DNA from: Alphaproteobacteria bacterium
Lineage (GTDB): Bacteria; Pseudomonadota; Alphaproteobacteria; UBA6615
Direction: 5' to 3'
NCBI GenBank assembly: GCA_039980135.1
Contig: JBDXCV010000010.1
Span: 1-64,000, forward strand
DNA length: 64,000 bases
Shown: positions 1 through 64,000 of the stretch, piece by piece
Layout of the letters: each line of letters starts with the position of its first letter
How positions within the stretch are numbered: the first letter of the stretch is position 1
The notes under the pieces: generated by a model
What the model saw: the letters and a program-made list of their open reading frames with translations, nothing else
The model's database searches: none
Told to the model about the DNA's origin: nothing
Position numbers and translations under genes: made by a program

Positions 1-41
1 ATTCGCAGCCGCCCTTTTTGTATTGAGATTGAGCGTCCGCG

Positions 42-935
42 TCAGGCGTGCAGATCATTCGACAGGAGTGCTGTCGCATCCTCGCCATGCTCGCTGAGTA
101 CGTGCTTCAGCTTGCCGAGCGCCTTGGCCTCGATCTGGCGAATGCGTTCCTTGCTGACCCCGAAACTCTCTCCGATCTCGGACAGGGTGTTCTTGTTCTC
201 CGACAGGAACCGGCGGACGATGATTTGTCGTTCGCGATCTCCAAGAGTGTCGAGGGCATCCTCCAGCCAGCCGGTACGGACCTCGCCGTCATGGTGCCAG
301 GCCGTGATGTCCTCCGGGTTGGGGCCGTCGTCTTCCAGCATGTCCTGGAACTCAAAATCGTCCTCGTCGCCGAAGCTGGCATTCAGCGAATTGTCGGGGC
401 CGCCCAGATGTGCCTCCATACGCACCACGTCTTTCGTCTTGACCTGGAGCCGCTCGGCCACGCGTTCACGGTCCTCGTCGGTCAGGGTGCCGTCGGGACC
501 GGTCGCCAGTTGGGCGCGTACCTTGCGGAGGTTGAAGAACAGGCGGCGTTGCGCCGGTGTTGTCGCCACGCGGACGATCGACGTGTTGCGCAGGATGTGG
601 TCCTGGATGGCCGCCATGATCCACCAGGACGCATAGGTGGAGAAACGCGCGTTGTGGCTCGGGTCAAAGCGCTGCGCGGCTTCCATCAGGCCAATATTGC
701 CTTCCTGAACGAGATCTCCGACTGGCAGGCCGTAGCCGCGGAATTTCCACGCGATGCGCAGCACAAAACGTGCGTATGCCTCGATCAGTTCATGAAGCGC
801 GGCTTCGTCCTTGTCTTCGCGCCAGCGGCGGGCCAGATCAAACTCATGCTCCCGCTCGAGGATGGGGGCCTGCATGACGGCGTTGGCGTAGCGACGGTTC
901 CCACGTTCGATTGCCTGTGATGCAAATGCAGCCAT
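42..935 (-). CDS. rpoH: RNA polymerase sigma-32 (RpoH-type) factor
   Basis: A 297-residue sigma-70-family protein of the RpoH heat-shock class. Region 2 is seen in the block LVQEGNIGLMEAAQRFDP followed by FSTYASWWIMAAIQDHIL. The RpoH-type signature is QRRLFFNLRKVR. Region 4.2 near the C-terminus (TLSEIGESFGVSKERIRQIE) is the helix-turn-helix that reads the -35 element. It directs core polymerase to heat-shock promoters, inferred from the family. The start is supported by AAGGA about ten bases upstream. It stands alone, divergent from the MarR gene. Alphaproteobacteria often carry more than one RpoH, so the symbol marks the class and not a particular paralogue. Confidence 0.9.
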   Translation of the reverse strand: MAAFASQAIERGNRRYANAVMQAPILEREHEFDLARRWREDKDEAALHELIEAYARFVLRIAWKFRGYGLPVGDLVQEGNIGLMEAAQRFDPSHNARFSTYASWWIMAAIQDHILRNTSIVRVATTPAQRRLFFNLRKVRAQLATGPDGTLTDEDRERVAERLQVKTKDVVRMEAHLGGPDNSLNASFGDEDDFEFQDMLEDDGPNPEDITAWHHDGEVRTGWLEDALDTLGDRERQIIVRRFLSENKNTLSEIGESFGVSKERIRQIEAKALGKLKHVLSEHGEDATALLSNDLHA

Positions 936-1002
936 AATATTTCAGTCCTTTGACAATTCGGGGCGGGGGGTTATATCCCGCAGGGATCGACACGATTTAT
1001 GG

Positions 1003-1070
1003 TTTCGACTCGATACGAAAAGAATATACGCACTGACCGGGACGGTTGCAAGATGATATCGAGTCGATAT
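1003..1070. promoter_or_regulatory. Twin palindromic operator-like sites between rpoH and marR
   Basis: Two related palindromes lie in the AT-rich divergent intergenic region. At 1056-1070 ATATCGA and TCGATAT flank a single G. At 1003-1020 TTTCG and CGAAA flank a core containing TCGACTCGAT. The cores TCGACTCGAT (1005-1014) and TCGAGTCGAT (1059-1068) are the same motif, 54 bp apart. The position suits autoregulation by the MarR-family dimer, possibly also control of rpoH. The symmetry is seen in the sequence; the identity of the regulator is inferred. Confidence 0.5.
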
Positions 1071-1134
1071 TATCTTGTTGATATAAGATCACACTGGTTA
1101 TGTGTGGATTAGATGTTTTTGAGAACAGATCAGA

Positions 1135-1737
1135 ATGTGTGCGCAAATCACTGATAATATTGACAAAGAGGAACTTTCACGCCTCCTGGACCGCCTTGGC
1201 AGGATGTCACGTGGGTTGCAATATTGTCATGGCTTGAACCCGGCCCAGTGGGACTGCCTTCGATTTATCGGGCAGGCGAATCGTTTCTCGCGGACCCCCG
1301 GCGCGTTGGCGTCATTTCTTGGAACGACGAAGGGAACGGCGAGCCAGACGCTGAATGCGTTGGAGAAAAAAGGCTATCTCAGCCGCGTTCCCGACCCCGA
1401 CGACCGTCGCGTCCGGCATATCGAACTCACCGATCTCGGTGCGCGGTTGCTGGACGAAGACCCGCTGAACTGCCTCGACAAGGCAATTTCCAACCTCCCG
1501 CCAGAGACGGTGGACACGATGGCCGCCGGATTGACGCGGCTGTGCGCGGACATGCAGTCGCGGTGCGGCGGACAGGATCTGGGGATATGCCAGACCTGCG
1601 GCCATCTTGAAGGCACGACGGCGACCGGCAACATGATGTGCGGGTTCAAGCAGGCGGAACTGAGCTGCGAGGATGCCACGCGGTTCTGTGTGAATTTCAT
1701 GCCGGAATCCGATACGCCGGACACCGACGACTGCTAA
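1135..1737 (+). CDS. MarR-family regulator with cysteine-rich C-terminal tail
   Basis: A 200-residue protein. Residues about 10-140 form a MarR winged helix: a recognition-helix region around SFLGTTKGTASQTLNALEKKGYL, then the wing RVPDPDDRRVRHIELTDLG. After residue 140 comes an extension unusual for MarR proteins, with Cys144, Cys152-x2-Cys155, Cys169, Cys178 and Cys185. This spacing could hold zinc or an iron-sulfur cluster, or act as a thiol switch, so a metal- or redox-sensing regulator is the natural inference. Candidate operators lie 65-132 bp upstream. The target genes are not evident beyond likely autoregulation. Confidence 0.85.
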   Translation: MCAQITDNIDKEELSRLLDRLGRMSRGLQYCHGLNPAQWDCLRFIGQANRFSRTPGALASFLGTTKGTASQTLNALEKKGYLSRVPDPDDRRVRHIELTDLGARLLDEDPLNCLDKAISNLPPETVDTMAAGLTRLCADMQSRCGGQDLGICQTCGHLEGTTATGNMMCGFKQAELSCEDATRFCVNFMPESDTPDTDDC

Positions 1738-1757
1738 CGGACACCGACGACTGCTAA
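1718..1757 (+). repeat. Perfect 20-bp tandem duplication across the marR stop codon
   Basis: Bases 1718-1737, which encode the last codons and TAA stop of the MarR gene, are repeated exactly at 1738-1757. The second copy is untranslated because the first copy keeps its stop. This looks like a recent slippage or tandem duplication. Confidence 0.9.
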
Positions 1758-1791
1758 TAAGAATACGGGGTAGCCTGCCGATGCGAATGGG

Positions 1792-3018
1792 TCAGGCGCC
1801 GGTGAACGCTTGCAGACCGGTTTGTGCCCGGCCGAGGATCAGGGCGTGAATGTCGTGTGTACCCTCATAGGTGTTCACGGATTCCAGATTCATCACATGC
1901 CGGATGACGTGATACTCGTCGGAAATGCCGTTGCCGCCATGCATGTCGCGTGCGACCCGCGCGATGTCCAGTGCCTTGCCGGCATTGTTGCGCTTCATCA
2001 GTGAAATCATCTCCGGCGTGGATTTTTCCTCGTCGATGAGCCGCCCGAGCCGCAGGCTGCCGTGCAGTCCCAGCGTGATCTCGGTCTGCATGTCCGCGAG
2101 CTTCTTCTGGATGAGTTGGTTCGCGGCGAGCGGGCGCCCGAATTGCTTGCGCTCCAGCGTGTAGTCGCGTGCCGCGTGCCAGCAGGCCTCCGCAGCACCC
2201 ATCGCACCCCAGGAGATGCCGTAGCGCGCCTTGTTCAGGCAGCCGAACGGGCCGCCGAGGCCGCGGGCATCGGGCAGCTTGTTTTCTTCCGGCACGAAGA
2301 CCTCGTCCATGACGACCTCGCCGGTCGCCGACGCGCGCAGGGAGAATTTGCCTTCGATCTTCGGTGTCGCGAGGCCTTTCATGCCGCGCTCCAGTATAAA
2401 GCCGCGAATCTCGCCTTCGTCATCCTTCGCCCAGACGACAAACACATCGGCGATCGGTGCATTCGAGATCCACATCTTCGCGCCCGACACCGAAAAGCCG
2501 CCATCGACAGATTTCGCCCGCGTCACCATGCCGCCCGGATCGGAGCCGTGATCGGGCTCGGTCAGGCCGAAGGCGCCCACCCATTCGCCGCTGGCGAGCT
2601 TCGGCAGGTATTTCATCCGTTGCTCTTCGGAGCCATAGGCGTAAATCGGCCACATCACCAGGGATGACTGCACCGAAAGCGCGGACCGGTATCCGGAATC
2701 CACCCGCTCGACCTCGCGCGCGATCAGCCCGTAACAGACATGGTTCACGCCTGCGCAGCCATAGGCTTCGGGCAGGGTTGAGCCGAGCATGCCCAGTTCG
2801 CCCAATTCGTTCATGATCTCGCGGTCGAAGGTTTCGTGGCGATTGGCCTCGAGTATGCGCGGGAGCAGCTTTTCCTGGCTATAGGCCCTGGCCATGTCGC
2901 GCACCATCCGCTCGTCTTCGGAGAGCATGTCGTCGAGCAGCAACGCATCGTCCCACTGGAAACGCGGCTTGTCGCCGCCGGTGCGTGTCGGTTTTGCGTT
3001 GTCGGACGCGAGGCTCAT
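1792..3018 (-). CDS. gcdH: Glutaryl-CoA dehydrogenase
   Basis: A 408-residue FAD-dependent acyl-CoA dehydrogenase, the normal family length. It oxidatively decarboxylates glutaryl-CoA to crotonyl-CoA in lysine, tryptophan and aromatic catabolism and passes electrons to ETF. Two features separate it from other acyl-CoA dehydrogenases: Arg111 in [13 protein letters not shown], equivalent to the glutaryl-carboxylate-binding arginine, and the catalytic base Glu385 in [17 protein letters not shown]. The FAD-binding signatures [13 protein letters not shown] and [15 protein letters not shown] are present. It is monocistronic and convergent with the MarR gene. Confidence 0.93.
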
Positions 3019-3113
3019 GCTTTCGACTCCTGGTGTTTCAGCAGATCATGGTCGGGAGGTACAGATTCCCATGTGCAGACGTTTCATTGTCCCGGAATAT
3101 GAGACCCGGCGCG

Positions 3114-3497
3114 TCAGTCCCTGACGGTTTCGAATTCGCCCGGCGACGTGATTTCGAGCAGTTCACAGTCTTCCGACATCCACAGGGCGTCGTGCATGAT
3201 GCCGTCGGGCTGATAGAAGCAATCACCCTTGGAGACGGAGACTTCGCCTTCGCCGTCGAACCAGAAGCGGGCCTCACCCTGCAACACGTAGATCATCTGG
3301 AAGTCGGTCATATGGGCATGCTTGCCCGTGTGATGGTCGGCCGATGGGTCGGCGATGCGAATGACATGGGCGCTGAACTGACCCTGCGTCGCGTCCCGGA
3401 TGCCCAGATCGCTGTATTCGAAGTCTTCGCGCAGCCCCTTTGTCCACTCGGCATCGCGCGCGTGCTTAACGGTAAATTTTTCTTTTCCCGCTTTCAT
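3114..3497 (-). CDS. Small cupin-domain protein
   Basis: A 127-residue single-domain cupin. The metal-binding motif is seen as H-x-GKHAH around the middle of the chain, followed by the second cupin motif around GDCFYQPDGIMHDAL. The ATG at 3497 is chosen over an upstream in-frame start at 3557 because GGGGAGG sits nine bases before it. The substrate cannot be told; small cupins of this sort are isomerases, dioxygenases or metabolite sensors. It lies downstream of an opposite-strand small gene and upstream of gcdH on the same strand, but about 100 bp separate the two. Confidence 0.75.
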   Translation of the reverse strand: MKAGKEKFTVKHARDAEWTKGLREDFEYSDLGIRDATQGQFSAHVIRIADPSADHHTGKHAHMTDFQMIYVLQGEARFWFDGEGEVSVSKGDCFYQPDGIMHDALWMSEDCELLEITSPGEFETVRD

Positions 3498-3584
3498 GAA
3501 TTCATTCCTCCCCGGAGTTCTGTCCTGGGATCGGACTATAAGCCGGTGTGTTTGCACTGACCATCACCGCGGAGAGCAAGTGAT

Positions 3585-3830
3585 ATGGTGGGACTTCCAC
3601 GCGCCAAACCCCGACGCATGGCGGGGGGCAACGTGATCTTCGAGTTCTCCGCCGTGGGGAACGCGGTCAAGGTTTGCGCGGTCGATGCCGACACCGGGTT
3701 CGAGGTCTCGATCGTCGGCCCCGTCGGCGCGGGCGAGGAAGCGCTTCGACGGACGGCCCTGTCCAAGCTTCGCTATATGCTGGAAAAGCGCCGGCCCACG
3801 CCGCTGAAACGCGGGGGCATATTCGCCTGA
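3585..3830 (+). CDS. Small conserved protein of unknown function (DUF6898-like)
   Basis: An 81-residue protein with a compact core: VIFEFSAVGNAVKVCAVDADTG, then EVSIVGPVGAGEEAL, ending in a basic KLRYMLEKRR segment. The pattern recalls a small alphaproteobacterial family (DUF6898, recalled from memory and not checked). GGAG lies about ten bases before the ATG at 3585; a second start at 3618 (MAGGNVIFEF) is possible. It is convergent with the MucR-type gene. No function is known. Confidence 0.6.
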   Translation: MVGLPRAKPRRMAGGNVIFEFSAVGNAVKVCAVDADTGFEVSIVGPVGAGEEALRRTALSKLRYMLEKRRPTPLKRGGIFA

Positions 3831-3855
3831 CGTATCCTGTTTGGCGGTTGCGCGG

Positions 3856-4272
3856 CTAGCGTGCGCGCTTCCCGAGTCCGATCTGTTTGGCGAAGGCCGA
3901 ACGTTGTTTTGCGTAGTTCGGTGCCACCATCGGATAGTCCGCCGCGAGACCCCATTTGGCCCGGTACTCTTCCGGCGTCAGATTGTATGCGGTGCGAAGA
4001 TAGCGCTTGAGCATCTTCAGTTTCTTGCCGTCTTCCAGACAAATAATGTGGTCGGGGGTGATCGAGCGTTTCACGGGGACGGCAGGTTTCTGCTTTGTCT
4101 GGGTGCTTGTCGCACCGCCGCCGAGGCCCTCAAGGCTGCCGTAGACGGATTGGATGACTTCGGAAATCTGGGTTTCCGGAACCGGATTGTTGCCCACATA
4201 GGCGGACACAACTTGCGTGGTCATCCGGAGCAGTTCGTCGCGCGACAAGTTGTCTGGATTATTCTCTGTCAT
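3856..4272 (-). CDS. MucR/Ros-family transcriptional regulator lacking the usual zinc ligands
   Basis: A 138-residue MucR/Ros homologue of normal length. The family's prokaryotic zinc-finger region runs from ITPDHIICLEDGKKLKMLKRYL to the conserved AKWGLAADYPMVAPNYAKQRS. MucR proteins bind AT-rich DNA as oligomers and act like global silencers of exopolysaccharide, motility and cell-cycle genes (family knowledge). Only Cys78 of the classical Cys-x2-Cys...His...His set is present: position 81 is Asp, and the histidine positions are Tyr91 and Ala95/Tyr96. Zinc-independent Ros homologues are known in rhizobia. It is transcribed away from rpiB. Confidence 0.9.
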   Translation of the reverse strand: MTENNPDNLSRDELLRMTTQVVSAYVGNNPVPETQISEVIQSVYGSLEGLGGGATSTQTKQKPAVPVKRSITPDHIICLEDGKKLKMLKRYLRTAYNLTPEEYRAKWGLAADYPMVAPNYAKQRSAFAKQIGLGKRAR

Positions 4273-4637
4273 GTTTTTCCTGCCCCCACAGGCCGCGTTT
4301 GCTTCAGCACACGGTCGGCAATCGTGATCGCACGCAGGTGGAAGGCAGTCAATACGCCTTTCGAATAATCATCAGTACTTTTCGGCCATAGCGAAATGAA
4401 TAGATGGAACTGGACTAAGGCCCGACTTTGCGGATGATCGCGAAGACCCGCCTTTTTTGTCAGAGACTATGCCTGCATTACGATAGAAATGGTGCAATGC
4501 GCAAAACCCGCCACCGGCATTGTCCACACCATTTCACCGCGACAGCTTGTGTATCGCTGGCGGCGAATGACGAGATGTGGTAATTCGGGCGCGATCTGAA
4601 TATCCCGACTTCAGCGACGTTTGAACGGATTTGATGC
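4273..4637. other. Intergenic region between mucR-type gene and rpiB
   Basis: 365 bp with no convincing gene. It separates divergent genes and must hold both promoters. AT-rich patches (roughly 4355-4400 and 4470-4500) would suit MucR autoregulation, but no discrete operator or good -35/-10 pair can be called. Confidence 0.5.
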
Positions 4638-5075
4638 ATGAGCGAAGGCACGATCGCAATCGCGGCCGATCACGCAGGATACGCCCTCAAGGAAGACCTC
4701 AAGGCAGACCTTCTGGAGCGCGGTGTAACCATCCTTGATCTCGGCACCGATAGTGATGCCTCGGTCGACTATCCCGATTTCGGCAAAGCGGTTGGCGAGG
4801 CGATTGTGTCGGGGGCGGCGGACCAGGGCGTTATCATCTGCGGCACCGGCATCGGTATATCCATCGCGGCCAACCGCATCGCCGGTGTGCGCGCGGCTCT
4901 ATGCCATGACGCCACCACCGCGCGTCTGGCGCGCGAGCATAATGATGCGAATGTCCTGGCGCTGGGGGCTCGGGTGCTCGGCCAGGAAGTCGCGCGTGAC
5001 TGCCTGCGCGCATTTCTGGATGGGCAGTATCCGGGCGGTGAACGCCATGATCGTCGGGTCGGGAAACTGGGGTAG
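4638..5075 (+). CDS. rpiB: Ribose-5-phosphate isomerase B
   Basis: A 145-residue LacA/RpiB-family protein that interconverts ribose 5-phosphate and ribulose 5-phosphate in the pentose phosphate pathway. The N-terminal AADHAGYALKEDLKADL phosphate- and substrate-binding motif and the catalytic cysteine, Cys68 in IICGTGIGISIAANR, are both present. HDATTARLAREHNDANVLALG follows as in the family. It lies just before glyA, a common alphaproteobacterial order; the 75-bp gap to the preferred glyA start permits co-transcription. Ribulose 5-phosphate is also the sugar precursor used by the RibB domain encoded downstream. Confidence 0.95.
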   Translation: MSEGTIAIAADHAGYALKEDLKADLLERGVTILDLGTDSDASVDYPDFGKAVGEAIVSGAADQGVIICGTGIGISIAANRIAGVRAALCHDATTARLAREHNDANVLALGARVLGQEVARDCLRAFLDGQYPGGERHDRRVGKLG

Positions 5076-5150
5076 CCGTTACAGGTTCGTGCCGCCCGTC
5101 CGGGCGCGGCGCACCGAACAAACAGACAAATGAGCGACAAAGGAACGCGT

Positions 5151-6464
5151 ATGTCGATGACGAGTGAAGCCCCGGGAACGGGCAATGTGAGCGAAGGGTT
5201 TTTCGACCGCGGACTGGCCGAGGCTGATCCCGACGTTTTCGGCGCGATGCAGCGCGAACTCGGCCGGCAGCAATCCCAGGTGGAACTGATTGCGTCGGAG
5301 AATATCGTGTCGCGCGCCGTCATCGAGGCCATGGGTTCGGTGCTGACCAACAAATACGCCGAGGGCTACCCCGGGCGGCGCTACTATGGCGGTTGCGAGT
5401 TCGTCGATGTGGCCGAGGAACTGGCGATAGAGCGCGCGACGCGGTTGTTCGGCTGTTCGTTTGCGAATGTGCAGCCCCATTCGGGTGCGCAGGCCAACCA
5501 GGCGGTCTTCCTGGCCTTGTGCAAGCCCGGCGATACCGTGATGGGGATGTCGCTCGCGGCCGGTGGTCATCTGACCCATGGTGCCGCACCCAACCTGTCG
5601 GGCAAATGGTTTAACGCCGTTCAGTATGGTGTGCGCCGCGATGATGCGTTGATCGATATGGAAGAGGTCGAAGCGCTGGCACATGAACACAAGCCGGCGC
5701 TGATCGTGGCGGGTGGTTCGGCCTATCCGCGGGTGATCGATTTCGCGAAATTCCGTGAAATCGCCGATGCGGTCGGCGCCTATCTCATGGTGGACATGGC
5801 GCATTTCGCCGGGTTGGTTGCCGGTGGCGCCCATCCGAGCCCGTTCCCCCATGCGCATATCGTCACGACCACGACCCATAAAACGCTTCGCGGCCCGCGT
5901 GGCGGGATGATCCTGGCCGATGACGCGGACCTCGGTAAGAAGATCAATTCGGCTGTCTTTCCCGGATTGCAGGGCGGACCGCTGATGCATGTGATCGCTG
6001 CCAAGGCGGTGGCGTTCGGCGAGGCCTTGCAGCCGTCGTTCAAAACCTACGCACGCCGCGTCGTCGAGAATGCGCAAGCGCTGGCGGCGACCCTGGTCGA
6101 GGGCGGGCTCGATATCGTTTCGGGCGGCACGGATACCCATCTCATGCTCGTGGACCTGCGGCCGAAATCCCTGACCGGGAATGTCACCGAAATCGCGCTC
6201 GAGCGCGCCAGCCTGACCTGCAACAAGAACGGCATCCCGTTTGACCCCGAAAAGCCGATGGTGACGTCGGGTATCCGTCTCGGCACACCCGCCGGCACCA
6301 CGCGGGGCTTCGGCCCGGGCGAGTTCCGCCTCGTCGGCGAACTGATTGTCGAGGTGCTCGACAGTTTGGGCGGCAACCCGGATGGTGACGCACAGGTCGA
6401 GGAATCGGTGCGCCGGCGGGTAGAAGAGTTATGCGGTCGGTTCCCGATCTATCCCGCCCGCTGA
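5151..6464 (+). CDS. glyA: Serine hydroxymethyltransferase
   Basis: A 437-residue PLP enzyme that converts serine and tetrahydrofolate to glycine and 5,10-methylene-THF, the main one-carbon source. The PLP-lysine motif [14 protein letters not shown] and the start-region block [19 protein letters not shown] are clear. The ATG at 5151 is preferred because AAAGGA stands six bases before it; an earlier ATG at 5130 has no ribosome binding site. It is followed by nrdR after 42 bp, consistent with a glyA-nrdR-rib operon. No glycine riboswitch is visible upstream. Confidence 0.96.
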
Positions 6465-6506
6465 TCTGCGAGACACAACAAGAATAGCGACGCGAGAGGA
6501 AACGTA

Positions 6507-6986
6507 ATGCGCTGCCCGTTTTGTGCACACTCCGACACACATGTGAAGGATTCGCGTCCGACCGAGGACAACACCGCGATCCGCCGCCGGCGTGCATGCC
6601 CTGATTGCGGTGCGCGCTGGACAACATTCGAGCGGGTTCATCTGCGTGATCTGACCGTGGTCAAGAAGAATGGTCAGCGGGTGCCCTTCGATCGCGACAA
6701 GCTGGAAAGTTCCATGCGCATTTCGCTGCGCAAGCGGCCGGTGGATGCCGAGCGCGTGGATCGGGTTATTAGCGGGATTGTCCGGCGGCTCGAATCCTCA
6801 GGCGAGACCGATATTCCCTCCGATGCCATCGGAGAGGCGGTGATGGATGCGCTGGCAAATCTCGATTCCATCGCCTATGTGCGGTTTGCCTCGGTATACA
6901 AGAATTTCCGTGAAGTCCGGGATTTCGAGGATTTTATCGGGAACGAACATCTGGCGGCTGACGGCGAACCGATGGAAAACGATTGA
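6507..6986 (+). CDS. nrdR: Transcriptional repressor NrdR
   Basis: A 159-residue repressor of ribonucleotide reductase genes. The N-terminal zinc ribbon has Cys3, Cys6, Cys31 and Cys34 (MRCPFCAHS and ACPDCGARW). The ATP-cone follows ([16 protein letters not shown]) and reaches about residue 140, ending [21 protein letters not shown]. The ATP-cone senses the ATP/dATP balance, and NrdR then binds NrdR boxes (family knowledge). It sits between glyA and ribD as in many proteobacteria. GAGAGGAAA precedes the ATG. Confidence 0.97.
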
Positions 6987-7017
6987 TCGCGGGCGGCTTT
7001 CGCTCAACCTTGGTCTG

Positions 7018-8142
7018 ATGCAAACCGACCCCGATTTCATGGCAACGGCGTTGCGGCTCGCGCGGCGTGGGTTGGGTAACGCCTGGCCCAATCCGGCGGT
7101 CGGGTGCGTCATCGTGTCCGGCGGTCCCGAAAAGCGCATTCTGGGGCGCGGCTGGACCCAGCCGGGTGGCCGTCCCCATTCCGAGACCGTGGCGCTCGAC
7201 CAGGCGCGGGCGCGTTTCGGCGCCCAGGCGCTTGTCGGTGCATCGGCCTATGTCACGCTCGAACCCTGCAGTCATCTGGGGCGCACCCCACCCTGTGCGG
7301 ACGCATTGATTTCGGCACGCGTGGCGCGGGTGGTCGTCGCATGTGGAGACCCGGACGCGCGCGTGGCCGGGCGTGGCATCGCGCGGCTGGAGGCGGCGGG
7401 TATCGATGTCGAACTCGGGGTCGGCCAGGCGCAAGCCGAGGAAATCAACCTTGGGTTTCTGACGCGTGTCGGTGCGGGCCGGCCGATGGTCGCGCTGAAA
7501 ACCGCGACAACCTCCGACGGACGGATCGCGACCCGTACCGGTGCGTCTCAGTGGATCACCGGCGCGGCCGCCCGGCGTTATGCCCATCTGCTGCGCGCGC
7601 AGCATGATGCCATCGCGGTGGGCATCGGCACGGCGGAAGCAGACGATCCGAGCCTGACCTGCAGGCTGCCCGGGCTGGAGGGACGTTCGCCGGTGCGTGT
7701 GGTGTTCGATTCACAATTGCGGATTTCGCTGGAATCCGAACTGGTGCGTACGGCCCCCGAAGTCCAGACATGGGTGTTGTCCGCGGCGAAGACGGACAAG
7801 GAGCGACGGAAGGCCCTGGAGGGGGTGGGGGTGATGGTGATACCTGTCGAAGATGTCGTTGACGGACAGCCCGAGCCGGGTGCCGCGTTGCGTGCACTTG
7901 GCGCGTTGGGGGTGACGCGTCTGATGGTCGAGGGTGGCGCGCGATTGTCGACCGGATTGCTGCGTGGGGACCTGGTGGATCGTCTCCTGTGGTTCCGCGC
8001 GCCGTCTCTCATTGGGGGCGATGGATTGCCGCCATTCGGCGACCTCGGGGTGGGCGATGTGTCCGAGATGCCGAGCTTCAAATCCATGTCGCTGACGCCG
8101 GTCGGTGACGATACGCTGGAAATTTTTGCCCGCGTGCCGTAA
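7018..8142 (+). CDS. ribD: Bifunctional pyrimidine deaminase/reductase RibD
   Basis: A 374-residue enzyme for the second and third steps of riboflavin synthesis. The N-terminal deaminase domain has the zinc motif PHSETVAL (usually HAE; here HSE, with the catalytic Glu kept) and the pair TLEPCSHLGRTPPCADAL. The C-terminal reductase domain starts near residue 150 (MVALKTATTSDGRIATRTGASQWITG) and includes LMVEGGARLSTGLL. The ATG at 7018 matches the usual domain start, FMATALRLARRGLGNAWPNPAVGCVIV; it has only a weak ribosome site and lies 31 bp after nrdR. Confidence 0.95.
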   Translation: MQTDPDFMATALRLARRGLGNAWPNPAVGCVIVSGGPEKRILGRGWTQPGGRPHSETVALDQARARFGAQALVGASAYVTLEPCSHLGRTPPCADALISARVARVVVACGDPDARVAGRGIARLEAAGIDVELGVGQAQAEEINLGFLTRVGAGRPMVALKTATTSDGRIATRTGASQWITGAAARRYAHLLRAQHDAIAVGIGTAEADDPSLTCRLPGLEGRSPVRVVFDSQLRISLESELVRTAPEVQTWVLSAAKTDKERRKALEGVGVMVIPVEDVVDGQPEPGAALRALGALGVTRLMVEGGARLSTGLLRGDLVDRLLWFRAPSLIGGDGLPPFGDLGVGDVSEMPSFKSMSLTPVGDDTLEIFARVP

Positions 8143-8151
8143 CCAAGCGCC

Positions 8152-8742
8152 ATGTTTACAGGAATTGTCACAGATGTGGGGCTGATCGCCGGGATCGAAT
8201 CCCGTGAGATTGGCCGTCGGCTGACCATCGAGACCGTGTATGACACGTCGGGCATCGAAATCGGCGCTTCGATCGCGTGCAACGGTGCTTGCCTGACCGT
8301 GGTCGAAAAGACCGCATCGAGTTTCTCGGCCGATGTCTCGGGTGAAACGGATGACAAGACCACGAGCGGTGGTTGGGCCGTCGGCACACGGATCAACCTT
8401 GAGCGGGCCTTGCGCGCCGCCGACGAACTGGGCGGGCACCTCGTGCTCGGGCATGTTGATGGTGTGGGGCAGGTGGTCGCGCTGGAACGTGAAGGTGACA
8501 ATCATCGGGTGAGCATCAGGTTGCCCCAGGAGCTCAAGCATTATGTGGCTTCAAAGGGGTCGATCACCATCGATGGTGTCTCATTGACCGTGAACGAAGT
8601 GGACGACGCGGTGTTCGGGGTGAACATTATCCCGCATACGTGGGACAACACGTCTTTGGACGAAATTGCGGTCGGCACAGATGTGAATATCGAAGTGGAC
8701 GTCATTGCGCGCTATGTCGCGCGTCTTTTGGAACGGGATTGA
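8152..8742 (+). CDS. ribE: Riboflavin synthase alpha chain
   Basis: A 196-residue protein that dismutates two 6,7-dimethyl-8-ribityllumazine molecules to riboflavin. It has the diagnostic start MFTGIV and two tandem lumazine-binding barrels: the first with CNGACLTV, the second with SITIDGVSLTVNEV. GGHLVLGHVDGVG joins them. It lies 9 bp after ribD and 2 bp before the ribBX start, so the genes are clearly one operon. Confidence 0.96.
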   Translation: MFTGIVTDVGLIAGIESREIGRRLTIETVYDTSGIEIGASIACNGACLTVVEKTASSFSADVSGETDDKTTSGGWAVGTRINLERALRAADELGGHLVLGHVDGVGQVVALEREGDNHRVSIRLPQELKHYVASKGSITIDGVSLTVNEVDDAVFGVNIIPHTWDNTSLDEIAVGTDVNIEVDVIARYVARLLERD

Positions 8743-8744
8743 AC

Positions 8745-9932
8745 GTGACAGATAAAACCGAAGGCCTGCGCAGCGTCTCGAAACAGGACGTCCAGCGCGC
8801 CGTGGACGACGAACAGATCTTGTCGCCGATCGAGGACATCATCGAGGATGCCCGCAACGGCAAGATGTTCATTCTCATCGATGACGAGGACCGGGAGAAT
8901 GAGGGTGACCTGGTGATCCCGGCGCAGATGGCGACGCCGGATGCGATCAATTTCATGGCCACCCACGGACGGGGCCTGATCTGCCTGTCCCTGACACGCG
9001 AGCGGACCCAGCAACTCGGCTTGCCGATGATGCCGCAAACCCATGGCCAGCGCCTGGCGACAAACTTCACCGTGTCGATCGAGGCGGCGGAAGGGGTGAC
9101 CACGGGCATCTCCGCGCCCGATCGGGCGCGTACGATTACGGTGGCAATCGACCCGCGTTCGACGGAAGCGGATATTGTCACACCGGGTCACGTGTTTCCG
9201 CTGGCGGCGCGCGATGGCGGGGTGCTGGTGCGCGCCGGACATACGGAAGCGGGGGTTGATATTGCGCGCCTCGCCGGGCTCAACCCGTCGGCCGTGATCT
9301 GCGAAATCATGAATGACGACGGCACGATGTCGCGCCTGCCGGACCTGATCGGCTTTGCCCAGTTCCATGGCCTCAAGATTGGCGCGATCGCCGACCTGAT
9401 TGCCTATCGCCGGCGCAATGACCGCATCGTCGAGCAGCTGATGGAGCATGACTTCCATTCGCGTTTCGGCGGCCAGTTCAAGTGGCGTATTTATCGCAAC
9501 ACGGTGGAGTATGCCGAGCATCTGGCGATCGTGAAGGGGGAGATTGACCCGGAAAAGCCGGTGCTTGTGCGTATGCACTCCTTCTCCATCGGGGCGGATG
9601 CGATGGGCAGCCTGGACGCGCCGGACTCGGGTATTCTCCAGCGTTCCATGGAACTGATTGGTGAGGCCGGTGCGGGCGTGATCGTGCTAATCCGCGACAC
9701 CTCGCCGACATCGCTGTCCGACCGCATACGTCAGTTCAGTAGTGCGCCGAGCACGCCCGTCAACGAACTGCGAAACTATGGTGTCGGTGCGCAGATCCTG
9801 GTCGATCTGGGCGTCCGGGATATTATCCTGTTGTCGAATTCACAACGTTCGATCGTGGGGCTTGAAGGCTTTGGCCTGAGATTAATCGAGACCCGTGCGG
9901 TGCCGGTGACCAACTCCACATCCGGCGATTGA
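8745..9932 (+). CDS. ribBX: RibBX: DHBP synthase fused to a degenerate GTP cyclohydrolase II-like domain
   Basis: A 395-residue protein starting at GTG 8745. Residues about 30-230 are 3,4-dihydroxy-2-butanone 4-phosphate synthase, with the acidic catalytic loop DDEDRENEGDLV and the block THGRGLICL. The remainder has the RibA fold, but the zinc cysteines of GTP cyclohydrolase II (pattern C-x10-C-x-C after VHSE) are absent: the region reads VLVRMHSFSIGADAMGSLD. This matches the RibBX variant described from proteobacteria, where the X domain is not a working RibA. A separate ribA is therefore expected elsewhere in the genome. The stop overlaps the region just before ribH. Confidence 0.92.
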   Translation: MTDKTEGLRSVSKQDVQRAVDDEQILSPIEDIIEDARNGKMFILIDDEDRENEGDLVIPAQMATPDAINFMATHGRGLICLSLTRERTQQLGLPMMPQTHGQRLATNFTVSIEAAEGVTTGISAPDRARTITVAIDPRSTEADIVTPGHVFPLAARDGGVLVRAGHTEAGVDIARLAGLNPSAVICEIMNDDGTMSRLPDLIGFAQFHGLKIGAIADLIAYRRRNDRIVEQLMEHDFHSRFGGQFKWRIYRNTVEYAEHLAIVKGEIDPEKPVLVRMHSFSIGADAMGSLDAPDSGILQRSMELIGEAGAGVIVLIRDTSPTSLSDRIRQFSSAPSTPVNELRNYGVGAQILVDLGVRDIILLSNSQRSIVGLEGFGLRLIETRAVPVTNSTSGD

Positions 9933-9943
9933 GAGAGAAGGCA

Positions 9944-10408
9944 ATGTCCGACCAACCTCACATCATGATTGCGGTCTCGAAATATTATGAGGAGATCGCC
10001 GACCAGTTGCTGACCGGCGCTCTTGCCGTGCTCGATGAAGCCGGGGCCTCCCACGAGGTCTACGAGATACCGGGTGCATTCGAAATCCCTGCGGCCATCG
10101 CGACGGCCATGCGGTCGCCCGAATTCTCGGGCGGGCGTCGCCGGTTCGATGGGTATGTGGCGCTCGGCTGCGTGATTCGCGGCGAGACGACCCACTATGA
10201 CTATGTCTGCGGAGAAACGGCGCGGGGCTTGCAGGATCTGGCGGTTCGCCATTGCCTGGCGCTGGGGTTCGGTATCCTGACGACGGAGAACAAGGAGCAG
10301 GCGATGGCCCGTGCCGACGTCGCTCGGGGCAACAAGGGCGCCGATGCGGCAACTGCCTGCCTGCGGATGATTGGTTTCAAGAGCTCCTTTCGAATGTTCC
10401 CCCGCTGA
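9944..10408 (+). CDS. ribH: 6,7-dimethyl-8-ribityllumazine synthase
   Basis: A 154-residue protein that condenses the ribityl-pyrimidinedione with 3,4-dihydroxy-2-butanone phosphate, one step before riboflavin synthase. Typical segments are YEIPGAFEIPAAI, GYVALGCVIRGETTHYDYVC with the catalytic His in THYDY, and FGILTTENKEQA. The ATG at 9944 is preceded by GAGAGAAGG. Its TGA overlaps the ATG of nusB (TGATG), so translation is coupled. Confidence 0.95.
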   Translation: MSDQPHIMIAVSKYYEEIADQLLTGALAVLDEAGASHEVYEIPGAFEIPAAIATAMRSPEFSGGRRRFDGYVALGCVIRGETTHYDYVCGETARGLQDLAVRHCLALGFGILTTENKEQAMARADVARGNKGADAATACLRMIGFKSSFRMFPR

Positions 10409-11013
10409 TGGCCGGGGATCGCGAGGGAACCAATCCCGCTGCGCGCAAATCAGGCGCATCGTCGCGCGGTGCGGCGCGGCTTCTGGCAGTGCAGGCGCTC
10501 TACCAGATGGAAATCCGCGGCGGCACCGCCGAGGCCACGGTCCTGGAATTCATCCAGCACCGGACCGAGCCACCCGTGTCGGCGGATGATGACGAAGACG
10601 CGGCCGGGCCGCGCGACGCGGACAAGGCGCTGTTTGCCGATATCGTACAGGGCGTGACGCGGGACCGCGTCGACCTGAACGCAGCGCTCGATGGTTGTCT
10701 CGATGGTGCCAACACCATGGCCCGGCTGGAGCCGCTGTTGCGCGCTATCCTGGGCGCGGGGGCCTATGAACTGCGCTCGCGCGACGATATTCCGGCGCGG
10801 GTGGCGATCAGCGAGTATGTCCGGCTGACGGATGCCTTCTTCGAGGGCAAGGAGCCGGGCCTCGTGAACGCGGTGCTTGACCGGTTGGCCCGCGTGGTGC
10901 GCGACGGCGAGACTTCGGCGCGCGCACCGCGGGAAATCGCCGCGACGGAGCCGTCAGAAGACGTTGGGGCGAACGCCGTCGAGGGCGGGACCGACCATGG
11001 CGCGCGGGATTGA
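10408..11013 (+). CDS. nusB: Transcription antitermination factor NusB
   Basis: A 201-residue protein. The all-helical NusB core runs from RGAARLLAVQALYQMEI to FEGKEPGLVNAVLDRLARVVR. NusB binds boxA RNA together with S10 (NusE) in rRNA antitermination. There is an acidic insert around residues 50-65 and an unusual C-terminal tail of about 35 residues after the core. The start overlaps the ribH stop by one base and the end overlaps thiL by 17 bp. Confidence 0.94.
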   Translation: MAGDREGTNPAARKSGASSRGAARLLAVQALYQMEIRGGTAEATVLEFIQHRTEPPVSADDDEDAAGPRDADKALFADIVQGVTRDRVDLNAALDGCLDGANTMARLEPLLRAILGAGAYELRSRDDIPARVAISEYVRLTDAFFEGKEPGLVNAVLDRLARVVRDGETSARAPREIAATEPSEDVGANAVEGGTDHGARD

Positions 11014-12010
11014 CGAGTTCGATCTGATTCGGCGTTATTTCGCCCCGCTCAGCGACGGCGAGCCCGGCGCACTCGGCTTGCGCGATGATGCCGCCTGGTT
11101 GCGCCCGGACCCCGGAATGGAACTCGTGATTTCGGCCGATTCGATCGTGGCGGGGATTCACTTTCCGGTTTCGACATTGCCCGCGGATGTGGCGCGACGT
11201 GCGCTGCGCGTGAACCTGTCAGATATTGCCGCGAAAGGCGCGTGTGCGCGCTGCTATACGATGGCCCTGCAACTACCCGATTCCACCGACGAAGACTGGA
11301 TCAAGGCCTTCGCGTCCGGTCTCGCTGCGGACCACGAATCCTATGCACTGTCTCTGCTCGGGGGTGACACGACCCGCACCACGGGACCGCTTGCATTAAA
11401 CATTAATATTTTTGGTCAAGTACCTGTAAATAATATGATAAAGAGGTCTGACGCTCGCGTGGAAAATGATGTCTACGTCTCCGGGACCATCGGCGATGCG
11501 TCCCTTGGCCTAAGGTCGATCATGGGCAGCATTGCCCTTGAAAATGCCGACGAACGCAGCTTTCTGGAAGGCCGGTTCCTGCGGCCCGATCCTCGCGTCT
11601 CGCTGGGCCCGGCATTGGCAGGTATCGCCACCGCCTCGGCCGACATTTCCGACGGGCTGGTTGCCGATCTGGGACACATCGGCATCGCATCGAACCTGTC
11701 CGCCGAGATCCACGAACATCTGGTGCCGGTATCGGATGCGGCCGGGCGGCTGGTAACGGACAATCAACCATTGCGAACTAACCTGCTGACCGGCGGTGAT
11801 GACTACGAGATTGTTTTCACGGCCCCGGCTACGGCGCGTGACACGATTGTCGAGATCGCGGCGCAGACCGGTGTTCCAATCACGCGGATCGGGCGCATGA
11901 TCCCGCTGACTTCCGATACGCCGGTCGTCAGTGTGCGCAACGAGACCGGCAAAATTGTCGAGGTGGGCAGTGGCGGATACCGGCACTTCGGGGAAGGCCT
12001 CACGCGCTGA
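10997..12010 (+). CDS. thiL: Thiamine-monophosphate kinase
   Basis: A 337-residue PurM-like ATP enzyme that phosphorylates thiamine phosphate to thiamine diphosphate. Family motifs are EFDLIRRYFAPL, GLRDDAAWL, the Mg-binding ISADSIVAGIHF, LRVNLSDIAAKGA, LLGGDTTRT, and TASADISDGLVADLGHI. The start at 10997 lies inside the nusB end. A short segment at about 11393-11450 (NINIFGQVPVNNMIKRS) is strikingly AT-rich and uses codons such as TTA, ATA and AAT that are rare in neighbouring genes; the frame is intact. Confidence 0.95.
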   Translation: MARGIDEFDLIRRYFAPLSDGEPGALGLRDDAAWLRPDPGMELVISADSIVAGIHFPVSTLPADVARRALRVNLSDIAAKGACARCYTMALQLPDSTDEDWIKAFASGLAADHESYALSLLGGDTTRTTGPLALNINIFGQVPVNNMIKRSDARVENDVYVSGTIGDASLGLRSIMGSIALENADERSFLEGRFLRPDPRVSLGPALAGIATASADISDGLVADLGHIGIASNLSAEIHEHLVPVSDAAGRLVTDNQPLRTNLLTGGDDYEIVFTAPATARDTIVEIAAQTGVPITRIGRMIPLTSDTPVVSVRNETGKIVEVGSGGYRHFGEGLTR

Positions 12011-12032
12011 GAGCGAAGCGGCGATCCGTGCC

Positions 12033-12536
12033 ATGCGTGCGGGCGGTGGTAGCGACGCGGCCGAGAAGCCCAAAAAAAGCAAGAAAAAGCTGCTCCTGAT
12101 CGGTCTGCTGGCGGTTCTGCTCGGCGGTGGTGGTGCGGCATACAAGTTCGTCCTGGCCAAGCCGCCTTCCGAACATGCCGCGGTGCCGGTGCCCGAGCCG
12201 GAAGACACCGGTCCCGGTGAGCTCTATTACATCGATCTGGATCCGCTGTTCATTCCCTTCCAGACCCAAACGGGCGCGCGCCACAAGATCGTGGTGGTGC
12301 TTTCGCTCGAGGTCGGAAGAAAGCGCCAGGAAGACAAGCTTGTGCGTTCATTGCTCCCGCGTCTGCGCGAGGCCTATGTGCGGACCCTGACGTCACGGCC
12401 ATTTCCCGGAACCGAGGACGGGTCGATCGAAACGGTCTATCTGAAAAACAGGATCCGATCGGAAAATATTCGCGTCCTCGGCATCGGTATCGTCAATGAC
12501 GTTCTGGTGCGCGACATTCGCGTCCTGCCGGGCTGA
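12033..12536 (+). CDS. FliL-like membrane-anchored protein (first of a pair)
   Basis: A 167-residue protein. A basic N-terminal tail (EKPKKSKKKLLL) leads into one transmembrane segment at about residues 18-38, followed by a Pro-rich linker and a soluble domain (YYIDLDPLFIPFQTQTGARHKIVVVLSLEV). That domain has the look of FliL or basal-body-associated proteins, in which a conserved strand pair is followed by helices that undergo self-assembly. Family members modulate the flagellar stator. No flagellar genes are nearby, so the assignment is by similarity of layout only. It begins 22 bp after thiL and ends 2 bp before its partner. Confidence 0.6.
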   Translation: MRAGGGSDAAEKPKKSKKKLLLIGLLAVLLGGGGAAYKFVLAKPPSEHAAVPVPEPEDTGPGELYYIDLDPLFIPFQTQTGARHKIVVVLSLEVGRKRQEDKLVRSLLPRLREAYVRTLTSRPFPGTEDGSIETVYLKNRIRSENIRVLGIGIVNDVLVRDIRVLPG

Positions 12537-12538
12537 TC

Positions 12539-12991
12539 ATGAAAAAGATTCTCATCATCGTGGTGGTTCTGTTGCTCGCAGGTGGCGGTGCGGTCTTCTT
12601 TCTCGGCCAGAAAAAGCCGGAGCCGACGGCAGCGAAACCGAAAGTACAACCACTCGAGATTCAGGAACGTCACTATGTGCGCCTCGACACCATCACCGTG
12701 ACCCTGTTCCAGGATGACGCGGTGGCAGGCCTGTACACGGCAGCCCTGACCATTGAGATCGCCAATGCCGATCAGCGGTCCGTCGTATCGGCTGCGAGTT
12801 CCCGGCTTCGCGACGCGATGCTGCGGGACCTCCATGCGCTGGTGGAACGCCGCAAGGGAATCGATATCTCGTTGGATTCCGTAAAGCGTCGGATGCGAAG
12901 CACGGCGACTCGCGAATTGGGCGCCGAAGTCGTGGTCGATGTGTTTGTCGAAAACGTGCTGCGCAAGGACCTTGAATTGAAAGACGGCTGA
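12539..12991 (+). CDS. FliL-like membrane-anchored protein (second of a pair)
   Basis: A 150-residue protein with an N-terminal signal anchor (MKKILIIVVVLLLAGGGAVFF), a short linker, and a domain YVRLDTITVTLFQDDAVAGLYTAALTIEI... that resembles its upstream neighbour in plan: strand, extended strand, then a long helix with many Arg residues (SSRLRDAMLRDLHALVERRKG). Two adjacent single-span proteins of similar design suggest a hetero-complex with periplasmic heads. Its function is not known. It is probably co-transcribed with thiL and the first FliL-like gene. Confidence 0.6.
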   Translation: MKKILIIVVVLLLAGGGAVFFLGQKKPEPTAAKPKVQPLEIQERHYVRLDTITVTLFQDDAVAGLYTAALTIEIANADQRSVVSAASSRLRDAMLRDLHALVERRKGIDISLDSVKRRMRSTATRELGAEVVVDVFVENVLRKDLELKDG

Positions 12992-13035
12992 CGCAGGGCT
13001 GCTATTCACAGCAAAGCCTTGTGTTTTTATTTGGC

Positions 13036-14247
13036 ATGCCGGATGTTCGCGCCATGATGCTCAAAACCGGTTCCCGCAACGTTGCCATTCTGTCGATGTG
13101 TCAGGCCTTCGGTCAGACGCAGATGATTCTCATCTTCTCCGTCTCTTCCATCATCGGTGCGACCATCGCGCCGAATGCGGGCTGGGCGACGGTGCCGATC
13201 ACCTTCCAGTTTATCGCCATGACCATGTCCACCGTCCCGGCGGCGCTGCTGATGAAGAGGATCGGCCGTGCCCGCGGCTTCATTGTCTTCCTGGCGATCG
13301 GGTCGGTCGGTGCGGCGCTGATGATCTACGCGTTGCTGGATCAGAGCTTCCTGTTGTTTTGCCTTGGTTCGGCGCTGTTCGGCATATCCGCCGGCGCCAA
13401 CCAACAGTTTCGCTTCGCGGCCGTGGATGCAGCGGACGAGAGTTTCAAGGCTCGCGCCGTGAGCCTCGTGCTCGCAGGCGGCGTGTTTGCCGGGCTGGTC
13501 GGTCCCAGCCTGTCGTCGCTGGGCTACGACATGATCCGGCCGATCCTGTATGGCGGTGTCTTCGCCATCATCCTGGTTCTGCAGGGCCTGATGGTCCTGT
13601 TGTTGTTGATCACGGACATTCCGCCGCCCTCCGAACAGGAACGCAGCGGTCCCACCCGGCCGCTTCGTGAAATTGCCTCCCAGCCCGCCTTCATCGTGGC
13701 ACTGATGAGCGCGATGATCGGCTACGGCGTGATGAATTTCGTGATGCTGTCGACACCGATTTTCATGCATCTCCATCCGACCCACCCATTCGGGCAGCTC
13801 GACATCAACAACGTCATCATGTGGCACGTGCTGGGCATGTTCGCGCCGGGGTTCATCACCGGTTGGTTGATCAAGAAATATGGCGACCTGAACATCATCC
13901 TTGCGGGTGCAGTCATCTCGGTGGTGTGCCTGGCCGTAAACTTCAGCGGAGATTCGATCATTCATCTGCGCGTCGGGATGGCACTGGTCGGGGTTGGCTG
14001 GAACTTCATGTTCACCGCCGGCACGACCTTGCTCCTCAGCACTTATACGCCGGCGGAAAAGGCAAAAGTCCAGGGCATCAACGACCTGTTCGTGTTCGGG
14101 ACCGTCGCCGTGTGTTCGCTGGCGGCGGGCGTGGTCTACCAGACCCTCGGCTTCTTCGCCGTGAACATGGCATCGGCGCCGCTTCTGGTCATGGTCGTCA
14201 TCGCGGTGTTCTGGCTGCGCGGGCACCGCAGGGCAGTCACCGCCTGA
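13036..14247 (+). CDS. Major facilitator superfamily transporter
   Basis: A 403-residue, 12-helix membrane protein. MFS traits are the loop LLMKRIGRARGF between helices 2 and 3, SALFGISAGANQQFRFAAVD at helices 4-5, and a central cytoplasmic loop (ITDIPPPSEQERSGPTRPLREIA). The C-terminal half contains VGWNFMFTAGTTLLLSTYTPAEKAKVQGINDLFVF, typical of a drug/metabolite efflux-like subgroup. The substrate is unknown. A GTG at 13021 in the same frame is an alternative start; neither has a strong ribosome site. Confidence 0.85.
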   Translation: MPDVRAMMLKTGSRNVAILSMCQAFGQTQMILIFSVSSIIGATIAPNAGWATVPITFQFIAMTMSTVPAALLMKRIGRARGFIVFLAIGSVGAALMIYALLDQSFLLFCLGSALFGISAGANQQFRFAAVDAADESFKARAVSLVLAGGVFAGLVGPSLSSLGYDMIRPILYGGVFAIILVLQGLMVLLLLITDIPPPSEQERSGPTRPLREIASQPAFIVALMSAMIGYGVMNFVMLSTPIFMHLHPTHPFGQLDINNVIMWHVLGMFAPGFITGWLIKKYGDLNIILAGAVISVVCLAVNFSGDSIIHLRVGMALVGVGWNFMFTAGTTLLLSTYTPAEKAKVQGINDLFVFGTVAVCSLAAGVVYQTLGFFAVNMASAPLLVMVVIAVFWLRGHRRAVTA

Positions 14248-14416
14248 TCAGCGGGGCAATTGCCAGATTCACAGTCTTTTGTCGCGGTTGCCATGCAGCC
14301 GCCTTTTTGGCATGTTCCCGCCGCTTTTACGGGCCCGGGTGATTCGGCTCCGCAGTGCGGCATTCGCCGTCTTCGCTCACGTGGCCCAATAACTTAGAAA
14401 CCAAAGGATATTCACA

Positions 14417-16540
<2,124 letters not shown>

Positions 16541-16558
16541 GCGCAAACAAATTTGACG

Positions 16559-16594
16559 AAAAACCCCCGGGGCATATGCCGCGGGGGTTTTTTG
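16559..16594 (+). terminator. Rho-independent terminator of hppA
   Basis: A GC-rich inverted repeat with ACCCCC and GGGGGT outer arms, GGCATATGCC-centred inner pairing and a run of six T. The A-run on the other side could make it work for the minus-strand bamE as well. Confidence 0.9.
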
Positions 16595-16633
16595 TTGGGT
16601 GGGTTTCTCCGGCGCGGCCGTAGCTGCGGGTCT

Positions 16634-17080
16634 CTACGGGCCGCCGCCCGTGCCCGCGAAGCGGCCGATATTGCCGAACAATTGCTGGATCAACGACAAC
16701 TCGTTGCCGGCGGTCGGCGTCACCCGGCTGACGAGTTCGACCTCGCGGCGGTCATTCTCGGTGTAGGTGAAAACATCTTCCACGACATCACGATCGTTGA
16801 AGACAATGGCGACGATCTTTCGCTCGAGAAGCTCGGGTGCGAAGAACGCGACGGTTTCCGTCCGCTCGGACATGTAGTACCAGATATTCGTGCGAAAGAC
16901 GCCTTCGGTCGACGGGCTGCCCAGCGTTTGCTGGACGTCACGGCGGCTGGTTTCGCCGGGTTCGATCGCGGCAAGCGCGTCGGGGTCCGGTTCCTGGCCG
17001 CGCACATTGACGATGGGCGCGCAGGCGCTGAGCGCCGCGAGCAAGACAAGGATACGACCGTGTCGGACAAACAATTTCAT
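16634..17080 (-). CDS. bamE: Outer membrane assembly lipoprotein BamE (SmpA/OmlA family)
   Basis: A 148-residue lipoprotein. A signal peptide ends in a lipobox (ALSAC, Cys20). The SmpA/OmlA fold follows: IEPGETSRRDVQQTLGSPSTEGVFRTNIWYYMSER, with a second strand set KIVAIVFNDRDVVEDVFTY. BamE stabilises the BAM complex that inserts beta-barrel proteins. The ATG at 17080 gives a proper signal peptide; an in-frame start at 17128 would add 16 non-signal residues. It is divergent from the cytochrome c chaperone gene, a common alphaproteobacterial pair. Confidence 0.9.
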   Translation of the reverse strand: MKLFVRHGRILVLLAALSACAPIVNVRGQEPDPDALAAIEPGETSRRDVQQTLGSPSTEGVFRTNIWYYMSERTETVAFFAPELLERKIVAIVFNDRDVVEDVFTYTENDRREVELVSRVTPTAGNELSLIQQLFGNIGRFAGTGGGP

Positions 17081-17198
17081 CGGGCAGACAGTTCCGCAGT
17101 TCGCGTTGCAATGGATCAGATCGGGCAAGACGATGGCACCCGCCGTTTCGCCGTGTCAACCGGTCCGGAGATTAGCAAAATCCGATGCTCAAACTGAC

Positions 17199-17765
17199 AT
17201 GATGAACTGGATTCGAGAACGCAAACAGCGGCGGGAATTGGCCGCACGCCTGCTCGCGGTCGTTATCGACCAAGCGCGGCGTCCGGCGTTTTATGCGACC
17301 TATGGCGTACCCGACACCATGCTCGGTCGATACGAGATGGTTTGTCTGCATGCGTACATATTGCTGCGCCGCCTGAAACGGGCCGGGGGCCAGGGGCCGC
17401 GCATTGCCCAGACCCTGCACGATCAGATTTTCGACGATTTCGATGTTGCGTTGCGCGAAGTGGGGCTCGGCGACATGGGGATCGGCAAGCGGATGAAGAA
17501 ACTCGCGCGCAATCTGCACGGACGTATCTCTGCCTATGAGCGCGGCCTGGCCGCCGGCGATGCCGAGATGGCCGCCGCCCTGCGCCGCAACCTATACGCC
17601 AGCACCGAACCCACGGATGGCGAGGTGGCGGCGATGATCGCGTATGTGCGCTGCGCCCGCGATGCCGTCGACGGCTGCGCACCCGACGCGTTGTGGGAAG
17701 CCCGCCCGGTGTTTCCTGAGCCCGAGACAGGCGCCGGTGTCGCGCCGGGGGTCGGTGCAGCATGA
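17199..17765 (+). CDS. Ubiquinol-cytochrome c chaperone family protein
   Basis: A 188-residue protein of the CBP3/ubiquinol-cytochrome c chaperone family, which helps assemble the bc1 complex in mitochondria and alphaproteobacteria. Visible family features are ARRPAFYATYGVPDTMLGRYEMVCLHAYILLRRL, QTLHDQIFDDFDVALREVGLGDMGIGKRMKKLA and NLHGRISAYERGL. Its end overlaps the next gene by 4 bp (ATGA). Two adjacent ATGs at 17199 and 17202 are equally possible starts. Confidence 0.88.
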   Translation: MMNWIRERKQRRELAARLLAVVIDQARRPAFYATYGVPDTMLGRYEMVCLHAYILLRRLKRAGGQGPRIAQTLHDQIFDDFDVALREVGLGDMGIGKRMKKLARNLHGRISAYERGLAAGDAEMAAALRRNLYASTEPTDGEVAAMIAYVRCARDAVDGCAPDALWEARPVFPEPETGAGVAPGVGAA

Positions 17766-18277
17766 CCGAGACCGTCACACCAGAACTTTTGCGATCCATC
17801 TCGATTGTGGAATTGTCCGCCGCCGAGCGTCAGGTCGAGAAAATCCACGTGGATGCGGTCGAATGCGCCGCGATCGCCGAACGCCTCGACATCCTGTCCA
17901 TCGAGAGCCTGTCGGCGGAACTGGAATTGTTTCGTGATCTCACGGGTGACGTGAACCTGGTCGGGCGCATTCTGGCGGACATTGTTCAGGCTTGCGTCGT
18001 CACGCTCGAGCCGGTTGCACAGCATATCGATGTGCGTGTTTATCAGCGGTTTTCCGCCCGACTCGAGGAAGATGAGGGTGACGACGAAGACCCCGTTGAG
18101 CCCATTGTGGACGACGAGATCGAGGTCGGCGACCTGATTGTGCAGAACCTTTCCCTGGCGCTCGACCCCTATCCGCGCGCGCCGGACGCCGAGTTCGAGG
18201 AGGTCGATGACGAGGCGGGTAAACCTTCCGGACCCTTCGCCGCACTGGCCGCATTGCGTGATGACGACAAAAAATAA
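17762..18277 (+). CDS. DUF177 (YceD) family protein
   Basis: A 171-residue acidic protein. The C-terminal block DEIEVGDLIVQNLSLALDPYPRAP is the DUF177 signature. YceD homologues nearly always precede rpmF, as here, and are linked to 23S rRNA accumulation in bacteria and plastids (family knowledge). The N-terminal two-thirds is helical with few recognisable motifs. It overlaps the upstream chaperone gene by 4 bp. Confidence 0.9.
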   Translation: MTETVTPELLRSISIVELSAAERQVEKIHVDAVECAAIAERLDILSIESLSAELELFRDLTGDVNLVGRILADIVQACVVTLEPVAQHIDVRVYQRFSARLEEDEGDDEDPVEPIVDDEIEVGDLIVQNLSLALDPYPRAPDAEFEEVDDEAGKPSGPFAALAALRDDDKK

Positions 18278-18320
18278 TTCGCATTCACCAATGTTTTCGT
18301 TCAGAAAACTTGCGATTCGC

Positions 18321-18349
18321 TTGCCCAGCGGTGCATTTTTGGATAATTA
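18321..18349 (+). promoter_or_regulatory. Candidate sigma-70 promoter for rpmF-plsX-fabH
   Basis: TTGCCC (18321-18326) and TAATTA (18344-18349) are 17 bp apart in an AT-rich gap, 55 bp before the rpmF start. Confidence 0.4.
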
Positions 18350-18404
18350 GCAGCCGCCCCCCGGCATGCTCAGATAATTTATACTTCCCGCGAAAGGGAA
18401 TCAG

Positions 18405-18590
18405 ATGGCTGTACCCAAGAAGAAAGTTTCGAAATCGCGACGGAACATGCGCCGCGCGCACGACTCGTTGAAGCAGCAGGCTTATGTCGAAGATGAGACG
18501 ACGGGCGAGTTCCATCGCCCCCATCATGTCGACATGAAGACCGGCTACTACAAGGGCCGTCAGGTCATCGAGGTCAAGGAGAAGATCTAG
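18405..18590 (+). CDS. rpmF: 50S ribosomal protein L32
   Basis: A 61-residue ribosomal protein with the canonical start [20 protein letters not shown]. The zinc-ribbon cysteines found in some L32 proteins are absent, which is the usual alphaproteobacterial form ([21 protein letters not shown]). AAAGGGAAT precedes the ATG. It is followed after 42 bp by plsX. Confidence 0.97.
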
Positions 18591-18632
18591 AGGCCAACCC
18601 CGGACTCCGCGTCCGGCTGGAGAGCGGACCCG

Positions 18633-19679
18633 TTGAGCGATCAGATCACCATCGCCCTGGACGCCATGGGCGGCGACGACGCGCCGCACATCGTGGTTGC
18701 GGGCGCGAATATCGCCAGGCGCCGGCATCCCGACGCGCGTTTCCTGCTGTTCGGCGATGAGAAGGATCTCGCTGCGCGGGTTGCGAAGCAGCGCGGCCTC
18801 GATGAATTCGTTGAAATACGCCATGCCCCCGAAGGGGTCGCTGCGGACGCCAAGCCGTCGCAGGTTGTGCGCAATGGCCACGAGACATCGATGTGGCGCG
18901 CGATCGAGGCCGTCAAGCAGGGCGAGGCCAACGGCGTTGTGTCCGCCGGGAACACCGGTGCGCTGCTGGCCATGGCGATGTTCGTGCTCAAGCGTCTCGA
19001 TGGCATCGACCGCCCGGCGATCGCGTCATTCTTTCCGACCCTGCGGGGCGAAACCGTGATGCTCGATCTGGGCGCGAATATTCGCTTCAGCGAGCGCAAC
19101 CTCGTCGAATTCGCGATCATGGGTGAGGTCTTCGCGCGGACCATTCTCGGCATCGAGAATCCGACAGTCGGCCTGCTGAATGTCGGGGAAGAGGAAACCA
19201 AGGGGAATGACGCCCTCAAGGTTGCCGCGGAATTACTGCGCGAACTCGACCTGCCCGGCGAGTTTGTCGGTTTCGTCGAGGGTGACGATATCCCGGCCGG
19301 TGCCGTCGATGTGGTTGTGACGGATGGGTTCACCGGCAATGTCGCGCTCAAAACAGCCGAGGGGACGGCCAAGCTCATCAACGCCTTTGTGCGTGAGACC
19401 TTTCGTAATTCGTTTTGGGCTAAGATCGGTTATATCTTTGCCAAGCGTTCATTCGACAAGCTGCGCAACCGCAGCGACCCCCGCCGATATAACGGGGCCA
19501 TGTTCCTGGGTCTCGACGGTGTCTGCGTCAAAAGTCACGGCGGCACGGATGCCGTCGGTTTTGCAACCGCCATCGGAGTAGCGATCGATATGGTGAAGTA
19601 TGGCGGTAACGCCTCTCTGAAGACGACGGTGGACCGGCTGGAGCTGGATTCCCTGCGTCCGCAGGCTGCGGCCTCGTGA
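18633..19679 (+). CDS. plsX: Phosphate acyltransferase PlsX
   Basis: A 348-residue enzyme that makes acyl-phosphate from acyl-ACP for phospholipid synthesis. It has the diagnostic start [51 protein letters not shown] and [18 protein letters not shown]. The start codon is TTG, with GGAGAG ten bases upstream; no ATG fits the conserved N-terminus. It is coupled to fabH by a TGATG overlap. Confidence 0.96.
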
Positions 19680-20656
19680 TGGTGCGGCGATCGATAGTTG
19701 CCGGTATCGGCGCTTACCTGCCGGACCGGGTGGTGACCAATGCCGAACTCGCCGAGCGCATTGAAACGTCGGACGAGTGGATCCAGGAACGCAGCGGCAT
19801 CCGGCAACGTCACATCGTGGCGGATGGCGAGATGACGTCGGACCTTGCAACCGCAGCAGCACAACGTGCGCTCGCCGCTGCGGGCATGGGGCCGGACGAT
19901 ATCGATATCATCTTGGTCGCGACCTCGACACCCGATGAGACCTTTCCCGCAACCGCCACGGTGGTCCAATCGAAGCTGGGCTGCGCCAATGGCAGCATGG
20001 GGTTCGATGTTCAGGCGGTGTGCTCGGGCTTTGTATTCGCGCTGGCGACGGCCGACAATTTCATCAAGGTCGGGCAGGCCGAAAGCGCCCTGGTGATCGG
20101 CGCCGAGACATTCTCGAATATTCTCGACTGGGAAGACCGTTCCACATGCGTACTGTTTGGTGACGGCGCGGGGGCCGTGGTGCTGAAAGCGGCCGAGGGC
20201 GACGGGACGAGCGCGGATCGTGGCATTCTTTCAACCCATCTGCATTCCGATGGCCGGCTGCATGATTTGCTTTATGTGGACGGCGGCCCGTCCTCCACCG
20301 GACAGGTCGGGCATTTGCGCATGGAGGGCCGCGAGGTTTTCAAGCACGCGGTCACGAAGATGGCTGCCGTAACCGTCGAGGCGCTGGAGGCTACGGGGCT
20401 GAAAGCCGAAGAAATCGACTGGTTTGTCCCCCATCAGGCCAATCGGCGGATTATCGATGGTACGGCGCGCAAGCTCGGCATAACCGGAGAGCGCGTCGTG
20501 GTAACGATCGATCAGCACGCCAACACATCGGCGGCATCGATTCCGCTGGCGCTTTCCGTCGCGGTCGAGGACAAGCGCATTCAGGAGGGGAACCTGGTCC
20601 TGCTTGAGGCCATGGGTGGCGGTCTGACCTGGGGGTCGGGAATCGTGCGCTGGTAG
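19679..20656 (+). CDS. fabH: 3-oxoacyl-ACP synthase III (FabH)
   Basis: A 325-residue thiolase-fold enzyme that starts fatty-acid synthesis by condensing acetyl-CoA with malonyl-ACP. The Cys-His-Asn triad is visible: Cys115 in VQAVCSGF, His in [11 protein letters not shown], and Asn in [12 protein letters not shown]. The C-terminal [13 protein letters not shown] is canonical. The ATG overlaps the plsX stop (TGATG); a GTG one codon earlier is a weaker alternative. Confidence 0.97.
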
Positions 20657-20673
20657 CGGCGTCAACCGCGCAG

Positions 20674-20686
20674 AATCAATTTTTTA
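20674..20686 (+). promoter_or_regulatory. IHF binding site upstream of ihfA
   Basis: The 13 bases match the IHF consensus WATCAANNNNTTR at every fixed position. The site lies 30 bp upstream of the candidate ihfA -35 element, so autoregulation by IHF is likely. Confidence 0.6.
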
Positions 20687-20715
20687 GATTAACCAATCAA
20701 AGCAATCCTTTGATA

Positions 20716-20744
20716 TTGACGCATTTCTGCTGTCGCTGTACCGT
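20716..20744 (+). promoter_or_regulatory. Candidate promoter of ihfA
   Basis: TTGACG (20716-20721) and TACCGT (20739-20744) are separated by 17 bp, 35 bp before the GTG start of ihfA. The -35 element is strong and the -10 is moderate. Confidence 0.5.
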
Positions 20745-20778
20745 CTTCAAAACCGAAAAACGGGTGGGAGAGTAGGCG

Positions 20779-21156
20779 GTGAATGACACGATTACGCGCG
20801 CGCAGTTGACGGAGGCCGTCTACCAGGAAGTGGGGCTGTCGCGGAACGAATCCGCTGATCTCGTGGAATCGGTGCTGGCTGAAATGTCGGACGCGCTGAT
20901 CCGGGGTGAGATGGTCAAACTCTCGTCTTTCGGCAGTTTTCAGGTCCGCCAGAAGGGCCAGCGGATGGGGCGTAACCCGAAGACGGGTGAGGAAGTGCCG
21001 ATCCTGCCACGCCGGGTCTTGGTGTTTCGGCCCAGCCATGTCCTGAAGAAGCGGATCAACGACGATAACGACGATCCGGGGACAACCACGGAACCGGTAT
21101 CCGCCCCGAGCTTCGCGCCGGGTGGCGGGATTCCGGAACCCGACACCTCTTACTAA
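20779..21156 (+). CDS. ihfA: Integration host factor alpha subunit
   Basis: A 125-residue HU/IHF-fold DNA-bending protein. The alpha-subunit pattern is [27 protein letters not shown], then [41 protein letters not shown], where the GRNPKTGE arm with its Pro intercalates DNA. A Pro- and acid-rich tail of about 25 residues is longer than in E. coli. It starts with GTG after GGGAGAG. The MerR-family gene follows after 9 bp. Confidence 0.95.
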
Positions 21157-21165
21157 GCGGGACGG

Positions 21166-21615
21166 ATGACCGACACCGGAAATCTGTCAGTGCGCCGCGG
21201 CGGCAAGTCTGCCGCGGCATTTCGTACGATTAGTGAAGTCGCGACCGAGCTTGATGTGCCGCAGCATGTCCTGCGGTTCTGGGAAACCAAATTCACCCAG
21301 GTCCGGCCGATGAAACGAGGCGGTGGCCGCCGTTACTATCGCCCCGAAGATGTCGATCTGCTGCGTTCGATCCGCGCGCTTCTCTACGATGATGGCTACA
21401 CGATCAAGGGTGTGCAGAAGCTGCTGCGGGAAGGCGGCCTGAAACCGGCGGCGTCCGACGCGACGCCGGCGCCCGTACACCCGCCATCCGTCACACCGCC
21501 CGCGGCACCGCGGGCACCCGCTGCGGCCGGCATTTCCGACGACCAACGCGCGGAATTGAAATCGGTTCTCGGTGAACTCGAGGCGGTTCGCAAACTTCTC
21601 GATTCAGCACGCTAG
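21166..21615 (+). CDS. MerR-family transcriptional regulator
   Basis: A 149-residue protein. The N-terminal MerR helix-turn-helix is [25 protein letters not shown] followed by the wing [41 protein letters not shown]. An Ala/Pro-rich linker and a short helix take the place of a metal- or drug-binding domain. This is the regulator routinely found after ihfA in alphaproteobacteria; its targets are unknown. It is co-transcribed with ihfA. Confidence 0.88.
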
Positions 21616-21663
21616 ACGGGCTTCAATCCCGAAACGTAAGTCTCTATAGTCCCGCCGATCGGT

Positions 21664-21740
21664 CGGGACGTAGCGCAGTCTGGTAGCGCATCACACTGGG
21701 GGTGTGGGGGTCGCAGGTTCGAATCCTGCCGTCCCGACCA
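21664..21740 (+). tRNA. tRNA-Pro(GGG)
   Basis: A 77-nt cloverleaf including encoded CCA. The acceptor stem is CGGGACG paired with CGTCCCG. The anticodon stem TCACA/TGTGG encloses loop CTGGGGG, giving anticodon GGG. The T-loop is GGTTCGAATCC. No duplicated 3' end of this tRNA is seen in the window. Confidence 0.95.
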
Positions 21741-21865
21741 ATTGTCTCACATCGCTGGTTTGGCAATGATCGGCTGGTCGCATTCCCGCTTGTCAGTTGA
21801 ACCGCCTTGGAATCTGTGGCGCCGACAAATTGACGAGACGGCGTCGCGCGAACGGAATCGGAAGT

Positions 21866-24457
21866 ATGACGACGACGTCCCTTGGCATCGATCCCGAAGA
21901 CCCCGTCGGCGGCGTTGAAACCGAAGTCGATCGTCAACGGATGCACGGCGAACTCGTGCACGAGTTTTCCCGTCGTCAGGGGATTGGCGCGGCGGCAACC
22001 ATCGGTGTGACATTGGTGGTGTCGGCTGTCCTCTGGAGACATCTCTCCGTCGATATTCTGCTTGGTTGGACGATCGCACAGATCATTCTGGCCACCGCGA
22101 ACTGGATGCGCTGGCGCCCGTTTACCGACCGCGCGGTTCTCGACCGTAAAACGCCCCCGACGAACATCGAGGCGATCGTCTGGCGATTTACCTCGGGTCT
22201 CCTGTGGGGCGCGCTGGCGTTCGTGGTGTACATAACCCTTCCGGCGCCTTTTGAGACCTTTGTTTTCTTAGTCATTGCCGGTATGGCGGCGGGAGGAACG
22301 GCAACGCTTTCCGCCCTGCGCCCGGCAGGAACGGCTTATGTTCTAGGCGTCCTGCTGCCCAACACGGCGGCGTTTGCGTCGCTGGGGACGACCACGGATT
22401 TGGCACTGGCGTCGGTCTCACTGCTGTACATGGTCGCGATGATTGGTGCCGTTGGAATCAACAACAAGGCCATTCGCGCGGTGATCACCGAACGATTCCG
22501 GAACGCGAAGATGCGCCGGGATTTCCAGTCGGAACGTGATACCTGGCTCGAGATTTCCAATACGACGGAAGCATTCTCGATGTTTGACAAGGACGACCGG
22601 CTTTTGGCCTGGAACACACAATATGCCGACCTGATGCGGATACCCGCGACCTTGCTGAAGCGCGGCACCGCGCGCACCGAATTGATCAAGGCGGGACGGC
22701 AACCCAGGTCGGTCGAAACCGGCGAACGAAAAATCGATGATTGGATCACCCAGAACACCCGCCTCGCGGCGGACTGGAACGTGGACGAATATGAGGGTGA
22801 TGTCTGGATTCGCCGTCGGGTGACAATCACGCGGGGTGGTCAGTCGGCGGTGAGTTTCGTTGATGTCAGCGAGTTGAAGCGCGCCGAACAGGCCCGAATC
22901 GAGAGCGAGGGTCGTTTTCGCGCGATCGTCGAGAACCTACCTGGCGGCATCGTCCTGAAGGACCGCGACATGCGGATTCGGCTGGCGGTGGGACCGGTAT
23001 ACGACCAAGTGCATGGCCTGACGGGGGACGAACGTGTCGGGAAAAGTATCTTCGATCTTGTCGATCCGGAAAACGCCGCGCAGGTGGATCGGCTCGACAG
23101 GCATGTCCTGGCCACCGGGGAAATGACCGAGGGCCTTCAGAGGTTTCCCGGTGCCGACGGGACTGAACTCGAGCTGTGGAATATCCGATTTCCGATCAAG
23201 GATGAGCATGGCGATATTTCGGGTGTTGGCTGCCTGACCCAGGACGTGACCGAACAGCGGCGTGTGGAATCCCAGCTGCAACAATCGCAGAAGATGGAGA
23301 TGGTCGGGCAGCTTACCGGTGGCATTGCACATGATTTCAACAATCTTCTGACGGTCGTTTTCGGGAACGCCTCGCTGCTTGCGGATCATGTTGCGGACGA
23401 TCCGGTCGCCGGGACACTGCTGCGCAATCTTCTGCGCGCTGCCGAGCGGGGCGGGGATCTCACCCAACGGCTGCTCGCATTCTCGCGGCGCCAGAACCTG
23501 CAACCTGTTGTCGTCGATGTCCGGGAAACCATCGCCGACGTGTTTGCTCTTCTTGAGCGCACGATAGAGGCCAGAGTCACGCTGGATTTGAAAGTTGCGG
23601 CGGATTTGCCCCCGGTGCTGATTGATCCGGTCCAGCTCGAAAGCGCGCTTGTGAATCTGGCGCTCAATTCACGCGATGCCATGCCGGATGGTGGCACCAT
23701 CACCTTCGAGGCAAGCGAGACGGTTATCCGCGAGGGGCAGGGGGCGGGCGACACGCCATTGCCACCGGGGAGATATGTCGAGCTGTCGGTGCGCGACAAT
23801 GGGCTGGGTATATCGTCAGAGAATACCGCGCATATCTTCGAGCCGTTCTTCACAACCAAGGAGACGGGCAAAGGCACCGGGCTCGGTCTGAGCATGGTTT
23901 ATGGTTTCGCGCGCCAGTCCGGTGGTGATGTAACGGTTTCGAGCGTCGAGTGGGGCGGGACCACGATCACCCTGTATCTGCCCGTCGCCGTGCCGGACGA
24001 CGCGATCGAGGATGATTTGTCCCGGACGGAAGAGATGTCGAACAGAGGGGGCGACGAGAGGATCTTCGTCATTGAAGATGACGAGGACGTTCTCGCATTT
24101 CTCGAGGCGAGCCTTGAATCCAAGGGCTATACCGTCGTGACGGCACGCCACGGGGTGGCGGCGTTTAACCAGTTGAACGCGGGTTTGGAGTTCGATCTTT
24201 TGTTGTCGGATGTCGTTTTGCCGAGAGGCGTGACGGGCCCGGAGGTGGCACGGCATGTCCGGGGCAGTCATCCGGACATGCCCGTGCTGTTTATGTCCGG
24301 TTATACGGGTGACGCGCTGGCGGGTTCCGGATGGCCGGAAATCGGCTACGATCTCATCCAGAAACCGTTTACCCGTGAGACGCTATTCGCCCGCGTTCGT
24401 GAATCACTCGATCGGGCGGGAGCGACCCGCAAACTGGAGGCCGAAACAGATGATTGA
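21866..24457 (+). CDS. Membrane-bound PAS hybrid sensor histidine kinase with receiver domain
   Basis: An 863-residue protein. Residues about 40-205 hold five to six transmembrane helices. Two PAS-type domains follow (about 225-335, beginning near [12 protein letters not shown], and about 350-470). The HisKA H-box has His489 in [13 protein letters not shown]. The ATPase motifs include [17 protein letters not shown] and [15 protein letters not shown]-terminal receiver carries phospho-acceptor Asp782 in LLLSDVVLP and the conserved KPF. The signal sensed is unknown. The ATG at 21866 follows GGAAGT; it overlaps the next receiver gene by 8 bp, implying a phosphorelay pair. Confidence 0.9.
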
Positions 24458-24854
24458 TGCGGGGACCGCCAGGACGCGGGTGCTGGTTATCGATGATGAT
24501 GATCTGGTGCGCGATACCGTGCAGGCAATTTTATTGAAGGATGGCTACGACGTGGAGGTCGCGAGCGATGGTCGCGAGCTTGAGAAACGGCTCGACGCGT
24601 CCGCTCCCGATGTCCTGATCACCGATATTTTCATGCCGCATATGGACGGCATCGAAGTCATTCGCAACGTTCGCGACCGATTTCCCGACATTCTGATATT
24701 GGCCATGTCGGGTCTCGGGCATGTCGAGAATGCGGAAGGCAAGCCCATGATGCTTGAAATGGCCAAGGGGCTGGGCGCGTCCGAGATCATCCGAAAGCCG
24801 TTCCGGCCGGATGAACTCCTGGGTGTCCTGAACGATCTGCTCCCGACCTCGTAG
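24450..24854 (+). CDS. Single-domain response regulator (CheY-like)
   Basis: A 134-residue receiver domain with no output domain. The acidic pocket is VLVIDDDDLVRD, the phospho-acceptor is Asp59 in LITDIFMP, the switch Ser is in LAMSGLG, and the conserved Lys116 is in IIRKPF. The start overlaps the 3' end of the hybrid kinase gene, so it is probably the kinase's partner in a phosphorelay. An insertion around VENAEGKPMMLEM is seen in a subset of such proteins. Confidence 0.9.
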   Translation: MIDAGTARTRVLVIDDDDLVRDTVQAILLKDGYDVEVASDGRELEKRLDASAPDVLITDIFMPHMDGIEVIRNVRDRFPDILILAMSGLGHVENAEGKPMMLEMAKGLGASEIIRKPFRPDELLGVLNDLLPTS

Positions 24855-25016
24855 ATTCGGGTCCGCCGTCCCGGCGCCCGGGTTCGATTCCTGCCTGCAG
24901 GCGCAATTTTCACCCGCGTTCTCAAGGTTTCGGCCGCGCCGGTTCGTTCGCCGCGACGGTTCGTTAACGTTTATGTGCGACCGTTCTGCCATGTGCGAAA
25001 TGCGGAAAACTGCGCG

Positions 25017-26015
25017 ATGAGTGAAAACCCGGTCGAGCTCCCGAAAACCGTGTCGTTCGAGCATGCGTTTTTCCGGACGTTCGAGAACACGCATTTCCGC
25101 CTGTCCGACCCGCCGGAGGAACGCCCGGTGCTGGTTGGCGACATGGGTGACCAGGATGTGACCCTGACGCTGACGGGTGTCGCGCGGGAATTCCACATCG
25201 ACAAGAACAGCGCCGACGGCATCATGCTGGATGTAGTGGCGCGGAGCCTGGAGTTCGTCTCGGCGATAAAGCCGGGCGATGCCGTGCCCGTCGAGGTTCT
25301 CACCGGCGACGCCTCATGGGACCCGGAAGCGGTCCATGAGGAACGCGCGCGCCGGCGGATCAATCTGGCGATCGTGACATGGCATGAAGGCGGCGCGCCG
25401 GCCATTCTCGACGTCAAGGAGATCGACGCGGCCTACGAGGCCGCGAATGCGGAGTCCAAACGCGACGGCGCGATCGCGGCATTGAATGAGAAAATCGAGA
25501 TCGAAGGCGATCCGACCGAACTGGTGGATGGCCTGATCGCCGAGTTTGCGTTCATCGAATCCATGCGCGACAAGCATCTGGCCATCTGCCGGGTGAAAGC
25601 CGTGGTCACCGCGATCCGGAAGATGCACGCCAAGGAAATGAGCGTATCGGGCGAGTTTGAGCCGGTAATGCGGCTACTGCCCATCCCGGTGAAGACGCTC
25701 CACGAAATTCTGGGCGACGTGGATGCGCGCTTGACCGACCTGGAGGCCCTGTTCGCGGATTTCGACGGTGCCTGCGCGTTCATCCGCAGTTCACGCAATG
25801 ATCTGTACCGCCGCATGTCGGCCTGGGACGAACCCATCGAGTTCTGGGGCGGCATCGACCCGCGTCAGCCGGAGACATTCAACCTCGTCGAGCGGGTACG
25901 TGATCTGTATCGCTTCCTGGCGGCGCGCTACATGCCGGTCGATGAGTGGGTGCTGATGTTCTCGGAAGAAGACGATGCGCCCGACCTCAAATACGGCGGC
26001 GTGATGACCTGGTAG
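25017..26015 (+). CDS. Conserved protein of unknown function
   Basis: A 332-residue soluble protein without signal peptide or membrane span. The N-terminal third (FEHAFFRTFENTHFRLSDPPEERPVLVGDMGDQ and REFHIDKNSADGIMLDVVARSLEFV) looks mostly beta, with a conserved ITVTW-like segment (NLAIVTWHEGGAPAI). The remainder is helical, with LRDLYRFLAARYMPVDEWVLM near the end. I do not recognise a family. The ATG at 25017 is preferred; GC and codon use match the neighbours, so it is probably a native gene. The 160-bp gap to the receiver gene suggests separate transcription. Confidence 0.65.
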   Translation: MSENPVELPKTVSFEHAFFRTFENTHFRLSDPPEERPVLVGDMGDQDVTLTLTGVAREFHIDKNSADGIMLDVVARSLEFVSAIKPGDAVPVEVLTGDASWDPEAVHEERARRRINLAIVTWHEGGAPAILDVKEIDAAYEAANAESKRDGAIAALNEKIEIEGDPTELVDGLIAEFAFIESMRDKHLAICRVKAVVTAIRKMHAKEMSVSGEFEPVMRLLPIPVKTLHEILGDVDARLTDLEALFADFDGACAFIRSSRNDLYRRMSAWDEPIEFWGGIDPRQPETFNLVERVRDLYRFLAARYMPVDEWVLMFSEEDDAPDLKYGGVMTW

Positions 26016-26036
26016 CGCCGGCGCGAACGGCACCGA

Positions 26037-26498
26037 TCAGGATTTTGCTGTTTTGTTGATCTTCGCCGGTCGGGTCACCGACCTGTTCATCTCGCCCTTG
26101 ATCAACTGTCGGAAAAACGGCTCCACACGGCGCAGCCGCGTCAGATACTCGTCTTTCTCGAACAACCGCTTTCGAACCAGTATGACAACTTCATCGCGGC
26201 GCGCCTGGCCGACTTCCGCGACGGCCTTTTCGAGGCGACGGTTCTGCAACTGCCGATCGGCGATCGCCTCGCACATCAACAATACCTGCGCCTCGAGGAC
26301 GATTTCGTCGACGTTGGTCCAGGCGCGTTCTTCCTCGGGTATCTGGTCTTTCCATTCGGCCAATGCGGCCGCACACAGCTTGCGCAGTTCGGGGTCCGCA
26401 AGGTTCTCCGAGGGCGAGAAATCCTGTTCCTCCGGATCCGTTTCCGGGTCCATTTCCAGGTCCGGGGACGGATCGGGTGTCGTGTCTTGCGATGACAT
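26037..26498 (-). CDS. Acidic helical protein of unknown function
   Basis: A 153-residue protein (three residues longer if the ATG at 26507 is used). The first 35 residues are strongly acidic and Pro-rich. The rest is helical with LRKLCAAALAEWKDQIPEEERAWTNVDEIVLEAQVLLMCEAIADRQLQNRRLE and a basic end (RPAKINKTAKS). The charge split could suit binding to a partner or to nucleic acid, but no family is recognised. It is convergent with the previous gene. Confidence 0.6.
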   Translation of the reverse strand: MSSQDTTPDPSPDLEMDPETDPEEQDFSPSENLADPELRKLCAAALAEWKDQIPEEERAWTNVDEIVLEAQVLLMCEAIADRQLQNRRLEKAVAEVGQARRDEVVILVRKRLFEKDEYLTRLRRVEPFFRQLIKGEMNRSVTRPAKINKTAKS

Positions 26499-26605
26499 GC
26501 GCTGCAACCGTTTCAGCCTCTGCCCGCGTATTGACGCATGGGCATACTCACAGGCCGCAGGTTAACGGTTCGCGGTTTCCGAAAGGTTAGCGCCGCGATA
26601 GTCCG

Positions 26606-26929
26606 TCAACCGGCCAGCGCGATGCGCCCCTTGTCGGTGAGGCGGCAAACCAGCCAGTCGGGCTTGATCGGGTTGTCGAACCAGGGTTCGGCAAAGCCGT
26701 GACGGATGCAACTGCGGACCGTGCGGTCGCTTATTCTCTGACCGTCCCGGTCGAACAGGGGCAGTTTGCCGCCAGGTTGTTCGAGGCCGCGTGTCAGCCA
26801 GGCGCGCTGGGCGCCGCTCAGATTGCCGCGCGGTGCGGTCTTCCGGTCGCCGCGGGGACGATGGGGCTGTAGCGCGACGACATTGGTCTGCGCCGCGTTC
26901 CGGGCCGTGAAATTCTTGCTGACCGCCAT
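26606..26929 (-). CDS. Small basic protein of unknown function
   Basis: A 107-residue protein, MAVSKNFTARNAAQ..., with an Arg/Pro-rich first half and a second half LFDRDGQRISDRTVRSCIRHGFAEPWFDNPIKPDWLVCRLTDKGRIAL. That second half resembles a winged-helix-like ending in which TVRSCIRHG would be a recognition helix and LTDKG the wing. The start at 26929 follows GGGGA six bases away. It is divergent from cutA. The function is unknown. Confidence 0.6.
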   Translation of the reverse strand: MAVSKNFTARNAAQTNVVALQPHRPRGDRKTAPRGNLSGAQRAWLTRGLEQPGGKLPLFDRDGQRISDRTVRSCIRHGFAEPWFDNPIKPDWLVCRLTDKGRIALAG

Positions 26930-27028
26930 AATCTTCCCCATCGGTGCAGCGCGTTCGCGTGGCTGCCGATGTGGCGGATCGTAGTGTACAATGTCGCCCA
27001 CGCCAAGCATCCGTCCGGAAAGGCCCAA

Positions 27029-27379
27029 ATGTCCGGAGAATCCCGGCCAAGTTCAGCCGCCAGCATGGTCTACGTGACTTGCGGTTCGGTTAACGAGGCG
27101 CGACAGATCGGTGAGACGGTCGTGCGCGCGCGGCTGGCGGCCTGTGCCAACATCATCGACGGCATGCACTCGATCTACTGGTGGGAAGGTGCGGTGGAGG
27201 ACGGGTCGGAGACCGTCCTGATTTTGAAGACCGCCGCGGTGAACGTCCCGGCGCTGACCGCGCGCGTAAAGGCCCTGCACAGCTATGACGTGCCTTGCGT
27301 GGTCGAGATTCCGCTGGCGGGTGGCAATAGCGAATATTTCGACTGGATTGTGGCGGAAAGCACTGCGAACAGATCCTGA
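27029..27379 (+). CDS. cutA: Divalent-cation tolerance protein CutA
   Basis: A 116-residue member of the trimeric CutA1 family, named for copper tolerance but of uncertain molecular role. Signature blocks are VYVTCGSVNEARQIGETVVRARLAACANII, SIYWWEGAVEDGSETVLILKT and HSYDVPCVVEIPLAGGNSEYFDWI. GGAAAGG precedes the ATG at 27029; a later ATG at 27065 would also keep the whole domain. Confidence 0.93.
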   Translation: MSGESRPSSAASMVYVTCGSVNEARQIGETVVRARLAACANIIDGMHSIYWWEGAVEDGSETVLILKTAAVNVPALTARVKALHSYDVPCVVEIPLAGGNSEYFDWIVAESTANRS

Positions 27380-27380
27380 G

Positions 27381-27604
27381 ATGCGCGGATCAAGTCCGCG
27401 CATGACGGTCTCTGGAAAACGCCGATGCCCGACACACATTCGTTATGGCCGGACTTGTTCCGGCCATCCACGTCGTTGTTTCATGTGAAGGTTTTCCGCA
27501 GGGCAGGGGGCCGTGGATGCCCGCAACAAGTGCGGGCATGACGGTCTTTGGGGGAAATCAATAACTCGAACGATTCAGGTCATACCCGGGCTTGACCCGG
27601 GTAT
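27381..27604. repeat. Four 23-bp intergenic palindromes with covarying arms
   Basis: Each unit has 9-bp perfect arms around a 5-nt loop. 27381-27403: arms ATGCGCGGA/TCCGCGCAT, loop TCAAG. 27445-27467: ATGGCCGGA/TCCGGCCAT, loop CTTGT. 27517-27539: ATGCCCGCA/TGCGGGCAT, loop ACAAG. 27582-27604: ATACCCGGG/CCCGGGTAT, loop CTTGA. Arms differ between copies but always stay complementary, pointing to selection on the hairpin. They fill most of the 320-bp gap between cutA and ytoQ; no gene is seen here. Confidence 0.85.
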
Positions 27605-27698
27605 TTCATCACGGACAATGCGGGATTCGCGAGACGGCAGCGTGTTTGCTATAACCGGGCCAAGCCATCACATTCACTGGATATGCGGGGGAAGACCC

Positions 27699-28190
27699 AT
27701 GAACGACAAGGTTTGGAAGATATATCTGTCGGGGGAAATTCATTCCGACTGGCGCGAGCAGATCGAGAATGGTTGCGCCGAGGCGGGCCTGCCGGTCACC
27801 TTCGCCGCCCCGATCACCGAGCATGACGATTCCGACGATTGCGGCGTCGCGGTCTTCGGTCCCGAGCCGGACAAGTTCTGGCACGACCACAAGGGTGCGA
27901 TGCTCAACTCCATCCGCACCGGCACGCTGATCGAGCAGGCCGACGTGGTCGTCGTGCGGTTCGGCGAGAAATACAAACAGTGGAACGCGGCCTTCGACGC
28001 CGGCTACGCGTCGGCGATGGGCAAGCCGATCATCACCCTGCACCCGCCCGAGCATGATCATGCGCTGAAGGAAGTGGATGCCGCAGCCAAGGGCGTGGCC
28101 CGCGAGCCGTTCCAGGTGGTCCAGGCGCTGGCCTACGCCATCAACGGCGGCATGCCCGGCCAGTGGTACAAGGCCGAGGCTGCGGAGTAG
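27699..28190 (+). CDS. ytoQ: YtoQ family protein
   Basis: A 163-residue protein of the YtoQ family, which has a nucleoside 2-deoxyribosyltransferase-like fold. Family hallmarks are KIYLSGEIHSDWREQI near the start, FWHDHKGAMLNSIRTGTLIEQADVVVVRFGEKYKQWNAAFDAGYASAMGKPIITLHP in the middle, and KEVDAAA near the end. The biochemical role is not established. A run of GGGG with GAAG lies before the ATG at 27699. Confidence 0.9.
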   Translation: MNDKVWKIYLSGEIHSDWREQIENGCAEAGLPVTFAAPITEHDDSDDCGVAVFGPEPDKFWHDHKGAMLNSIRTGTLIEQADVVVVRFGEKYKQWNAAFDAGYASAMGKPIITLHPPEHDHALKEVDAAAKGVAREPFQVVQALAYAINGGMPGQWYKAEAAE

Positions 28191-28249
28191 GTATTACGCT
28201 TCAGTAGATTGAGTTTAGGAAGCCGCGTCACCTCAGGGTGGCGCGGTCT

Positions 28250-28834
28250 TTAGTTTTTGATGGTGTTCCATCTGAACTGGGCGGGTTCGGATGTTGCGTG
28301 TCCAAAAGCATCGCATTTCTCCAAGCCTTCCCCGACTGTGAACCGATAGAACGTCCAGCCGTCCTCGAGGTTCTCGAAGCCGGCGAGCAGATATCGGTCG
28401 CCTGCGCTCTCTTCGAAAAGCTTTGCGCTTAGCCAAAGTCTTTCTGCGGTGGTGTCGTTCTTGAGGTTGCGGTCACCAAAGACCATGACTCTCAAACTTG
28501 CTCGGGAAACGATTAACTTCTGAAAATCATCGTCGATCTCCGAGTCAGTTCCCCACTCGCATTCCATCGCCAAAGGGATCGATACCAGATTCTCGCCGAT
28601 GTATTTCAACCACACAGCGTCGAAGAGCCATTCGTTTCGGATACTGTTCATGCGTTGATACTTGGGCTTAAACCGCAATGCAGCAGCCCAGTAACCAGCT
28701 TCTTCGCCGTGCCGACAAATGTCGTGTGCGATTCTGGTTGTCCACGTAGGGTTGCCTTCGGCACCATGGCGATAATTCAACGCGCAGGTGCGTAAATCCT
28801 TGAATATCCTGCTTTCTATCTCGGGCGGCAGCAT
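28250..28834 (-). CDS. Hypothetical protein, possibly PD-(D/E)XK nuclease-like
   Basis: A 194-residue protein. The segment NEWLFDAVWLKY, then LVSIPLAMECEWGTDSEIDDDFQKLIVSRASLRVMVFGD, has an acidic-residue layout (Asp, then Glu-x-Glu on a strand, then a helix starting DFQKL) reminiscent of PD-(D/E)XK restriction-like folds. This is weak pattern evidence, not an identification. Base composition is visibly lower in GC than the flanking genes (frequent AAA, TTT and GAA codons), which hints at recent acquisition. It lies 20 bp downstream of the metY stop on the same strand. Confidence 0.5.
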   Translation of the reverse strand: MLPPEIESRIFKDLRTCALNYRHGAEGNPTWTTRIAHDICRHGEEAGYWAAALRFKPKYQRMNSIRNEWLFDAVWLKYIGENLVSIPLAMECEWGTDSEIDDDFQKLIVSRASLRVMVFGDRNLKNDTTAERLWLSAKLFEESAGDRYLLAGFENLEDGWTFYRFTVGEGLEKCDAFGHATSEPAQFRWNTIKN

Positions 28835-28854
28835 CGGTGTTGTCCTGTTGAAGC

Positions 28855-30171
28855 CTACTCCGCCGCCTTTTCTTGCGCGTAACTCAGCGCCTGATCCAGA
28901 TCGGCGATGATGTCGTCGACCGTCTCCAGCCCGATCGACAGGCGGACCACGTCCGGGCCCGCGCCCGAGGCGATCTGCTGTTCCTCGGTGAGCTGGCGGT
29001 GGGTGGTCGAGGCCGGGTGGATGATCAGGGATCGCGTGTCGCCGAGATTGGCCAGATGGGACAGCAGCTCGACGCTCTCCACCGCGCGCACGCCCGCTTC
29101 ATAGCCGCCCTTCAATCCAAACGTGAAGACCGAGCCGGGGCCCTTGGGCAGGTATTTCTTCGCCAACGCGTGATACGGGCTCGATTTGAGGCCCGCATAG
29201 GACACCCACGCCACGGCCGGGTGGCCTTCGAGAAACTCCGCGACCGCCTGGGCGTTCTGCAGGTGCCGGTCCATGCGCACGGGCAGGCTTTCGATGCCGG
29301 TCAGGATGTTGAACGCGTTCTGGGGGGCCAGGGTCGGGCCAAGATCGCGTAGCGCGACCGCCTTGGCCTTGGTCGAGAAACCGAAGTCGCCGAAGGTCTC
29401 GTAGAAGGTGAGGCCGTGATAGGCCGGGTCGGGCTCGGTCATCGACGGGAACTTGTCGTTCTGGGCCCAGTCGAAATGCCCGCTCTCGACCACCACGCCG
29501 CCCATGGACGTGCCGTGGCCGCCGAGGAACTTGGTCATCGAGTGGATTGAAATATCCGCGCCCCATTCGAACGGGCGGCAGAGATAGGGCGTCGCCATCG
29601 TGTTGTCGACGATCAGCGGGATGCCGGCCTCCCTGGCGATCTCGGCGATCGGCTCCAGGTCGACGATGATGCCGCCCGGGTTGGCCAGCACCTCGAGGAA
29701 GATCGCCTTGGTCTTCTCGTCGATGGCGTTGCGGAAATTTTCCGGATCGGCCGGGTCGACGAAATTCACATGCCAGTCGAACTTCTTGAAGGTGTGCGAG
29801 AACTGCGTAACCGAGCCGCCGTAGAGATTGCGCGAGGCGACGAAATTGTCGCCCGGGTTCATCAGCACGAACATCGCCAGCATCTGGGCCGCATGCCCGC
29901 TGGCACACGCGACGGCACCGCGCCCGTCTTCCAGCGCCGCGACCTTTTCCTCAAGGGCCGACACCGTCGGGTTGGTCAGTCGCGAATAGATGTAGCCGAA
30001 GGTCTGCAGGTTGAAGAGCGAAGCCGCGTGGTCGGCATCGTCGAACACATAGGCCGTCGTCTGATAGATCGGCACATTGCGCGCGCCGGTCTTCTCGTCG
30101 GGTGAGGCCCCGGCGTGGATGGCCAGGGTCTCGAAGCCGGGCGGGCGCATGTCGTTGCGGTTGTCGGTCAT
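28855..30171 (-). CDS. metY: O-acetylhomoserine sulfhydrylase
   Basis: A 438-residue PLP enzyme of the Cys/Met-metabolism family that forms homocysteine from O-acetylhomoserine and sulfide. It has FETLAIHAGASPDEKTGARNVPIYQTTAYVF at the start, the PLP lysine Lys214 in SIHSMTKFLGGHGTSMGG, the LYGGSVTQF phosphate-binding region and the C-terminal SLIIHPASTTHRQL. Its length and the insert after the PLP site fit MetY better than the shorter MetZ. It is the last gene of a minus-strand block with two CoA-binding-fold proteins and an enoyl-CoA hydratase. No SAM riboswitch is visible upstream. Confidence 0.93.
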   Translation of the reverse strand: MTDNRNDMRPPGFETLAIHAGASPDEKTGARNVPIYQTTAYVFDDADHAASLFNLQTFGYIYSRLTNPTVSALEEKVAALEDGRGAVACASGHAAQMLAMFVLMNPGDNFVASRNLYGGSVTQFSHTFKKFDWHVNFVDPADPENFRNAIDEKTKAIFLEVLANPGGIIVDLEPIAEIAREAGIPLIVDNTMATPYLCRPFEWGADISIHSMTKFLGGHGTSMGGVVVESGHFDWAQNDKFPSMTEPDPAYHGLTFYETFGDFGFSTKAKAVALRDLGPTLAPQNAFNILTGIESLPVRMDRHLQNAQAVAEFLEGHPAVAWVSYAGLKSSPYHALAKKYLPKGPGSVFTFGLKGGYEAGVRAVESVELLSHLANLGDTRSLIIHPASTTHRQLTEEQQIASGAGPDVVRLSIGLETVDDIIADLDQALSYAQEKAAE

Positions 30172-30200
30172 TTTGATGTCCTTCGCCTTTTCGGTTCGTC

Positions 30201-30284
30201 GTTCCCGCGAAGGCGGGAACCCATAAACTCAGGCATCTGCCCTGGCTTGCGTCCGCGTTTATGGATGCCCGCCTGCGCGGGCAT
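30201..30284. repeat. Paired short palindromic repeats upstream of metY
   Basis: Two hairpins: 30201-30220 (GTTCCCGC, 4-nt loop, GCGGGAAC) and 30265-30284 (ATGCCCGC, 4-nt loop, GCGGGCAT). They lie between metY and the upstream CoA-binding gene. This pair is a common alphaproteobacterial intergenic repeat type. Confidence 0.8.
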
Positions 30285-30308
30285 GACGCATGTGTGAGTA
30301 ATCCTCGT

Positions 30309-30797
30309 TCAGGCCCTGATCTGGCGCGAACGCCGCGAGGTGATCACCTTGGTGTTGATGCCGCTCCAGCCGAGTTCGCCGGTCAGGCGGCCGAACTCGA
30401 TCTTCGGGCAGCGGTCCATGATCACGGTCATGCCCGCATCCTCGGCCTTCTTCGCCGCTTCGTCGTGACGCACGGTCAGCTGCATCCAGATGACCTTCGC
30501 GCCCACCTCGATCGCCTCATCGACCACCGGCGGCACCCGGTCGGAGCGCTGGAAGATATCGACCATGTCGATCGGCACCGGGATGTCCTTGAGGCTCGCA
30601 TAGACCTCCTCGCCGAGCAGGGTCTCGCCCGCGGCGCGCGGGTTCACGGGGATCACCCGGTAGCCCTTTTCCTGGAGATATTTCATCGCGAAGTAGCTGG
30701 GACGGTTCCAGTTGGTGCTGGCGCCGACCATGGCGATGACGTCCGTATCGCGCAGCACACGGCGGATCTGCCAGTCGGGATAGTACAAATCGCTCAT
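30309..30797 (-). CDS. CoA-binding domain protein (YccU-like), copy 1
   Basis: A 162-residue Rossmann-type CoA-binding domain protein. Features are VIAMVGASTNWNRPSYFAMKYLQEKGYRVIPVNPRAAGETLLGEEVYASLKDIP, VDIFQRSDRVPPVVDEAIEVGAKVIWMQL, and the Cys-containing IMDRCPKIE. It lies 11 bp downstream of a paralogue of the same layout. The role is unknown; proteins of this fold bind CoA or related nucleotides. It belongs to a minus-strand block ending in metY. Confidence 0.85.
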   Translation of the reverse strand: MSDLYYPDWQIRRVLRDTDVIAMVGASTNWNRPSYFAMKYLQEKGYRVIPVNPRAAGETLLGEEVYASLKDIPVPIDMVDIFQRSDRVPPVVDEAIEVGAKVIWMQLTVRHDEAAKKAEDAGMTVIMDRCPKIEFGRLTGELGWSGINTKVITSRRSRQIRA

Positions 30798-30807
30798 GTG
30801 TCTTTTC

Positions 30808-31239
30808 CTAGGCCGCCGCCTGCAGGCGGGGCAATTCGATGGCGGGGCAGCGGTCCATGATCACGGTGGCACCGGCCGCCTCGGCCTTGGCCGCGGCCTC
30901 CTCGTTGATGACTTTCAGCTGCATCCAGATGTAGGGCACGCCCAGTTCGATCGCCTCGTCGACGACGGGGACGACCTTCCATGGCAGGCGGAAGATATCG
31001 ACCATATCGACCTTCTCCGGCAGGTCGAGGATCGAGCCATAGACCTTCTCGCCGTGGATTTCCTGGCCCAGCGCGTCCGGGTTCACCGGGTAGACCTTGT
31101 AACCTTCGTTCTGCAGGTAGCGCATGACGCGCCAGCTGGCCCGGGTTTCGCCGCGCGGGCTTGCGCCGACCATGCCGATGGTCTTTACCTCATCGAACAG
31201 GTTTCGCAGCACATCGTCGGAATAGGAAAAGTCGCTCAT
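30808..31239 (-). CDS. CoA-binding domain protein (YccU-like), copy 2
   Basis: A 143-residue paralogue of the next gene downstream. It shares the layout GMVGASPRGETRASWRVMRYLQNEGYKVYPVNPDALGQEIHGEKVYGSI, VDMVDIFRLPWKVVPVVDEAIELGVPYIWMQL and the closing IMDRCPAIELPRL. It lacks the copy 1 C-terminal extension. The two are a tandem duplication that has diverged well, which suggests different partners. Spacing of 3 bp to the upstream enoyl-CoA hydratase gene supports one operon. Confidence 0.85.
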   Translation of the reverse strand: MSDFSYSDDVLRNLFDEVKTIGMVGASPRGETRASWRVMRYLQNEGYKVYPVNPDALGQEIHGEKVYGSILDLPEKVDMVDIFRLPWKVVPVVDEAIELGVPYIWMQLKVINEEAAAKAEAAGATVIMDRCPAIELPRLQAAA

Positions 31240-31242
31240 CTC

Positions 31243-32097
31243 TTAGTCATCCTCTGAACCTGGATCGTGGCGCGGGCCCTGGTCCCATTCGGGATCGCGC
31301 TTCTCGATGAACGCATCGATGCCCTCGGCGGCGTCCCGGTCCATCATGTTGCGCGCCATTTCCTCGCCCGCAAACGCATAGGCATCCGTAATGCCCATCT
31401 CGAGCTGGCGATAGAACGCCTGTTTGCCGAGTGCCAGCGCATGGGCGCTCTTGCGCGCGAGCTTGGCGGCCAGTTCGGCCACCTCTTCGTCGAGCGTTTC
31501 TTCGGGCACCGCTCGGTTGATCAGGCCGATCTCGGCCGCGCGCGGGGCTTCGAGGAAATCGCCGGTCAGCAGCAGATCCATCGCGTGCTTGCGGGGCAGG
31601 GCGCGGCCGACTGCCACGCCGGGGGTGGAGCAGAACAGGCCGACATTGATGCCCGACGTCGCGAGCCTGGACGTATCGGCCGCGACCGCCAGGTCGCAGG
31701 TCGCGACCAGCTGGCAGCCCGCCGCCGTCGCCAGCCCGCGCACCTTGGCGATGACCGGCTGGGGCAGGCGCAAGACCGACTGCATCATCGTCGAACAGGT
31801 CGCAAACAACGCCTGCTGATATTCGAGGCTGTAATTCGCACGCATCTGTTTGAGATTGTGCCCGGCGCAGAACGCACGGCCGTTGCCGGTAAGCACGACC
31901 ACGCGCACGCTTCGGTTCGCGGCGATATTATCCAGTTCGGCCTGCAGGGCCGCGAGCATGCCTTCCGACAAGGCGTTGAGTTTGTCAGGCCGGTTCAGGG
32001 TCAGGCAGGTCACGCCGTCTGCACCATCATTGTCGGTGCGTTGGACGAAGGGACCGGCGTCTGCGGGTCTTTTTTCGATCGTTTGCGTGTCGCTCAT
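31243..32097 (-). CDS. Enoyl-CoA hydratase/isomerase family protein
   Basis: A 284-residue crotonase-fold protein. LTLNRPDKLNALSEGML is the CoA-binding start. The oxyanion-hole segment is GRAFCAGHNLKQM, and IAKVRGLATAAGCQLVATCDLAVA supplies the second. The catalytic acid region contains GINVGLFCSTPGVAVGRALPRKHAMDLLLTGDF. The layout matches the ECHDC3-like subgroup, whose substrate is not well defined. It is the first gene of the minus-strand block that ends with metY. Confidence 0.85.
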   Translation of the reverse strand: MSDTQTIEKRPADAGPFVQRTDNDGADGVTCLTLNRPDKLNALSEGMLAALQAELDNIAANRSVRVVVLTGNGRAFCAGHNLKQMRANYSLEYQQALFATCSTMMQSVLRLPQPVIAKVRGLATAAGCQLVATCDLAVAADTSRLATSGINVGLFCSTPGVAVGRALPRKHAMDLLLTGDFLEAPRAAEIGLINRAVPEETLDEEVAELAAKLARKSAHALALGKQAFYRQLEMGITDAYAFAGEEMARNMMDRDAAEGIDAFIEKRDPEWDQGPRHDPGSEDD

Positions 32098-32249
32098 GGC
32101 GGGTCCGTTGCGGGTTGTGTGCGGAACATGGGCCGGTTCGCAATCGAAGGCAATGTGCCTCCCGGACCGGGTTTGTTCAAGAGTCTGTCAGGTGTTAGGT
32201 ATTATAATACCGCTCTCGTAAGCCTATGCAGTAAAACACATAATTTGGT

Positions 32250-32278
32250 TTGACATCCCCAATCCGGTGCCATAGAAC
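32250..32278 (+). promoter_or_regulatory. Candidate promoter of rplM-rpsI
   Basis: A perfect TTGACA (32250-32255) and TAGAAC (32273-32278) are 17 bp apart, 110 bp before rplM. Confidence 0.5.
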
Positions 32279-32284
32279 CCTGAC

Positions 32285-32319
32285 GCCGCTGCCCGAACCA
32301 TTGTGGTTCCGGTGGCGGC
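32285..32319 (+). other. Hairpin in the rplM leader
   Basis: GCCGC/GCGGC outer pairing, an internal loop, then GAACCA/TGGTTC around a TTG loop, starting just after the candidate -10. It could be a ribosomal-protein leader element; there is no T-run, so it is not a terminator. Confidence 0.35.
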
Positions 32320-32388
32320 ATCTCGTTCGCGGCAAATGACACGCCGAAGCGCACGAGACAGAGATATCAGGAGAAGGTGGCCAGCGCC

Positions 32389-32859
32389 ATGAAGACATAT
32401 TCAGCGAAACCCAGCGAGGTTGAAGCCAAGTGGTGGATCATCGATGCCGAAGGCGTCGTGCTCGGCCGTATGGCATCGATCATCGCGATGCGCCTGCGCG
32501 GCAAGCATAAGCCGATGTACACGCCGAACATCGATTGTGGCGACCATGTCGTCGTGATCAATGCCGACAAGGTCCGGCTGACCGGCAACAAGCGCGAAGA
32601 CAAGACCTATTACTGGCACACCGGCTATCCGGGCGGCATCAAGGCGCGCACGGCCGAGAAGTATCTCGACAGCCCGCAATCCGATGTGGTCGTCCGCAAG
32701 GCGATCGAGCGGATGCTGCCGAAGACCAAGATGGGTCGCGAGCAATATCGCAAGCTCAAAGTTTACGCCGGGGCCGAACACCCCCATGAGGCCCAGCAGC
32801 CTCAGGTGCTCGATCTCGCTTCCATGAACGACAAAAACAAGAGGGGTGGCGCGGCATGA
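32389..32859 (+). CDS. rplM: 50S ribosomal protein L13
   Basis: A 156-residue ribosomal protein with the usual start [30 protein letters not shown] and blocks [21 protein letters not shown] and HTGYPGGIK. The ATG at 32389 is chosen by homology to the family; an in-frame GTG at 32377 directly follows AGGAGAAG and is a possible alternative. It overlaps rpsI by 4 bp (ATGA). Confidence 0.96.
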
Positions 32860-33362
32860 CCGACGAAACCCAGAACACCAAAGAAACCGCCGCGGGCGAT
32901 ACCGCTATTGCAGCTGCCGCCGCAGCACTCGCCGAGGCCACGGGCCAGGTTCAGGTCGAGCCCAAGATCGACGAGCAGGGCCGCACCTATGCGACCGGCA
33001 AGCGTAAGGATGCGGTTGCCCGCGTCTGGATCAAGCCGGGCTCGGGTCAGCTCACGGTCAATGGCCGTTCGGGCGAAGTGTATTTCGCCCGCCCGGTGCT
33101 GCGGATGGTTCTGTCCCAGCCGTTCCAGGTTACCGACCGGCTCGGCCAGTACGACATCGTTTGCACGGTGACCGGCGGCGGGCTTTCGGGCCAGGCCGGC
33201 GCCGTACGCCACGGTATCTCCAAGGCGCTGATGCTGCGCGAACCTGAACTGCGGCCGATCCTCAAGAAGGTCGGCATGCTCACCCGTGACAGCCGCGTCG
33301 TCGAGCGTAAGAAATACGGTCGCGCCAAAGCCCGACGCAGCTTCCAGTTCTCGAAGCGCTAG
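32856..33362 (+). CDS. rpsI: 30S ribosomal protein S9
   Basis: A 168-residue protein. The first about 45 residues are an Ala/Glu-rich extension seen in alphaproteobacterial S9. The conserved body begins [27 protein letters not shown] and ends in [17 protein letters not shown], the C-terminal tail that reaches the ribosomal P site. A terminator follows 24 bp downstream. Confidence 0.97.
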
Positions 33363-33385
33363 GCGCAACGTTCTCGGAAAAGTTT

Positions 33386-33420
33386 ACGGCGTCCCCGTTC
33401 CCGGGGGCGCCGTTTTCTTT
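33386..33420 (+). terminator. Rho-independent terminator of rplM-rpsI
   Basis: A GC-rich stem (ACGGCG and CGCCGT with CCCCG/CGGGG inside) is followed by TTTTCTTT. Confidence 0.88.
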
Positions 33421-33440
33421 GGTGGGTGGTGTGGCCGCTT

Positions 33441-34826
33441 TCAGTCTTCCCAAAGCACGGTCTGAGGATGGAACTGCGACCAGGCGAACCAGAATGCTTC
33501 GTGACTTCCCAGATCATCGCCGTTCGCATCGACGGCCTTGATGCCGCCCGCCTCCAGATGCAGGCGGACATTCTCGAAGGCGATCTCGTCACCGCTTTTC
33601 AATGCCACGAGTGCCCGGCTGCGCTGGAACGCCACTGGTTTTCCCGAAGCCGTCAGCACGCCGATGATGTCCTCATGCACCGGCAAACGGGGATCGACAT
33701 TGCCGATCGGGAAGATGGGGCCGTCGGCATCCCGGCCATTGCGGAAGTCGGGGTCGCGACCGAGCGCGTATTTTTCAAGCAGAACGGTCGTCTCGGGGTG
33801 TCGTTTCTTCCACCTGCCCCAGTCGGTGGTCACGACGCTGGCCTGCGGGAGTTTGACACCCTTCTCGGCAAGCGGCCCGGTCACCGCGGTGCCGAGAAAC
33901 GTGTCGAACACGGAGAATGTATTGACGTCGTACATCACCTTGTTGGACCGGATGAGCAGGCCGGACGTGCGCAGGACCGGGCGTTCGATGCCGCCGGGCA
34001 GCCGGTCGGTGAAATAGGCCTGCGCCGATCCGCACAAGGTGCAGTACGGAATTCCCAGATCGCGCCCTCCCAAGGTGTCGTTGACCATTTCGCGTACTTC
34101 CATGATTCGCCGCGGGTAGGCCCGAAACGCGCCGTTCACCCCGATACCGAAAACGATATCCTCGTCCTTGAGCCACGTGGCGTCTTCAGCACTGCTCGTT
34201 TCGGGGTTGTCTGCTGCGGGAATGCAATTGCACGATTTGAGGGTCTCGTTGTAGGCGCGATCGTCGATCAGCACGCCGCCCCATGAGACGTGCCGCCAGT
34301 CGATATCGCCGGGCACGAAGATTTTATCCCAGCCCGGGACAAGGGTCGTGAATATGGCGCGCTTGAAGCGCAAATAGTCCGGGGGTGCCGGGATATCCCA
34401 GGCAATGAGATGGTCGGTGACGACGCCCCAATGGTTGCTGGTTGGCGGCGCGATGCCCAGTAACCGCGAGGCCGCTTCGGCAAGATCAGAATTCAACTGG
34501 CGACTGGGTGCAAACCGCATCAGGTCCGCGATGAGCCATGCGATCCGTGGGTCATTGGCCTCGATGATTTCGTCCAGGGCGTTGATCTGCGCTTCCTGCC
34601 AGCTTGTTCGTTCCATGCTTTCGACAAAGGCGACCGTCACGGCCGATTGAAGCGCTTCGGACAGCGCACCTTCCGGTACCGCGGGAGGCGTGCCGAAATC
34701 CTCGATTACATAGTCCGGTAATGATGGCTTTTCCTGTGCGCGCAAAGCGTTGACCGGGAGCAGTGCAAGCGTGGCGAGGGTTATAATCAGGAAAATGCGG
34801 GATGGGACGTTACGAGCCGACGCCAT
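33441..34826 (-). CDS. Exported DUF3179 domain protein
   Basis: A 461-residue protein with a signal peptide (IFLIITLATLALLPVNALRAQ). The DUF3179 domain covers roughly residues 160-460. Its signature includes DIVFGIGVNGAFRAYPRRIMEVREMVNDTLGG, PYCTLCGSAQAYFTDRLPGG, a Cys-x2-Cys pair, then RTSGLLIRSNKVMYD and SVFDTFLGTAVTGPLA. The function of the domain is unknown; the CxxC pair near a conserved His-rich surround suggests metal or redox chemistry outside the cytoplasm. The ATG at 34826 follows AAAGG; an earlier GTG at 34841 is possible. Confidence 0.85.
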   Translation of the reverse strand: MASARNVPSRIFLIITLATLALLPVNALRAQEKPSLPDYVIEDFGTPPAVPEGALSEALQSAVTVAFVESMERTSWQEAQINALDEIIEANDPRIAWLIADLMRFAPSRQLNSDLAEAASRLLGIAPPTSNHWGVVTDHLIAWDIPAPPDYLRFKRAIFTTLVPGWDKIFVPGDIDWRHVSWGGVLIDDRAYNETLKSCNCIPAADNPETSSAEDATWLKDEDIVFGIGVNGAFRAYPRRIMEVREMVNDTLGGRDLGIPYCTLCGSAQAYFTDRLPGGIERPVLRTSGLLIRSNKVMYDVNTFSVFDTFLGTAVTGPLAEKGVKLPQASVVTTDWGRWKKRHPETTVLLEKYALGRDPDFRNGRDADGPIFPIGNVDPRLPVHEDIIGVLTASGKPVAFQRSRALVALKSGDEIAFENVRLHLEAGGIKAVDANGDDLGSHEAFWFAWSQFHPQTVLWED

Positions 34827-35087
34827 GGCTGAACCTTTCACGGGCTTGTTCGTGTCGCGGACGTGCGAGCCTTAACCGAGGAACCTAACGAACTCTATTG
34901 TGATGTTTTGGGTGACGAAAGCCCGCGTTGCCAGTCACGACTGCATGAGAATCCGGTGACAAATTGTGACGGAATATTCTCGGACATGGCGCGGTGTTAC
35001 GCTTCGCATGACGGTCCCGAAGGTGTGGAGCTTCCGATTTTGACGATATGATATCGCTATACCCGGGTGCAGACAGGAAACGAACAG

Positions 35088-35474
35088 ATGACCGATGCCA
35101 CCGATCAGAACAAAAAGGCTGCGATGGACTTCTATGACCTGATGTTCAACCAGGGCAAGCCGCGCGAGGCGGTCGAGATTTATGTCGGCGACGACTACAT
35201 CCAGCACAATACGGAGGTCGGAGACGGCAAGGAGGCCTTCATCGACTATTTCGAGCGGATGCGCGAGGAATATCCGGGCAAACAGGTGCACTTCAAGCGC
35301 GCGCTGGCCGAGGGCGACTTGGTCGTCCTTCACTGTCATCAGGTATGGCCCGGCGACCAGGAATATGCCGGGATCGATATCTTCCGGTTCGATGAAGCCG
35401 GAAAGGTCGTCGAGCATTGGGACGTGTTGCAGATTATTCCCGCAACCTCCGCCAACCCGAACGGCATGTTCTAG
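35088..35474 (+). CDS. SnoaL-like (NTF2-fold) protein
   Basis: A 128-residue single-domain protein of the SnoaL/NTF2-like fold: AAMDFYDLMFNQGKPREAVEIYVGDDYIQHNTEVGDGKEAFIDYFERM, then LVVLHCHQVWPGDQEYAGIDIFRFDEAGKVVEHWDVLQ. The His/Asp pattern (YIQHN, DIFRFDE, EHWD) lines the pocket in this family. The substrate is unknown; such proteins are often small isomerases, lyases or ligand-binding proteins. AGGAAA precedes the ATG at 35088. Confidence 0.82.
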   Translation: MTDATDQNKKAAMDFYDLMFNQGKPREAVEIYVGDDYIQHNTEVGDGKEAFIDYFERMREEYPGKQVHFKRALAEGDLVVLHCHQVWPGDQEYAGIDIFRFDEAGKVVEHWDVLQIIPATSANPNGMF

Positions 35475-35527
35475 TTCGCATTTGCGCGTATTTCGGTATA
35501 AGTCCGACACGCTTAATCAGGTGCAAC

Positions 35528-36466
35528 ATGACCACGCAAGTTTTCATCGATGGCGAGGTCGGGACGACCGGCCTGCAGATCAACGAACGGCTCTCGCCGC
35601 GCGACGACATTTCGCTCATCCATCTGGGCGAGGATGCGCGCAAGGATGCTGCGGCCCGTCGGGACGCGCTCAATGCGGCCGACGTGGCGATCCTGTGCCT
35701 GCCCGACGATGCCGCGCGCGAGGCCGTGGCCATGGTCGAGGGCGACACGGTGGTGATCGACGCCTCGACCGCACACCGGGCGATTGACGGCTGGGCCTAT
35801 GGGTTCCCCGAGTATGACAAGAACCATCGCGACGTGATGCGCGCGTCCACACGGATCAGCAACCCCGGCTGTTACGCGATTACGTCTGTGGCCATGCTGC
35901 ATCCGCTGGTCGCGGCGGGACTGGTGCCGGCGGACTATCCCGTCTCGATCAATGCCGTGTCGGGCTATTCCGGCGGCGGCAAGTCGCTGATCGCCGCGTT
36001 CGAGGACCCGGGCGCGGACAACCATACGGATTCGGTCGTCTACAGCTATGCGCTGGGGCTGCAGCACAAGCATGTGCCGGAGATCCAGCGCTGGTCGGGC
36101 CTGGGCCACGCGCCGCTGTTTGTACCGAGTGTGGCCCGATACCGGCAGGGGATGCTGGTCCAGGTGCCCCTGGCGCTCTGGCATCTTCCGGCTACGCCGA
36201 CGGCGGGTGACCTGCACGCGGTGCTGTCGGATCACTATGCGGGCGAGCGGTTTGTCACGGTGGCCCCTCTGGATGAAGATGTGACCACGCTTGATCCCGA
36301 AGCGTTGAACCACACCAACGAATTGTGCCTCCATGTGCTCCATAACGACCGGACGGGGCAGGCCGTGGTTGCAGGGGTGATCGATAATCTGGGAAAAGGG
36401 GCATCCGGACAGGCCGTCCAGACGCTGAACCTGCTGATTGGCGCCGGAGAAGGCAAAGGGCTTTAA
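35528..36466 (+). CDS. argC: N-acetyl-gamma-glutamyl-phosphate reductase (short type)
   Basis: A 312-residue enzyme that reduces N-acetylglutamyl phosphate to the semialdehyde in arginine synthesis. It has the NADP-binding start FIDGEVGTTGLQI, the catalytic Cys115 in SNPGCYAIT, and the C-terminal block with HTNELCLHVLHND. Its length matches the short ArgC type common in alphaproteobacteria. The order rpsI then argC is conserved in this class, although here a DUF3179 gene intervenes. Confidence 0.95.
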   Translation: MTTQVFIDGEVGTTGLQINERLSPRDDISLIHLGEDARKDAAARRDALNAADVAILCLPDDAAREAVAMVEGDTVVIDASTAHRAIDGWAYGFPEYDKNHRDVMRASTRISNPGCYAITSVAMLHPLVAAGLVPADYPVSINAVSGYSGGGKSLIAAFEDPGADNHTDSVVYSYALGLQHKHVPEIQRWSGLGHAPLFVPSVARYRQGMLVQVPLALWHLPATPTAGDLHAVLSDHYAGERFVTVAPLDEDVTTLDPEALNHTNELCLHVLHNDRTGQAVVAGVIDNLGKGASGQAVQTLNLLIGAGEGKGL

Positions 36467-36478
36467 AACCAACAAGAC

Positions 36479-36540
36479 CTCATGCTGAGCTTGTCGAAGC
36501 ATGAGACGGCACCCGCACCCTTTGGCAGGCTAAGGGTGCC
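36479..36540. repeat. Double-hairpin repeat between argC and gamma-carbonic anhydrase
   Basis: First hairpin 36479-36505, arms CTCATGCT/AGCATGAG with loop GAGCTTGTCGA. Second hairpin 36508-36540, arms GGCACCC/GGGTGCC. The first arm set with the GCTTGTCGAAGC core is a widespread bacterial intergenic repeat. Confidence 0.8.
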
Positions 36541-36570
36541 TGAAACGAGCGAATGCAAAGGAATGCAAGC

Positions 36571-37122
36571 ATGACCAACCCCGTGAAACCCTATCTCGGC
36601 GTTACGCCGACCATCGCCGACGACGTGTTCATCGCCGACAACGCCGCCGTCATCGGGGACGTACATATCGGCGCCGGGTCGGGCGTCTGGTACTCATGCG
36701 TCCTGCGTGGCGATGGCGCGCCGATCCGCATTGGCGAACGGGTCAACATCCAGGACGGCACCGTGATCCATGTGAACGGACCGCGCGCGGACGGCACGGC
36801 CGAGATGCCGACCCATATCGGCGACGACATCACCATTGGTCATTCGGCGTTGATCCACGCCTGCACGCTCCAGTCGGGCTGCTTCATCGGCATGCGCTCG
36901 GTGATCCTCGACGGCGCGGTCGTCGAGACAGGTGCGATGGTTGCGGCCGGCGCGGTGGTCTCGCCGGGCAAGGTCGTGAAGGCGGGTGAGCTGTGGGCGG
37001 GCATCCCGGCCAAACCCTTGCGCGAGCTGCGCCAGGCGGAGCTCGATTTCTGGCCGGAATCCGTCGCGACTTACTGCGAACTGGCCCAGAACCACATCAA
37101 GTCCGGCAACGGCGCGAAGTAG
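36571..37122 (+). CDS. Gamma-carbonic anhydrase family protein
   Basis: A 183-residue left-handed beta-helix protein with hexapeptide repeats. The three zinc-binding histidines of the family are visible: His67 in TVIHVNG, His91 and His96 in IGHSALIHAC. The catalytic Glu seen in the archaeal Cam enzyme is not obvious, as in the CaiE/YrdA subgroup, so enzyme activity is uncertain. AAGGA lies eight bases before the ATG at 36571. Confidence 0.9.
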   Translation: MTNPVKPYLGVTPTIADDVFIADNAAVIGDVHIGAGSGVWYSCVLRGDGAPIRIGERVNIQDGTVIHVNGPRADGTAEMPTHIGDDITIGHSALIHACTLQSGCFIGMRSVILDGAVVETGAMVAAGAVVSPGKVVKAGELWAGIPAKPLRELRQAELDFWPESVATYCELAQNHIKSGNGAK

Positions 37123-37155
37123 GTCACACCTGCACGGGCGGGTCGCAGACCCGCC

Positions 37156-37262
37156 CCTACGTTCTTATTCGCTCGCTGTCGGGACGGGTTTCTAACCCGC
37201 CAGGCAAAACCAAGCCCGCGCCTACGTTCTTATTCGCTCGCTGTAGGGGCGGGTTTCTAACC
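37156..37262. repeat. 42-bp direct repeat with GC-rich arms
   Basis: Two near-identical copies (37156-37197 and 37221-37262) share CCTACGTTCTTATTCGCTCG followed by a GGGCGGGTTTCTAACC-type end. Each is flanked by a complementary GGGCGGGT/ACCCGCCC pair, so hairpins are possible. They lie between the gamma-carbonic anhydrase and phaC genes. Confidence 0.8.
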
Positions 37263-37287
37263 AGCCCGAACCGATCCAAGAACCGTC

Positions 37288-37310
37288 ATGCCCGGACTTG
37301 ATCCGGGCAT
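37288..37310. repeat. Fifth copy of the 23-bp palindrome family
   Basis: Arms ATGCCCGGA and TCCGGGCAT enclose the loop CTTGA. The geometry is the same as in the four copies at 27381-27604; it lies 18 bp downstream of the phaC stop. Confidence 0.85.
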
Positions 37311-37327
37311 CTCAGCGGCGTGTGGTG

Positions 37328-39142
37328 CTATTTCTCTTCCGTGTCGAGACGCAGGCTCGCGTAGCTGCCCGGCGCGGCCTCGATCACCTTGAGCTTCTGA
37401 TCGCCCGGGGCGCGGGCGTCGACCTGGCCGCCGGCATTCTTGGCCAGCCATTTGCGCCATTCGGGCCACCATGAGCCGGGATTTTCCTTGGCGCTCTCGA
37501 ACCATTTGTCCGGGTCGGCCGGGTTCTTGGCCGCCGTCCAGTAGCCGTATTTCTCGACCGTCGGCGGGTTGACCACGCCGGCGATATGGCCCGAGCCCGC
37601 GAGGCAGAACTTCACCGGGCCCTTGTAGATCTGCGTGGCCGCATAGGTCGATTTCCACGGTGCGATATGGTCTTCCTTGGTCGACAGCATGAAGACCGGC
37701 AGGTCGATTTTTGACAAATCGATCGGCACCCCGTTGAGCTCGACACCGCCAGGCTCGATCAGCTTGTTCTCCTGATACATTTTGCGCAGGTAGAAGCTGT
37801 GCATCTCGGCCGGCATACGCGTCGAGTCCGAGTTCCAATAGAGCAAATCGAACGGGAAGGGCTCCTTGCCGAGGAGATAATTGTTCACCACGAAGGACCA
37901 GATCAGGTCGTTCGCACGCAGCATGTTGAAGGTGCTCGCCATGGACGCGCCTTCGAGCACGCCGCCTTCTTCCTCCATCTTGTCCTCGAGGGAATCGAGC
38001 TGTTCCTCGTCGATGAATACGCCCAGCTCGCCGGGTTCGGTGAAGTCGGTCAGCGCGGTAAAGAAGGTGGCCGTGGTAAAGCGCTTGTCCTTCTTTGCCG
38101 CCATGTAGGCGAGCGTGCTGGCGATCAGGGTGCCGCCAAGGCAATAGCCGATGACGTTGGTCTCTTTCTCGCCGGTGGCGGCCTCGATGGCGTCGAGGGC
38201 CGCGAGCGGGCCTTCGAGCATGTAGTCCTCGAAGGATTTCTTCGCAAGCTTGCTGTCGGGGTTGACCCAGGAAACGACGAACACGGTCAGCCCCTGATGG
38301 ATACACCAGCTGATGAACGAGTTCTTCGGCTGCAAATCGAGAATGTAATATTTGTTGATCCAGGGCGGGATGATCAGCAGCGGTCGTTTGTCCACCTTCT
38401 CGGTTGTCGGCTCATACTGGATAAGCTGCATCAGGTCGTTCTGATAGACGACCTTGCCCGGTGTGACCGCGATGTTCTCGCCCAGGGTGAAGGCCGTCTC
38501 GTCGGTCTGGCGGATGCGCAGCTGCCCGTCGCCGCGCTCCATGTCCTCAAGCAGATTCTCGAGGCCCTTGACCAGGTTTTCACCGCCGGAATCCACCGTG
38601 GCGCGGATGACTTCCGGGTTGGTCATCAGAAAATTGGTCGGCGCCAGGGCATCGACGAACTGGCGGGTATAGAAATCGACCTTCTTGGCGGTCTTGTCGT
38701 CGAGGCCCTCGACGTCGCGTACGGTGTTGGTCAGCCAGCGCGACGACAGCAGGTAGGACTGCTTGATGTAGTCGAAAACGACGCTTTCATCCCATTCGGA
38801 ATCGCGGAACCTGCGATCTTCGCGTTCCGGCGTATGTTCGGGATCGACCTCCGCGCCCATCATCTTCTGGGTCGTGCTCTGCCACAGGCTCATATAGTCC
38901 TGCCAGAGTTGGAACTGGGCCTGCATCAGATGCGCGGGATTGGCCATCATGCGCTGGGTCAGCTCGATGAAGGCGGATCCCACATTCATCGGATCTGCCA
39001 TCCCCATGTTGCTGGATTGGTTCGACATGAAGGCCTTCACGAGCGTTTGGCTGCGCTCCGCGATCTTGGCCATCGAGTCGGCAAGGGCTTCGGGATCCGA
39101 CGGTTGTTTGCCGGCATTGTCTGCATTCTGTTGATCCGCCAT
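37328..39142 (-). CDS. phaC: Class I poly(3-hydroxyalkanoate) synthase
   Basis: A 604-residue PHA synthase, the class I length. The N-terminal helical region (about 1-200) includes FLMTNPEVIRATVDSGGENLVKGLENLLED. The alpha/beta-hydrolase domain has PLLIIPPWINKYYILDLQPKNSF, the lipase-like box with catalytic Cys334 (GYCLGGTL), the Asp-bearing MLSTKEDHIAPW, and the catalytic His in GSGHIAG. It polymerises 3-hydroxybutyryl-CoA into storage granules. No phaA/B is adjacent. A candidate PhaR-type operator lies about 130 bp upstream. Confidence 0.96.
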   Translation of the reverse strand: MADQQNADNAGKQPSDPEALADSMAKIAERSQTLVKAFMSNQSSNMGMADPMNVGSAFIELTQRMMANPAHLMQAQFQLWQDYMSLWQSTTQKMMGAEVDPEHTPEREDRRFRDSEWDESVVFDYIKQSYLLSSRWLTNTVRDVEGLDDKTAKKVDFYTRQFVDALAPTNFLMTNPEVIRATVDSGGENLVKGLENLLEDMERGDGQLRIRQTDETAFTLGENIAVTPGKVVYQNDLMQLIQYEPTTEKVDKRPLLIIPPWINKYYILDLQPKNSFISWCIHQGLTVFVVSWVNPDSKLAKKSFEDYMLEGPLAALDAIEAATGEKETNVIGYCLGGTLIASTLAYMAAKKDKRFTTATFFTALTDFTEPGELGVFIDEEQLDSLEDKMEEEGGVLEGASMASTFNMLRANDLIWSFVVNNYLLGKEPFPFDLLYWNSDSTRMPAEMHSFYLRKMYQENKLIEPGGVELNGVPIDLSKIDLPVFMLSTKEDHIAPWKSTYAATQIYKGPVKFCLAGSGHIAGVVNPPTVEKYGYWTAAKNPADPDKWFESAKENPGSWWPEWRKWLAKNAGGQVDARAPGDQKLKVIEAAPGSYASLRLDTEEK

Positions 39143-39270
39143 CCGCCAATCCTCTATAACTTCAAAGCTTTTTGCGTTTCGCAGTCATTGTGAAACGCTT
39201 GATCCAACGCAGTTGGACGGGGTAAATGATTCTCGTGCAAGTATATTTTGCGTCGTGCAGGCTGAAACTA

Positions 39271-39285
39271 TGTTGCACTGCACAA
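39271..39285. promoter_or_regulatory. TTGCA-N-TGCA operator-like site upstream of phaC
   Basis: TGTTGCACTGCACAA is a near palindrome 129 bp upstream of phaC and 74 bp upstream of the OmpA-family gene. It resembles operators described for PhaR/AniA regulators of PHB genes; the link is inferred. Confidence 0.4.
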
Positions 39286-39358
39286 AATATCAAGCGAGTA
39301 GACGCGGCAACAGCGATTCGATCAATGCCGTGAAGAGTGCCATGAGGGGTGCAAGCAG

Positions 39359-40381
39359 ATGAAGTCCGGACCTTACAAATATATGCGTCAGGCGTTGCCG
39401 CTCGTTTTTGTGTTCACGCTGGCGAGTTGTTCCTTCTTCGATGACGTGGTCGGCATTTTCGACGACGACGAGCCCGCGACACAAACGGCCTCCGATCAGA
39501 GCGTGCGCGATCGCAGCCAGGCTGACCGTGCGGACGCCGAAGATTCGGATACCCCATCGCTGACCACTGTTCCCGCCCGGCCCCAGGCACCCGCATCGAC
39601 CAACCGCGAGCGTGTCGTGGAGGGCCTGATCTCCGACCGCGAGAATGCACGCTACACGGACGAGGCGATCCGTCTTCAGGGTTCGACGCGAGCGCCGGCG
39701 GCGACCCAGAGCGCGTCCCGCCCGGCGACTGTGCCGGACGTGGTCGCGGCACCCGCACCGGCCACGCCGGCCGCCAGTCCGCCGCCGCAGCCTCCGGTCA
39801 TTCCGGCCCCCCAGGAGACCGTGCCGGCTGTGCCGCCGGCCCCGACCGTGACCGCACGGCCTTCGCTTCCGCCGGCTCCGCCGGCTCCGGCAGCCCAGCC
39901 GGTCATTCAGCCGCGACCGGTCGCACCCAGCCCGCAGCTGGCCTCGGCACAGCGTCCCTCGGTCGTGGTCGATACCAGCGCGATCGGCGGCGGCGGATAC
40001 GTGCCGGCATCGGCGCGGGTCGGCCGCGAGACCCAGGTCGCGACGATCCAGTTCAATCACAGTTCCGCCAGGCTCAGCCCCCGCGATCAGCAAATTATCG
40101 CAACGGTCGCATCGGCGCAGCGCAGCGACGATTCAGACGTTCTGATCGTTGGTCATGCGAGCAGCCGCACCCGGCAACTGCCGAAGGCGCGGCACGAGGT
40201 GGCGAATTTCCAGGTCTCCTTCAAGCGTGCGAATGCCGTTGCCCAGGCGCTCATCCGTTCGGGTGTGCCTTCGAACCGGGTGACGGTTGAAGCCGTGGCG
40301 GACGACCAGCCGGTCTATTCGGAGTCCATGCCGAACGGCGAGGCCGGCAATCGCCGCACCGAGATTTTCTTCCTCCGTTAG
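39359..40381 (+). CDS. OmpA-family lipoprotein
   Basis: A 340-residue protein with a signal peptide and lipobox (TLASC, Cys24). A long, low-complexity linker rich in Pro and Ala (about residues 80-205) would span the periplasm. The C-terminal OmpA domain (about 225-340) binds peptidoglycan: VATIQFNHSSARLSPRDQQIIATVA, LIVGHASSRTR, SFKRANAVAQALIRSGVPSNRVTVEAVAD and NRRTEIFFLR. It probably tethers the outer membrane to the cell wall. GAGGGG precedes the ATG. Confidence 0.9.
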   Translation: MKSGPYKYMRQALPLVFVFTLASCSFFDDVVGIFDDDEPATQTASDQSVRDRSQADRADAEDSDTPSLTTVPARPQAPASTNRERVVEGLISDRENARYTDEAIRLQGSTRAPAATQSASRPATVPDVVAAPAPATPAASPPPQPPVIPAPQETVPAVPPAPTVTARPSLPPAPPAPAAQPVIQPRPVAPSPQLASAQRPSVVVDTSAIGGGGYVPASARVGRETQVATIQFNHSSARLSPRDQQIIATVASAQRSDDSDVLIVGHASSRTRQLPKARHEVANFQVSFKRANAVAQALIRSGVPSNRVTVEAVADDQPVYSESMPNGEAGNRRTEIFFLR

Positions 40382-40494
40382 GTCGGAAGAAAAGGGCCTC
40401 GCACGCCCGCCCCGAGGACTGTAAAAGAACGCGCGGCGTTGCCTTTGGCGGCGTCGATATCTCGTTATCCGTAACTCGAACCCGGACTGGACCC

Positions 40495-41727
40495 ATGCAA
40501 ACGGAATTCCACCGCATCAAGCGGTTGCCGCCCTACGTATTTGCCGAAGTGAATGCGATGAAGGCGGCTGCCCGTGCGGCTGGGGCCGACATTATCGATT
40601 TCGGCATGGGCAACCCCGACTTGCCGACACCGCCTCATATCGTCGAGAAACTGGTTGAGGCGGTGCAGGATCCGCGCACCCATCGATATTCCAACTCGCG
40701 GGGTATCCCGGGTCTTCGCAAGGCGCTGTCGGGCTACTATGCGCGGCGCTTCGGGGTCGAAATAGATCCCGAGCGTGAGGCCATCGTCACCATCGGGTCC
40801 AAGGAGGGCCTCGCCAATCTCGCGCAGGCCATTACCGGGCCGGGCGATGTCATGCTGGTGCCGAACCCGTCCTATCCGATCCATCAGTTCGGTTTCATTA
40901 TCGCCGACGGTACCGTGCGCTATCTGCCGGTCACGCCGGATGATGAATTTCTCGTCGCGCTCGAACGCGCCGTGCTGCACTCACAGCCCAAGCCGGTGGC
41001 GCTGGTCCTGTGTTACCCCGCCAACCCGACCTCGGTGACGGCGGATCTGGACTTCTATGCCCGGGTCGTCAATTTCTGCCGCACCCATGAAATCATCGTG
41101 CTGTCCGACCTCGCCTATGCCGAGATCTATTTCGACGACAATCCGCCGCCGTCGATCCTGCAGGTGCCGGGCGCCAAGGATGTCGCGGTGGAATTCACGT
41201 CTCTCAGCAAGACCTATTCGATGCCGGGCTGGCGGATCGGTTTTGCCGCCGGCAATCCGGAACTCATCGCCGCGCTCGCGCGGGTGAAGAGTTATCTCGA
41301 TTACGGCGCGTTCACGCCGATTCAGGTGGCCGCGACGACGGCGCTGAACGGCCCGCAGGATTGCGTCGAGGAAACCCGCGCCATCTACCGCGAACGCCGC
41401 GATGTTTTGGTTGAGGGCCTTACCCGGGCGGGGTGGGACGTGCCGACGCCGACCGCCAGCATGTATATCTGGGCACCGATCCCCGAACCCTTCACGTCGC
41501 TCGGCAGCATCGCGTTTTCGAAACTTCTGTTGAAACACGCCCATGTCGCGGTCTCGCCGGGGCTCGGGTTCGGCGAATATGGTGACGGCCATGTCCGGAT
41601 TGCGCTGGTCGAGAACACCCAGCGGATACGCCAGGCCACCCGCAGCATTCGCCAGCTTTTTGCCGACCCGGACAAGGCGCTGGACGAGGCGGGCGATGCC
41701 GCACAAATGTCGGTCGCCGCGAAGTAG
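40495..41727 (+). CDS. Class I aminotransferase (AlaC/LL-DAP-aminotransferase-like)
   Basis: A 410-residue fold-type I PLP enzyme. The PLP lysine is Lys239 in TSLSKTYSMPGWRIGFAAGN. DFGMGNPDLPTPPHIVEKL and VLCYPANPTSVTADLDFY fit the AlaC (glutamate-pyruvate) and LL-diaminopimelate aminotransferase group. It lies 21 bp before hom, so amino-acid biosynthesis is likely. Aspartate or alanine transamination cannot be separated by eye. Confidence 0.85.
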   Translation: MQTEFHRIKRLPPYVFAEVNAMKAAARAAGADIIDFGMGNPDLPTPPHIVEKLVEAVQDPRTHRYSNSRGIPGLRKALSGYYARRFGVEIDPEREAIVTIGSKEGLANLAQAITGPGDVMLVPNPSYPIHQFGFIIADGTVRYLPVTPDDEFLVALERAVLHSQPKPVALVLCYPANPTSVTADLDFYARVVNFCRTHEIIVLSDLAYAEIYFDDNPPPSILQVPGAKDVAVEFTSLSKTYSMPGWRIGFAAGNPELIAALARVKSYLDYGAFTPIQVAATTALNGPQDCVEETRAIYRERRDVLVEGLTRAGWDVPTPTASMYIWAPIPEPFTSLGSIAFSKLLLKHAHVAVSPGLGFGEYGDGHVRIALVENTQRIRQATRSIRQLFADPDKALDEAGDAAQMSVAAK

Positions 41728-41748
41728 CAAAAGGTGCAAGGGTCAATC

Positions 41749-43044
41749 ATGTCGAATTCATTGCGTATCGCCATCGCGGGACTGGGAACCGTCGGCGCGG
41801 GAACCGTTCAGGTCCTGACCGAACACCGCGACCTGATTGCCCGGCGCGGCGGACGGCCCATCGATATCGTCGCGGTAGCGGCAAAGAACCGGGCCAAGGA
41901 CCGCGGTGTCAGCCTTGATGCCTATGAATGGTATGACGACCCGGTCGCGATGGCGCGCGAGGCGGATGTCGATCTGGTTCTGGAGCTCATCGGTGGCGAA
42001 GACGGACCCGCCAAGGCCGTGTGTGAAGCTGCGATCGCGGCGGGGCGCCATGTCGTGACGGCGAATAAGGCCCTGCTGGCCATGCACGGCAACGCGCTGG
42101 CAACGGCGGCCGAGGCGGCGGGTGTATCCCTCAATTACGAGGCGGCGATTGCCGGCGGTATTCCCATCGTCAAGGCGCTGCGCGAGGGGCTTGCGGGCAA
42201 CGCGGTGACGCGGGTCTACGGCATCCTCAACGGAACCTGCAACTACATCCTGACGGAGATGCGGGAGGAACGCCTGTCCTACGAGACCGTCCTCGCCGAT
42301 GCGCAGAAGCTCGGTTATGCCGAAGCGGAGCCGAGCGTGGACGTCGACGGCATCGATGCGGCACACAAGCTGGCCCTGCTTGCGAGCCTGGCTTTCGGGA
42401 CGAAAGTGAATTTCGCCGGCGTGTACACCGAGGGCATCCGCAAAGTCGCGCTCGAGGACATCGACTACGCGGAGGAGTTCGGCTATCGGATCAAGCTGCT
42501 GGGCAGCGCGCGCATGACCGCGCACGGGCTCGAGCAGCGGGTTTATCCCTGCATGGTCAACAAGGATGCGCCGATCGCCCATGTCGAAGGGGCCTACAAC
42601 GCCGTGGTCGCCCATGGCGATTTCGTCGATGACACGCTCTATCAGGGCCGCGGCGCGGGTGCGGGGCCGACGGCGTCTGCCGTGGTGGCCGATATCATCG
42701 ATGTGGCGCGCGGCTTCGCGGTGGCGACATTCGGGGTGCCGGTCGGGCAGTTGTCGGATGCCGAGGCGGCCCCGATCGAGCGTCATCGCGGCGCCTATTA
42801 CATCCGTCTGATGGTCTCCGATCAGCCCGGCGTGATTGCCGAAGTCACCGCGGTGTTCCGCGACGAGGGGGTCTCGATCGAATCGATGCTACAACGCGCG
42901 CGCTCGCAGACCGAGGCGGTGCCGGTCGTGCTCAACACACATGAATGCGAGGAGGCGGCCATGCGACGCACGCTTGCGCGCATCGAGGCATTGGATTCCG
43001 TTGTCGAAGAGCCGACAATGATCAGAATCGAATCATTGATTTAA
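41749..43044 (+). CDS. hom: Homoserine dehydrogenase
   Basis: A 431-residue enzyme that reduces aspartate semialdehyde to homoserine for threonine and methionine. The order is an NAD(P)-binding start (IAIAGLGTVGAGTVQVL), LIGGEDGPAKAVCEAAIAAGRHVVTANKALLA, the catalytic domain with GILNGTCNYILTEM and AEPSVDVDGIDAAHKLALLASLAFG, and a C-terminal ACT domain (about 350-431, YYIRLMVSDQPGVIAEVTAVF) for threonine feedback. The ATG at 41749 follows AGGG. Its product feeds O-acetylhomoserine sulfhydrylase, encoded about 12 kb away. Confidence 0.95.
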   Translation: MSNSLRIAIAGLGTVGAGTVQVLTEHRDLIARRGGRPIDIVAVAAKNRAKDRGVSLDAYEWYDDPVAMAREADVDLVLELIGGEDGPAKAVCEAAIAAGRHVVTANKALLAMHGNALATAAEAAGVSLNYEAAIAGGIPIVKALREGLAGNAVTRVYGILNGTCNYILTEMREERLSYETVLADAQKLGYAEAEPSVDVDGIDAAHKLALLASLAFGTKVNFAGVYTEGIRKVALEDIDYAEEFGYRIKLLGSARMTAHGLEQRVYPCMVNKDAPIAHVEGAYNAVVAHGDFVDDTLYQGRGAGAGPTASAVVADIIDVARGFAVATFGVPVGQLSDAEAAPIERHRGAYYIRLMVSDQPGVIAEVTAVFRDEGVSIESMLQRARSQTEAVPVVLNTHECEEAAMRRTLARIEALDSVVEEPTMIRIESLI

Positions 43045-43093
43045 ACAGAGCCGGCCGACCGGCCAACTGAACGAACACATAGAGGGGGGTTTC

Positions 43094-44077
43094 ATGACCA
43101 GCCAATCCGAGGCGGTGATGGACCGCAACATGGCAATCGAAGCGGTGCGCGTTACCGAGGCAGCGGCCATCGCGGCGGAACGATGGGTGGGGCGTGGCGA
43201 CGAGCGTGAGGCGGATGCCGCGGCGGTCGATGCCATGCGTACCGCGCTCAACCGGCTCAACATCGACGGCACCGTGGTGATCGGCGAGGGGGAGCGCGAC
43301 GAGGCGCCGATGCTTTATATCGGCGAGAAGGTCGGCGCGGGCGGGCCGAAGATCGACATCGCGCTCGATCCGCTCGAGGGTACGACGATTACGGCCAAGG
43401 CCAACGAGAACGCCTTGGCCGTCCTGGCGCTGGCGCCGGACGGCGATTTCCTGAATGCACCGGATGTCTACATGGAAAAGATAGCGGTCGGCGGTGGCTA
43501 CGAGGACGGCATCATCGATATCACCGCGCCGCCGGTGGAAAACCTCACCCGGCTGGCCAAGGCGCGCGACTGCGATATCGGCGATCTGACGGTTTGCATC
43601 CTGGACCGCCCCCGCCATGAAGAACTGATCGGAGCCGTTCGCGAAGCAGGCGCCCGGATTTTCCTGATTTCCGATGGCGACATATTCGGCGTCATGGCGA
43701 CGTCCGATCCCGACAGCGGGATCGACATGTATCTGGGGAGCGGCGGCGCACCCGAGGGCGTACTCGCGGCAGCGGCGCTGCAGAGCATCGGCGGTCAGAT
43801 TCAGGGCCAGCTCCTGTTCCGCAACGACGACGAGATCGGCCGCGCCCGCAAGCTCGGTATCGAGGACCTCGATCGCGTCTACAACCGCGACGATCTCGCC
43901 TCGGGCGACGTGATCTTCGCGGCCACGGGCGTGACTGACGGTGCGATGGTGAAGGGGGTGCGCAAGTTCCCTGGCGGTTGCGAGACCCACTCCATCGTCA
44001 TGCGTTCGGTTACCGGCACCGTGCGCGAGGTGATCACCAAGCATAATTTCACCCGCAAGCCCGGCTTCAACGACTGA
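43094..44077 (+). CDS. glpX: Class II fructose-1,6-bisphosphatase
   Basis: A 327-residue GlpX-type enzyme for gluconeogenesis. The metal sites are seen in VVIGEGERDEAPMLYIGEKVGAGGPKIDIALDPLEGTTITAK. GSGGAPEGVLAAAALQSIGGQIQGQL and the C-terminal CETHSIVMRS are typical. GAGGGGGG precedes the ATG. The order hom-glpX-recJ is common in alphaproteobacteria. Confidence 0.95.
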   Translation: MTSQSEAVMDRNMAIEAVRVTEAAAIAAERWVGRGDEREADAAAVDAMRTALNRLNIDGTVVIGEGERDEAPMLYIGEKVGAGGPKIDIALDPLEGTTITAKANENALAVLALAPDGDFLNAPDVYMEKIAVGGGYEDGIIDITAPPVENLTRLAKARDCDIGDLTVCILDRPRHEELIGAVREAGARIFLISDGDIFGVMATSDPDSGIDMYLGSGGAPEGVLAAAALQSIGGQIQGQLLFRNDDEIGRARKLGIEDLDRVYNRDDLASGDVIFAATGVTDGAMVKGVRKFPGGCETHSIVMRSVTGTVREVITKHNFTRKPGFND

Positions 44078-44095
44078 TCGGGATATGAACCAGTC

Positions 44096-45898
44096 ATGAC
44101 CATGGCGGCGGAACCGGTTTCGAGCGCGACGTCCGACGCGGACGTCATTGTCGCGAAGTCGGTCACCGGCCGCCGCTGGGTAATGCGCGGCGCGGATGAT
44201 CGCGCCGGTCTCGCCCTGTCCCAGCGCCTCGGCCTGCCCGACGTGGTGGGGCGTGTGATGGCGGCTCGCGGGATCGGTCTCGACGCCGCGGAAGCCTTCC
44301 TCGATCCGACATTGCGCGACGCGCTGCCCGATCCGTCGAGCCTGATCGGCATGGAAGAGGCCGCCGCGCGTCTGGTCAGGGCGATCGCGGACGGTGAGAG
44401 CATCGGCATCTTCGGCGACTATGACGTGGATGGGGCCACGTCGTCGGCACTGCTCGCGCGGTTCCTGTCCGCCGTCGGTGTTCCCGCGCGGGTGTATATC
44501 CCCGACCGCATGAAGGAGGGCTACGGCCCCTCGACCCCGGCCTTGCTGCGCCTGCGCGCGGAAGGCATCGGCCTCGTTGTCACCGTCGATTGCGGGACCA
44601 CCGCGTTCGAGCCGCTGGAGGCCGCGGGGGATGCCGGGCTCGACGTGGTGGTGGTCGATCATCACGTGGCCGAGCCGGCGCTGCCCCGCGCGGTCTCGGT
44701 GATCAATCCCAACCGGCTCGATGACACCAGCGGGCAGGGCGCGCTCGCCGCCGTCGGCGTGTCGTTTCTGTTCGCGATCGCCACCAACCGCATGCTGCGC
44801 GACACGGGCTGGTATGCGGCCAACGACCGCAAGGAGCCGGATCTGTTGGGGCTGCTCGATCTGGTGGCGCTCGGCACCGTGTGCGACGTGGTGCCGTTGG
44901 TTGGCCTCAACCGTGCCTTCGTCAGCCAGGGGCTCAAGGTCATGGCCAAACGCCGGAACCCCGGTCTGGTGGCGCTGGCCGACGTGGCGAGAGTGGACTC
45001 GCGGCTGACCGAATATCACGCCGGTTTCCTGCTCGGCCCCCGGGTCAATGCGGGCGGCCGCGTCGGCGAGGCACCCATGGGCGCGCGCCTGTTGATGACG
45101 CAAGATCCCGACGAGGCCGCCGAACTCGCACGGCGGCTCGATGAATGGAACACGGAGCGGCGGGAGATCGAGGCACATGTTCTGGAAGTCGCGATGTCCC
45201 AGGCCGAGGAAATCGGCACCGACGCCGCGCTGATCGTCGCGTCGGGGGACGGCTGGCATGCCGGGGTGATCGGCATCGTCGCCGGCCGCCTGAAAGAACG
45301 TTTCAACCGCCCGGCCTTCGTGATCGGTTTCGAGGGGGATACGGGCAAGGGTTCGGGCCGTTCAGTCGAGGGTGTGGATCTGGGCAGCGCGGTCATCGCC
45401 GCGCGCCAGGCCGGGCTGCTGGTGAATGGCGGCGGACACAAGATGGCGGCGGGGCTGACGGTCGAGCGTGACAAACTCCCGGAGCTCCAGCGCTTCCTCG
45501 ACGAACGCGTCGGCAACGATCTGGCGAGGAACGCCGTGGTGCCGACCCTGCGCATCGACGGATCGATAGCGGTGAAAGGCGTACAGCCGGAATTTGTCGA
45601 GTCGCTCCAACGACTTGCGCCGTTCGGCGCAGGCAATGCCGAGCCGCGGTTCATGCTGCCGTCGGTCCGCGTGGCCAAGGCCGACGTGGTCGGCGCGGGG
45701 CATGTGCGCTGTTTCCTGTCCGGACCTGACGGCGGGCGGCTCAAGGCGATCGCGTTTCGCGCGGCCGGCGAGCCGCTTGGGGACGCCCTGCTGAAGTCGG
45801 ACGGGCTCGCGTTGCAGCTGGCGGGCAAGCTGCGGCCGGACAATTGGCAGGGCCGCAACGACGTGCAGATGATCATCGACGACGCGGCGACTGCCTAG
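44096..45898 (+). CDS. recJ: Single-stranded-DNA-specific exonuclease RecJ
   Basis: A 600-residue 5'-3' exonuclease used in recombination and mismatch repair. The DHH phosphoesterase motifs are GIFGDYDVDGATSSALLARF, VTVDCGTTAFEPLEAA and VVDHHVAEPALPRAV. The DHHA1 domain contains GVIGIVAGRLKERFNRPAFV and NGGGHKMAAGLTV. A C-terminal OB-like domain closes the protein (FGAGNAEPRFMLPSVRV). It lies 18 bp after glpX and is convergent with the TenA gene after 6 bp. Confidence 0.96.
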   Translation: MTMAAEPVSSATSDADVIVAKSVTGRRWVMRGADDRAGLALSQRLGLPDVVGRVMAARGIGLDAAEAFLDPTLRDALPDPSSLIGMEEAAARLVRAIADGESIGIFGDYDVDGATSSALLARFLSAVGVPARVYIPDRMKEGYGPSTPALLRLRAEGIGLVVTVDCGTTAFEPLEAAGDAGLDVVVVDHHVAEPALPRAVSVINPNRLDDTSGQGALAAVGVSFLFAIATNRMLRDTGWYAANDRKEPDLLGLLDLVALGTVCDVVPLVGLNRAFVSQGLKVMAKRRNPGLVALADVARVDSRLTEYHAGFLLGPRVNAGGRVGEAPMGARLLMTQDPDEAAELARRLDEWNTERREIEAHVLEVAMSQAEEIGTDAALIVASGDGWHAGVIGIVAGRLKERFNRPAFVIGFEGDTGKGSGRSVEGVDLGSAVIAARQAGLLVNGGGHKMAAGLTVERDKLPELQRFLDERVGNDLARNAVVPTLRIDGSIAVKGVQPEFVESLQRLAPFGAGNAEPRFMLPSVRVAKADVVGAGHVRCFLSGPDGGRLKAIAFRAAGEPLGDALLKSDGLALQLAGKLRPDNWQGRNDVQMIIDDAATA

Positions 45899-45904
45899 GC
45901 CGGG

Positions 45905-46579
45905 TCAGGCCTCGAACGCCGCCTCGAAGAACCGCGCCTCAAGAACCAACGCATCCCTGAACGCCGCCTCCGCCCGTGCGCGTGACGCAGCGTCAGCCTG
46001 TGCGGCTTCCCGGTCGAACTCCGACCGCATCCATTCGACGAAGTCCCGAAACGCCGGGAGCGCGTGCAAGGTGATCCATTCCGCCAGGTAGAAGCGTTCG
46101 GGCATCACCCCGCCGCGCGCGACCGCGTCGGACGCCGCCGTTGCCCATGTCAGATAGACCCATTCCACGGGCACCAGAACTGCCAGGATATCGAGATAGG
46201 TCCCGGCCTTGCGTTGACGCTCCATGAGCGAGGCAAAGTCGTCCAGCACCGGGTGCTGCAGCGGGTTGTCGAAGGTCGGCGCAGGCTGGCCGAAGGCAGC
46301 GAAGCTGCGCAGGAAATAGTCGTTCTCCTCGTCGGTCAGCACGCCGAGGAACTGGGCGAAGCGCGTCTTCTCGGGCATCCCCGGCGCGGTCGCCACAGCG
46401 TGTCCGACGGACGATGTCAGGTCGTTGATGAAGCCGTAGTCCAGGGTGAGGTAGCGGGCATAGACCGTATCGTCGATCGTATCGGCGACGAGTTCACGCA
46501 CGAAGCGATGAGCCACCGCCGCGTTCCAGTCCGTTCGATGGGTGTCGCGGAGCGCTTCGCTGAGGCGGTGCTGAGACAT
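45905..46579 (-). CDS. TenA/thiaminase-II-family protein, cysteine-less (TenA_E) type
   Basis: A 224-residue all-helical TenA homologue. DYGFINDLTSSVGHAVATAPGMPEKTRFAQFLGVLTDEENDYFLRSFAAFG and the C-terminal Glu-bearing LVLEARFFEAAFEA match the family. The protein has no cysteine at all, so the catalytic Cys of classical TenA (aminopyrimidine aminohydrolase) is absent and it belongs with the TenA_E type. A role in thiamine-fragment salvage is possible but not certain. The start at 46579 gives the family N-terminus. Confidence 0.85.
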   Translation of the reverse strand: MSQHRLSEALRDTHRTDWNAAVAHRFVRELVADTIDDTVYARYLTLDYGFINDLTSSVGHAVATAPGMPEKTRFAQFLGVLTDEENDYFLRSFAAFGQPAPTFDNPLQHPVLDDFASLMERQRKAGTYLDILAVLVPVEWVYLTWATAASDAVARGGVMPERFYLAEWITLHALPAFRDFVEWMRSEFDREAAQADAASRARAEAAFRDALVLEARFFEAAFEA

Positions 46580-46728
46580 GCGTTTGTGACCGTGTATTCG
46601 TGTGAATGGTCGTCGTGGAAATTCGATACCATCCGCAAAGGGCAAACGCATCCGTCGAATTGTGCAGTGCGGGCTTGATTTCAACGCGCCCAGTCGTTAT
46701 CTCGACTGCGCCGGACATCGGCCCCGGC

Positions 46729-46804
46729 GTCCCCATCGTCTAGAGGCCTAGGACACCACCCTTTCAAGGTGGAGACACGGGTTCGAACCCCGTTGGGGAC
46801 GCCA
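46729..46804 (+). tRNA. tRNA-Glu(UUC)
   Basis: A 76-nt cloverleaf with encoded CCA. The acceptor stem is GTCCCCA/TGGGGAC. The anticodon stem CCACC/GGTGG encloses CTTTCAA, giving anticodon TTC. Its 3' 44 bases plus one following base recur perfectly at 51503-51547, marking the gene as the insertion site of an element. Confidence 0.97.
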
Positions 46805-46805
46805 A
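46761..46805 (+). repeat. Left 45-bp repeat (attL-like) inside tRNA-Glu
   Basis: It begins at the anticodon loop and runs one base past the CCA. It is identical to 51503-51547; identity breaks immediately outside both ends. Confidence 0.9.
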
Positions 46806-46852
46806 CTTTTCAGCCAAGCCGCGTTGCCCGCGAGCGCTCTTCCTCACCGGAC

Positions 46853-47233
46853 CTATGCGCCGCCTCGGAACAACGAAAAGCCCCAAGGCGTAAATTTGAA
46901 CGGCAGGTGAAAATGTTCGGTCACCTTGTCGATGCCGAAACGGAATATCGCCACTTCGAGAAACGACGGATCGGGTATGCCGACGCCGTTGTCCCGATAA
47001 TAGGTACCGACGTCGAACTCGACTTCGTACATGCCGCGTTCTACCCCGGTGCCGTCAGCCACCGTGTGTGCCAGTAGACCGCTTTCGGAGCAGGTCCCGC
47101 TGGCGATCTCAGTGCGAGCTTCATCTGTCCGCCACAGGCGTACTTGTAGACCGCCGGCCGGCACGCCACGCGCGATGTCGACCGCGTGAATGGATATGCC
47201 TCCCGCGCCGTAATTGCCGTTACTGGGTTTCAT
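46853..47233 (-). CDS. 5-hydroxyisourate hydrolase-like (transthyretin-related) protein
   Basis: A 126-residue transthyretin-fold protein. The HIU-hydrolase landmarks are GISIHAVDIARGVPAGGLQVRLWR with His16, the second pair in EHFHLPFKFTPWGFSLFRGGA with His107 and His109, and a GMYEVEFDVGTYYRDNG strand region. Two active-site features differ: the family Arg in the T-x-x-x-GR loop is not seen (Leu53 in CSESGLL), and the invariant C-terminal YRGS reads FRGGA. It may be an altered or inactive hydrolase. The ATG at 47233 gives the domain start. It is divergent from the uraD-tctB gene. Confidence 0.8.
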   Translation of the reverse strand: MKPSNGNYGAGGISIHAVDIARGVPAGGLQVRLWRTDEARTEIASGTCSESGLLAHTVADGTGVERGMYEVEFDVGTYYRDNGVGIPDPSFLEVAIFRFGIDKVTEHFHLPFKFTPWGFSLFRGGA

Positions 47234-47659
47234 ATTCGCAATCTCTTCTTTCGTTGTAACGACCCATCGGCGCGCTCGCGAACGGGCCGTTGAGGGTGTG
47301 GTTTCGCAGTCTCGCACCCAATCTGTCATGGCCGTTCGCTTGATCCAAGACAATCCACGGCCGCGACAACGGAAATTCCATGCCGGTTCGAATTGGGCGC
47401 ATCGCCGCCTAATTTTCAGTCAGAACTCCATGATCTGGTGAATATTCGTACACGCTGAAACGGCGTGGGGGGCAGTATTGCGCGAAATTTGGCCGCCCGG
47501 CTTCTGGCACAACGTTTGCAATATCTATGGCGACGTCAATGGCAACGAACCAAAGGGCCGGCCGTCAAGTGACGACAGCGAATGCGGCACGGTGATCTGG
47601 TCAGGGGACTCCCTCAGCCACCGACGAACCAACTCCCCTGACGGACAGCGACCCATTTA
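47234..47659. other. Divergent intergenic region with a 9-bp inverted repeat
   Basis: 426 bp separating the HIU-hydrolase-like gene and the TTT operon. GTCAGGGGA (47600-47608) and TCCCCTGAC (47634-47642) form a perfect inverted repeat 17 bp before the uraD-tctB start, a possible operator or leader hairpin. A short frame at 47478-47660 is not convincing as a gene. Confidence 0.5.
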
Positions 47660-48658
47660 ATGCCAACCGACAAGCTCGAAGAACTCAACAGCGCGGATGA
47701 CGAGCGGGCAGTCGCGCTTGTCGGGCCATTGATCGAACGGGCACCCGAGATCGCAGCTGCCGTCGCGCGCCTTCGTCCATTCGATAGCAAGGATGATTTG
47801 GTTCAGGGCATCAGAGATGAGCTGCGCAAGCTGAATGCAACGGCGCGGGTCGAACTTTTCAATGCCCACCCTGAGCTTGCCCCGGAAAACCCTCTCGCGA
47901 TGACGGATATGTCCCAGGCGGAACAGGGACGTATGGATCTTACGGGAGACGACAACGCTTATCGCGCCCGGATTACTGACCTGAACACGCGCTACCGAGC
48001 CAAATTCGCCTTCCCCTTCATCACCGCGCTGGTGCGCCATTCGGATATGGAAAGCGTCCTGACTGAATTCGAGGGTCGTCTCGCCAACGATCATCAGGAA
48101 GAACTCGAAAACGCGCTTGAACAGGTGATCATGGTGAGCGCGTCGCGCGCTCGCGCCCTGTTCGGTGGCGGCGCTGGGCCTGAAGCGTCGGGGACAGCGG
48201 AGGTCCATGACCATCGGGTCCGGGCCTGGGGCGGCGAGATCGGCGGGGCAATACTTTTTGCCATCAGCATCATTTTCATAATCGGTGGCTTGCAACTGGG
48301 ACTCGGCTCGCCGCTGCGCCTGGGCACCGGTGCATTTCCGTTCCTGACCGGCCTGATCTTGGCCGGCCTCTCGGTTGTCGTCTGCATCTACGAAATGCGG
48401 GGCCGGGAAGGGCTCGCTGAGAAGCCGGACTGGATGGGGTTCCTGGCCATCATCGGGGCGCTGGCCGTCTTTGCCGCAACGGCCGATCGTTTCGGGCTCA
48501 TGCCCGCCGCGTTTCTGGCGGTCGTCGTGGCGAGCCTGCCTGATCGAAACCTGCCGCTCGCGGGCAAAGCCGTGCTCGGCGGTGTCGTCGCCACGGCGTC
48601 CTGGGTTCTGTTCATCGAAATGCTGAACCTGCCCTTCAAAGCGTTTGCGGTGATGTAG
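47660..48658 (+). CDS. Fusion of OHCU decarboxylase (UraD) and TctB transporter subunit
   Basis: A 332-residue protein in one uninterrupted frame. Residues about 8-168 match OHCU decarboxylase, the third enzyme of urate breakdown: ARLRPFDSKDDLVQGI, FNAHPELAPENPLA with the catalytic-type His70, SQAEQGRM with Glu88, the conserved LNTRYRAKFAFPFITALVRHSD, and LTEFEGRLANDHQEELENALEQV. A Gly/Ala-rich linker (169-190) leads to TctB: four to five hydrophobic spans at about 195-212, 224-244, 258-275, 279-293 and 303-321, with GSPLRLGTGAFPFLTG typical of TctB. TctB is normally a stand-alone subunit of about 150 residues. The gene ends 2 bp before tctA. Transport of a ureide-type carboxylate is inferred. 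Confidence 0.85.
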   Translation: MPTDKLEELNSADDERAVALVGPLIERAPEIAAAVARLRPFDSKDDLVQGIRDELRKLNATARVELFNAHPELAPENPLAMTDMSQAEQGRMDLTGDDNAYRARITDLNTRYRAKFAFPFITALVRHSDMESVLTEFEGRLANDHQEELENALEQVIMVSASRARALFGGGAGPEASGTAEVHDHRVRAWGGEIGGAILFAISIIFIIGGLQLGLGSPLRLGTGAFPFLTGLILAGLSVVVCIYEMRGREGLAEKPDWMGFLAIIGALAVFAATADRFGLMPAAFLAVVVASLPDRNLPLAGKAVLGGVVATASWVLFIEMLNLPFKAFAVM

Positions 48659-48660
48659 CC

Positions 48661-50199
48661 ATGGATATCGTCGCGAGTTTCTACGTCGGTCTGCTGGTCG
48701 TCCTGGAACCCCAGAACCTGATGTACTGCTTCATTGGTGTGTTTCTCGGCACCTTCATCGGCGTGTTGCCCGGTATCGGTTCGATGGCGGCGATCTCTAT
48801 GATCCTGCCGGTCACCTTTGCTCTCGAGCCGACCTCGGCGCTGGTGATGATCGCCGGCGTTTACTACGGCGCGGAATATGGGGGGTCGATCGCCTCGATA
48901 TTGCTGAACATTCCCGGTACGCCGGCGGCGTCGATTACAGCGATCGAAGGCTACCCGATGGCCCGCAAGGGCCGGGCCGGGGTTGCCCTGTTCTCCACCG
49001 CGACGGCCTCGTTCGGCGGCGGCATAATCGGCATGATCGTGATCGCTGTCTTGTCGCCCTCCCTTGCCAAGCTCGCCTTGTCGTTTGGCCCGGCCGACTA
49101 CTTCGCGGTGATTCTGCTGGGGTTGATGGCGGCCTCCGCCGTCAGCAACGGCGGTGCGCTGAAGGGCATCGCTATGGTGATCACCGGCCTGATGCTGGGC
49201 ACGATCGGCATCGATCTGACCACCGGCGATCTACGCTACACCATGGGCATCCCCGAGCTTCGCGACGGGGTGCATATCGTCATCGTGGCCATGGGCCTGT
49301 TCGGGGTGAGCGAGGTGATTGCGTCGATCCGCGCGAATAAGCCCGGCAGCGAGGCCCAGACGATCGACTACAACGATTTCTACCCCTCCTGGACGGACTG
49401 GAAATCCATGTTCGCGCCGATTCTGCGGGGCGGCGCGATCGGGTCGTTCTTCGGCGCGCTTCCCGGAACCGGCCAGACGATTGCGGCAGCGATTGCCTAT
49501 GCGGTGGAAAAACGCATCAATCCGCTGCGCGCAAAATTCGGGACCGGCGTCGTGCCCGGCGTTGCCGTGCCCGAGGCCGCCAACAATTCGGCGACCCAAA
49601 CCGCGTTCATCCCGACCCTGACTCTCGGCGTGCCCGGAAGCCCGCCGATGGCAATCGTCATCGGCGCGCTGATGATCTATGGCATCACGCCGGGACCGCG
49701 CCTGCTGACGGAAGAGCCGGATCTCTTCTGGGGGCTCGTCGCCAGTTTCCTGGTGGGCAACATCATGCTCATCATACTGAATATTCCGCTCATCGGAATC
49801 TGGGTACGCCTCCTGAAAATTCCCTACAAATACATGTACCCGACGATCATCGTTCTGATCTGCATGGGCGTCTACAGCCTCAATAACAACGTGTTCGACA
49901 TCTGGCTTACGCTGATCATCGGCGCCATCGGCTACCTGATGAAGCTGTTCAGGTTCGAGCCTGCTCCACTTCTTCTCGGTTTCGTCCTGGGTCCGCTGAT
50001 GGAGGAGCAGTTGCGTCGGGCCATGTTGCTTTCGCGTGGCGACCCCATGGTGTTCCTCGAGCGCCCGATCAGCGCCACGCTCATTGCCATCACCGCAGGA
50101 ATCCTCGTCTTCGCGACCTACGCGACGATCCGCAAGCGGCGCGCAATTACACGAACAACCAGAATTCAACAACCTCAACAGGAAGGACCAAACACATGA
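48661..50199 (+). CDS. tctA: TTT transporter large membrane subunit TctA
   Basis: A 512-residue, 10-12-helix membrane protein. The TctA signatures are GTFIGVLPGIGSMAAISMILPVTF, YYGAEYGGSIASILLNIPGTPAASITAIEGYPMARKGRA, and the second inverted copy GSFFGALPGTGQTIAAAIAYAVEK with ANNSATQTAFIPTLTLGVPGSPPMAI. It is the translocating channel that works with TctB and the periplasmic TctC. It lies 2 bp after the uraD-tctB gene and overlaps tctC by 4 bp. Confidence 0.95.
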   Translation: MDIVASFYVGLLVVLEPQNLMYCFIGVFLGTFIGVLPGIGSMAAISMILPVTFALEPTSALVMIAGVYYGAEYGGSIASILLNIPGTPAASITAIEGYPMARKGRAGVALFSTATASFGGGIIGMIVIAVLSPSLAKLALSFGPADYFAVILLGLMAASAVSNGGALKGIAMVITGLMLGTIGIDLTTGDLRYTMGIPELRDGVHIVIVAMGLFGVSEVIASIRANKPGSEAQTIDYNDFYPSWTDWKSMFAPILRGGAIGSFFGALPGTGQTIAAAIAYAVEKRINPLRAKFGTGVVPGVAVPEAANNSATQTAFIPTLTLGVPGSPPMAIVIGALMIYGITPGPRLLTEEPDLFWGLVASFLVGNIMLIILNIPLIGIWVRLLKIPYKYMYPTIIVLICMGVYSLNNNVFDIWLTLIIGAIGYLMKLFRFEPAPLLLGFVLGPLMEEQLRRAMLLSRGDPMVFLERPISATLIAITAGILVFATYATIRKRRAITRTTRIQQPQQEGPNT

Positions 50200-51173
50200 A
50201 ACTCAACCTGAAAGCATTGCTCGGAACGGGTATTGCGGCACTCGCAATTGCGACGGCCCCAGCGGCCATAGCGGCCCCCGATGCCTGGACCAGCGAACCG
50301 GTTCGTATTGTCGTGACATTCCCGCCGGGTGGCACGAGCGACCTTGTCGCACGTCTTCTGGCACAGCATCTGGATGCCGACTTCGGTCAAAAGGCGGTGG
50401 TCGATAACCGACCGGGTGCTGCGGGCACGGTCGCGGCCGACTACGTCTCACAGCAGGCACCGGATGGCACGACATTGATTCTGGCGAACAACGCCCCCTA
50501 CACAATCGCGCCAACCCGGTTCAAATCCATCCCCTACGACCCGGTCAAGGGCGCGACTCACGTCGCCTATATCGGCGCGTCCGCGCCGGGTTTGTTCGTG
50601 CAGCCCAAGGTCGGTATCAACACCCTCGACGAGTACATTGCGCATGTGAAGAAATCGCCGATGACCTATGGATCGAGCGGGGTCGGTTCGATCTCGCACA
50701 TCCTGGGTGAAGCGGTCGATGCCGCACTGGGGGTCAAGTCGATCCACGTGCCTTACAAGGGCAGCGCACCCGCGATCCAGGATTTCCGGGCCGGAGTCCT
50801 CGATACTTTCTACGATATGGTTGTGCAGAACAGCGACATGATCGAAGACAAGGAAGCGGTGGCTATTGCTATCGCGTCGCCGGAGCGTAACCCCGAGTTG
50901 CCAAGCGTGCCGACCTTCCGCGAACAGGGCTACGACATCGTCATCGAAAACTGGGTGGGCCTCTCGGCGCCGGCTGGTATGGACCCGGCAATGACGGAGG
51001 CGATCAACGAGACCGTCCTCGCTGTCTTTGCCAATCCGGATGTCAAAAAACGCCTGATCGAACTCGGCATCACCCACCGTGCGATGTCGAGCGCGGATTA
51101 CACGGCTTTCGTCACCAAGCAGATTGAAGTGTGGGCGCCCTTGATCGTTTCGTCGGGTATCGTCGAAAAATAG
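50196..51173 (+). CDS. tctC: TTT periplasmic substrate-binding protein TctC
   Basis: A 325-residue exported protein of the Bug/TctC family. A signal peptide ends near AAIAA. The two-lobed fold shows VRIVVTFPPGGTSDLVARLLAQHL, VDNRPGAAGTVAADYVSQQAPDGTTLILANN, YGSSGVGSISHILGEAVDAALGVKSIHVPYKGSAPAIQDFRAG and TFREQGYDIVIENWVGLSAPAG. The ligand cannot be read from sequence; family members bind carboxylates. The ATG overlaps the tctA stop (ATGA). Confidence 0.94.
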   Translation: MKLNLKALLGTGIAALAIATAPAAIAAPDAWTSEPVRIVVTFPPGGTSDLVARLLAQHLDADFGQKAVVDNRPGAAGTVAADYVSQQAPDGTTLILANNAPYTIAPTRFKSIPYDPVKGATHVAYIGASAPGLFVQPKVGINTLDEYIAHVKKSPMTYGSSGVGSISHILGEAVDAALGVKSIHVPYKGSAPAIQDFRAGVLDTFYDMVVQNSDMIEDKEAVAIAIASPERNPELPSVPTFREQGYDIVIENWVGLSAPAGMDPAMTEAINETVLAVFANPDVKKRLIELGITHRAMSSADYTAFVTKQIEVWAPLIVSSGIVEK

Positions 51174-51223
51174 CGGAATCGCGGATGGCGGTCCCGCGAG
51201 TTTGCGGGGCTGCTATCCGCGCT

Positions 51224-51357
51224 CTACCGATACAACATCACCGATATCTTGCAGCTGCGGACCATCTCCATCGTGGTCGCGCCGATGATCAGTTTGCATA
51301 TCTGTGAAAAGCCGCAGACGCTCATAACTTGAAGGCCGATGCCCTCGCGCTCACGCC
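51224..51357 (-). pseudogene. Decayed 3' fragment of a uspA gene
   Basis: This stretch is colinear with the last 133 bp of the intact uspA gene at 57048, with about ten mismatches in the first 77 bases. On the minus strand it still reads KLIIGATTMEMVRSCKISVMLYR and a stop, against NLIIGSTTTEMVRSCKIPVILYR in the intact protein. No start or upstream body remains. The surrounding 51174-51502 has no gene; CGAGTGTGAA occurs twice, 25 bp apart. Confidence 0.75.
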
Positions 51358-51502
51358 CTCAACTGATAATTGCTGCGCAGGTTGTTGGCTCTGAAAAGGT
51401 GCAATACAGTTTTAATTTCGAGTGTGAACACTGTGGGTTTCACCGAGTGTGAATTCATACTTAGAGATTAAAACCCCTTGGAATTCTGCGAATTCACCCT
51501 CT

Positions 51503-51547
51503 CTTTCAAGGTGGAGACACGGGTTCGAACCCCGTTGGGGACGCCAA
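51503..51547 (+). repeat. Right 45-bp repeat (attR-like), copy of tRNA-Glu 3' end
   Basis: Identical to 46761-46805. The 5' half of a tRNA is missing upstream, so this copy is not a tRNA gene. Confidence 0.9.
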
Positions 51548-51561
51548 TTCCCTGAAGCCAG

Positions 51562-51906
51562 CTACTTCACGGGCACGGGGGCCACGCGCCGTCCGCTTCG
51601 CACAACTCGGTAAATGGTATTTTCCGTCTTCATGGTCTTGACGCATTGCTCCCCAACACTGGTGTGCGTGCAGAGCTGTGAATCGGCTGTCACCCGCCAT
51701 TTCCATGTCCGGAAGAATAAGTTTACGCCGTTGTCTACTTCCTTATCGAGCACACCATCCGACTTGAAATGGAGTGTGATTTTGTCACCGCTACGGGGCG
51801 ACCTGTATGTGTGCGAGGTACCCGTATAGGAGGATTGAATTTCATCGACGGTGGGAATGGATTCCGTATCGGCATGAGCTGCACCCAGAAATGCAACGCT
51901 CACCAT
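51562..51906 (-). CDS. Small exported protein of unknown function, signal region possibly frameshifted
   Basis: A 114-residue protein as it stands (MVSVAFLGAAHADTESIPTVDEI...). The mature part has SYTGTSHTYRSPRSGDKITLHFKSDG and FFRTWKWRVTADSQLCTHTSVGEQCVKTMKTENTIYRVV, with two Cys that could pair. The signal peptide is too short from this start. An ATG at 51938 with GGGGGG six bases upstream enters a run of six T; one extra T would join it in frame and give a full signal peptide (residues FFQRAAAVVMVSVAFLGAAHA). A frameshift or sequencing error is therefore likely. Confidence 0.6.
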   Translation of the reverse strand: MVSVAFLGAAHADTESIPTVDEIQSSYTGTSHTYRSPRSGDKITLHFKSDGVLDKEVDNGVNLFFRTWKWRVTADSQLCTHTSVGEQCVKTMKTENTIYRVVRSGRRVAPVPVK

Positions 51907-51957
51907 GACGACAGCGGCAGCGCGTTGAAAAAAGCCATAGTTGTCCCCCCGAGTTGA

Positions 51958-52131
51958 TTACTGGCCTTGCTCGTTTTTCAGTCGGCCAATCCGCATTGTT
52001 GCGTCAGCGATAACATCGCCAAGTTGCAAATCTGAACCGGACGACAACCGATACTCACAACAAATATCTGCCCGGCATTGCGTGATGCGGGAGCGCAGCT
52101 CGTCCCTTCGAGGGGGCTCAACGTTCCGCAA
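51958..52131 (-). CDS. Possible small protein with TTG start
   Basis: A 57-residue frame, (L)RNVEPPRRDELRSRITQCRADICCEYRLSSGSDLQLGDVIADATMRIGRLKNEQGQ in pieces, with a balanced, protein-like composition. It fits exactly between the genes ending at 52142 and starting at 51938/51906. There is no ribosome site and no ATG, so it may be spurious or the tail of a broken gene. Confidence 0.25.
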   Translation of the reverse strand: MRNVEPPRRDELRSRITQCRADICCEYRLSSGSDLQLGDVIADATMRIGRLKNEQGQ

Positions 52132-52141
52132 ATGTCGGATT

Positions 52142-52795
52142 CTAGAATCGCACCAGGCGACTGATGACGGGTACCTGACTGGCGCGGGCCGCCGGGTCGA
52201 CCCGTATCGTGATCGATTTCTCGCCGGAACTTGCCTTGTAAATGCCGTTGGGGAACAAGCTGATGTCGGTCTCGGCCAGATCGAAAATCCGACTGTCAGG
52301 GGCAATCGTGAAGTTTGCGACCTTCCTGTCCCGCCGTTCGATGACTATCTCGGACGGGATCTCGTCAAACACAAAAACCGGGCGCGTACCGTAGATGGTG
52401 ACCACGGGGTCCCCGCCGGCCGCGGCACGGAAGGCGACAACACCGGATTCGTTCGACTGGCTGGAGGTCAATATCAGTTGATCGGTATCGCAGTTGACCT
52501 TCTCGCGCACGACCAAGCCACCGGAAATGCTGCTCTGCCTTTCTCCGACCGTAATCTTCCCGCCGGTTACGGTCTCGCGCACGCAGGAAGCGAGATAACT
52601 AAGAATGACCTCGCCGTCCGTTCCGAGTTCGACCGTGTCACCAGTGTCGAGAAACTGCATGACGGCGACGCCCGGCAATCCGGAGAGAACGTCTTCCACC
52701 AGAGCCGCGGGTTCTGCGGCCGCTGCAGTTACCGGGGCCGTCAGAAACATGGCGCCGGCGATCATGGCGTACACGAGATGTCGTATGGCGTTCAT
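52142..52795 (-). CDS. Exported protein of unknown function, FecR-like
   Basis: A 217-residue protein with a signal peptide (MNAIRHLVYAMIAGAMFLTAPVTAAAA). After it comes a beta-rich segment, GDTVELGTDGEVILSYLASCVRETVTGGKITVGERQSSISGG, that resembles FecR-type periplasmic domains where Gly-rich turns follow short strands. The remainder (FAIP-type strands, IVIERRDRKVANFTIAPDS) is unassigned. It lies 33 bp after the caspase gene on the same strand, so the two are probably co-expressed and act together outside the cytoplasm. Confidence 0.65.
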   Translation of the reverse strand: MNAIRHLVYAMIAGAMFLTAPVTAAAAEPAALVEDVLSGLPGVAVMQFLDTGDTVELGTDGEVILSYLASCVRETVTGGKITVGERQSSISGGLVVREKVNCDTDQLILTSSQSNESGVVAFRAAAGGDPVVTIYGTRPVFVFDEIPSEIVIERRDRKVANFTIAPDSRIFDLAETDISLFPNGIYKASSGEKSITIRVDPAARASQVPVISRLVRF

Positions 52796-52828
52796 GTCAG
52801 TTCGGTTCCAAACTCTGATTTATGGTTG

Positions 52829-54781
52829 TTACTCAACGAGCATGGCCAACGGTGTTGCGGTCTGTCCGGTCCATTCGAACAGGAAATTCTCGACCTTCCT
52901 TGGGCCATTGCTGCAACCGTAGTTACCAACGCCGGAAACGAATGGTTGGCTCGATGTAAGCTCCAGCACGATGCCGTCATGGCGGCGCCCGAGGACCCTG
53001 AACGCTTCGATATCGAGATCGCAGCCTGCTTTCGTCGAATCGAAAATCGTTCTCTTCCTTGTCTGTTCGATAAGCTTCTCCAGAGCTTTTCTGATTTCTC
53101 GCTCGTTGTCGTCGATGTAGGCGAGGATGCCTGACACATCGTCGGCATTGGCTGTTGAAAGCTCTGGTTCGCCGGGGGTCGGCACGGAAACGTTGGGTGC
53201 GCTTAACCGTGCAATCTGTGGTGGCTCCGGTCGTGCGTCGCGCGTTTCCGCCCGGCTGCGCGCGAGCGCGGCATATGCGCCGTCGGGATAGGTCGATAGG
53301 TACGACCGGTAATCTTCCGGGCGCGTGCTGTTCTCGATGGATTTCCAGAAAGTCTGTTCGACGGCCAATTTCTGTGCCGCACGTTCAGCTGCCACACGTT
53401 CAGCCGTCGCGCGCTCGGATGCCTCCGCTGCTGCCTGCTGTTGCTGGGCGTTATTTCGCTCGCGTGCCAACTGCTCTGCATTCCTTCGTGCGACGAGGGA
53501 ATCCGCTCGGCTCCGTGCCAGTGCCGCATATCTGCCATTGGGGTAGGCGGACAGGTACGATTGGTGGTCTTCGGGACGTGCGCTGTTCTTTATCGAGTTC
53601 CAGAACTCCTGCTCGACGGCTATTTCCTGGGCGGCGCGTGAACTGGCGGCTGCGCGCCTGGCGGCCTCCGCCGCCTCTTCCTCCTGCCGCGACAGGGCAT
53701 CGATTCGTGCCCGCGCCAGCAGCATGAATTGTCCTTCCGGATAGGTCCCGAGATAGGCCTCGAAGTCACCCGTATTCTCGCTTTCCTTGATCGAGTTCCA
53801 GAAGGCCAGTTCAACCGCCGCCGGCGTCACCGGCGATGCCCCATGCGGGTTCGCGGGATTCGGCGCGGTCGCGGGAACCGGTATCGATGCCAGGTGTGCG
53901 GATGATTGTTGCTGGGGCAGCAGGAAGACGAAGTCCCCCCGGTCGTATTTCAGGTCCCGCAGCTTGCCGCTGCGTGGTGTTTGCGCACCCTGTGTGAAGT
54001 TTGTGAGGCGATTGGTGATGTGGAACCCGATCTCCGTCGCGGTCACATAGCCATCGCCGTTGACATCCGCGGCCTCATCGCCGTCCAACGCGGCGAGGAA
54101 CAGCTTCCGGAATGTCCCGTCGTCCGACACGGTCTGGTCGGCGTCGCCCGAGGTCAGGAACTGGCGCACAGGCTTGGTCGAGGCATGGGTGATCGCCGCC
54201 GGCGGCGCGGAACGCTGTTGCGAGAACACTGTCCCGGCAAAGCAGCTGTCAAAAATAGAAAACACGTGCTTCGCCTGGGCGATGCGTTGCAGTGAGGCGA
54301 GGTCGCCCATATGCAGGGCCGAGAAACGGAACTCCGCCGATCCCGGCGGCGGTGCGTCGGCGGGCACGATATAGCCTTCGCCGTCTTCCGTGTGTCCATG
54401 CCCTGCGAACCAGACGAACAGCCGTGCTTCCGGATCTCCGCCCTGGAGGGCATAGAATTTGCGTAGTTCGCGGCGTAGCGCATCCCCGCCGAGGTTCTTC
54501 AGGAGGGTCACCTCGAAGCCCCGCGCTTCCAGCGCCGTGGCAACTTCCTCGGCGTCCTTCACGGCCATGGAAAGCCGCGGCCAGCCGTTCTGGTAGTCGT
54601 CGATGCCGATCACCAGCGCCTTGCTGGCACCGTACAGCTTCCAGCGTTCGACGACCTTCGAATCCGCATCTTCCGTCTCGCGCACGTCCACATACAGCGC
54701 CGAACTTGCCGGTGCGGCCTGAGCGGCGGCGGCCATGAACAGACCCAAACTCGCGCCTACGAATGTTCGAAATAGCTGCAT
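52829..54781 (-). CDS. Secreted caspase-fold (C14) peptidase with EF-hand-like loop and three repeats
   Basis: A 650-residue exported protein. A signal peptide spans about residues 1-22. The caspase domain (about 55-300) starts ALVIGIDDYQN and has the dyad His128 (WFAGHGHTEDGEGYIVPAD) and Cys180 (SIFDSCFAGT). A calcium-loop-like stretch (DVNGDGYVTATE, residues 239-250) follows. Three repeats of about 40 residues come next, each with FWNSIK or FWKSIE, D-x-x-x-YL-x-x-YP-x-G and LARSRA, separated by Ala/Glu/Arg-rich coiled linkers. The C-terminus (about 560-650) is unassigned. GGGGA precedes the ATG at 54781. It is probably an active orthocaspase-type peptidase acting in the periplasm. Confidence 0.88.
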   Translation of the reverse strand: MQLFRTFVGASLGLFMAAAAQAAPASSALYVDVRETEDADSKVVERWKLYGASKALVIGIDDYQNGWPRLSMAVKDAEEVATALEARGFEVTLLKNLGGDALRRELRKFYALQGGDPEARLFVWFAGHGHTEDGEGYIVPADAPPPGSAEFRFSALHMGDLASLQRIAQAKHVFSIFDSCFAGTVFSQQRSAPPAAITHASTKPVRQFLTSGDADQTVSDDGTFRKLFLAALDGDEAADVNGDGYVTATEIGFHITNRLTNFTQGAQTPRSGKLRDLKYDRGDFVFLLPQQQSSAHLASIPVPATAPNPANPHGASPVTPAAVELAFWNSIKESENTGDFEAYLGTYPEGQFMLLARARIDALSRQEEEAAEAARRAAASSRAAQEIAVEQEFWNSIKNSARPEDHQSYLSAYPNGRYAALARSRADSLVARRNAEQLARERNNAQQQQAAAEASERATAERVAAERAAQKLAVEQTFWKSIENSTRPEDYRSYLSTYPDGAYAALARSRAETRDARPEPPQIARLSAPNVSVPTPGEPELSTANADDVSGILAYIDDNEREIRKALEKLIEQTRKRTIFDSTKAGCDLDIEAFRVLGRRHDGIVLELTSSQPFVSGVGNYGCSNGPRKVENFLFEWTGQTATPLAMLVE

Positions 54782-55228
54782 GAGTCGTTCCCCATGAACG
54801 TCGACATAGGGATAGTAAGGGCAACTGGAAGTGACGCAAGTCACACTTCGATTAGAATAATTGCGCTCGTACCGTACGGGTTGGACCAGTCGGACTGCCG
54901 CTTTGTTGTCACCGCTCGCAAAGGCCTGCGACACAACGGCCTCCGAGACAACCGTCTCGGTCTGGCAGGACGGCCTAACAGCCTCGAGGGAGAATTTTCG
55001 TCTCAAGCATGCGCGCGACCGGAACCGGGCCAGCCCTCAAGCTCCGTTGTCTTCCGCAATTGCCAAAAAAATGTGCCTGTTGGCTTGATCATGAACAGTT
55101 CGCCAACGCCGGTGCGGCTCGAACGCCAGTAATTCCACGCACATTGCGCGCCGACACCACTGGTACGATTCTTGCTGATTGTTTGGCATGTCCAAACCCA
55201 AACAAACGCGCGCAAGGATCAAATAATT
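54782..55228. other. Intergenic region between caspase and Rieske genes
   Basis: 447 bp without a convincing gene; it holds divergent promoters. Two short inverted repeats are seen: GTGAC-GCAA-GTCAC (54831-54844) and CCGAGAC-AACC-GTCTCGG (54943-54960). Neither is followed by a T-run on either strand. Confidence 0.5.
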
Positions 55229-56464
55229 ATGACCGTTTCGATCACAGGGGGATCGGCTGTTCAGGCCATCCTGGATAAACTACCCCCACCCGGCGATCAT
55301 GTGGACGGTGCGCCGATGTTACCAGCCGAATGCTACACGTCGCCCGAATTCTTCGAATTCGAAAAGCATGAGGTGTTTCCACGCGCATGGATGTGCATCG
55401 GGCGTGAAGAGCAGATCCCGGAACCGGGAGACTATCTCTTCCATCAGGTCGGCGACGAACCTGTCCTCGTGGTGCGACGCGTGGATGGCTCGATCGGGGC
55501 GATGAGCGCCGTGTGCCAGCATCGTGGACAGGTTATTTCGAGCGAGTCCGGCGCGACGGGCCGATTCTTCCGCTGTCCCTTGCACTTCTGGAGCTACGAC
55601 CTGACCGGGCGCCTTGTCGGCGCTCCCAGGATTGAAGACGATGAAACCATCGCCTGCCTGCGGAATTCTGTTCGTCTTCCCGCCGTGCGTCTTGAAAACT
55701 GGCACGGATTTCTGTTCATCAACCTCGATCCCGACGCCCGGCCCCTGGCGCCAAGCCTTGCCAAGGTCGAGCCCTTCTGGACGGGCTATGAAGCGGCCGA
55801 CCTGGTCGCCGTGCCGCCGAAGATGGCGGAGGAGGCCCTGCCTTGGAACTGGAAGATACACGCAGAGAATTTCACTGACGCCTATCATCCCGAGTTCGTG
55901 CATCGCGGCACCCATGATTTCGCTCCCAGCAATCATCCCGACGGCGGTGTTGCGTTCACTCCCATGGCGGCAGGCGACAATGCGATCGTGCGGACCGTGC
56001 CGTTGTTGCGCCCCGATGGCGGCATGATGGAAGACGGATGGGGCGAAGCAGCGGAATTTCCGGCCATCGAAACCTTGTCTGCGGCGCAGCGAAGCCATGT
56101 CACCTTCGCGCTCATCCCGCCCAGCATGACCCTCATATTTGCGCCGGGAGCGATCTCGTATCAGCTTGTGGCGCCGGTTGGCGTGGAGGCGACGCTCGCG
56201 TCGAACGACCGTGTCACGGCGGGCGGATGGCTTCTGCCGCGCGCGACCCACGAGCGTGAGGACTTTGCGGCGCGCGCGACCGCGGTGCGCGCCGGCGCCA
56301 AAAAAATCTGGGTGCAGGATATCCCGGTCAATCTTGGGGTTCAGGCAGGCAAGAAATCCCGCTTTGTACCCGATGGACGGTATATGCCGTTGGAGACAAC
56401 GCTCCTCCAGTTCAATGCATGGCTCTTGCGGTCATATATGAGCGCGCGCGCCGCAGGTCCTTGA
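55229..56464 (+). CDS. Rieske oxygenase alpha subunit (ring-hydroxylating type)
   Basis: A 411-residue protein. The Rieske [2Fe-2S] ligands are Cys96-x-His98 and Cys116-x2-His119 (CQHRG and CPLHFW). The catalytic domain has the mononuclear iron motif ENFTDAYHPEFVHRGTHD, with the bridging Asp and the two His. It hydroxylates or demethylates an unknown, probably aromatic or quaternary-amine, substrate with electrons from a reductase that is not encoded nearby. The ATG at 55229 follows AAGGA; an earlier frame extension to 55172 is not supported. Confidence 0.9.
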   Translation: MTVSITGGSAVQAILDKLPPPGDHVDGAPMLPAECYTSPEFFEFEKHEVFPRAWMCIGREEQIPEPGDYLFHQVGDEPVLVVRRVDGSIGAMSAVCQHRGQVISSESGATGRFFRCPLHFWSYDLTGRLVGAPRIEDDETIACLRNSVRLPAVRLENWHGFLFINLDPDARPLAPSLAKVEPFWTGYEAADLVAVPPKMAEEALPWNWKIHAENFTDAYHPEFVHRGTHDFAPSNHPDGGVAFTPMAAGDNAIVRTVPLLRPDGGMMEDGWGEAAEFPAIETLSAAQRSHVTFALIPPSMTLIFAPGAISYQLVAPVGVEATLASNDRVTAGGWLLPRATHEREDFAARATAVRAGAKKIWVQDIPVNLGVQAGKKSRFVPDGRYMPLETTLLQFNAWLLRSYMSARAAGP

Positions 56465-56630
56465 GCCGATGGCCGGGTTGCGGAGCCTGCACGAATAGAC
56501 GTAGGGCCCGTACCACCGACAGGACTACTCCCCCCTGCGTCATCGCCCCATGAGGGTTGAGCAAATCGGCGTTTCTGGCTCATGATTGCCCCGAAGAATA
56601 TTTTGCTTTGAAAATAAAGGGGGAAGATTC

Positions 56631-57035
56631 ATGCCGATCTACAAAGGCGACGAAATGGTGCCGACGCCGGACAGCGCGCGCCCGCACATCATGATGAAGC
56701 AGTATGGCGGCGAGCTGATCAAGGCCGGCATCGTGACCTACGCACAAGGCGAAGCGCCGCCACCCCATGTTCATCCGACCGACGAGCAATGGTTCTATCT
56801 GCTCGAGGGGCGCCTCGCGACGATTCTCGGCGACGAAGTCGAAATCATCGGCCCCGGCGACATGGTGTATATCCCGCGCGGCGTTCCGCACGGCATACGC
56901 CTGCTCGGAGACGAGTGCCGCTTCTTCACCTGCAAGAGCCCGGCGGGCTCGGGTGCGCTCAGCGAGGATTACACGGAGATTCCGAACCTGGATGAGATGG
57001 TGCAGCGGCTCGACGAGGCGGAAAAAAACGCCTGA
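56631..57035 (+). CDS. Cupin-domain protein
   Basis: A 134-residue single cupin. The metal motif is PPPHVHPTDEQWFYLLEGRLATILGDE and the second motif is GDMVYIPRGVPHGIRLLGD. GGGGGAAG precedes the ATG at 56631. It follows the Rieske oxygenase gene by 166 bp and may handle a related substrate, but there is no direct evidence. It is convergent with uspA. Confidence 0.85.
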   Translation: MPIYKGDEMVPTPDSARPHIMMKQYGGELIKAGIVTYAQGEAPPPHVHPTDEQWFYLLEGRLATILGDEVEIIGPGDMVYIPRGVPHGIRLLGDECRFFTCKSPAGSGALSEDYTEIPNLDEMVQRLDEAEKNA

Positions 57036-57047
57036 ACGGCAACGCGC

Positions 57048-57911
57048 CTACCGGTACAGGATCACCGGTATCTTGCAGCTGCGGACCATCTCGGTCGTGG
57101 TCGAGCCGATGATCAGGTTGCGAATCCGCGAATGGCCGTAGGCGCCCATCACGAGGAGGTCGATGCCCTCACGCGTCACCGCGTCCGAGATCACGGTCTC
57201 GGGCTGGCCCGGCAGGATATCGGCCTCGACGGTGTAGCTGCCCGCGTCGAGCATGGCGCGGGCATCGTCCAGCGCCTTGCGGTTGTCTGCGTTGTCCGCG
57301 CCGACCATCAACAACCGGCAACTCAGTCCAGCAAAAAGAGGACTGCGGGACACGTGATCGACCGCTTTCATGCCGCTGGTGCCGCCGTCGAAAGCGATCA
57401 TGAAGCGCTTGATCGGGTTGAAGGCCCGCGCGGCGACCAGCACCGGCTTGCTGCTGGACCGCACGACCCGTTCCAGGTTCGAACCGAGATGCAGTTTCGC
57501 GAAGTCGGCGGCTTCCCCGCGCTTGCCGATAACGATCAGGCCGGCGTCGGCCTCGGTATCGGTGACGGTGTCGATAATGTCGCCGGAGCGCAGGCGCACC
57601 GCGACGTCCTTCACGCCGGCGTTTTCCAGTCGGGCCTGGGCGTCATCAAGTATCGCGCGACCGATCTTCTGGGACAGCTTGGCGCGCTGGGCGTCGAGGT
57701 CGGTGAGCTCTTCGAGCAATGACGTCCGTGCACCCAGCGTGATGTTGCCGCTCAGATTGGCGCGTTCGGGGGCGCCTTCGCGGCGGCCGAGCACATGATG
57801 GACTTCGACGGCAGCACCGGTGCGGCTCGAAACCCAGGCCGCATGATCGCACACGCTTTGCGAATAGACGGAACCATCCACGAACGCGATGAGCTTTTGC
57901 AAGTTGGTCAT
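57048..57911 (-). CDS. Tandem universal stress protein (UspA)
   Basis: A 287-residue protein with two Usp domains. The first, about residues 1-150, has KLIAFVDGSVYSQSVCDHAAWVSSRTGAAVEVHHV and ends IVIGKRGEAADFAKLHLGSNLERVVRSSSKPVLV. The second ends LLVMGAYGHSRIRNLIIGSTTTEMVRSCKIPVILYR, with the ATP-binding-type G-x2-G-x9-G pattern. It lies 1 bp after the sulP gene and is co-transcribed with it. SulP-Usp pairs are frequent and suggest that Usp modulates the transporter. A degraded copy of its 3' end lies at 51224-51357. Confidence 0.92.
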   Translation of the reverse strand: MTNLQKLIAFVDGSVYSQSVCDHAAWVSSRTGAAVEVHHVLGRREGAPERANLSGNITLGARTSLLEELTDLDAQRAKLSQKIGRAILDDAQARLENAGVKDVAVRLRSGDIIDTVTDTEADAGLIVIGKRGEAADFAKLHLGSNLERVVRSSSKPVLVAARAFNPIKRFMIAFDGGTSGMKAVDHVSRSPLFAGLSCRLLMVGADNADNRKALDDARAMLDAGSYTVEADILPGQPETVISDAVTREGIDLLVMGAYGHSRIRNLIIGSTTTEMVRSCKIPVILYR

Positions 57912-57912
57912 C

Positions 57913-59397
57913 CTAGTGCCCCATCAACTGCTGCAACGCGCCGGGCCGGTCGTGAATGGCCAGCTTGTCGACGATGGTCTCGCTGGCCTTGTTCAGGCCG
58001 ATGATCTCGACCTCGGCCCCCTCGCGGCGGAACTTGAGCACGACCATGTCCAGTGCGGCCACGCTTGAGATATCCCAGATATGCGCTCCGCTGACGTCGA
58101 TGACCACCTGCTCGAGCGCCTCGCGGAAATCGAACGCGGTGTTGAACGCGCCGGCGGACGCGAAGAAGACCTGCCCCTCCACGACGTAGGTACGGGTCTT
58201 GCCGTCGGGTGAGATGGTGGAGGAGACACGGAATATCTGCGCGATCTTCCAGGTGAAGAAGATGCCCGACAGCAGCACGCCCACCAGCACGCCGATGGCG
58301 AGGTTGTGGGTGAACACGACGCTGGCGACGGTGGCGAGCATGACGATCGACGAGCTGCGCGGATGGGTGCGCAGCGCCTTGATCGACGACCAGCTGAAGG
58401 TACCGATCGAGACCATGATCATGATGGCGACGAGGGCCGCCATGGGGATCTGGCGCACCCAGTCACCGAGCACCACGATCAGGAACAGCAGCACCGCGCC
58501 CGCGGTGAAGGTGGACAGGCGCCCGCGCCCGCCCGACTTCACGTTGATCATCGACTGGCCGATCATGGCGCAGCCCGCCATGCCGCCGATGAAACCGGTC
58601 GCGGTGTTGGCGAGGCCTTGGCCGATGCATTCCTGGTTCTTGTCGCTGGGCTCGTCGGTCAGATCGTCGACGATCGAGGCGGTCATCAGGGATTCGAGCA
58701 GGCCGACGGCGGCCACGGCGGCGGCGACCGGGAAGATGATCCGCAGGGTCTCGAGATTGAGCGGGATATCCGGCAGCAGGAAGACTGGCAGGGTCGAGGG
58801 CAGCTCGCCCATGTCGCCCACGGTGCGCACGTCGAAGCCGAATGTCATCGTGACCGCGGTCAGCGCGAAGATGCAGATCAGCGGTGAGGGGACCGCCTTC
58901 GTGACATAGGGAAACAGGTAGATGATCGCCAGACCGGCGGCGACCATCACATAGGTCAGCCAGGGCACGCCGATCAGCTCCGGCAACTGGGCCATGAAGA
59001 TCAGGATCGCCAGCGCGTTGACGAAGCCGGTCATGACCGAGCGCGATACGAACCGCATCACATTGCCGAGCTTGAGCATCCCGGCGGCGATCTGGATCAG
59101 GCCCGCCAGCACCGTGGTCGCGAGCAGATACTCAAGCCCGTATTCCTTGACCAGGGTCACCATGAGGACGGCCGTGGCGGCTGTCGCGGCCGAAATCATG
59201 CCCGGGCGTCCGCCCGTGAACGCGCAGATCACCGCGATGGAGAAGGATGCGTAGAGCCCGACCTTGGGGTCGACACCGGCGATGATGGAAAAGGCGATCG
59301 CCTCGGGGATGAGGGCCAGGGCGACGACCAGTCCGGCGAGAATGTCAGGGCGTATGTTGCCGAACCATTGTTCTCGGTAGGCGGAGAAAGAGATCAT
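57913..59397 (-). CDS. SulP-family anion transporter with STAS domain
   Basis: A 494-residue SLC26/SulP permease: [38 protein letters not shown] at the start, about 10-14 membrane spans, [33 protein letters not shown], and a C-terminal STAS domain (about 400-494, [23 protein letters not shown]). Members carry sulfate, bicarbonate or dicarboxylates; which one cannot be told. It heads a two-gene operon with uspA. A TTGCA-T-TGCA palindrome lies 147 bp upstream. Confidence 0.92.
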
Positions 59398-59722
59398 AAG
59401 GCGTCCGAATCACGCGCTTTCGACCGCCGGCGAATGGGCCGAGGCGGGCAACGCTAGGGTTTTGAGGTGCGAAGACCTGTATGGATTGGCCGCGCTCCGG
59501 ATAAGCCCCGGTGCAGACGGCATACCCGTACATAGGCGGAGTTATGTTGCATTGCAACATGGAGTCGGTGGCCGGGTGGTCGCGTCAAAGGCCGTATCGT
59601 AAACGATCGTGCAGCTTTCATTCCCGGTACTCAACAGATTGATCCCGTCATATGATCCTTGCCGGGGACCGCTTTCGGCGTCGTGCGCCGAAGTGACGTT
59701 TGCTGCGAACCAGAGAATGGGC
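59398..59722. other. Divergent intergenic region between sulP and alpha/beta hydrolase genes
   Basis: 325 bp without a convincing gene. It contains a perfect 17-bp palindrome at 59544-59560 and must hold promoters for both directions. Confidence 0.5.
59544..59560. promoter_or_regulatory. Perfect 17-bp palindrome upstream of sulP
   Basis: ATGTTGCA and TGCAACAT flank one T. The core TTGCA-N-TGCA is shared with the site upstream of phaC at 39271. It is probably a dimeric regulator's operator. Confidence 0.5.
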
Positions 59723-60403
59723 ATGACCAGATTGTCGAGGGCATTCTTCACGTTCGTGTTTGTGGCGACGATTCTGATCGGTGCGCCGACAACCCACGCT
59801 GGTGAGGTTCTGCGGAAACCACCCGAACAGCCCGATCCGACGGCGAAGTATCTGTTCTACATGCGCGGACGTCATGTCGAACGGGCGGGTGCACATGGTG
59901 AATCGAACTATCCCGGGGCACTAGACGCGTTGGCGGACAAGGGGCTGATTGTAATCGGCGAGGTGCGCCTCGACACGAACCCGGGCCAGTATGCGAGGAA
60001 GATCGCGGCGCAGGTCAACGGGATGCTGCAAGCCGGCGTCCCGGCGAGGAACATTACCGTTTCGGGATTCTCCAGGGGCGGATTCATGACGTTGCTGACC
60101 TCGAGCTTCGTTGAAAATGACGGAATCAAATACGCGGTCATGGCGGGTTGCGGCGCAAAGGGGACGGAGTTTCGCAGGTCGTACGAACAATTCTCCAAAC
60201 GGCGCGCGAAATTGATGCGTGGCCACTTTTTTGTCGCTTGGGATCGCACCGATACGTCGGCGGGCGATTGCGATCTGGCGCTGAACGCCGCCGATGCCGT
60301 GTACCGCAATCAGGTTTACAACGCCGGCGCCGGGCATCGGCTTTTCTACAAGCCGCACCCGCTCTGGATCGACCCGCTGGCGGCGTTTGCACTGTCCGAC
60401 TAA
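59723..60403 (+). CDS. Exported alpha/beta-hydrolase-fold protein
   Basis: A 226-residue protein with a signal peptide (FFTFVFVATILIGAPTTHAG). The nucleophile elbow is GFSRGG in ITVSGFSRGGFMTLLTSSF, with a nearby Cys-Gly pair (AGCGAKG). The expected acid is in WDRTDTSAGDCD and the His in NAGAGHRLFYKPHPLW. The substrate is unknown, and it may be an esterase. Two starts are close (59717 and 59723). Confidence 0.75.
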   Translation: MTRLSRAFFTFVFVATILIGAPTTHAGEVLRKPPEQPDPTAKYLFYMRGRHVERAGAHGESNYPGALDALADKGLIVIGEVRLDTNPGQYARKIAAQVNGMLQAGVPARNITVSGFSRGGFMTLLTSSFVENDGIKYAVMAGCGAKGTEFRRSYEQFSKRRAKLMRGHFFVAWDRTDTSAGDCDLALNAADAVYRNQVYNAGAGHRLFYKPHPLWIDPLAAFALSD

Positions 60404-60558
60404 TCCGCGGTGTGCGCTGGACCGGGCGCAGACTTCAAGAAGCAACGGACCAGGTCCGACGAGGCACTTGCGACGTGTTACTTGAGCCGACTCCTCGTCG
60501 GTCACCACAACGGTTGGTATGGACAACGGTCCGGTGATCTTCAGGGAGGAATTCAACC

Positions 60559-61767
60559 ATGCGCGCGCCCAGACTCGAACGCGACGGTCAGCAATGGATT
60601 TTCGATTATCTCGTTCAGGAGACCGGCAAGGTCTTTCACTGGGACGAGGACGGGCGCCCGCTGCCCAGGAGCGTGAAAAGCCACGCCCAGATTTCCAAGC
60701 ATCTCGGGCGCATCGGCCAGCGGCTCGAAAGGGTCGCGGCGGAGGAAGAGACCGCCGGGCATTCGGCAACGGCGTTTGAGCTTTACTATCGCGCGTCGTC
60801 CACCTTCGCGCTGGCACAGCACCCGGTGCTCGAGAACAATGATGAGAAGCGCTACCTGCACGGCCGCTGCATCGCCAACTACGAAAAGGTGATCGAGCAT
60901 GCGCCATACCCGATCGAGCGCCTGGAAGTGCCGTTCGAAGGAGACGAGTTGCAGTGCAATTTTCACATGCTGCCGGACAAACCGAACGCGCCGCTGGTGA
61001 TCTTCATCCCGGGCTGCGACATGACCAAGGAAAATTATCCCGATCCGCGCATCATGCAGTCTCACCTGCGCGGGATGCACATGCTGGTGATCGACGGGCC
61101 GGGGCAGGGCATGTCGAACCTGCGCGGGATCAAGCTGACGCCGGACAACTATGAGCGCGCGGTGTTGGCAATCGCCGAGCACATGGCCGAACGCGAAGAG
61201 GTCGATGCCGAGAAGATCGTTGTCTACGCGCTCTCAATGGGGGCCCATTGGGGTCTGGAGGTTGCGGCCTCGGGCCATCCGCTGATCAAGGCGGTGGCGG
61301 CCCCATGGACGTCCGCGCTCGACAAGTACTTCATCCTCGACACCTTCTCGCCGCGCTACAAGCAACTGTTCGGCTACCTGATGGGCGCCTCGAGCGAGGA
61401 AGAACTCGACGGCTGGGTCAAACAGATGACCGTTGAGGGCCGCGAGGCCGACATCAAATGTCCGGTCCTGATGACGGTCGGCGAGTATGATTCCCGCAGC
61501 CCGGTCGAGCTGGTCTACGATTTCTACGACAAGATCAACGCGCCCAAGGAATTGTGGGTCTACGAGGACACCTACCATCAGGCGCGCATGTTCGGAGAAG
61601 CGCAGCCGCGCCACGATCATCACATGATGTGTCACGACTGGCTGGTCGATGCGCTGAACGGCAAATACGGTGCAGGACACGACAAGAAGATGTATCTGCG
61701 GACCGGCGGTGGCGGCCCCAACGGCCTGCAGGGCGCGGGACAGGATGCGCTCCACTGGTGGGAGTAG
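60559..61767 (+). CDS. Alpha/beta hydrolase, FrsA/DHPON-hydrolase-like
   Basis: A 402-residue protein. An N-terminal helical cap region (about 1-130) is followed by an alpha/beta-hydrolase domain: PLVIFIPGCDMTKENYPDPRIMQSHLRGMHMLVIDGPGQGMSN, with the nucleophile Ser in VYALSMGAHWGLEVAAS, the acid in LMTVGEYDSRSPVE, and the His in ETY-like DTYHQARMFG and DHHMMCHDWL. This matches enzymes such as 2,6-dihydropseudooxynicotine hydrolase, which break carbon-carbon bonds, but the substrate here is unknown. It is convergent with LysR after 7 bp. Confidence 0.82.
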   Translation: MRAPRLERDGQQWIFDYLVQETGKVFHWDEDGRPLPRSVKSHAQISKHLGRIGQRLERVAAEEETAGHSATAFELYYRASSTFALAQHPVLENNDEKRYLHGRCIANYEKVIEHAPYPIERLEVPFEGDELQCNFHMLPDKPNAPLVIFIPGCDMTKENYPDPRIMQSHLRGMHMLVIDGPGQGMSNLRGIKLTPDNYERAVLAIAEHMAEREEVDAEKIVVYALSMGAHWGLEVAASGHPLIKAVAAPWTSALDKYFILDTFSPRYKQLFGYLMGASSEEELDGWVKQMTVEGREADIKCPVLMTVGEYDSRSPVELVYDFYDKINAPKELWVYEDTYHQARMFGEAQPRHDHHMMCHDWLVDALNGKYGAGHDKKMYLRTGGGGPNGLQGAGQDALHWWE

Positions 61768-61774
61768 TCGCTGC

Positions 61775-62722
61775 CTACGCACCGAGCGCCTGCTCGCAGA
61801 TTTGTTGGGCCCGGGCATAGTCTTTCGCGATATCGACCGCCAGCCCTTCGCAGAACGCCGTCAGTGCCGGGGTCTGCCGGGCCTCGTGGGTGATGTAGCC
61901 AAACGGGCGGTACGGCCCAGGCAGGCGAAACGGCAGAATCGCATAGCCGCCAGATTCCACCAGGTTCCCCGCAATCAGGTCGGGCAGCACGGTGAGCATA
62001 TCGGAGTTTTCCATCACCGCATGCATGGCGCTGGCCGAATTGCTTTCGAACGCGGGCAGATCGATGTAGTCCACGCCGACGGCGGTGAGGGCGAGACGCG
62101 TGTCGCGGTTCAGCAGGCTGTCGCGGGCATGGGTGATCCAGCGCGCCTGTGACAGCAATTGCGGGGTGATGTGCGGGACGTCGAGCAGCGGGTGCCCGAT
62201 CCGCCCCACGATCACATTCTCGCCGCGGGTTAGCCGCTCGACGATCAGGTTCGGGATGCCCTCGATGACATCGACCGGCGCCATGATCAGGTCGAGATTG
62301 CCTTCCACCAGCTGGGTCAGGAGTGCGGGCGCGTACCCGTTTTGCAGCACGATCCTGATTTCGGGGAAACGCTGCAGCCAGGATGCAATGAAGCTCGATG
62401 CCACCCGGTGGCTGTGAAATGGTGGTGCGCCGATGCGCAGTTCGCCCTGTTCACCTGCCGCCACACGCTCGGCCAGTTCGGATATCTGATTGGTCGCGGC
62501 ACGGATCGAGCGTCCGTAGCTGGCAAGTTCCGTCCCGAGGGCCGTCGGCGTGACCGGATTACGCCGTGAGGCAAAGATCGGTGCACCGATTCGCACCTCA
62601 AGTGCGCTGGCCATGCGGCTGAGCGCCGGCTGGCTGGTGTTCAGTCGTTCGGCAGCCAGGGTAAAGGACCCGCAGTCGAGAATTTCAGTCAGTTGAATGA
62701 GATGCTTGGGATCAATAGACAT
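61775..62722 (-). CDS. LysR-family transcriptional regulator
   Basis: A 315-residue LysR protein. The N-terminal winged helix is MSIDPKHLIQLTEILDCGSFTLAAERLNTSQPALSRMASALEVRIG, with the effector domain from about residue 90. The ATG at 62722 gives the usual LysR N-terminus; an in-frame ATG at 62743 adds seven residues. It is divergent from a TRAP transporter operon, which it probably regulates. Confidence 0.9.
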   Translation of the reverse strand: MSIDPKHLIQLTEILDCGSFTLAAERLNTSQPALSRMASALEVRIGAPIFASRRNPVTPTALGTELASYGRSIRAATNQISELAERVAAGEQGELRIGAPPFHSHRVASSFIASWLQRFPEIRIVLQNGYAPALLTQLVEGNLDLIMAPVDVIEGIPNLIVERLTRGENVIVGRIGHPLLDVPHITPQLLSQARWITHARDSLLNRDTRLALTAVGVDYIDLPAFESNSASAMHAVMENSDMLTVLPDLIAGNLVESGGYAILPFRLPGPYRPFGYITHEARQTPALTAFCEGLAVDIAKDYARAQQICEQALGA

Positions 62723-62740
62723 ATCTGATTGATATGATGA

Positions 62741-62754
62741 CATGATCTATCATG
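62741..62754. promoter_or_regulatory. Palindrome in the LysR-TRAP divergent region
   Basis: CATGAT and ATCATG flank CT. It lies at the LysR gene start and 85 bp before dctP. It could be the LysR operator; the T-N11-A box is not otherwise clear. Confidence 0.35.
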
Positions 62755-62839
62755 ATTTTTCAATAATTTGTGTCTGGGATAACCTGTCAGCAACAGAGGC
62801 CGGGAATACCGGTCCCATGAATAACAAAGGGAGATGACA

Positions 62840-63877
62840 ATGCGTATTGTACTTAACCTTGCATTCGCATCCGCTGTGGTCGCCGCGATGATATCGCTGC
62901 CCGGACAAGCGCACGCGAAAACCCGTATTCTGACCAACTGCTTCTGGGCACCGCAGCACTATATGTGCACCAAGGTGCTGCCGACCTGGGGCGAATGGGT
63001 CGAGGAAGCGACGGACGGTCGCGTGTCGATACAGATTCCGCCGAAGTCCCTGGCGTCACCGCCGGAGCAGTGGGGCTCGGTCGAGAAGGGCATCGCCGAT
63101 GCCGCGGTCCAGTTCAATGGCTTCGTCGCCAACCGCGTGACGGGCCCGCTGGTCGCGATGAACCCGTTCGTGGCGAGCGCCGATGCGCCGGCCATGTCGC
63201 AGGCGCTTTGGGAGACCTACCAGAAGTACTTCCCGGACGAGTATAAGGGTGTTCATGCCTTGTCGATGTGGGTGATCACGCCCGCCGAGGTCTACAGCCA
63301 GAACGACACGCCGATCAATTCGATCGACGACCTCAAGTCGCGCAAGATCTGGGCGCTGCCCGGCACGGTTGCGAACCTGATGAAGAAGGTTGGTGTCGGT
63401 GTTGTGGCCGGTCCGGCCGTGCAGGCCAACGAGGTCATCTCGCGTGGCGTGGTGGACGGTCATATCGGGCTCAGCCCGGTGTCGATCGCCGCGTTCCAGC
63501 TCGGGCCGTACACCAAGTCGATGACCCAGTTCAAAACCCGTATCTACTCGACCAGCTTCTCCTTCGTGATCAACGAGAAGAAATGGGCCGAGATTTCGCC
63601 GGAAGACCAGGCGGCCATCACGGCGGTCAGCGGTCCGAAGTTCGGTCGCATGGCGGCCCAGTTCTGGGTCGACGGTGACAAGGCGGCACTCGAAAAGTTC
63701 AGAAACGAGTGGAACATTTCGATTCATGACGCCGACCCGGCATTCGAGGCGGCGTTGACGGAGCAGTCGAAGTTTCTAACCGCGGGCTGGATCAAGAAAG
63801 CCACGGACAAGGGCATCGACGGTCAGGCTGCCTATGATTTCTACGTCAGCCGCGTCAATGAGTTATCGAAGCTCTAG
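62840..63877 (+). CDS. TRAP transporter substrate-binding protein (DctP type)
   Basis: A 345-residue exported protein. A signal peptide (about residues 1-27) ends in AHAKT. DctP features include VLPTWGEWVEEATDGRVSIQIPPKSLASPPEQWGSVEKGIADAAVQFNGF, IWALPGTVANLMKKVGVGVVAGPAVQANEVISRGVVDGHIG, and SFVINEKKWAEISPEDQAAI. It binds a carboxylate or similar ligand, not identifiable by eye. The ATG at 62840 is preferred to that at 62834 because GGGAG then lies six bases upstream. Confidence 0.92.
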   Translation: MRIVLNLAFASAVVAAMISLPGQAHAKTRILTNCFWAPQHYMCTKVLPTWGEWVEEATDGRVSIQIPPKSLASPPEQWGSVEKGIADAAVQFNGFVANRVTGPLVAMNPFVASADAPAMSQALWETYQKYFPDEYKGVHALSMWVITPAEVYSQNDTPINSIDDLKSRKIWALPGTVANLMKKVGVGVVAGPAVQANEVISRGVVDGHIGLSPVSIAAFQLGPYTKSMTQFKTRIYSTSFSFVINEKKWAEISPEDQAAITAVSGPKFGRMAAQFWVDGDKAALEKFRNEWNISIHDADPAFEAALTEQSKFLTAGWIKKATDKGIDGQAAYDFYVSRVNELSKL

Positions 63878-63919
63878 GCTGAAGCCCGGGACGACATCCT
63901 GAATCGGGGAGGGTACGCC

Positions 63920-64000
63920 ATGCAGTCCGTCGCGCGCGCCGTGTTGCCGCGTATCCTCTCGGTTCTGGAGGCTTTTTCGGCCACCCTCTTGTTCATCATG
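63920..64000 (+). CDS. TRAP transporter small permease (DctQ), truncated by the window edge
   Basis: 27 codons are visible to the window edge: MQSVARAVLPRILSVLEAF followed by a hydrophobic segment. This matches the N-terminus of a DctQ small membrane subunit, expected directly after dctP. GGGAGGG precedes the ATG. The remainder lies beyond base 64000. Confidence 0.7.
   Translation, partial: MQSVARAVLPRILSVLEAFSATLLFIM

Follow-up and report, generated by a model that had tools for sequence, protein, structure and literature searches.

The stretch of DNA analysed here, referred to as the window, comprises 64,000 nucleotides from an Alphaproteobacteria bacterium (UBA6615; assembly GCA_039980135.1, contig JBDXCV010000010.1, positions 1-64,000, forward strand). 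It carries a gene that joins a domain of the OHCU decarboxylase (UraD) family to the transporter subunit TctB, followed at once by tctA and tctC and faced by a divergent transthyretin/HIU-hydrolase-like gene, here called uraHv (Table 1). The first-pass annotation had read this gene order, a single open frame, a decarboxylase domain at residues about 8-168 and the residues His70 and Glu88 from the letters of the DNA, and it proved right on each of these points. The frame is uninterrupted throughout, Pfam recognises all three neighbouring genes, and both parts of the fusion protein score above their Pfam cut-offs (OHCU_decarbox, 111.9 bits against 24, E 5.5e-32; TctB, 45.2 bits against 29.1, E 1.3e-11), so that the N-terminal part does match the UraD family. 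The C-terminal part is further marked as TctB by four hydrophobic segments (residues 197-215, 225-243, 258-276 and 304-322) and by the adjoining tctA and tctC. Codons 160-210 of the fusion frame hold no in-frame ATG, GTG or TTG, which makes a separately started TctB unlikely. Downstream, the start of tctC overlaps the end of tctA by 4 bases. For uraHv, position 47233 is the likely start rather than 47353, and no signal peptide is apparent in its product.

Table 1. Features of the uraD-tctB locus and of the island that carries it (positions in the window).
Feature	Position	Strand	Details
tRNA-Glu(TTC), island integration site	46729..46804	+	ARAGORN
Left 45-bp direct repeat, probable attL (3' part of tRNA-Glu)	46761..46805	+	exact repeat
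uraHv, divergent transthyretin/HIU-hydrolase-like gene	46853..47233	-	126 aa, PF00576
uraD-tctB fusion gene	47660..48658	+	332 aa, one uninterrupted frame
UraD (OHCU decarboxylase-like) domain	47687..48151	+	residues 10-164, PF09349
Linker	48152..48229	+	residues about 165-190, low model confidence from residue 172
TctB domain	48239..48637	+	residues 194-326, PF07331
tctA, large transporter subunit	48661..50199	+	PF01970, E 2.7e-154
tctC, periplasmic binding protein	50196..51173	+	PF03401, E 5.3e-56
Right 45-bp direct repeat, probable attR, island end	51503..51547	+	exact repeat

The UraD domain resembles OHCU decarboxylases in predicted fold as well as in sequence. Its AlphaFold2 model, with pLDDT mostly above 90, superimposes in Foldseek on zebrafish OHCU decarboxylase 2o70 with a target-normalised TM score of 0.90 and an rmsd of 1.8 A. 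His70, Glu88 and Arg163 of the fusion align with zebrafish His67, Glu87 and Arg161, which we take to be the catalytic residues of the enzyme, and are invariant across the cassettes described below and their near outgroups. Against the equivalog model TIGR03164 the domain reaches 96.1 bits and falls short of the cut-off (96.25) by 0.15 bits. Cassette UraDs form one group in a quick tree computed without bootstrap (SH-aLRT 91) and carry HPELAPxNPLAMT around their His. At five otherwise invariant positions the window copy alone is changed (A50G, L92M, L105I, A110T, G117A); all five changes are conservative and the domain therefore does not look decayed.

UraHv has diverged further. It belongs to the Transthyretin/HIUase family (PF00576, 78.9 bits, cut-off 25.3), and its AlphaFold2 model resembles HIU hydrolases (target-normalised TM 0.78-0.89; 0.86-0.89 for 8uw4), while its score of 76.0 bits against the equivalog TIGR02962 is under the cut-off of 87.45. 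A His, an Arg, a second His and a Tyr are reported to be important for HIU hydrolysis (PMC2834698). Both His are retained in UraHv, and the Arg of DGR and the Tyr of YRGS are replaced in all aligned cassette members, which also share a conserved C-terminal end, HFHLPxKFTPWGFSLFRGG, in place of HYHVPLLLSPYSYSTYRGS. In the quick tree (no bootstrap) UraHv is a long-branch group (SH-aLRT 100). The first-pass annotation had applied to the island pair the known succession of HIU hydrolase and UraD after urate oxidase. With two of the four HIU residues lost and a score below the equivalog cut-off, that reading is unsafe, and the claim is doubtful for UraHv, which has neither the key Arg nor the key Tyr.

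The cassette lies on an island at tRNA-Glu. Exact 45-bp repeats of the 3' end of this tRNA are spaced 4,742 bp apart and enclose the cassette alone; the stretch 46761-51547 picked out in the first-pass annotation coincides exactly with the ends that these repeats define. The island has a G+C content of 59.8%, compared with 63.2% on its left. In genus relatives the tRNA-Glu is followed by other DNA or by a contig end, and the cassette is absent; in one of them (G020) the tRNA lies about 170 bp from sequence that matches the window at 56.6 kb. No further gene, and thus no integrase, was recognised between the repeats in the list of open reading frames, and one acting in trans or since lost would be needed. 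The tRNA repeats together with the absence from genus relatives point most simply to an island that was acquired and that carries no integrase. More widely, the region behind tRNA-Glu (window 46805-56600) is variable in the genus; a second stretch (51548-about 56545) seems to be stacked behind the cassette island at this tRNA. This second stretch contains a caspase-domain gene (52829-55006, minus strand; PF00656, E 5.6e-18). A gene for a Rieske oxygenase alpha subunit is found at 55172-56464 on the plus strand; its top NCBIfam model, glycine betaine monooxygenase, scores far under cut-off.

The whole-genome searches covered 24 genomes from the same family, 385 from the class and 397 from one other family; plasmids and GTDB contigs were scanned as well. 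The contig scan found nothing when the whole fusion served as a single-sequence query; an alignment of the clade then recovered cassettes. After removal of duplicates between collections, 15 independent cassettes remain: the window copy, L020 (Defluviimonas plasmid NZ_CP156080), L021 (plasmid CP031593), L053, L054, L055, L056, L058, L059, L060, L063, L117, L119, L120 and L122. They define a conserved alphaproteobacterial cassette consisting of a LysR gene, uraD-tctB-tctA-tctC and uraHv. The order of uraD ahead of tctB, tctA and tctC is kept in all 15, with uraHv placed between uraD and tctB in L021 and L117. UraHv was found in 12 cassettes, and two of the remaining contigs are too short to tell. 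Every one of the 14 other cassettes has a LysR gene, truncated at the contig end in two of them; only the window copy lacks it. No LysR remnant was found in the island and no orthologue elsewhere in the host genome, where the best matches have 25-28% identity; a simple scan revealed no sigma-70-like promoter. With the regulator missing and no orthologue of it found, expression of the window copy is uncertain.

The first-pass annotation had proposed to look for the same fusion in other genomes. None was found: in 14 of the 15 cassettes uraD and tctB are separate genes, fused only in the window copy. On this sequence comparison the uraD-tctB fusion is a single-lineage event, derived from an unfused cassette. 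The deeper signal therefore lies in the cassette and not in the fusion, and coupling by fusion, known from one genome, is without comparative support. The cassette family is thus the more informative finding. Its 14 further members make a strong case for a functional link between a UraD enzyme and a TTT transporter, and their conservation suggests that importer and decarboxylase act on the same compound. A second type of fusion occurs in L117, where UraD and UraHv share one frame (reverse complement, 3285-4730), which indicates that neighbours are easily joined in this cassette family. A 463-aa frame in genome G993 had been taken for a UraD-UraHv-TctB triple fusion and was rejected, the DNA there encoding separate genes. 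Two further genes recur around these loci. An NMT1/THI5-like binding protein is repeatedly encoded beside UraD-TTT genes (L020, 10735-11715; L054, L055, L122, L065, L068), at loci that span Alpha- and Betaproteobacteria, and a gene of the cytidine/deoxycytidylate-deaminase family lies just past tctC on the opposite strand in L060 (11636-12127) and L056 (11676-12203).

Alignment with unfused relatives indicates how the joint arose. The fusion protein tracks orthologous UraD to ...RALFGG and then re-enters TctB at about residue 9, with AGPEAS where L060 has AGPEAN and with the DH....WGGEIGG register kept, which locates the joint near residues 169-172. Compared with the orthologues, the UraD tail, the stop codon, the spacer and the first tctB codons are missing, and both frames are in register; such a loss in several parts is not explicable by a single-base sequencing error. 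It looks like the result of one in-frame deletion. In the orthologous unfused cassettes uraD and tctB overlap by 4 bases or sit a few to 50 bases apart. An out-of-frame ATG with an upstream GGAGG near 48207 had raised the suspicion of a frameshift or base error at the joint, which was rejected, since the orthologous DH....W register agrees with the fused frame and not with this ATG.

The host genome also encodes a canonical urate locus, on contig C3, with UraH, PuuE-UraD and PuuD; inspection of the sequence by eye adds an allantoicase, a ureidoglycolate lyase, an NCS2-type permease and a xanthine-dehydrogenase-type gene. The tree groups of cassette UraD and UraHv lie apart from these canonical enzymes, and given the urate locus elsewhere in the genome the island pair are acquired paralogues. 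The Defluviimonas cassette adjoins malate synthase G, puuD, uraH, puuE and ureidoglycolate lyase, a neighbourhood that favours a ureide as substrate, and in this organism a canonical UraH exists alongside the variant one. Outside the cassette group, the nearest UraDs are found in LysR-UraD-TRAP modules (Veronia L069, Mesorhizobium L062 and L101 in genome G176), so the pairing of this type of UraD with carboxylate importers recurs in a second transporter family. At L101 (2621-6591) the LysR-UraD-DctPQM module also encodes a member of the HIUase family whose leader is twin-arginine-like. The module adjoins another UraH, and a gene for an Asp/Glu/hydantoin racemase is nearby.

We think it somewhat probable that the island is an acquired uptake-and-decarboxylation cassette whose enzyme is tethered to TctB; the substrate, the direction of transport, the activity, the orientation and the benefit of tethering are what we infer. 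TctC would bind a carboxylate outside the cytoplasmic membrane and TctA and TctB would import it, whereupon the UraD-family decarboxylase would strip the carboxylate of the imported compound in the cytoplasm and UraHv would act on this compound or a neighbouring one. The occurrence of uraD with tctBAC in 15 cassettes and of outside UraDs beside TRAP genes argues that the imported carboxylate or its product would be the substrate of the decarboxylase; the likeliest candidates for the compound are ureides or imidazoline carboxylates with a relation to the urate pathway. L101, a single locus, leads to the hypothesis of a division of labour in which HIUase-family hydrolysis would take place outside, the carboxylate product would be imported and decarboxylation would follow inside. 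In the ancestor of the window copy uraD and tctB would have been adjacent, and a small in-frame deletion would have removed the stop codon of uraD together with the start of tctB; a short flexible linker would now tether the decarboxylase to the N-terminus of TctB on the cytoplasmic face. TctB N-termini are predicted to be cytoplasmic (PMC5812351), which should put the fused enzyme on the cytoplasmic side. The first-pass annotation had the transporter import a ureide or urate-derived carboxylate that is processed at the inner face of the membrane. The link between enzyme and transporter has since gained the support of the 14 cassettes, while the substrate and the action at the inner face are parts that we, too, infer. 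OHCU is metastable, which counts against it as an environmental nutrient. Products of urate oxidation have likewise been called metastable (PMC4562309). The narrow shortfall against TIGR03164, the two replaced UraHv residues, the second urate locus of the host and the lost regulator also count against our preferred explanation. It seems improbable to us that the TctB-built decarboxylase would also capture the entering carboxylate and thereby pull uptake, with a UraD/UraH pair re-specialised outside canonical urate breakdown, in what would be the first TTT system of this kind.

Chance loss of a stop may have joined two operon neighbours whose parts work independently, with no role for the tethering, a reading that agrees with our preferred explanation in everything except tethering and that we find neither more nor less credible than its opposite. 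It would account for one fused cassette among 15 independent ones, for the close spacing or overlap of the orthologous genes and for the joining of a different pair in L117. Nothing speaks directly against it, intact domains being predicted by neutral and functional coupling alike. Since only a single example is known, functional tethering is no more likely than a chance joining of neighbours. We regard it as possible, on the unlikely side, that the UraD-like and UraH-like proteins have been neofunctionalised and process a TTT-imported compound other than urate, such as an N-methylated product of urate or a different hydantoin or ureido carboxylate, the link to urate being only ancestral. The canonical locus elsewhere in the genome, the long branch of UraHv with its replaced Arg and Tyr and altered C-terminal end, the coexistence of both UraH types in Defluviimonas and the precedent of TmuH/TmuD in caffeine C-8 oxidation (PMC4408171) point in this direction; however, UraD keeps the residues that align with the presumed catalytic ones, and the Defluviimonas cassette is contiguous with urate-pathway genes. 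That the island is decaying, unexpressed after loss of its regulator and on its way out with the fusion as part of the decay, appears quite improbable: the missing LysR gene with its distant genomic matches, the negative result of the simple promoter scan and the absence of the cassette from genus relatives would fit, but all four remaining genes have open frames, are conserved and show few odd changes, and the deletion left both frames intact. An assembly or sequencing artefact, in which a stop and a start codon separating two real genes were lost, would agree with the unfused state of this joint in all other cassettes, but is very hard to believe, because a multi-codon deletion that leaves both genes in frame, and not a single-base error, would be required, in a genome that is 98.8% complete in 15 contigs.

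TTT transporters are many, but few have known substrates. A conserved cassette of a TTT transporter and one decarboxylase family sharply narrows the candidates, and the natural uraD-tctB fusion is a ready construct for testing orientation and enzyme-transporter coupling. According to a review of the family (PMC5812351), the function of TctB is not known. The cassettes further reveal a little-noticed branch of UraD/UraH paralogues that is tied to TTT and TRAP importers and that automatic annotation calls ordinary urate enzymes.

The first-pass annotation knew of no described UraD-TctB fusion, and our literature search is consistent with this, as it turned up no paper that connects TTT transporters with either UraD or HIU hydrolase, or TRAP transporters with UraD. 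With the OHCU decarboxylases (UraD, HpxQ; zebrafish 2o70, Klebsiella 3o7h) the fusion domain shares the predicted fold, the His/Glu/Arg set and the family score; it differs in forming its own clade, in lying just below the TIGR03164 cut-off and in being joined to a membrane protein. UraD is likewise one module of a bifunctional fusion in allantoin synthase (UraD-UraH, 5z5m) and in PuuE-UraD, whereas its partner here is a transporter subunit and not a pathway enzyme. TmuH and TmuD of Pseudomonas sp. CBB1, proposed as UraH and UraD homologues for the trimethylated intermediates of caffeine C-8 oxidation, are also a paralogous pair outside canonical urate catabolism; the likeness is one of description, and the available part of that paper describes them without a TTT transporter (PMC4408171). 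In the LysR-UraD-TRAP modules of Veronia, Mesorhizobium and G176, related types of LysR and UraD stand beside a carboxylate importer as in the cassette, with DctPQM and an unfused UraD in contrast to the TctABC of the cassette. Among TTT transporters (TctABC, TC 2.A.80), whose tctB, tctA and tctC are all matched here by Pfam, the sole subunit fusion found in a review of the family is TctA-TctB of Paraburkholderia caribensis (PMC5812351); TctB in the window differs in bearing a soluble enzyme domain.
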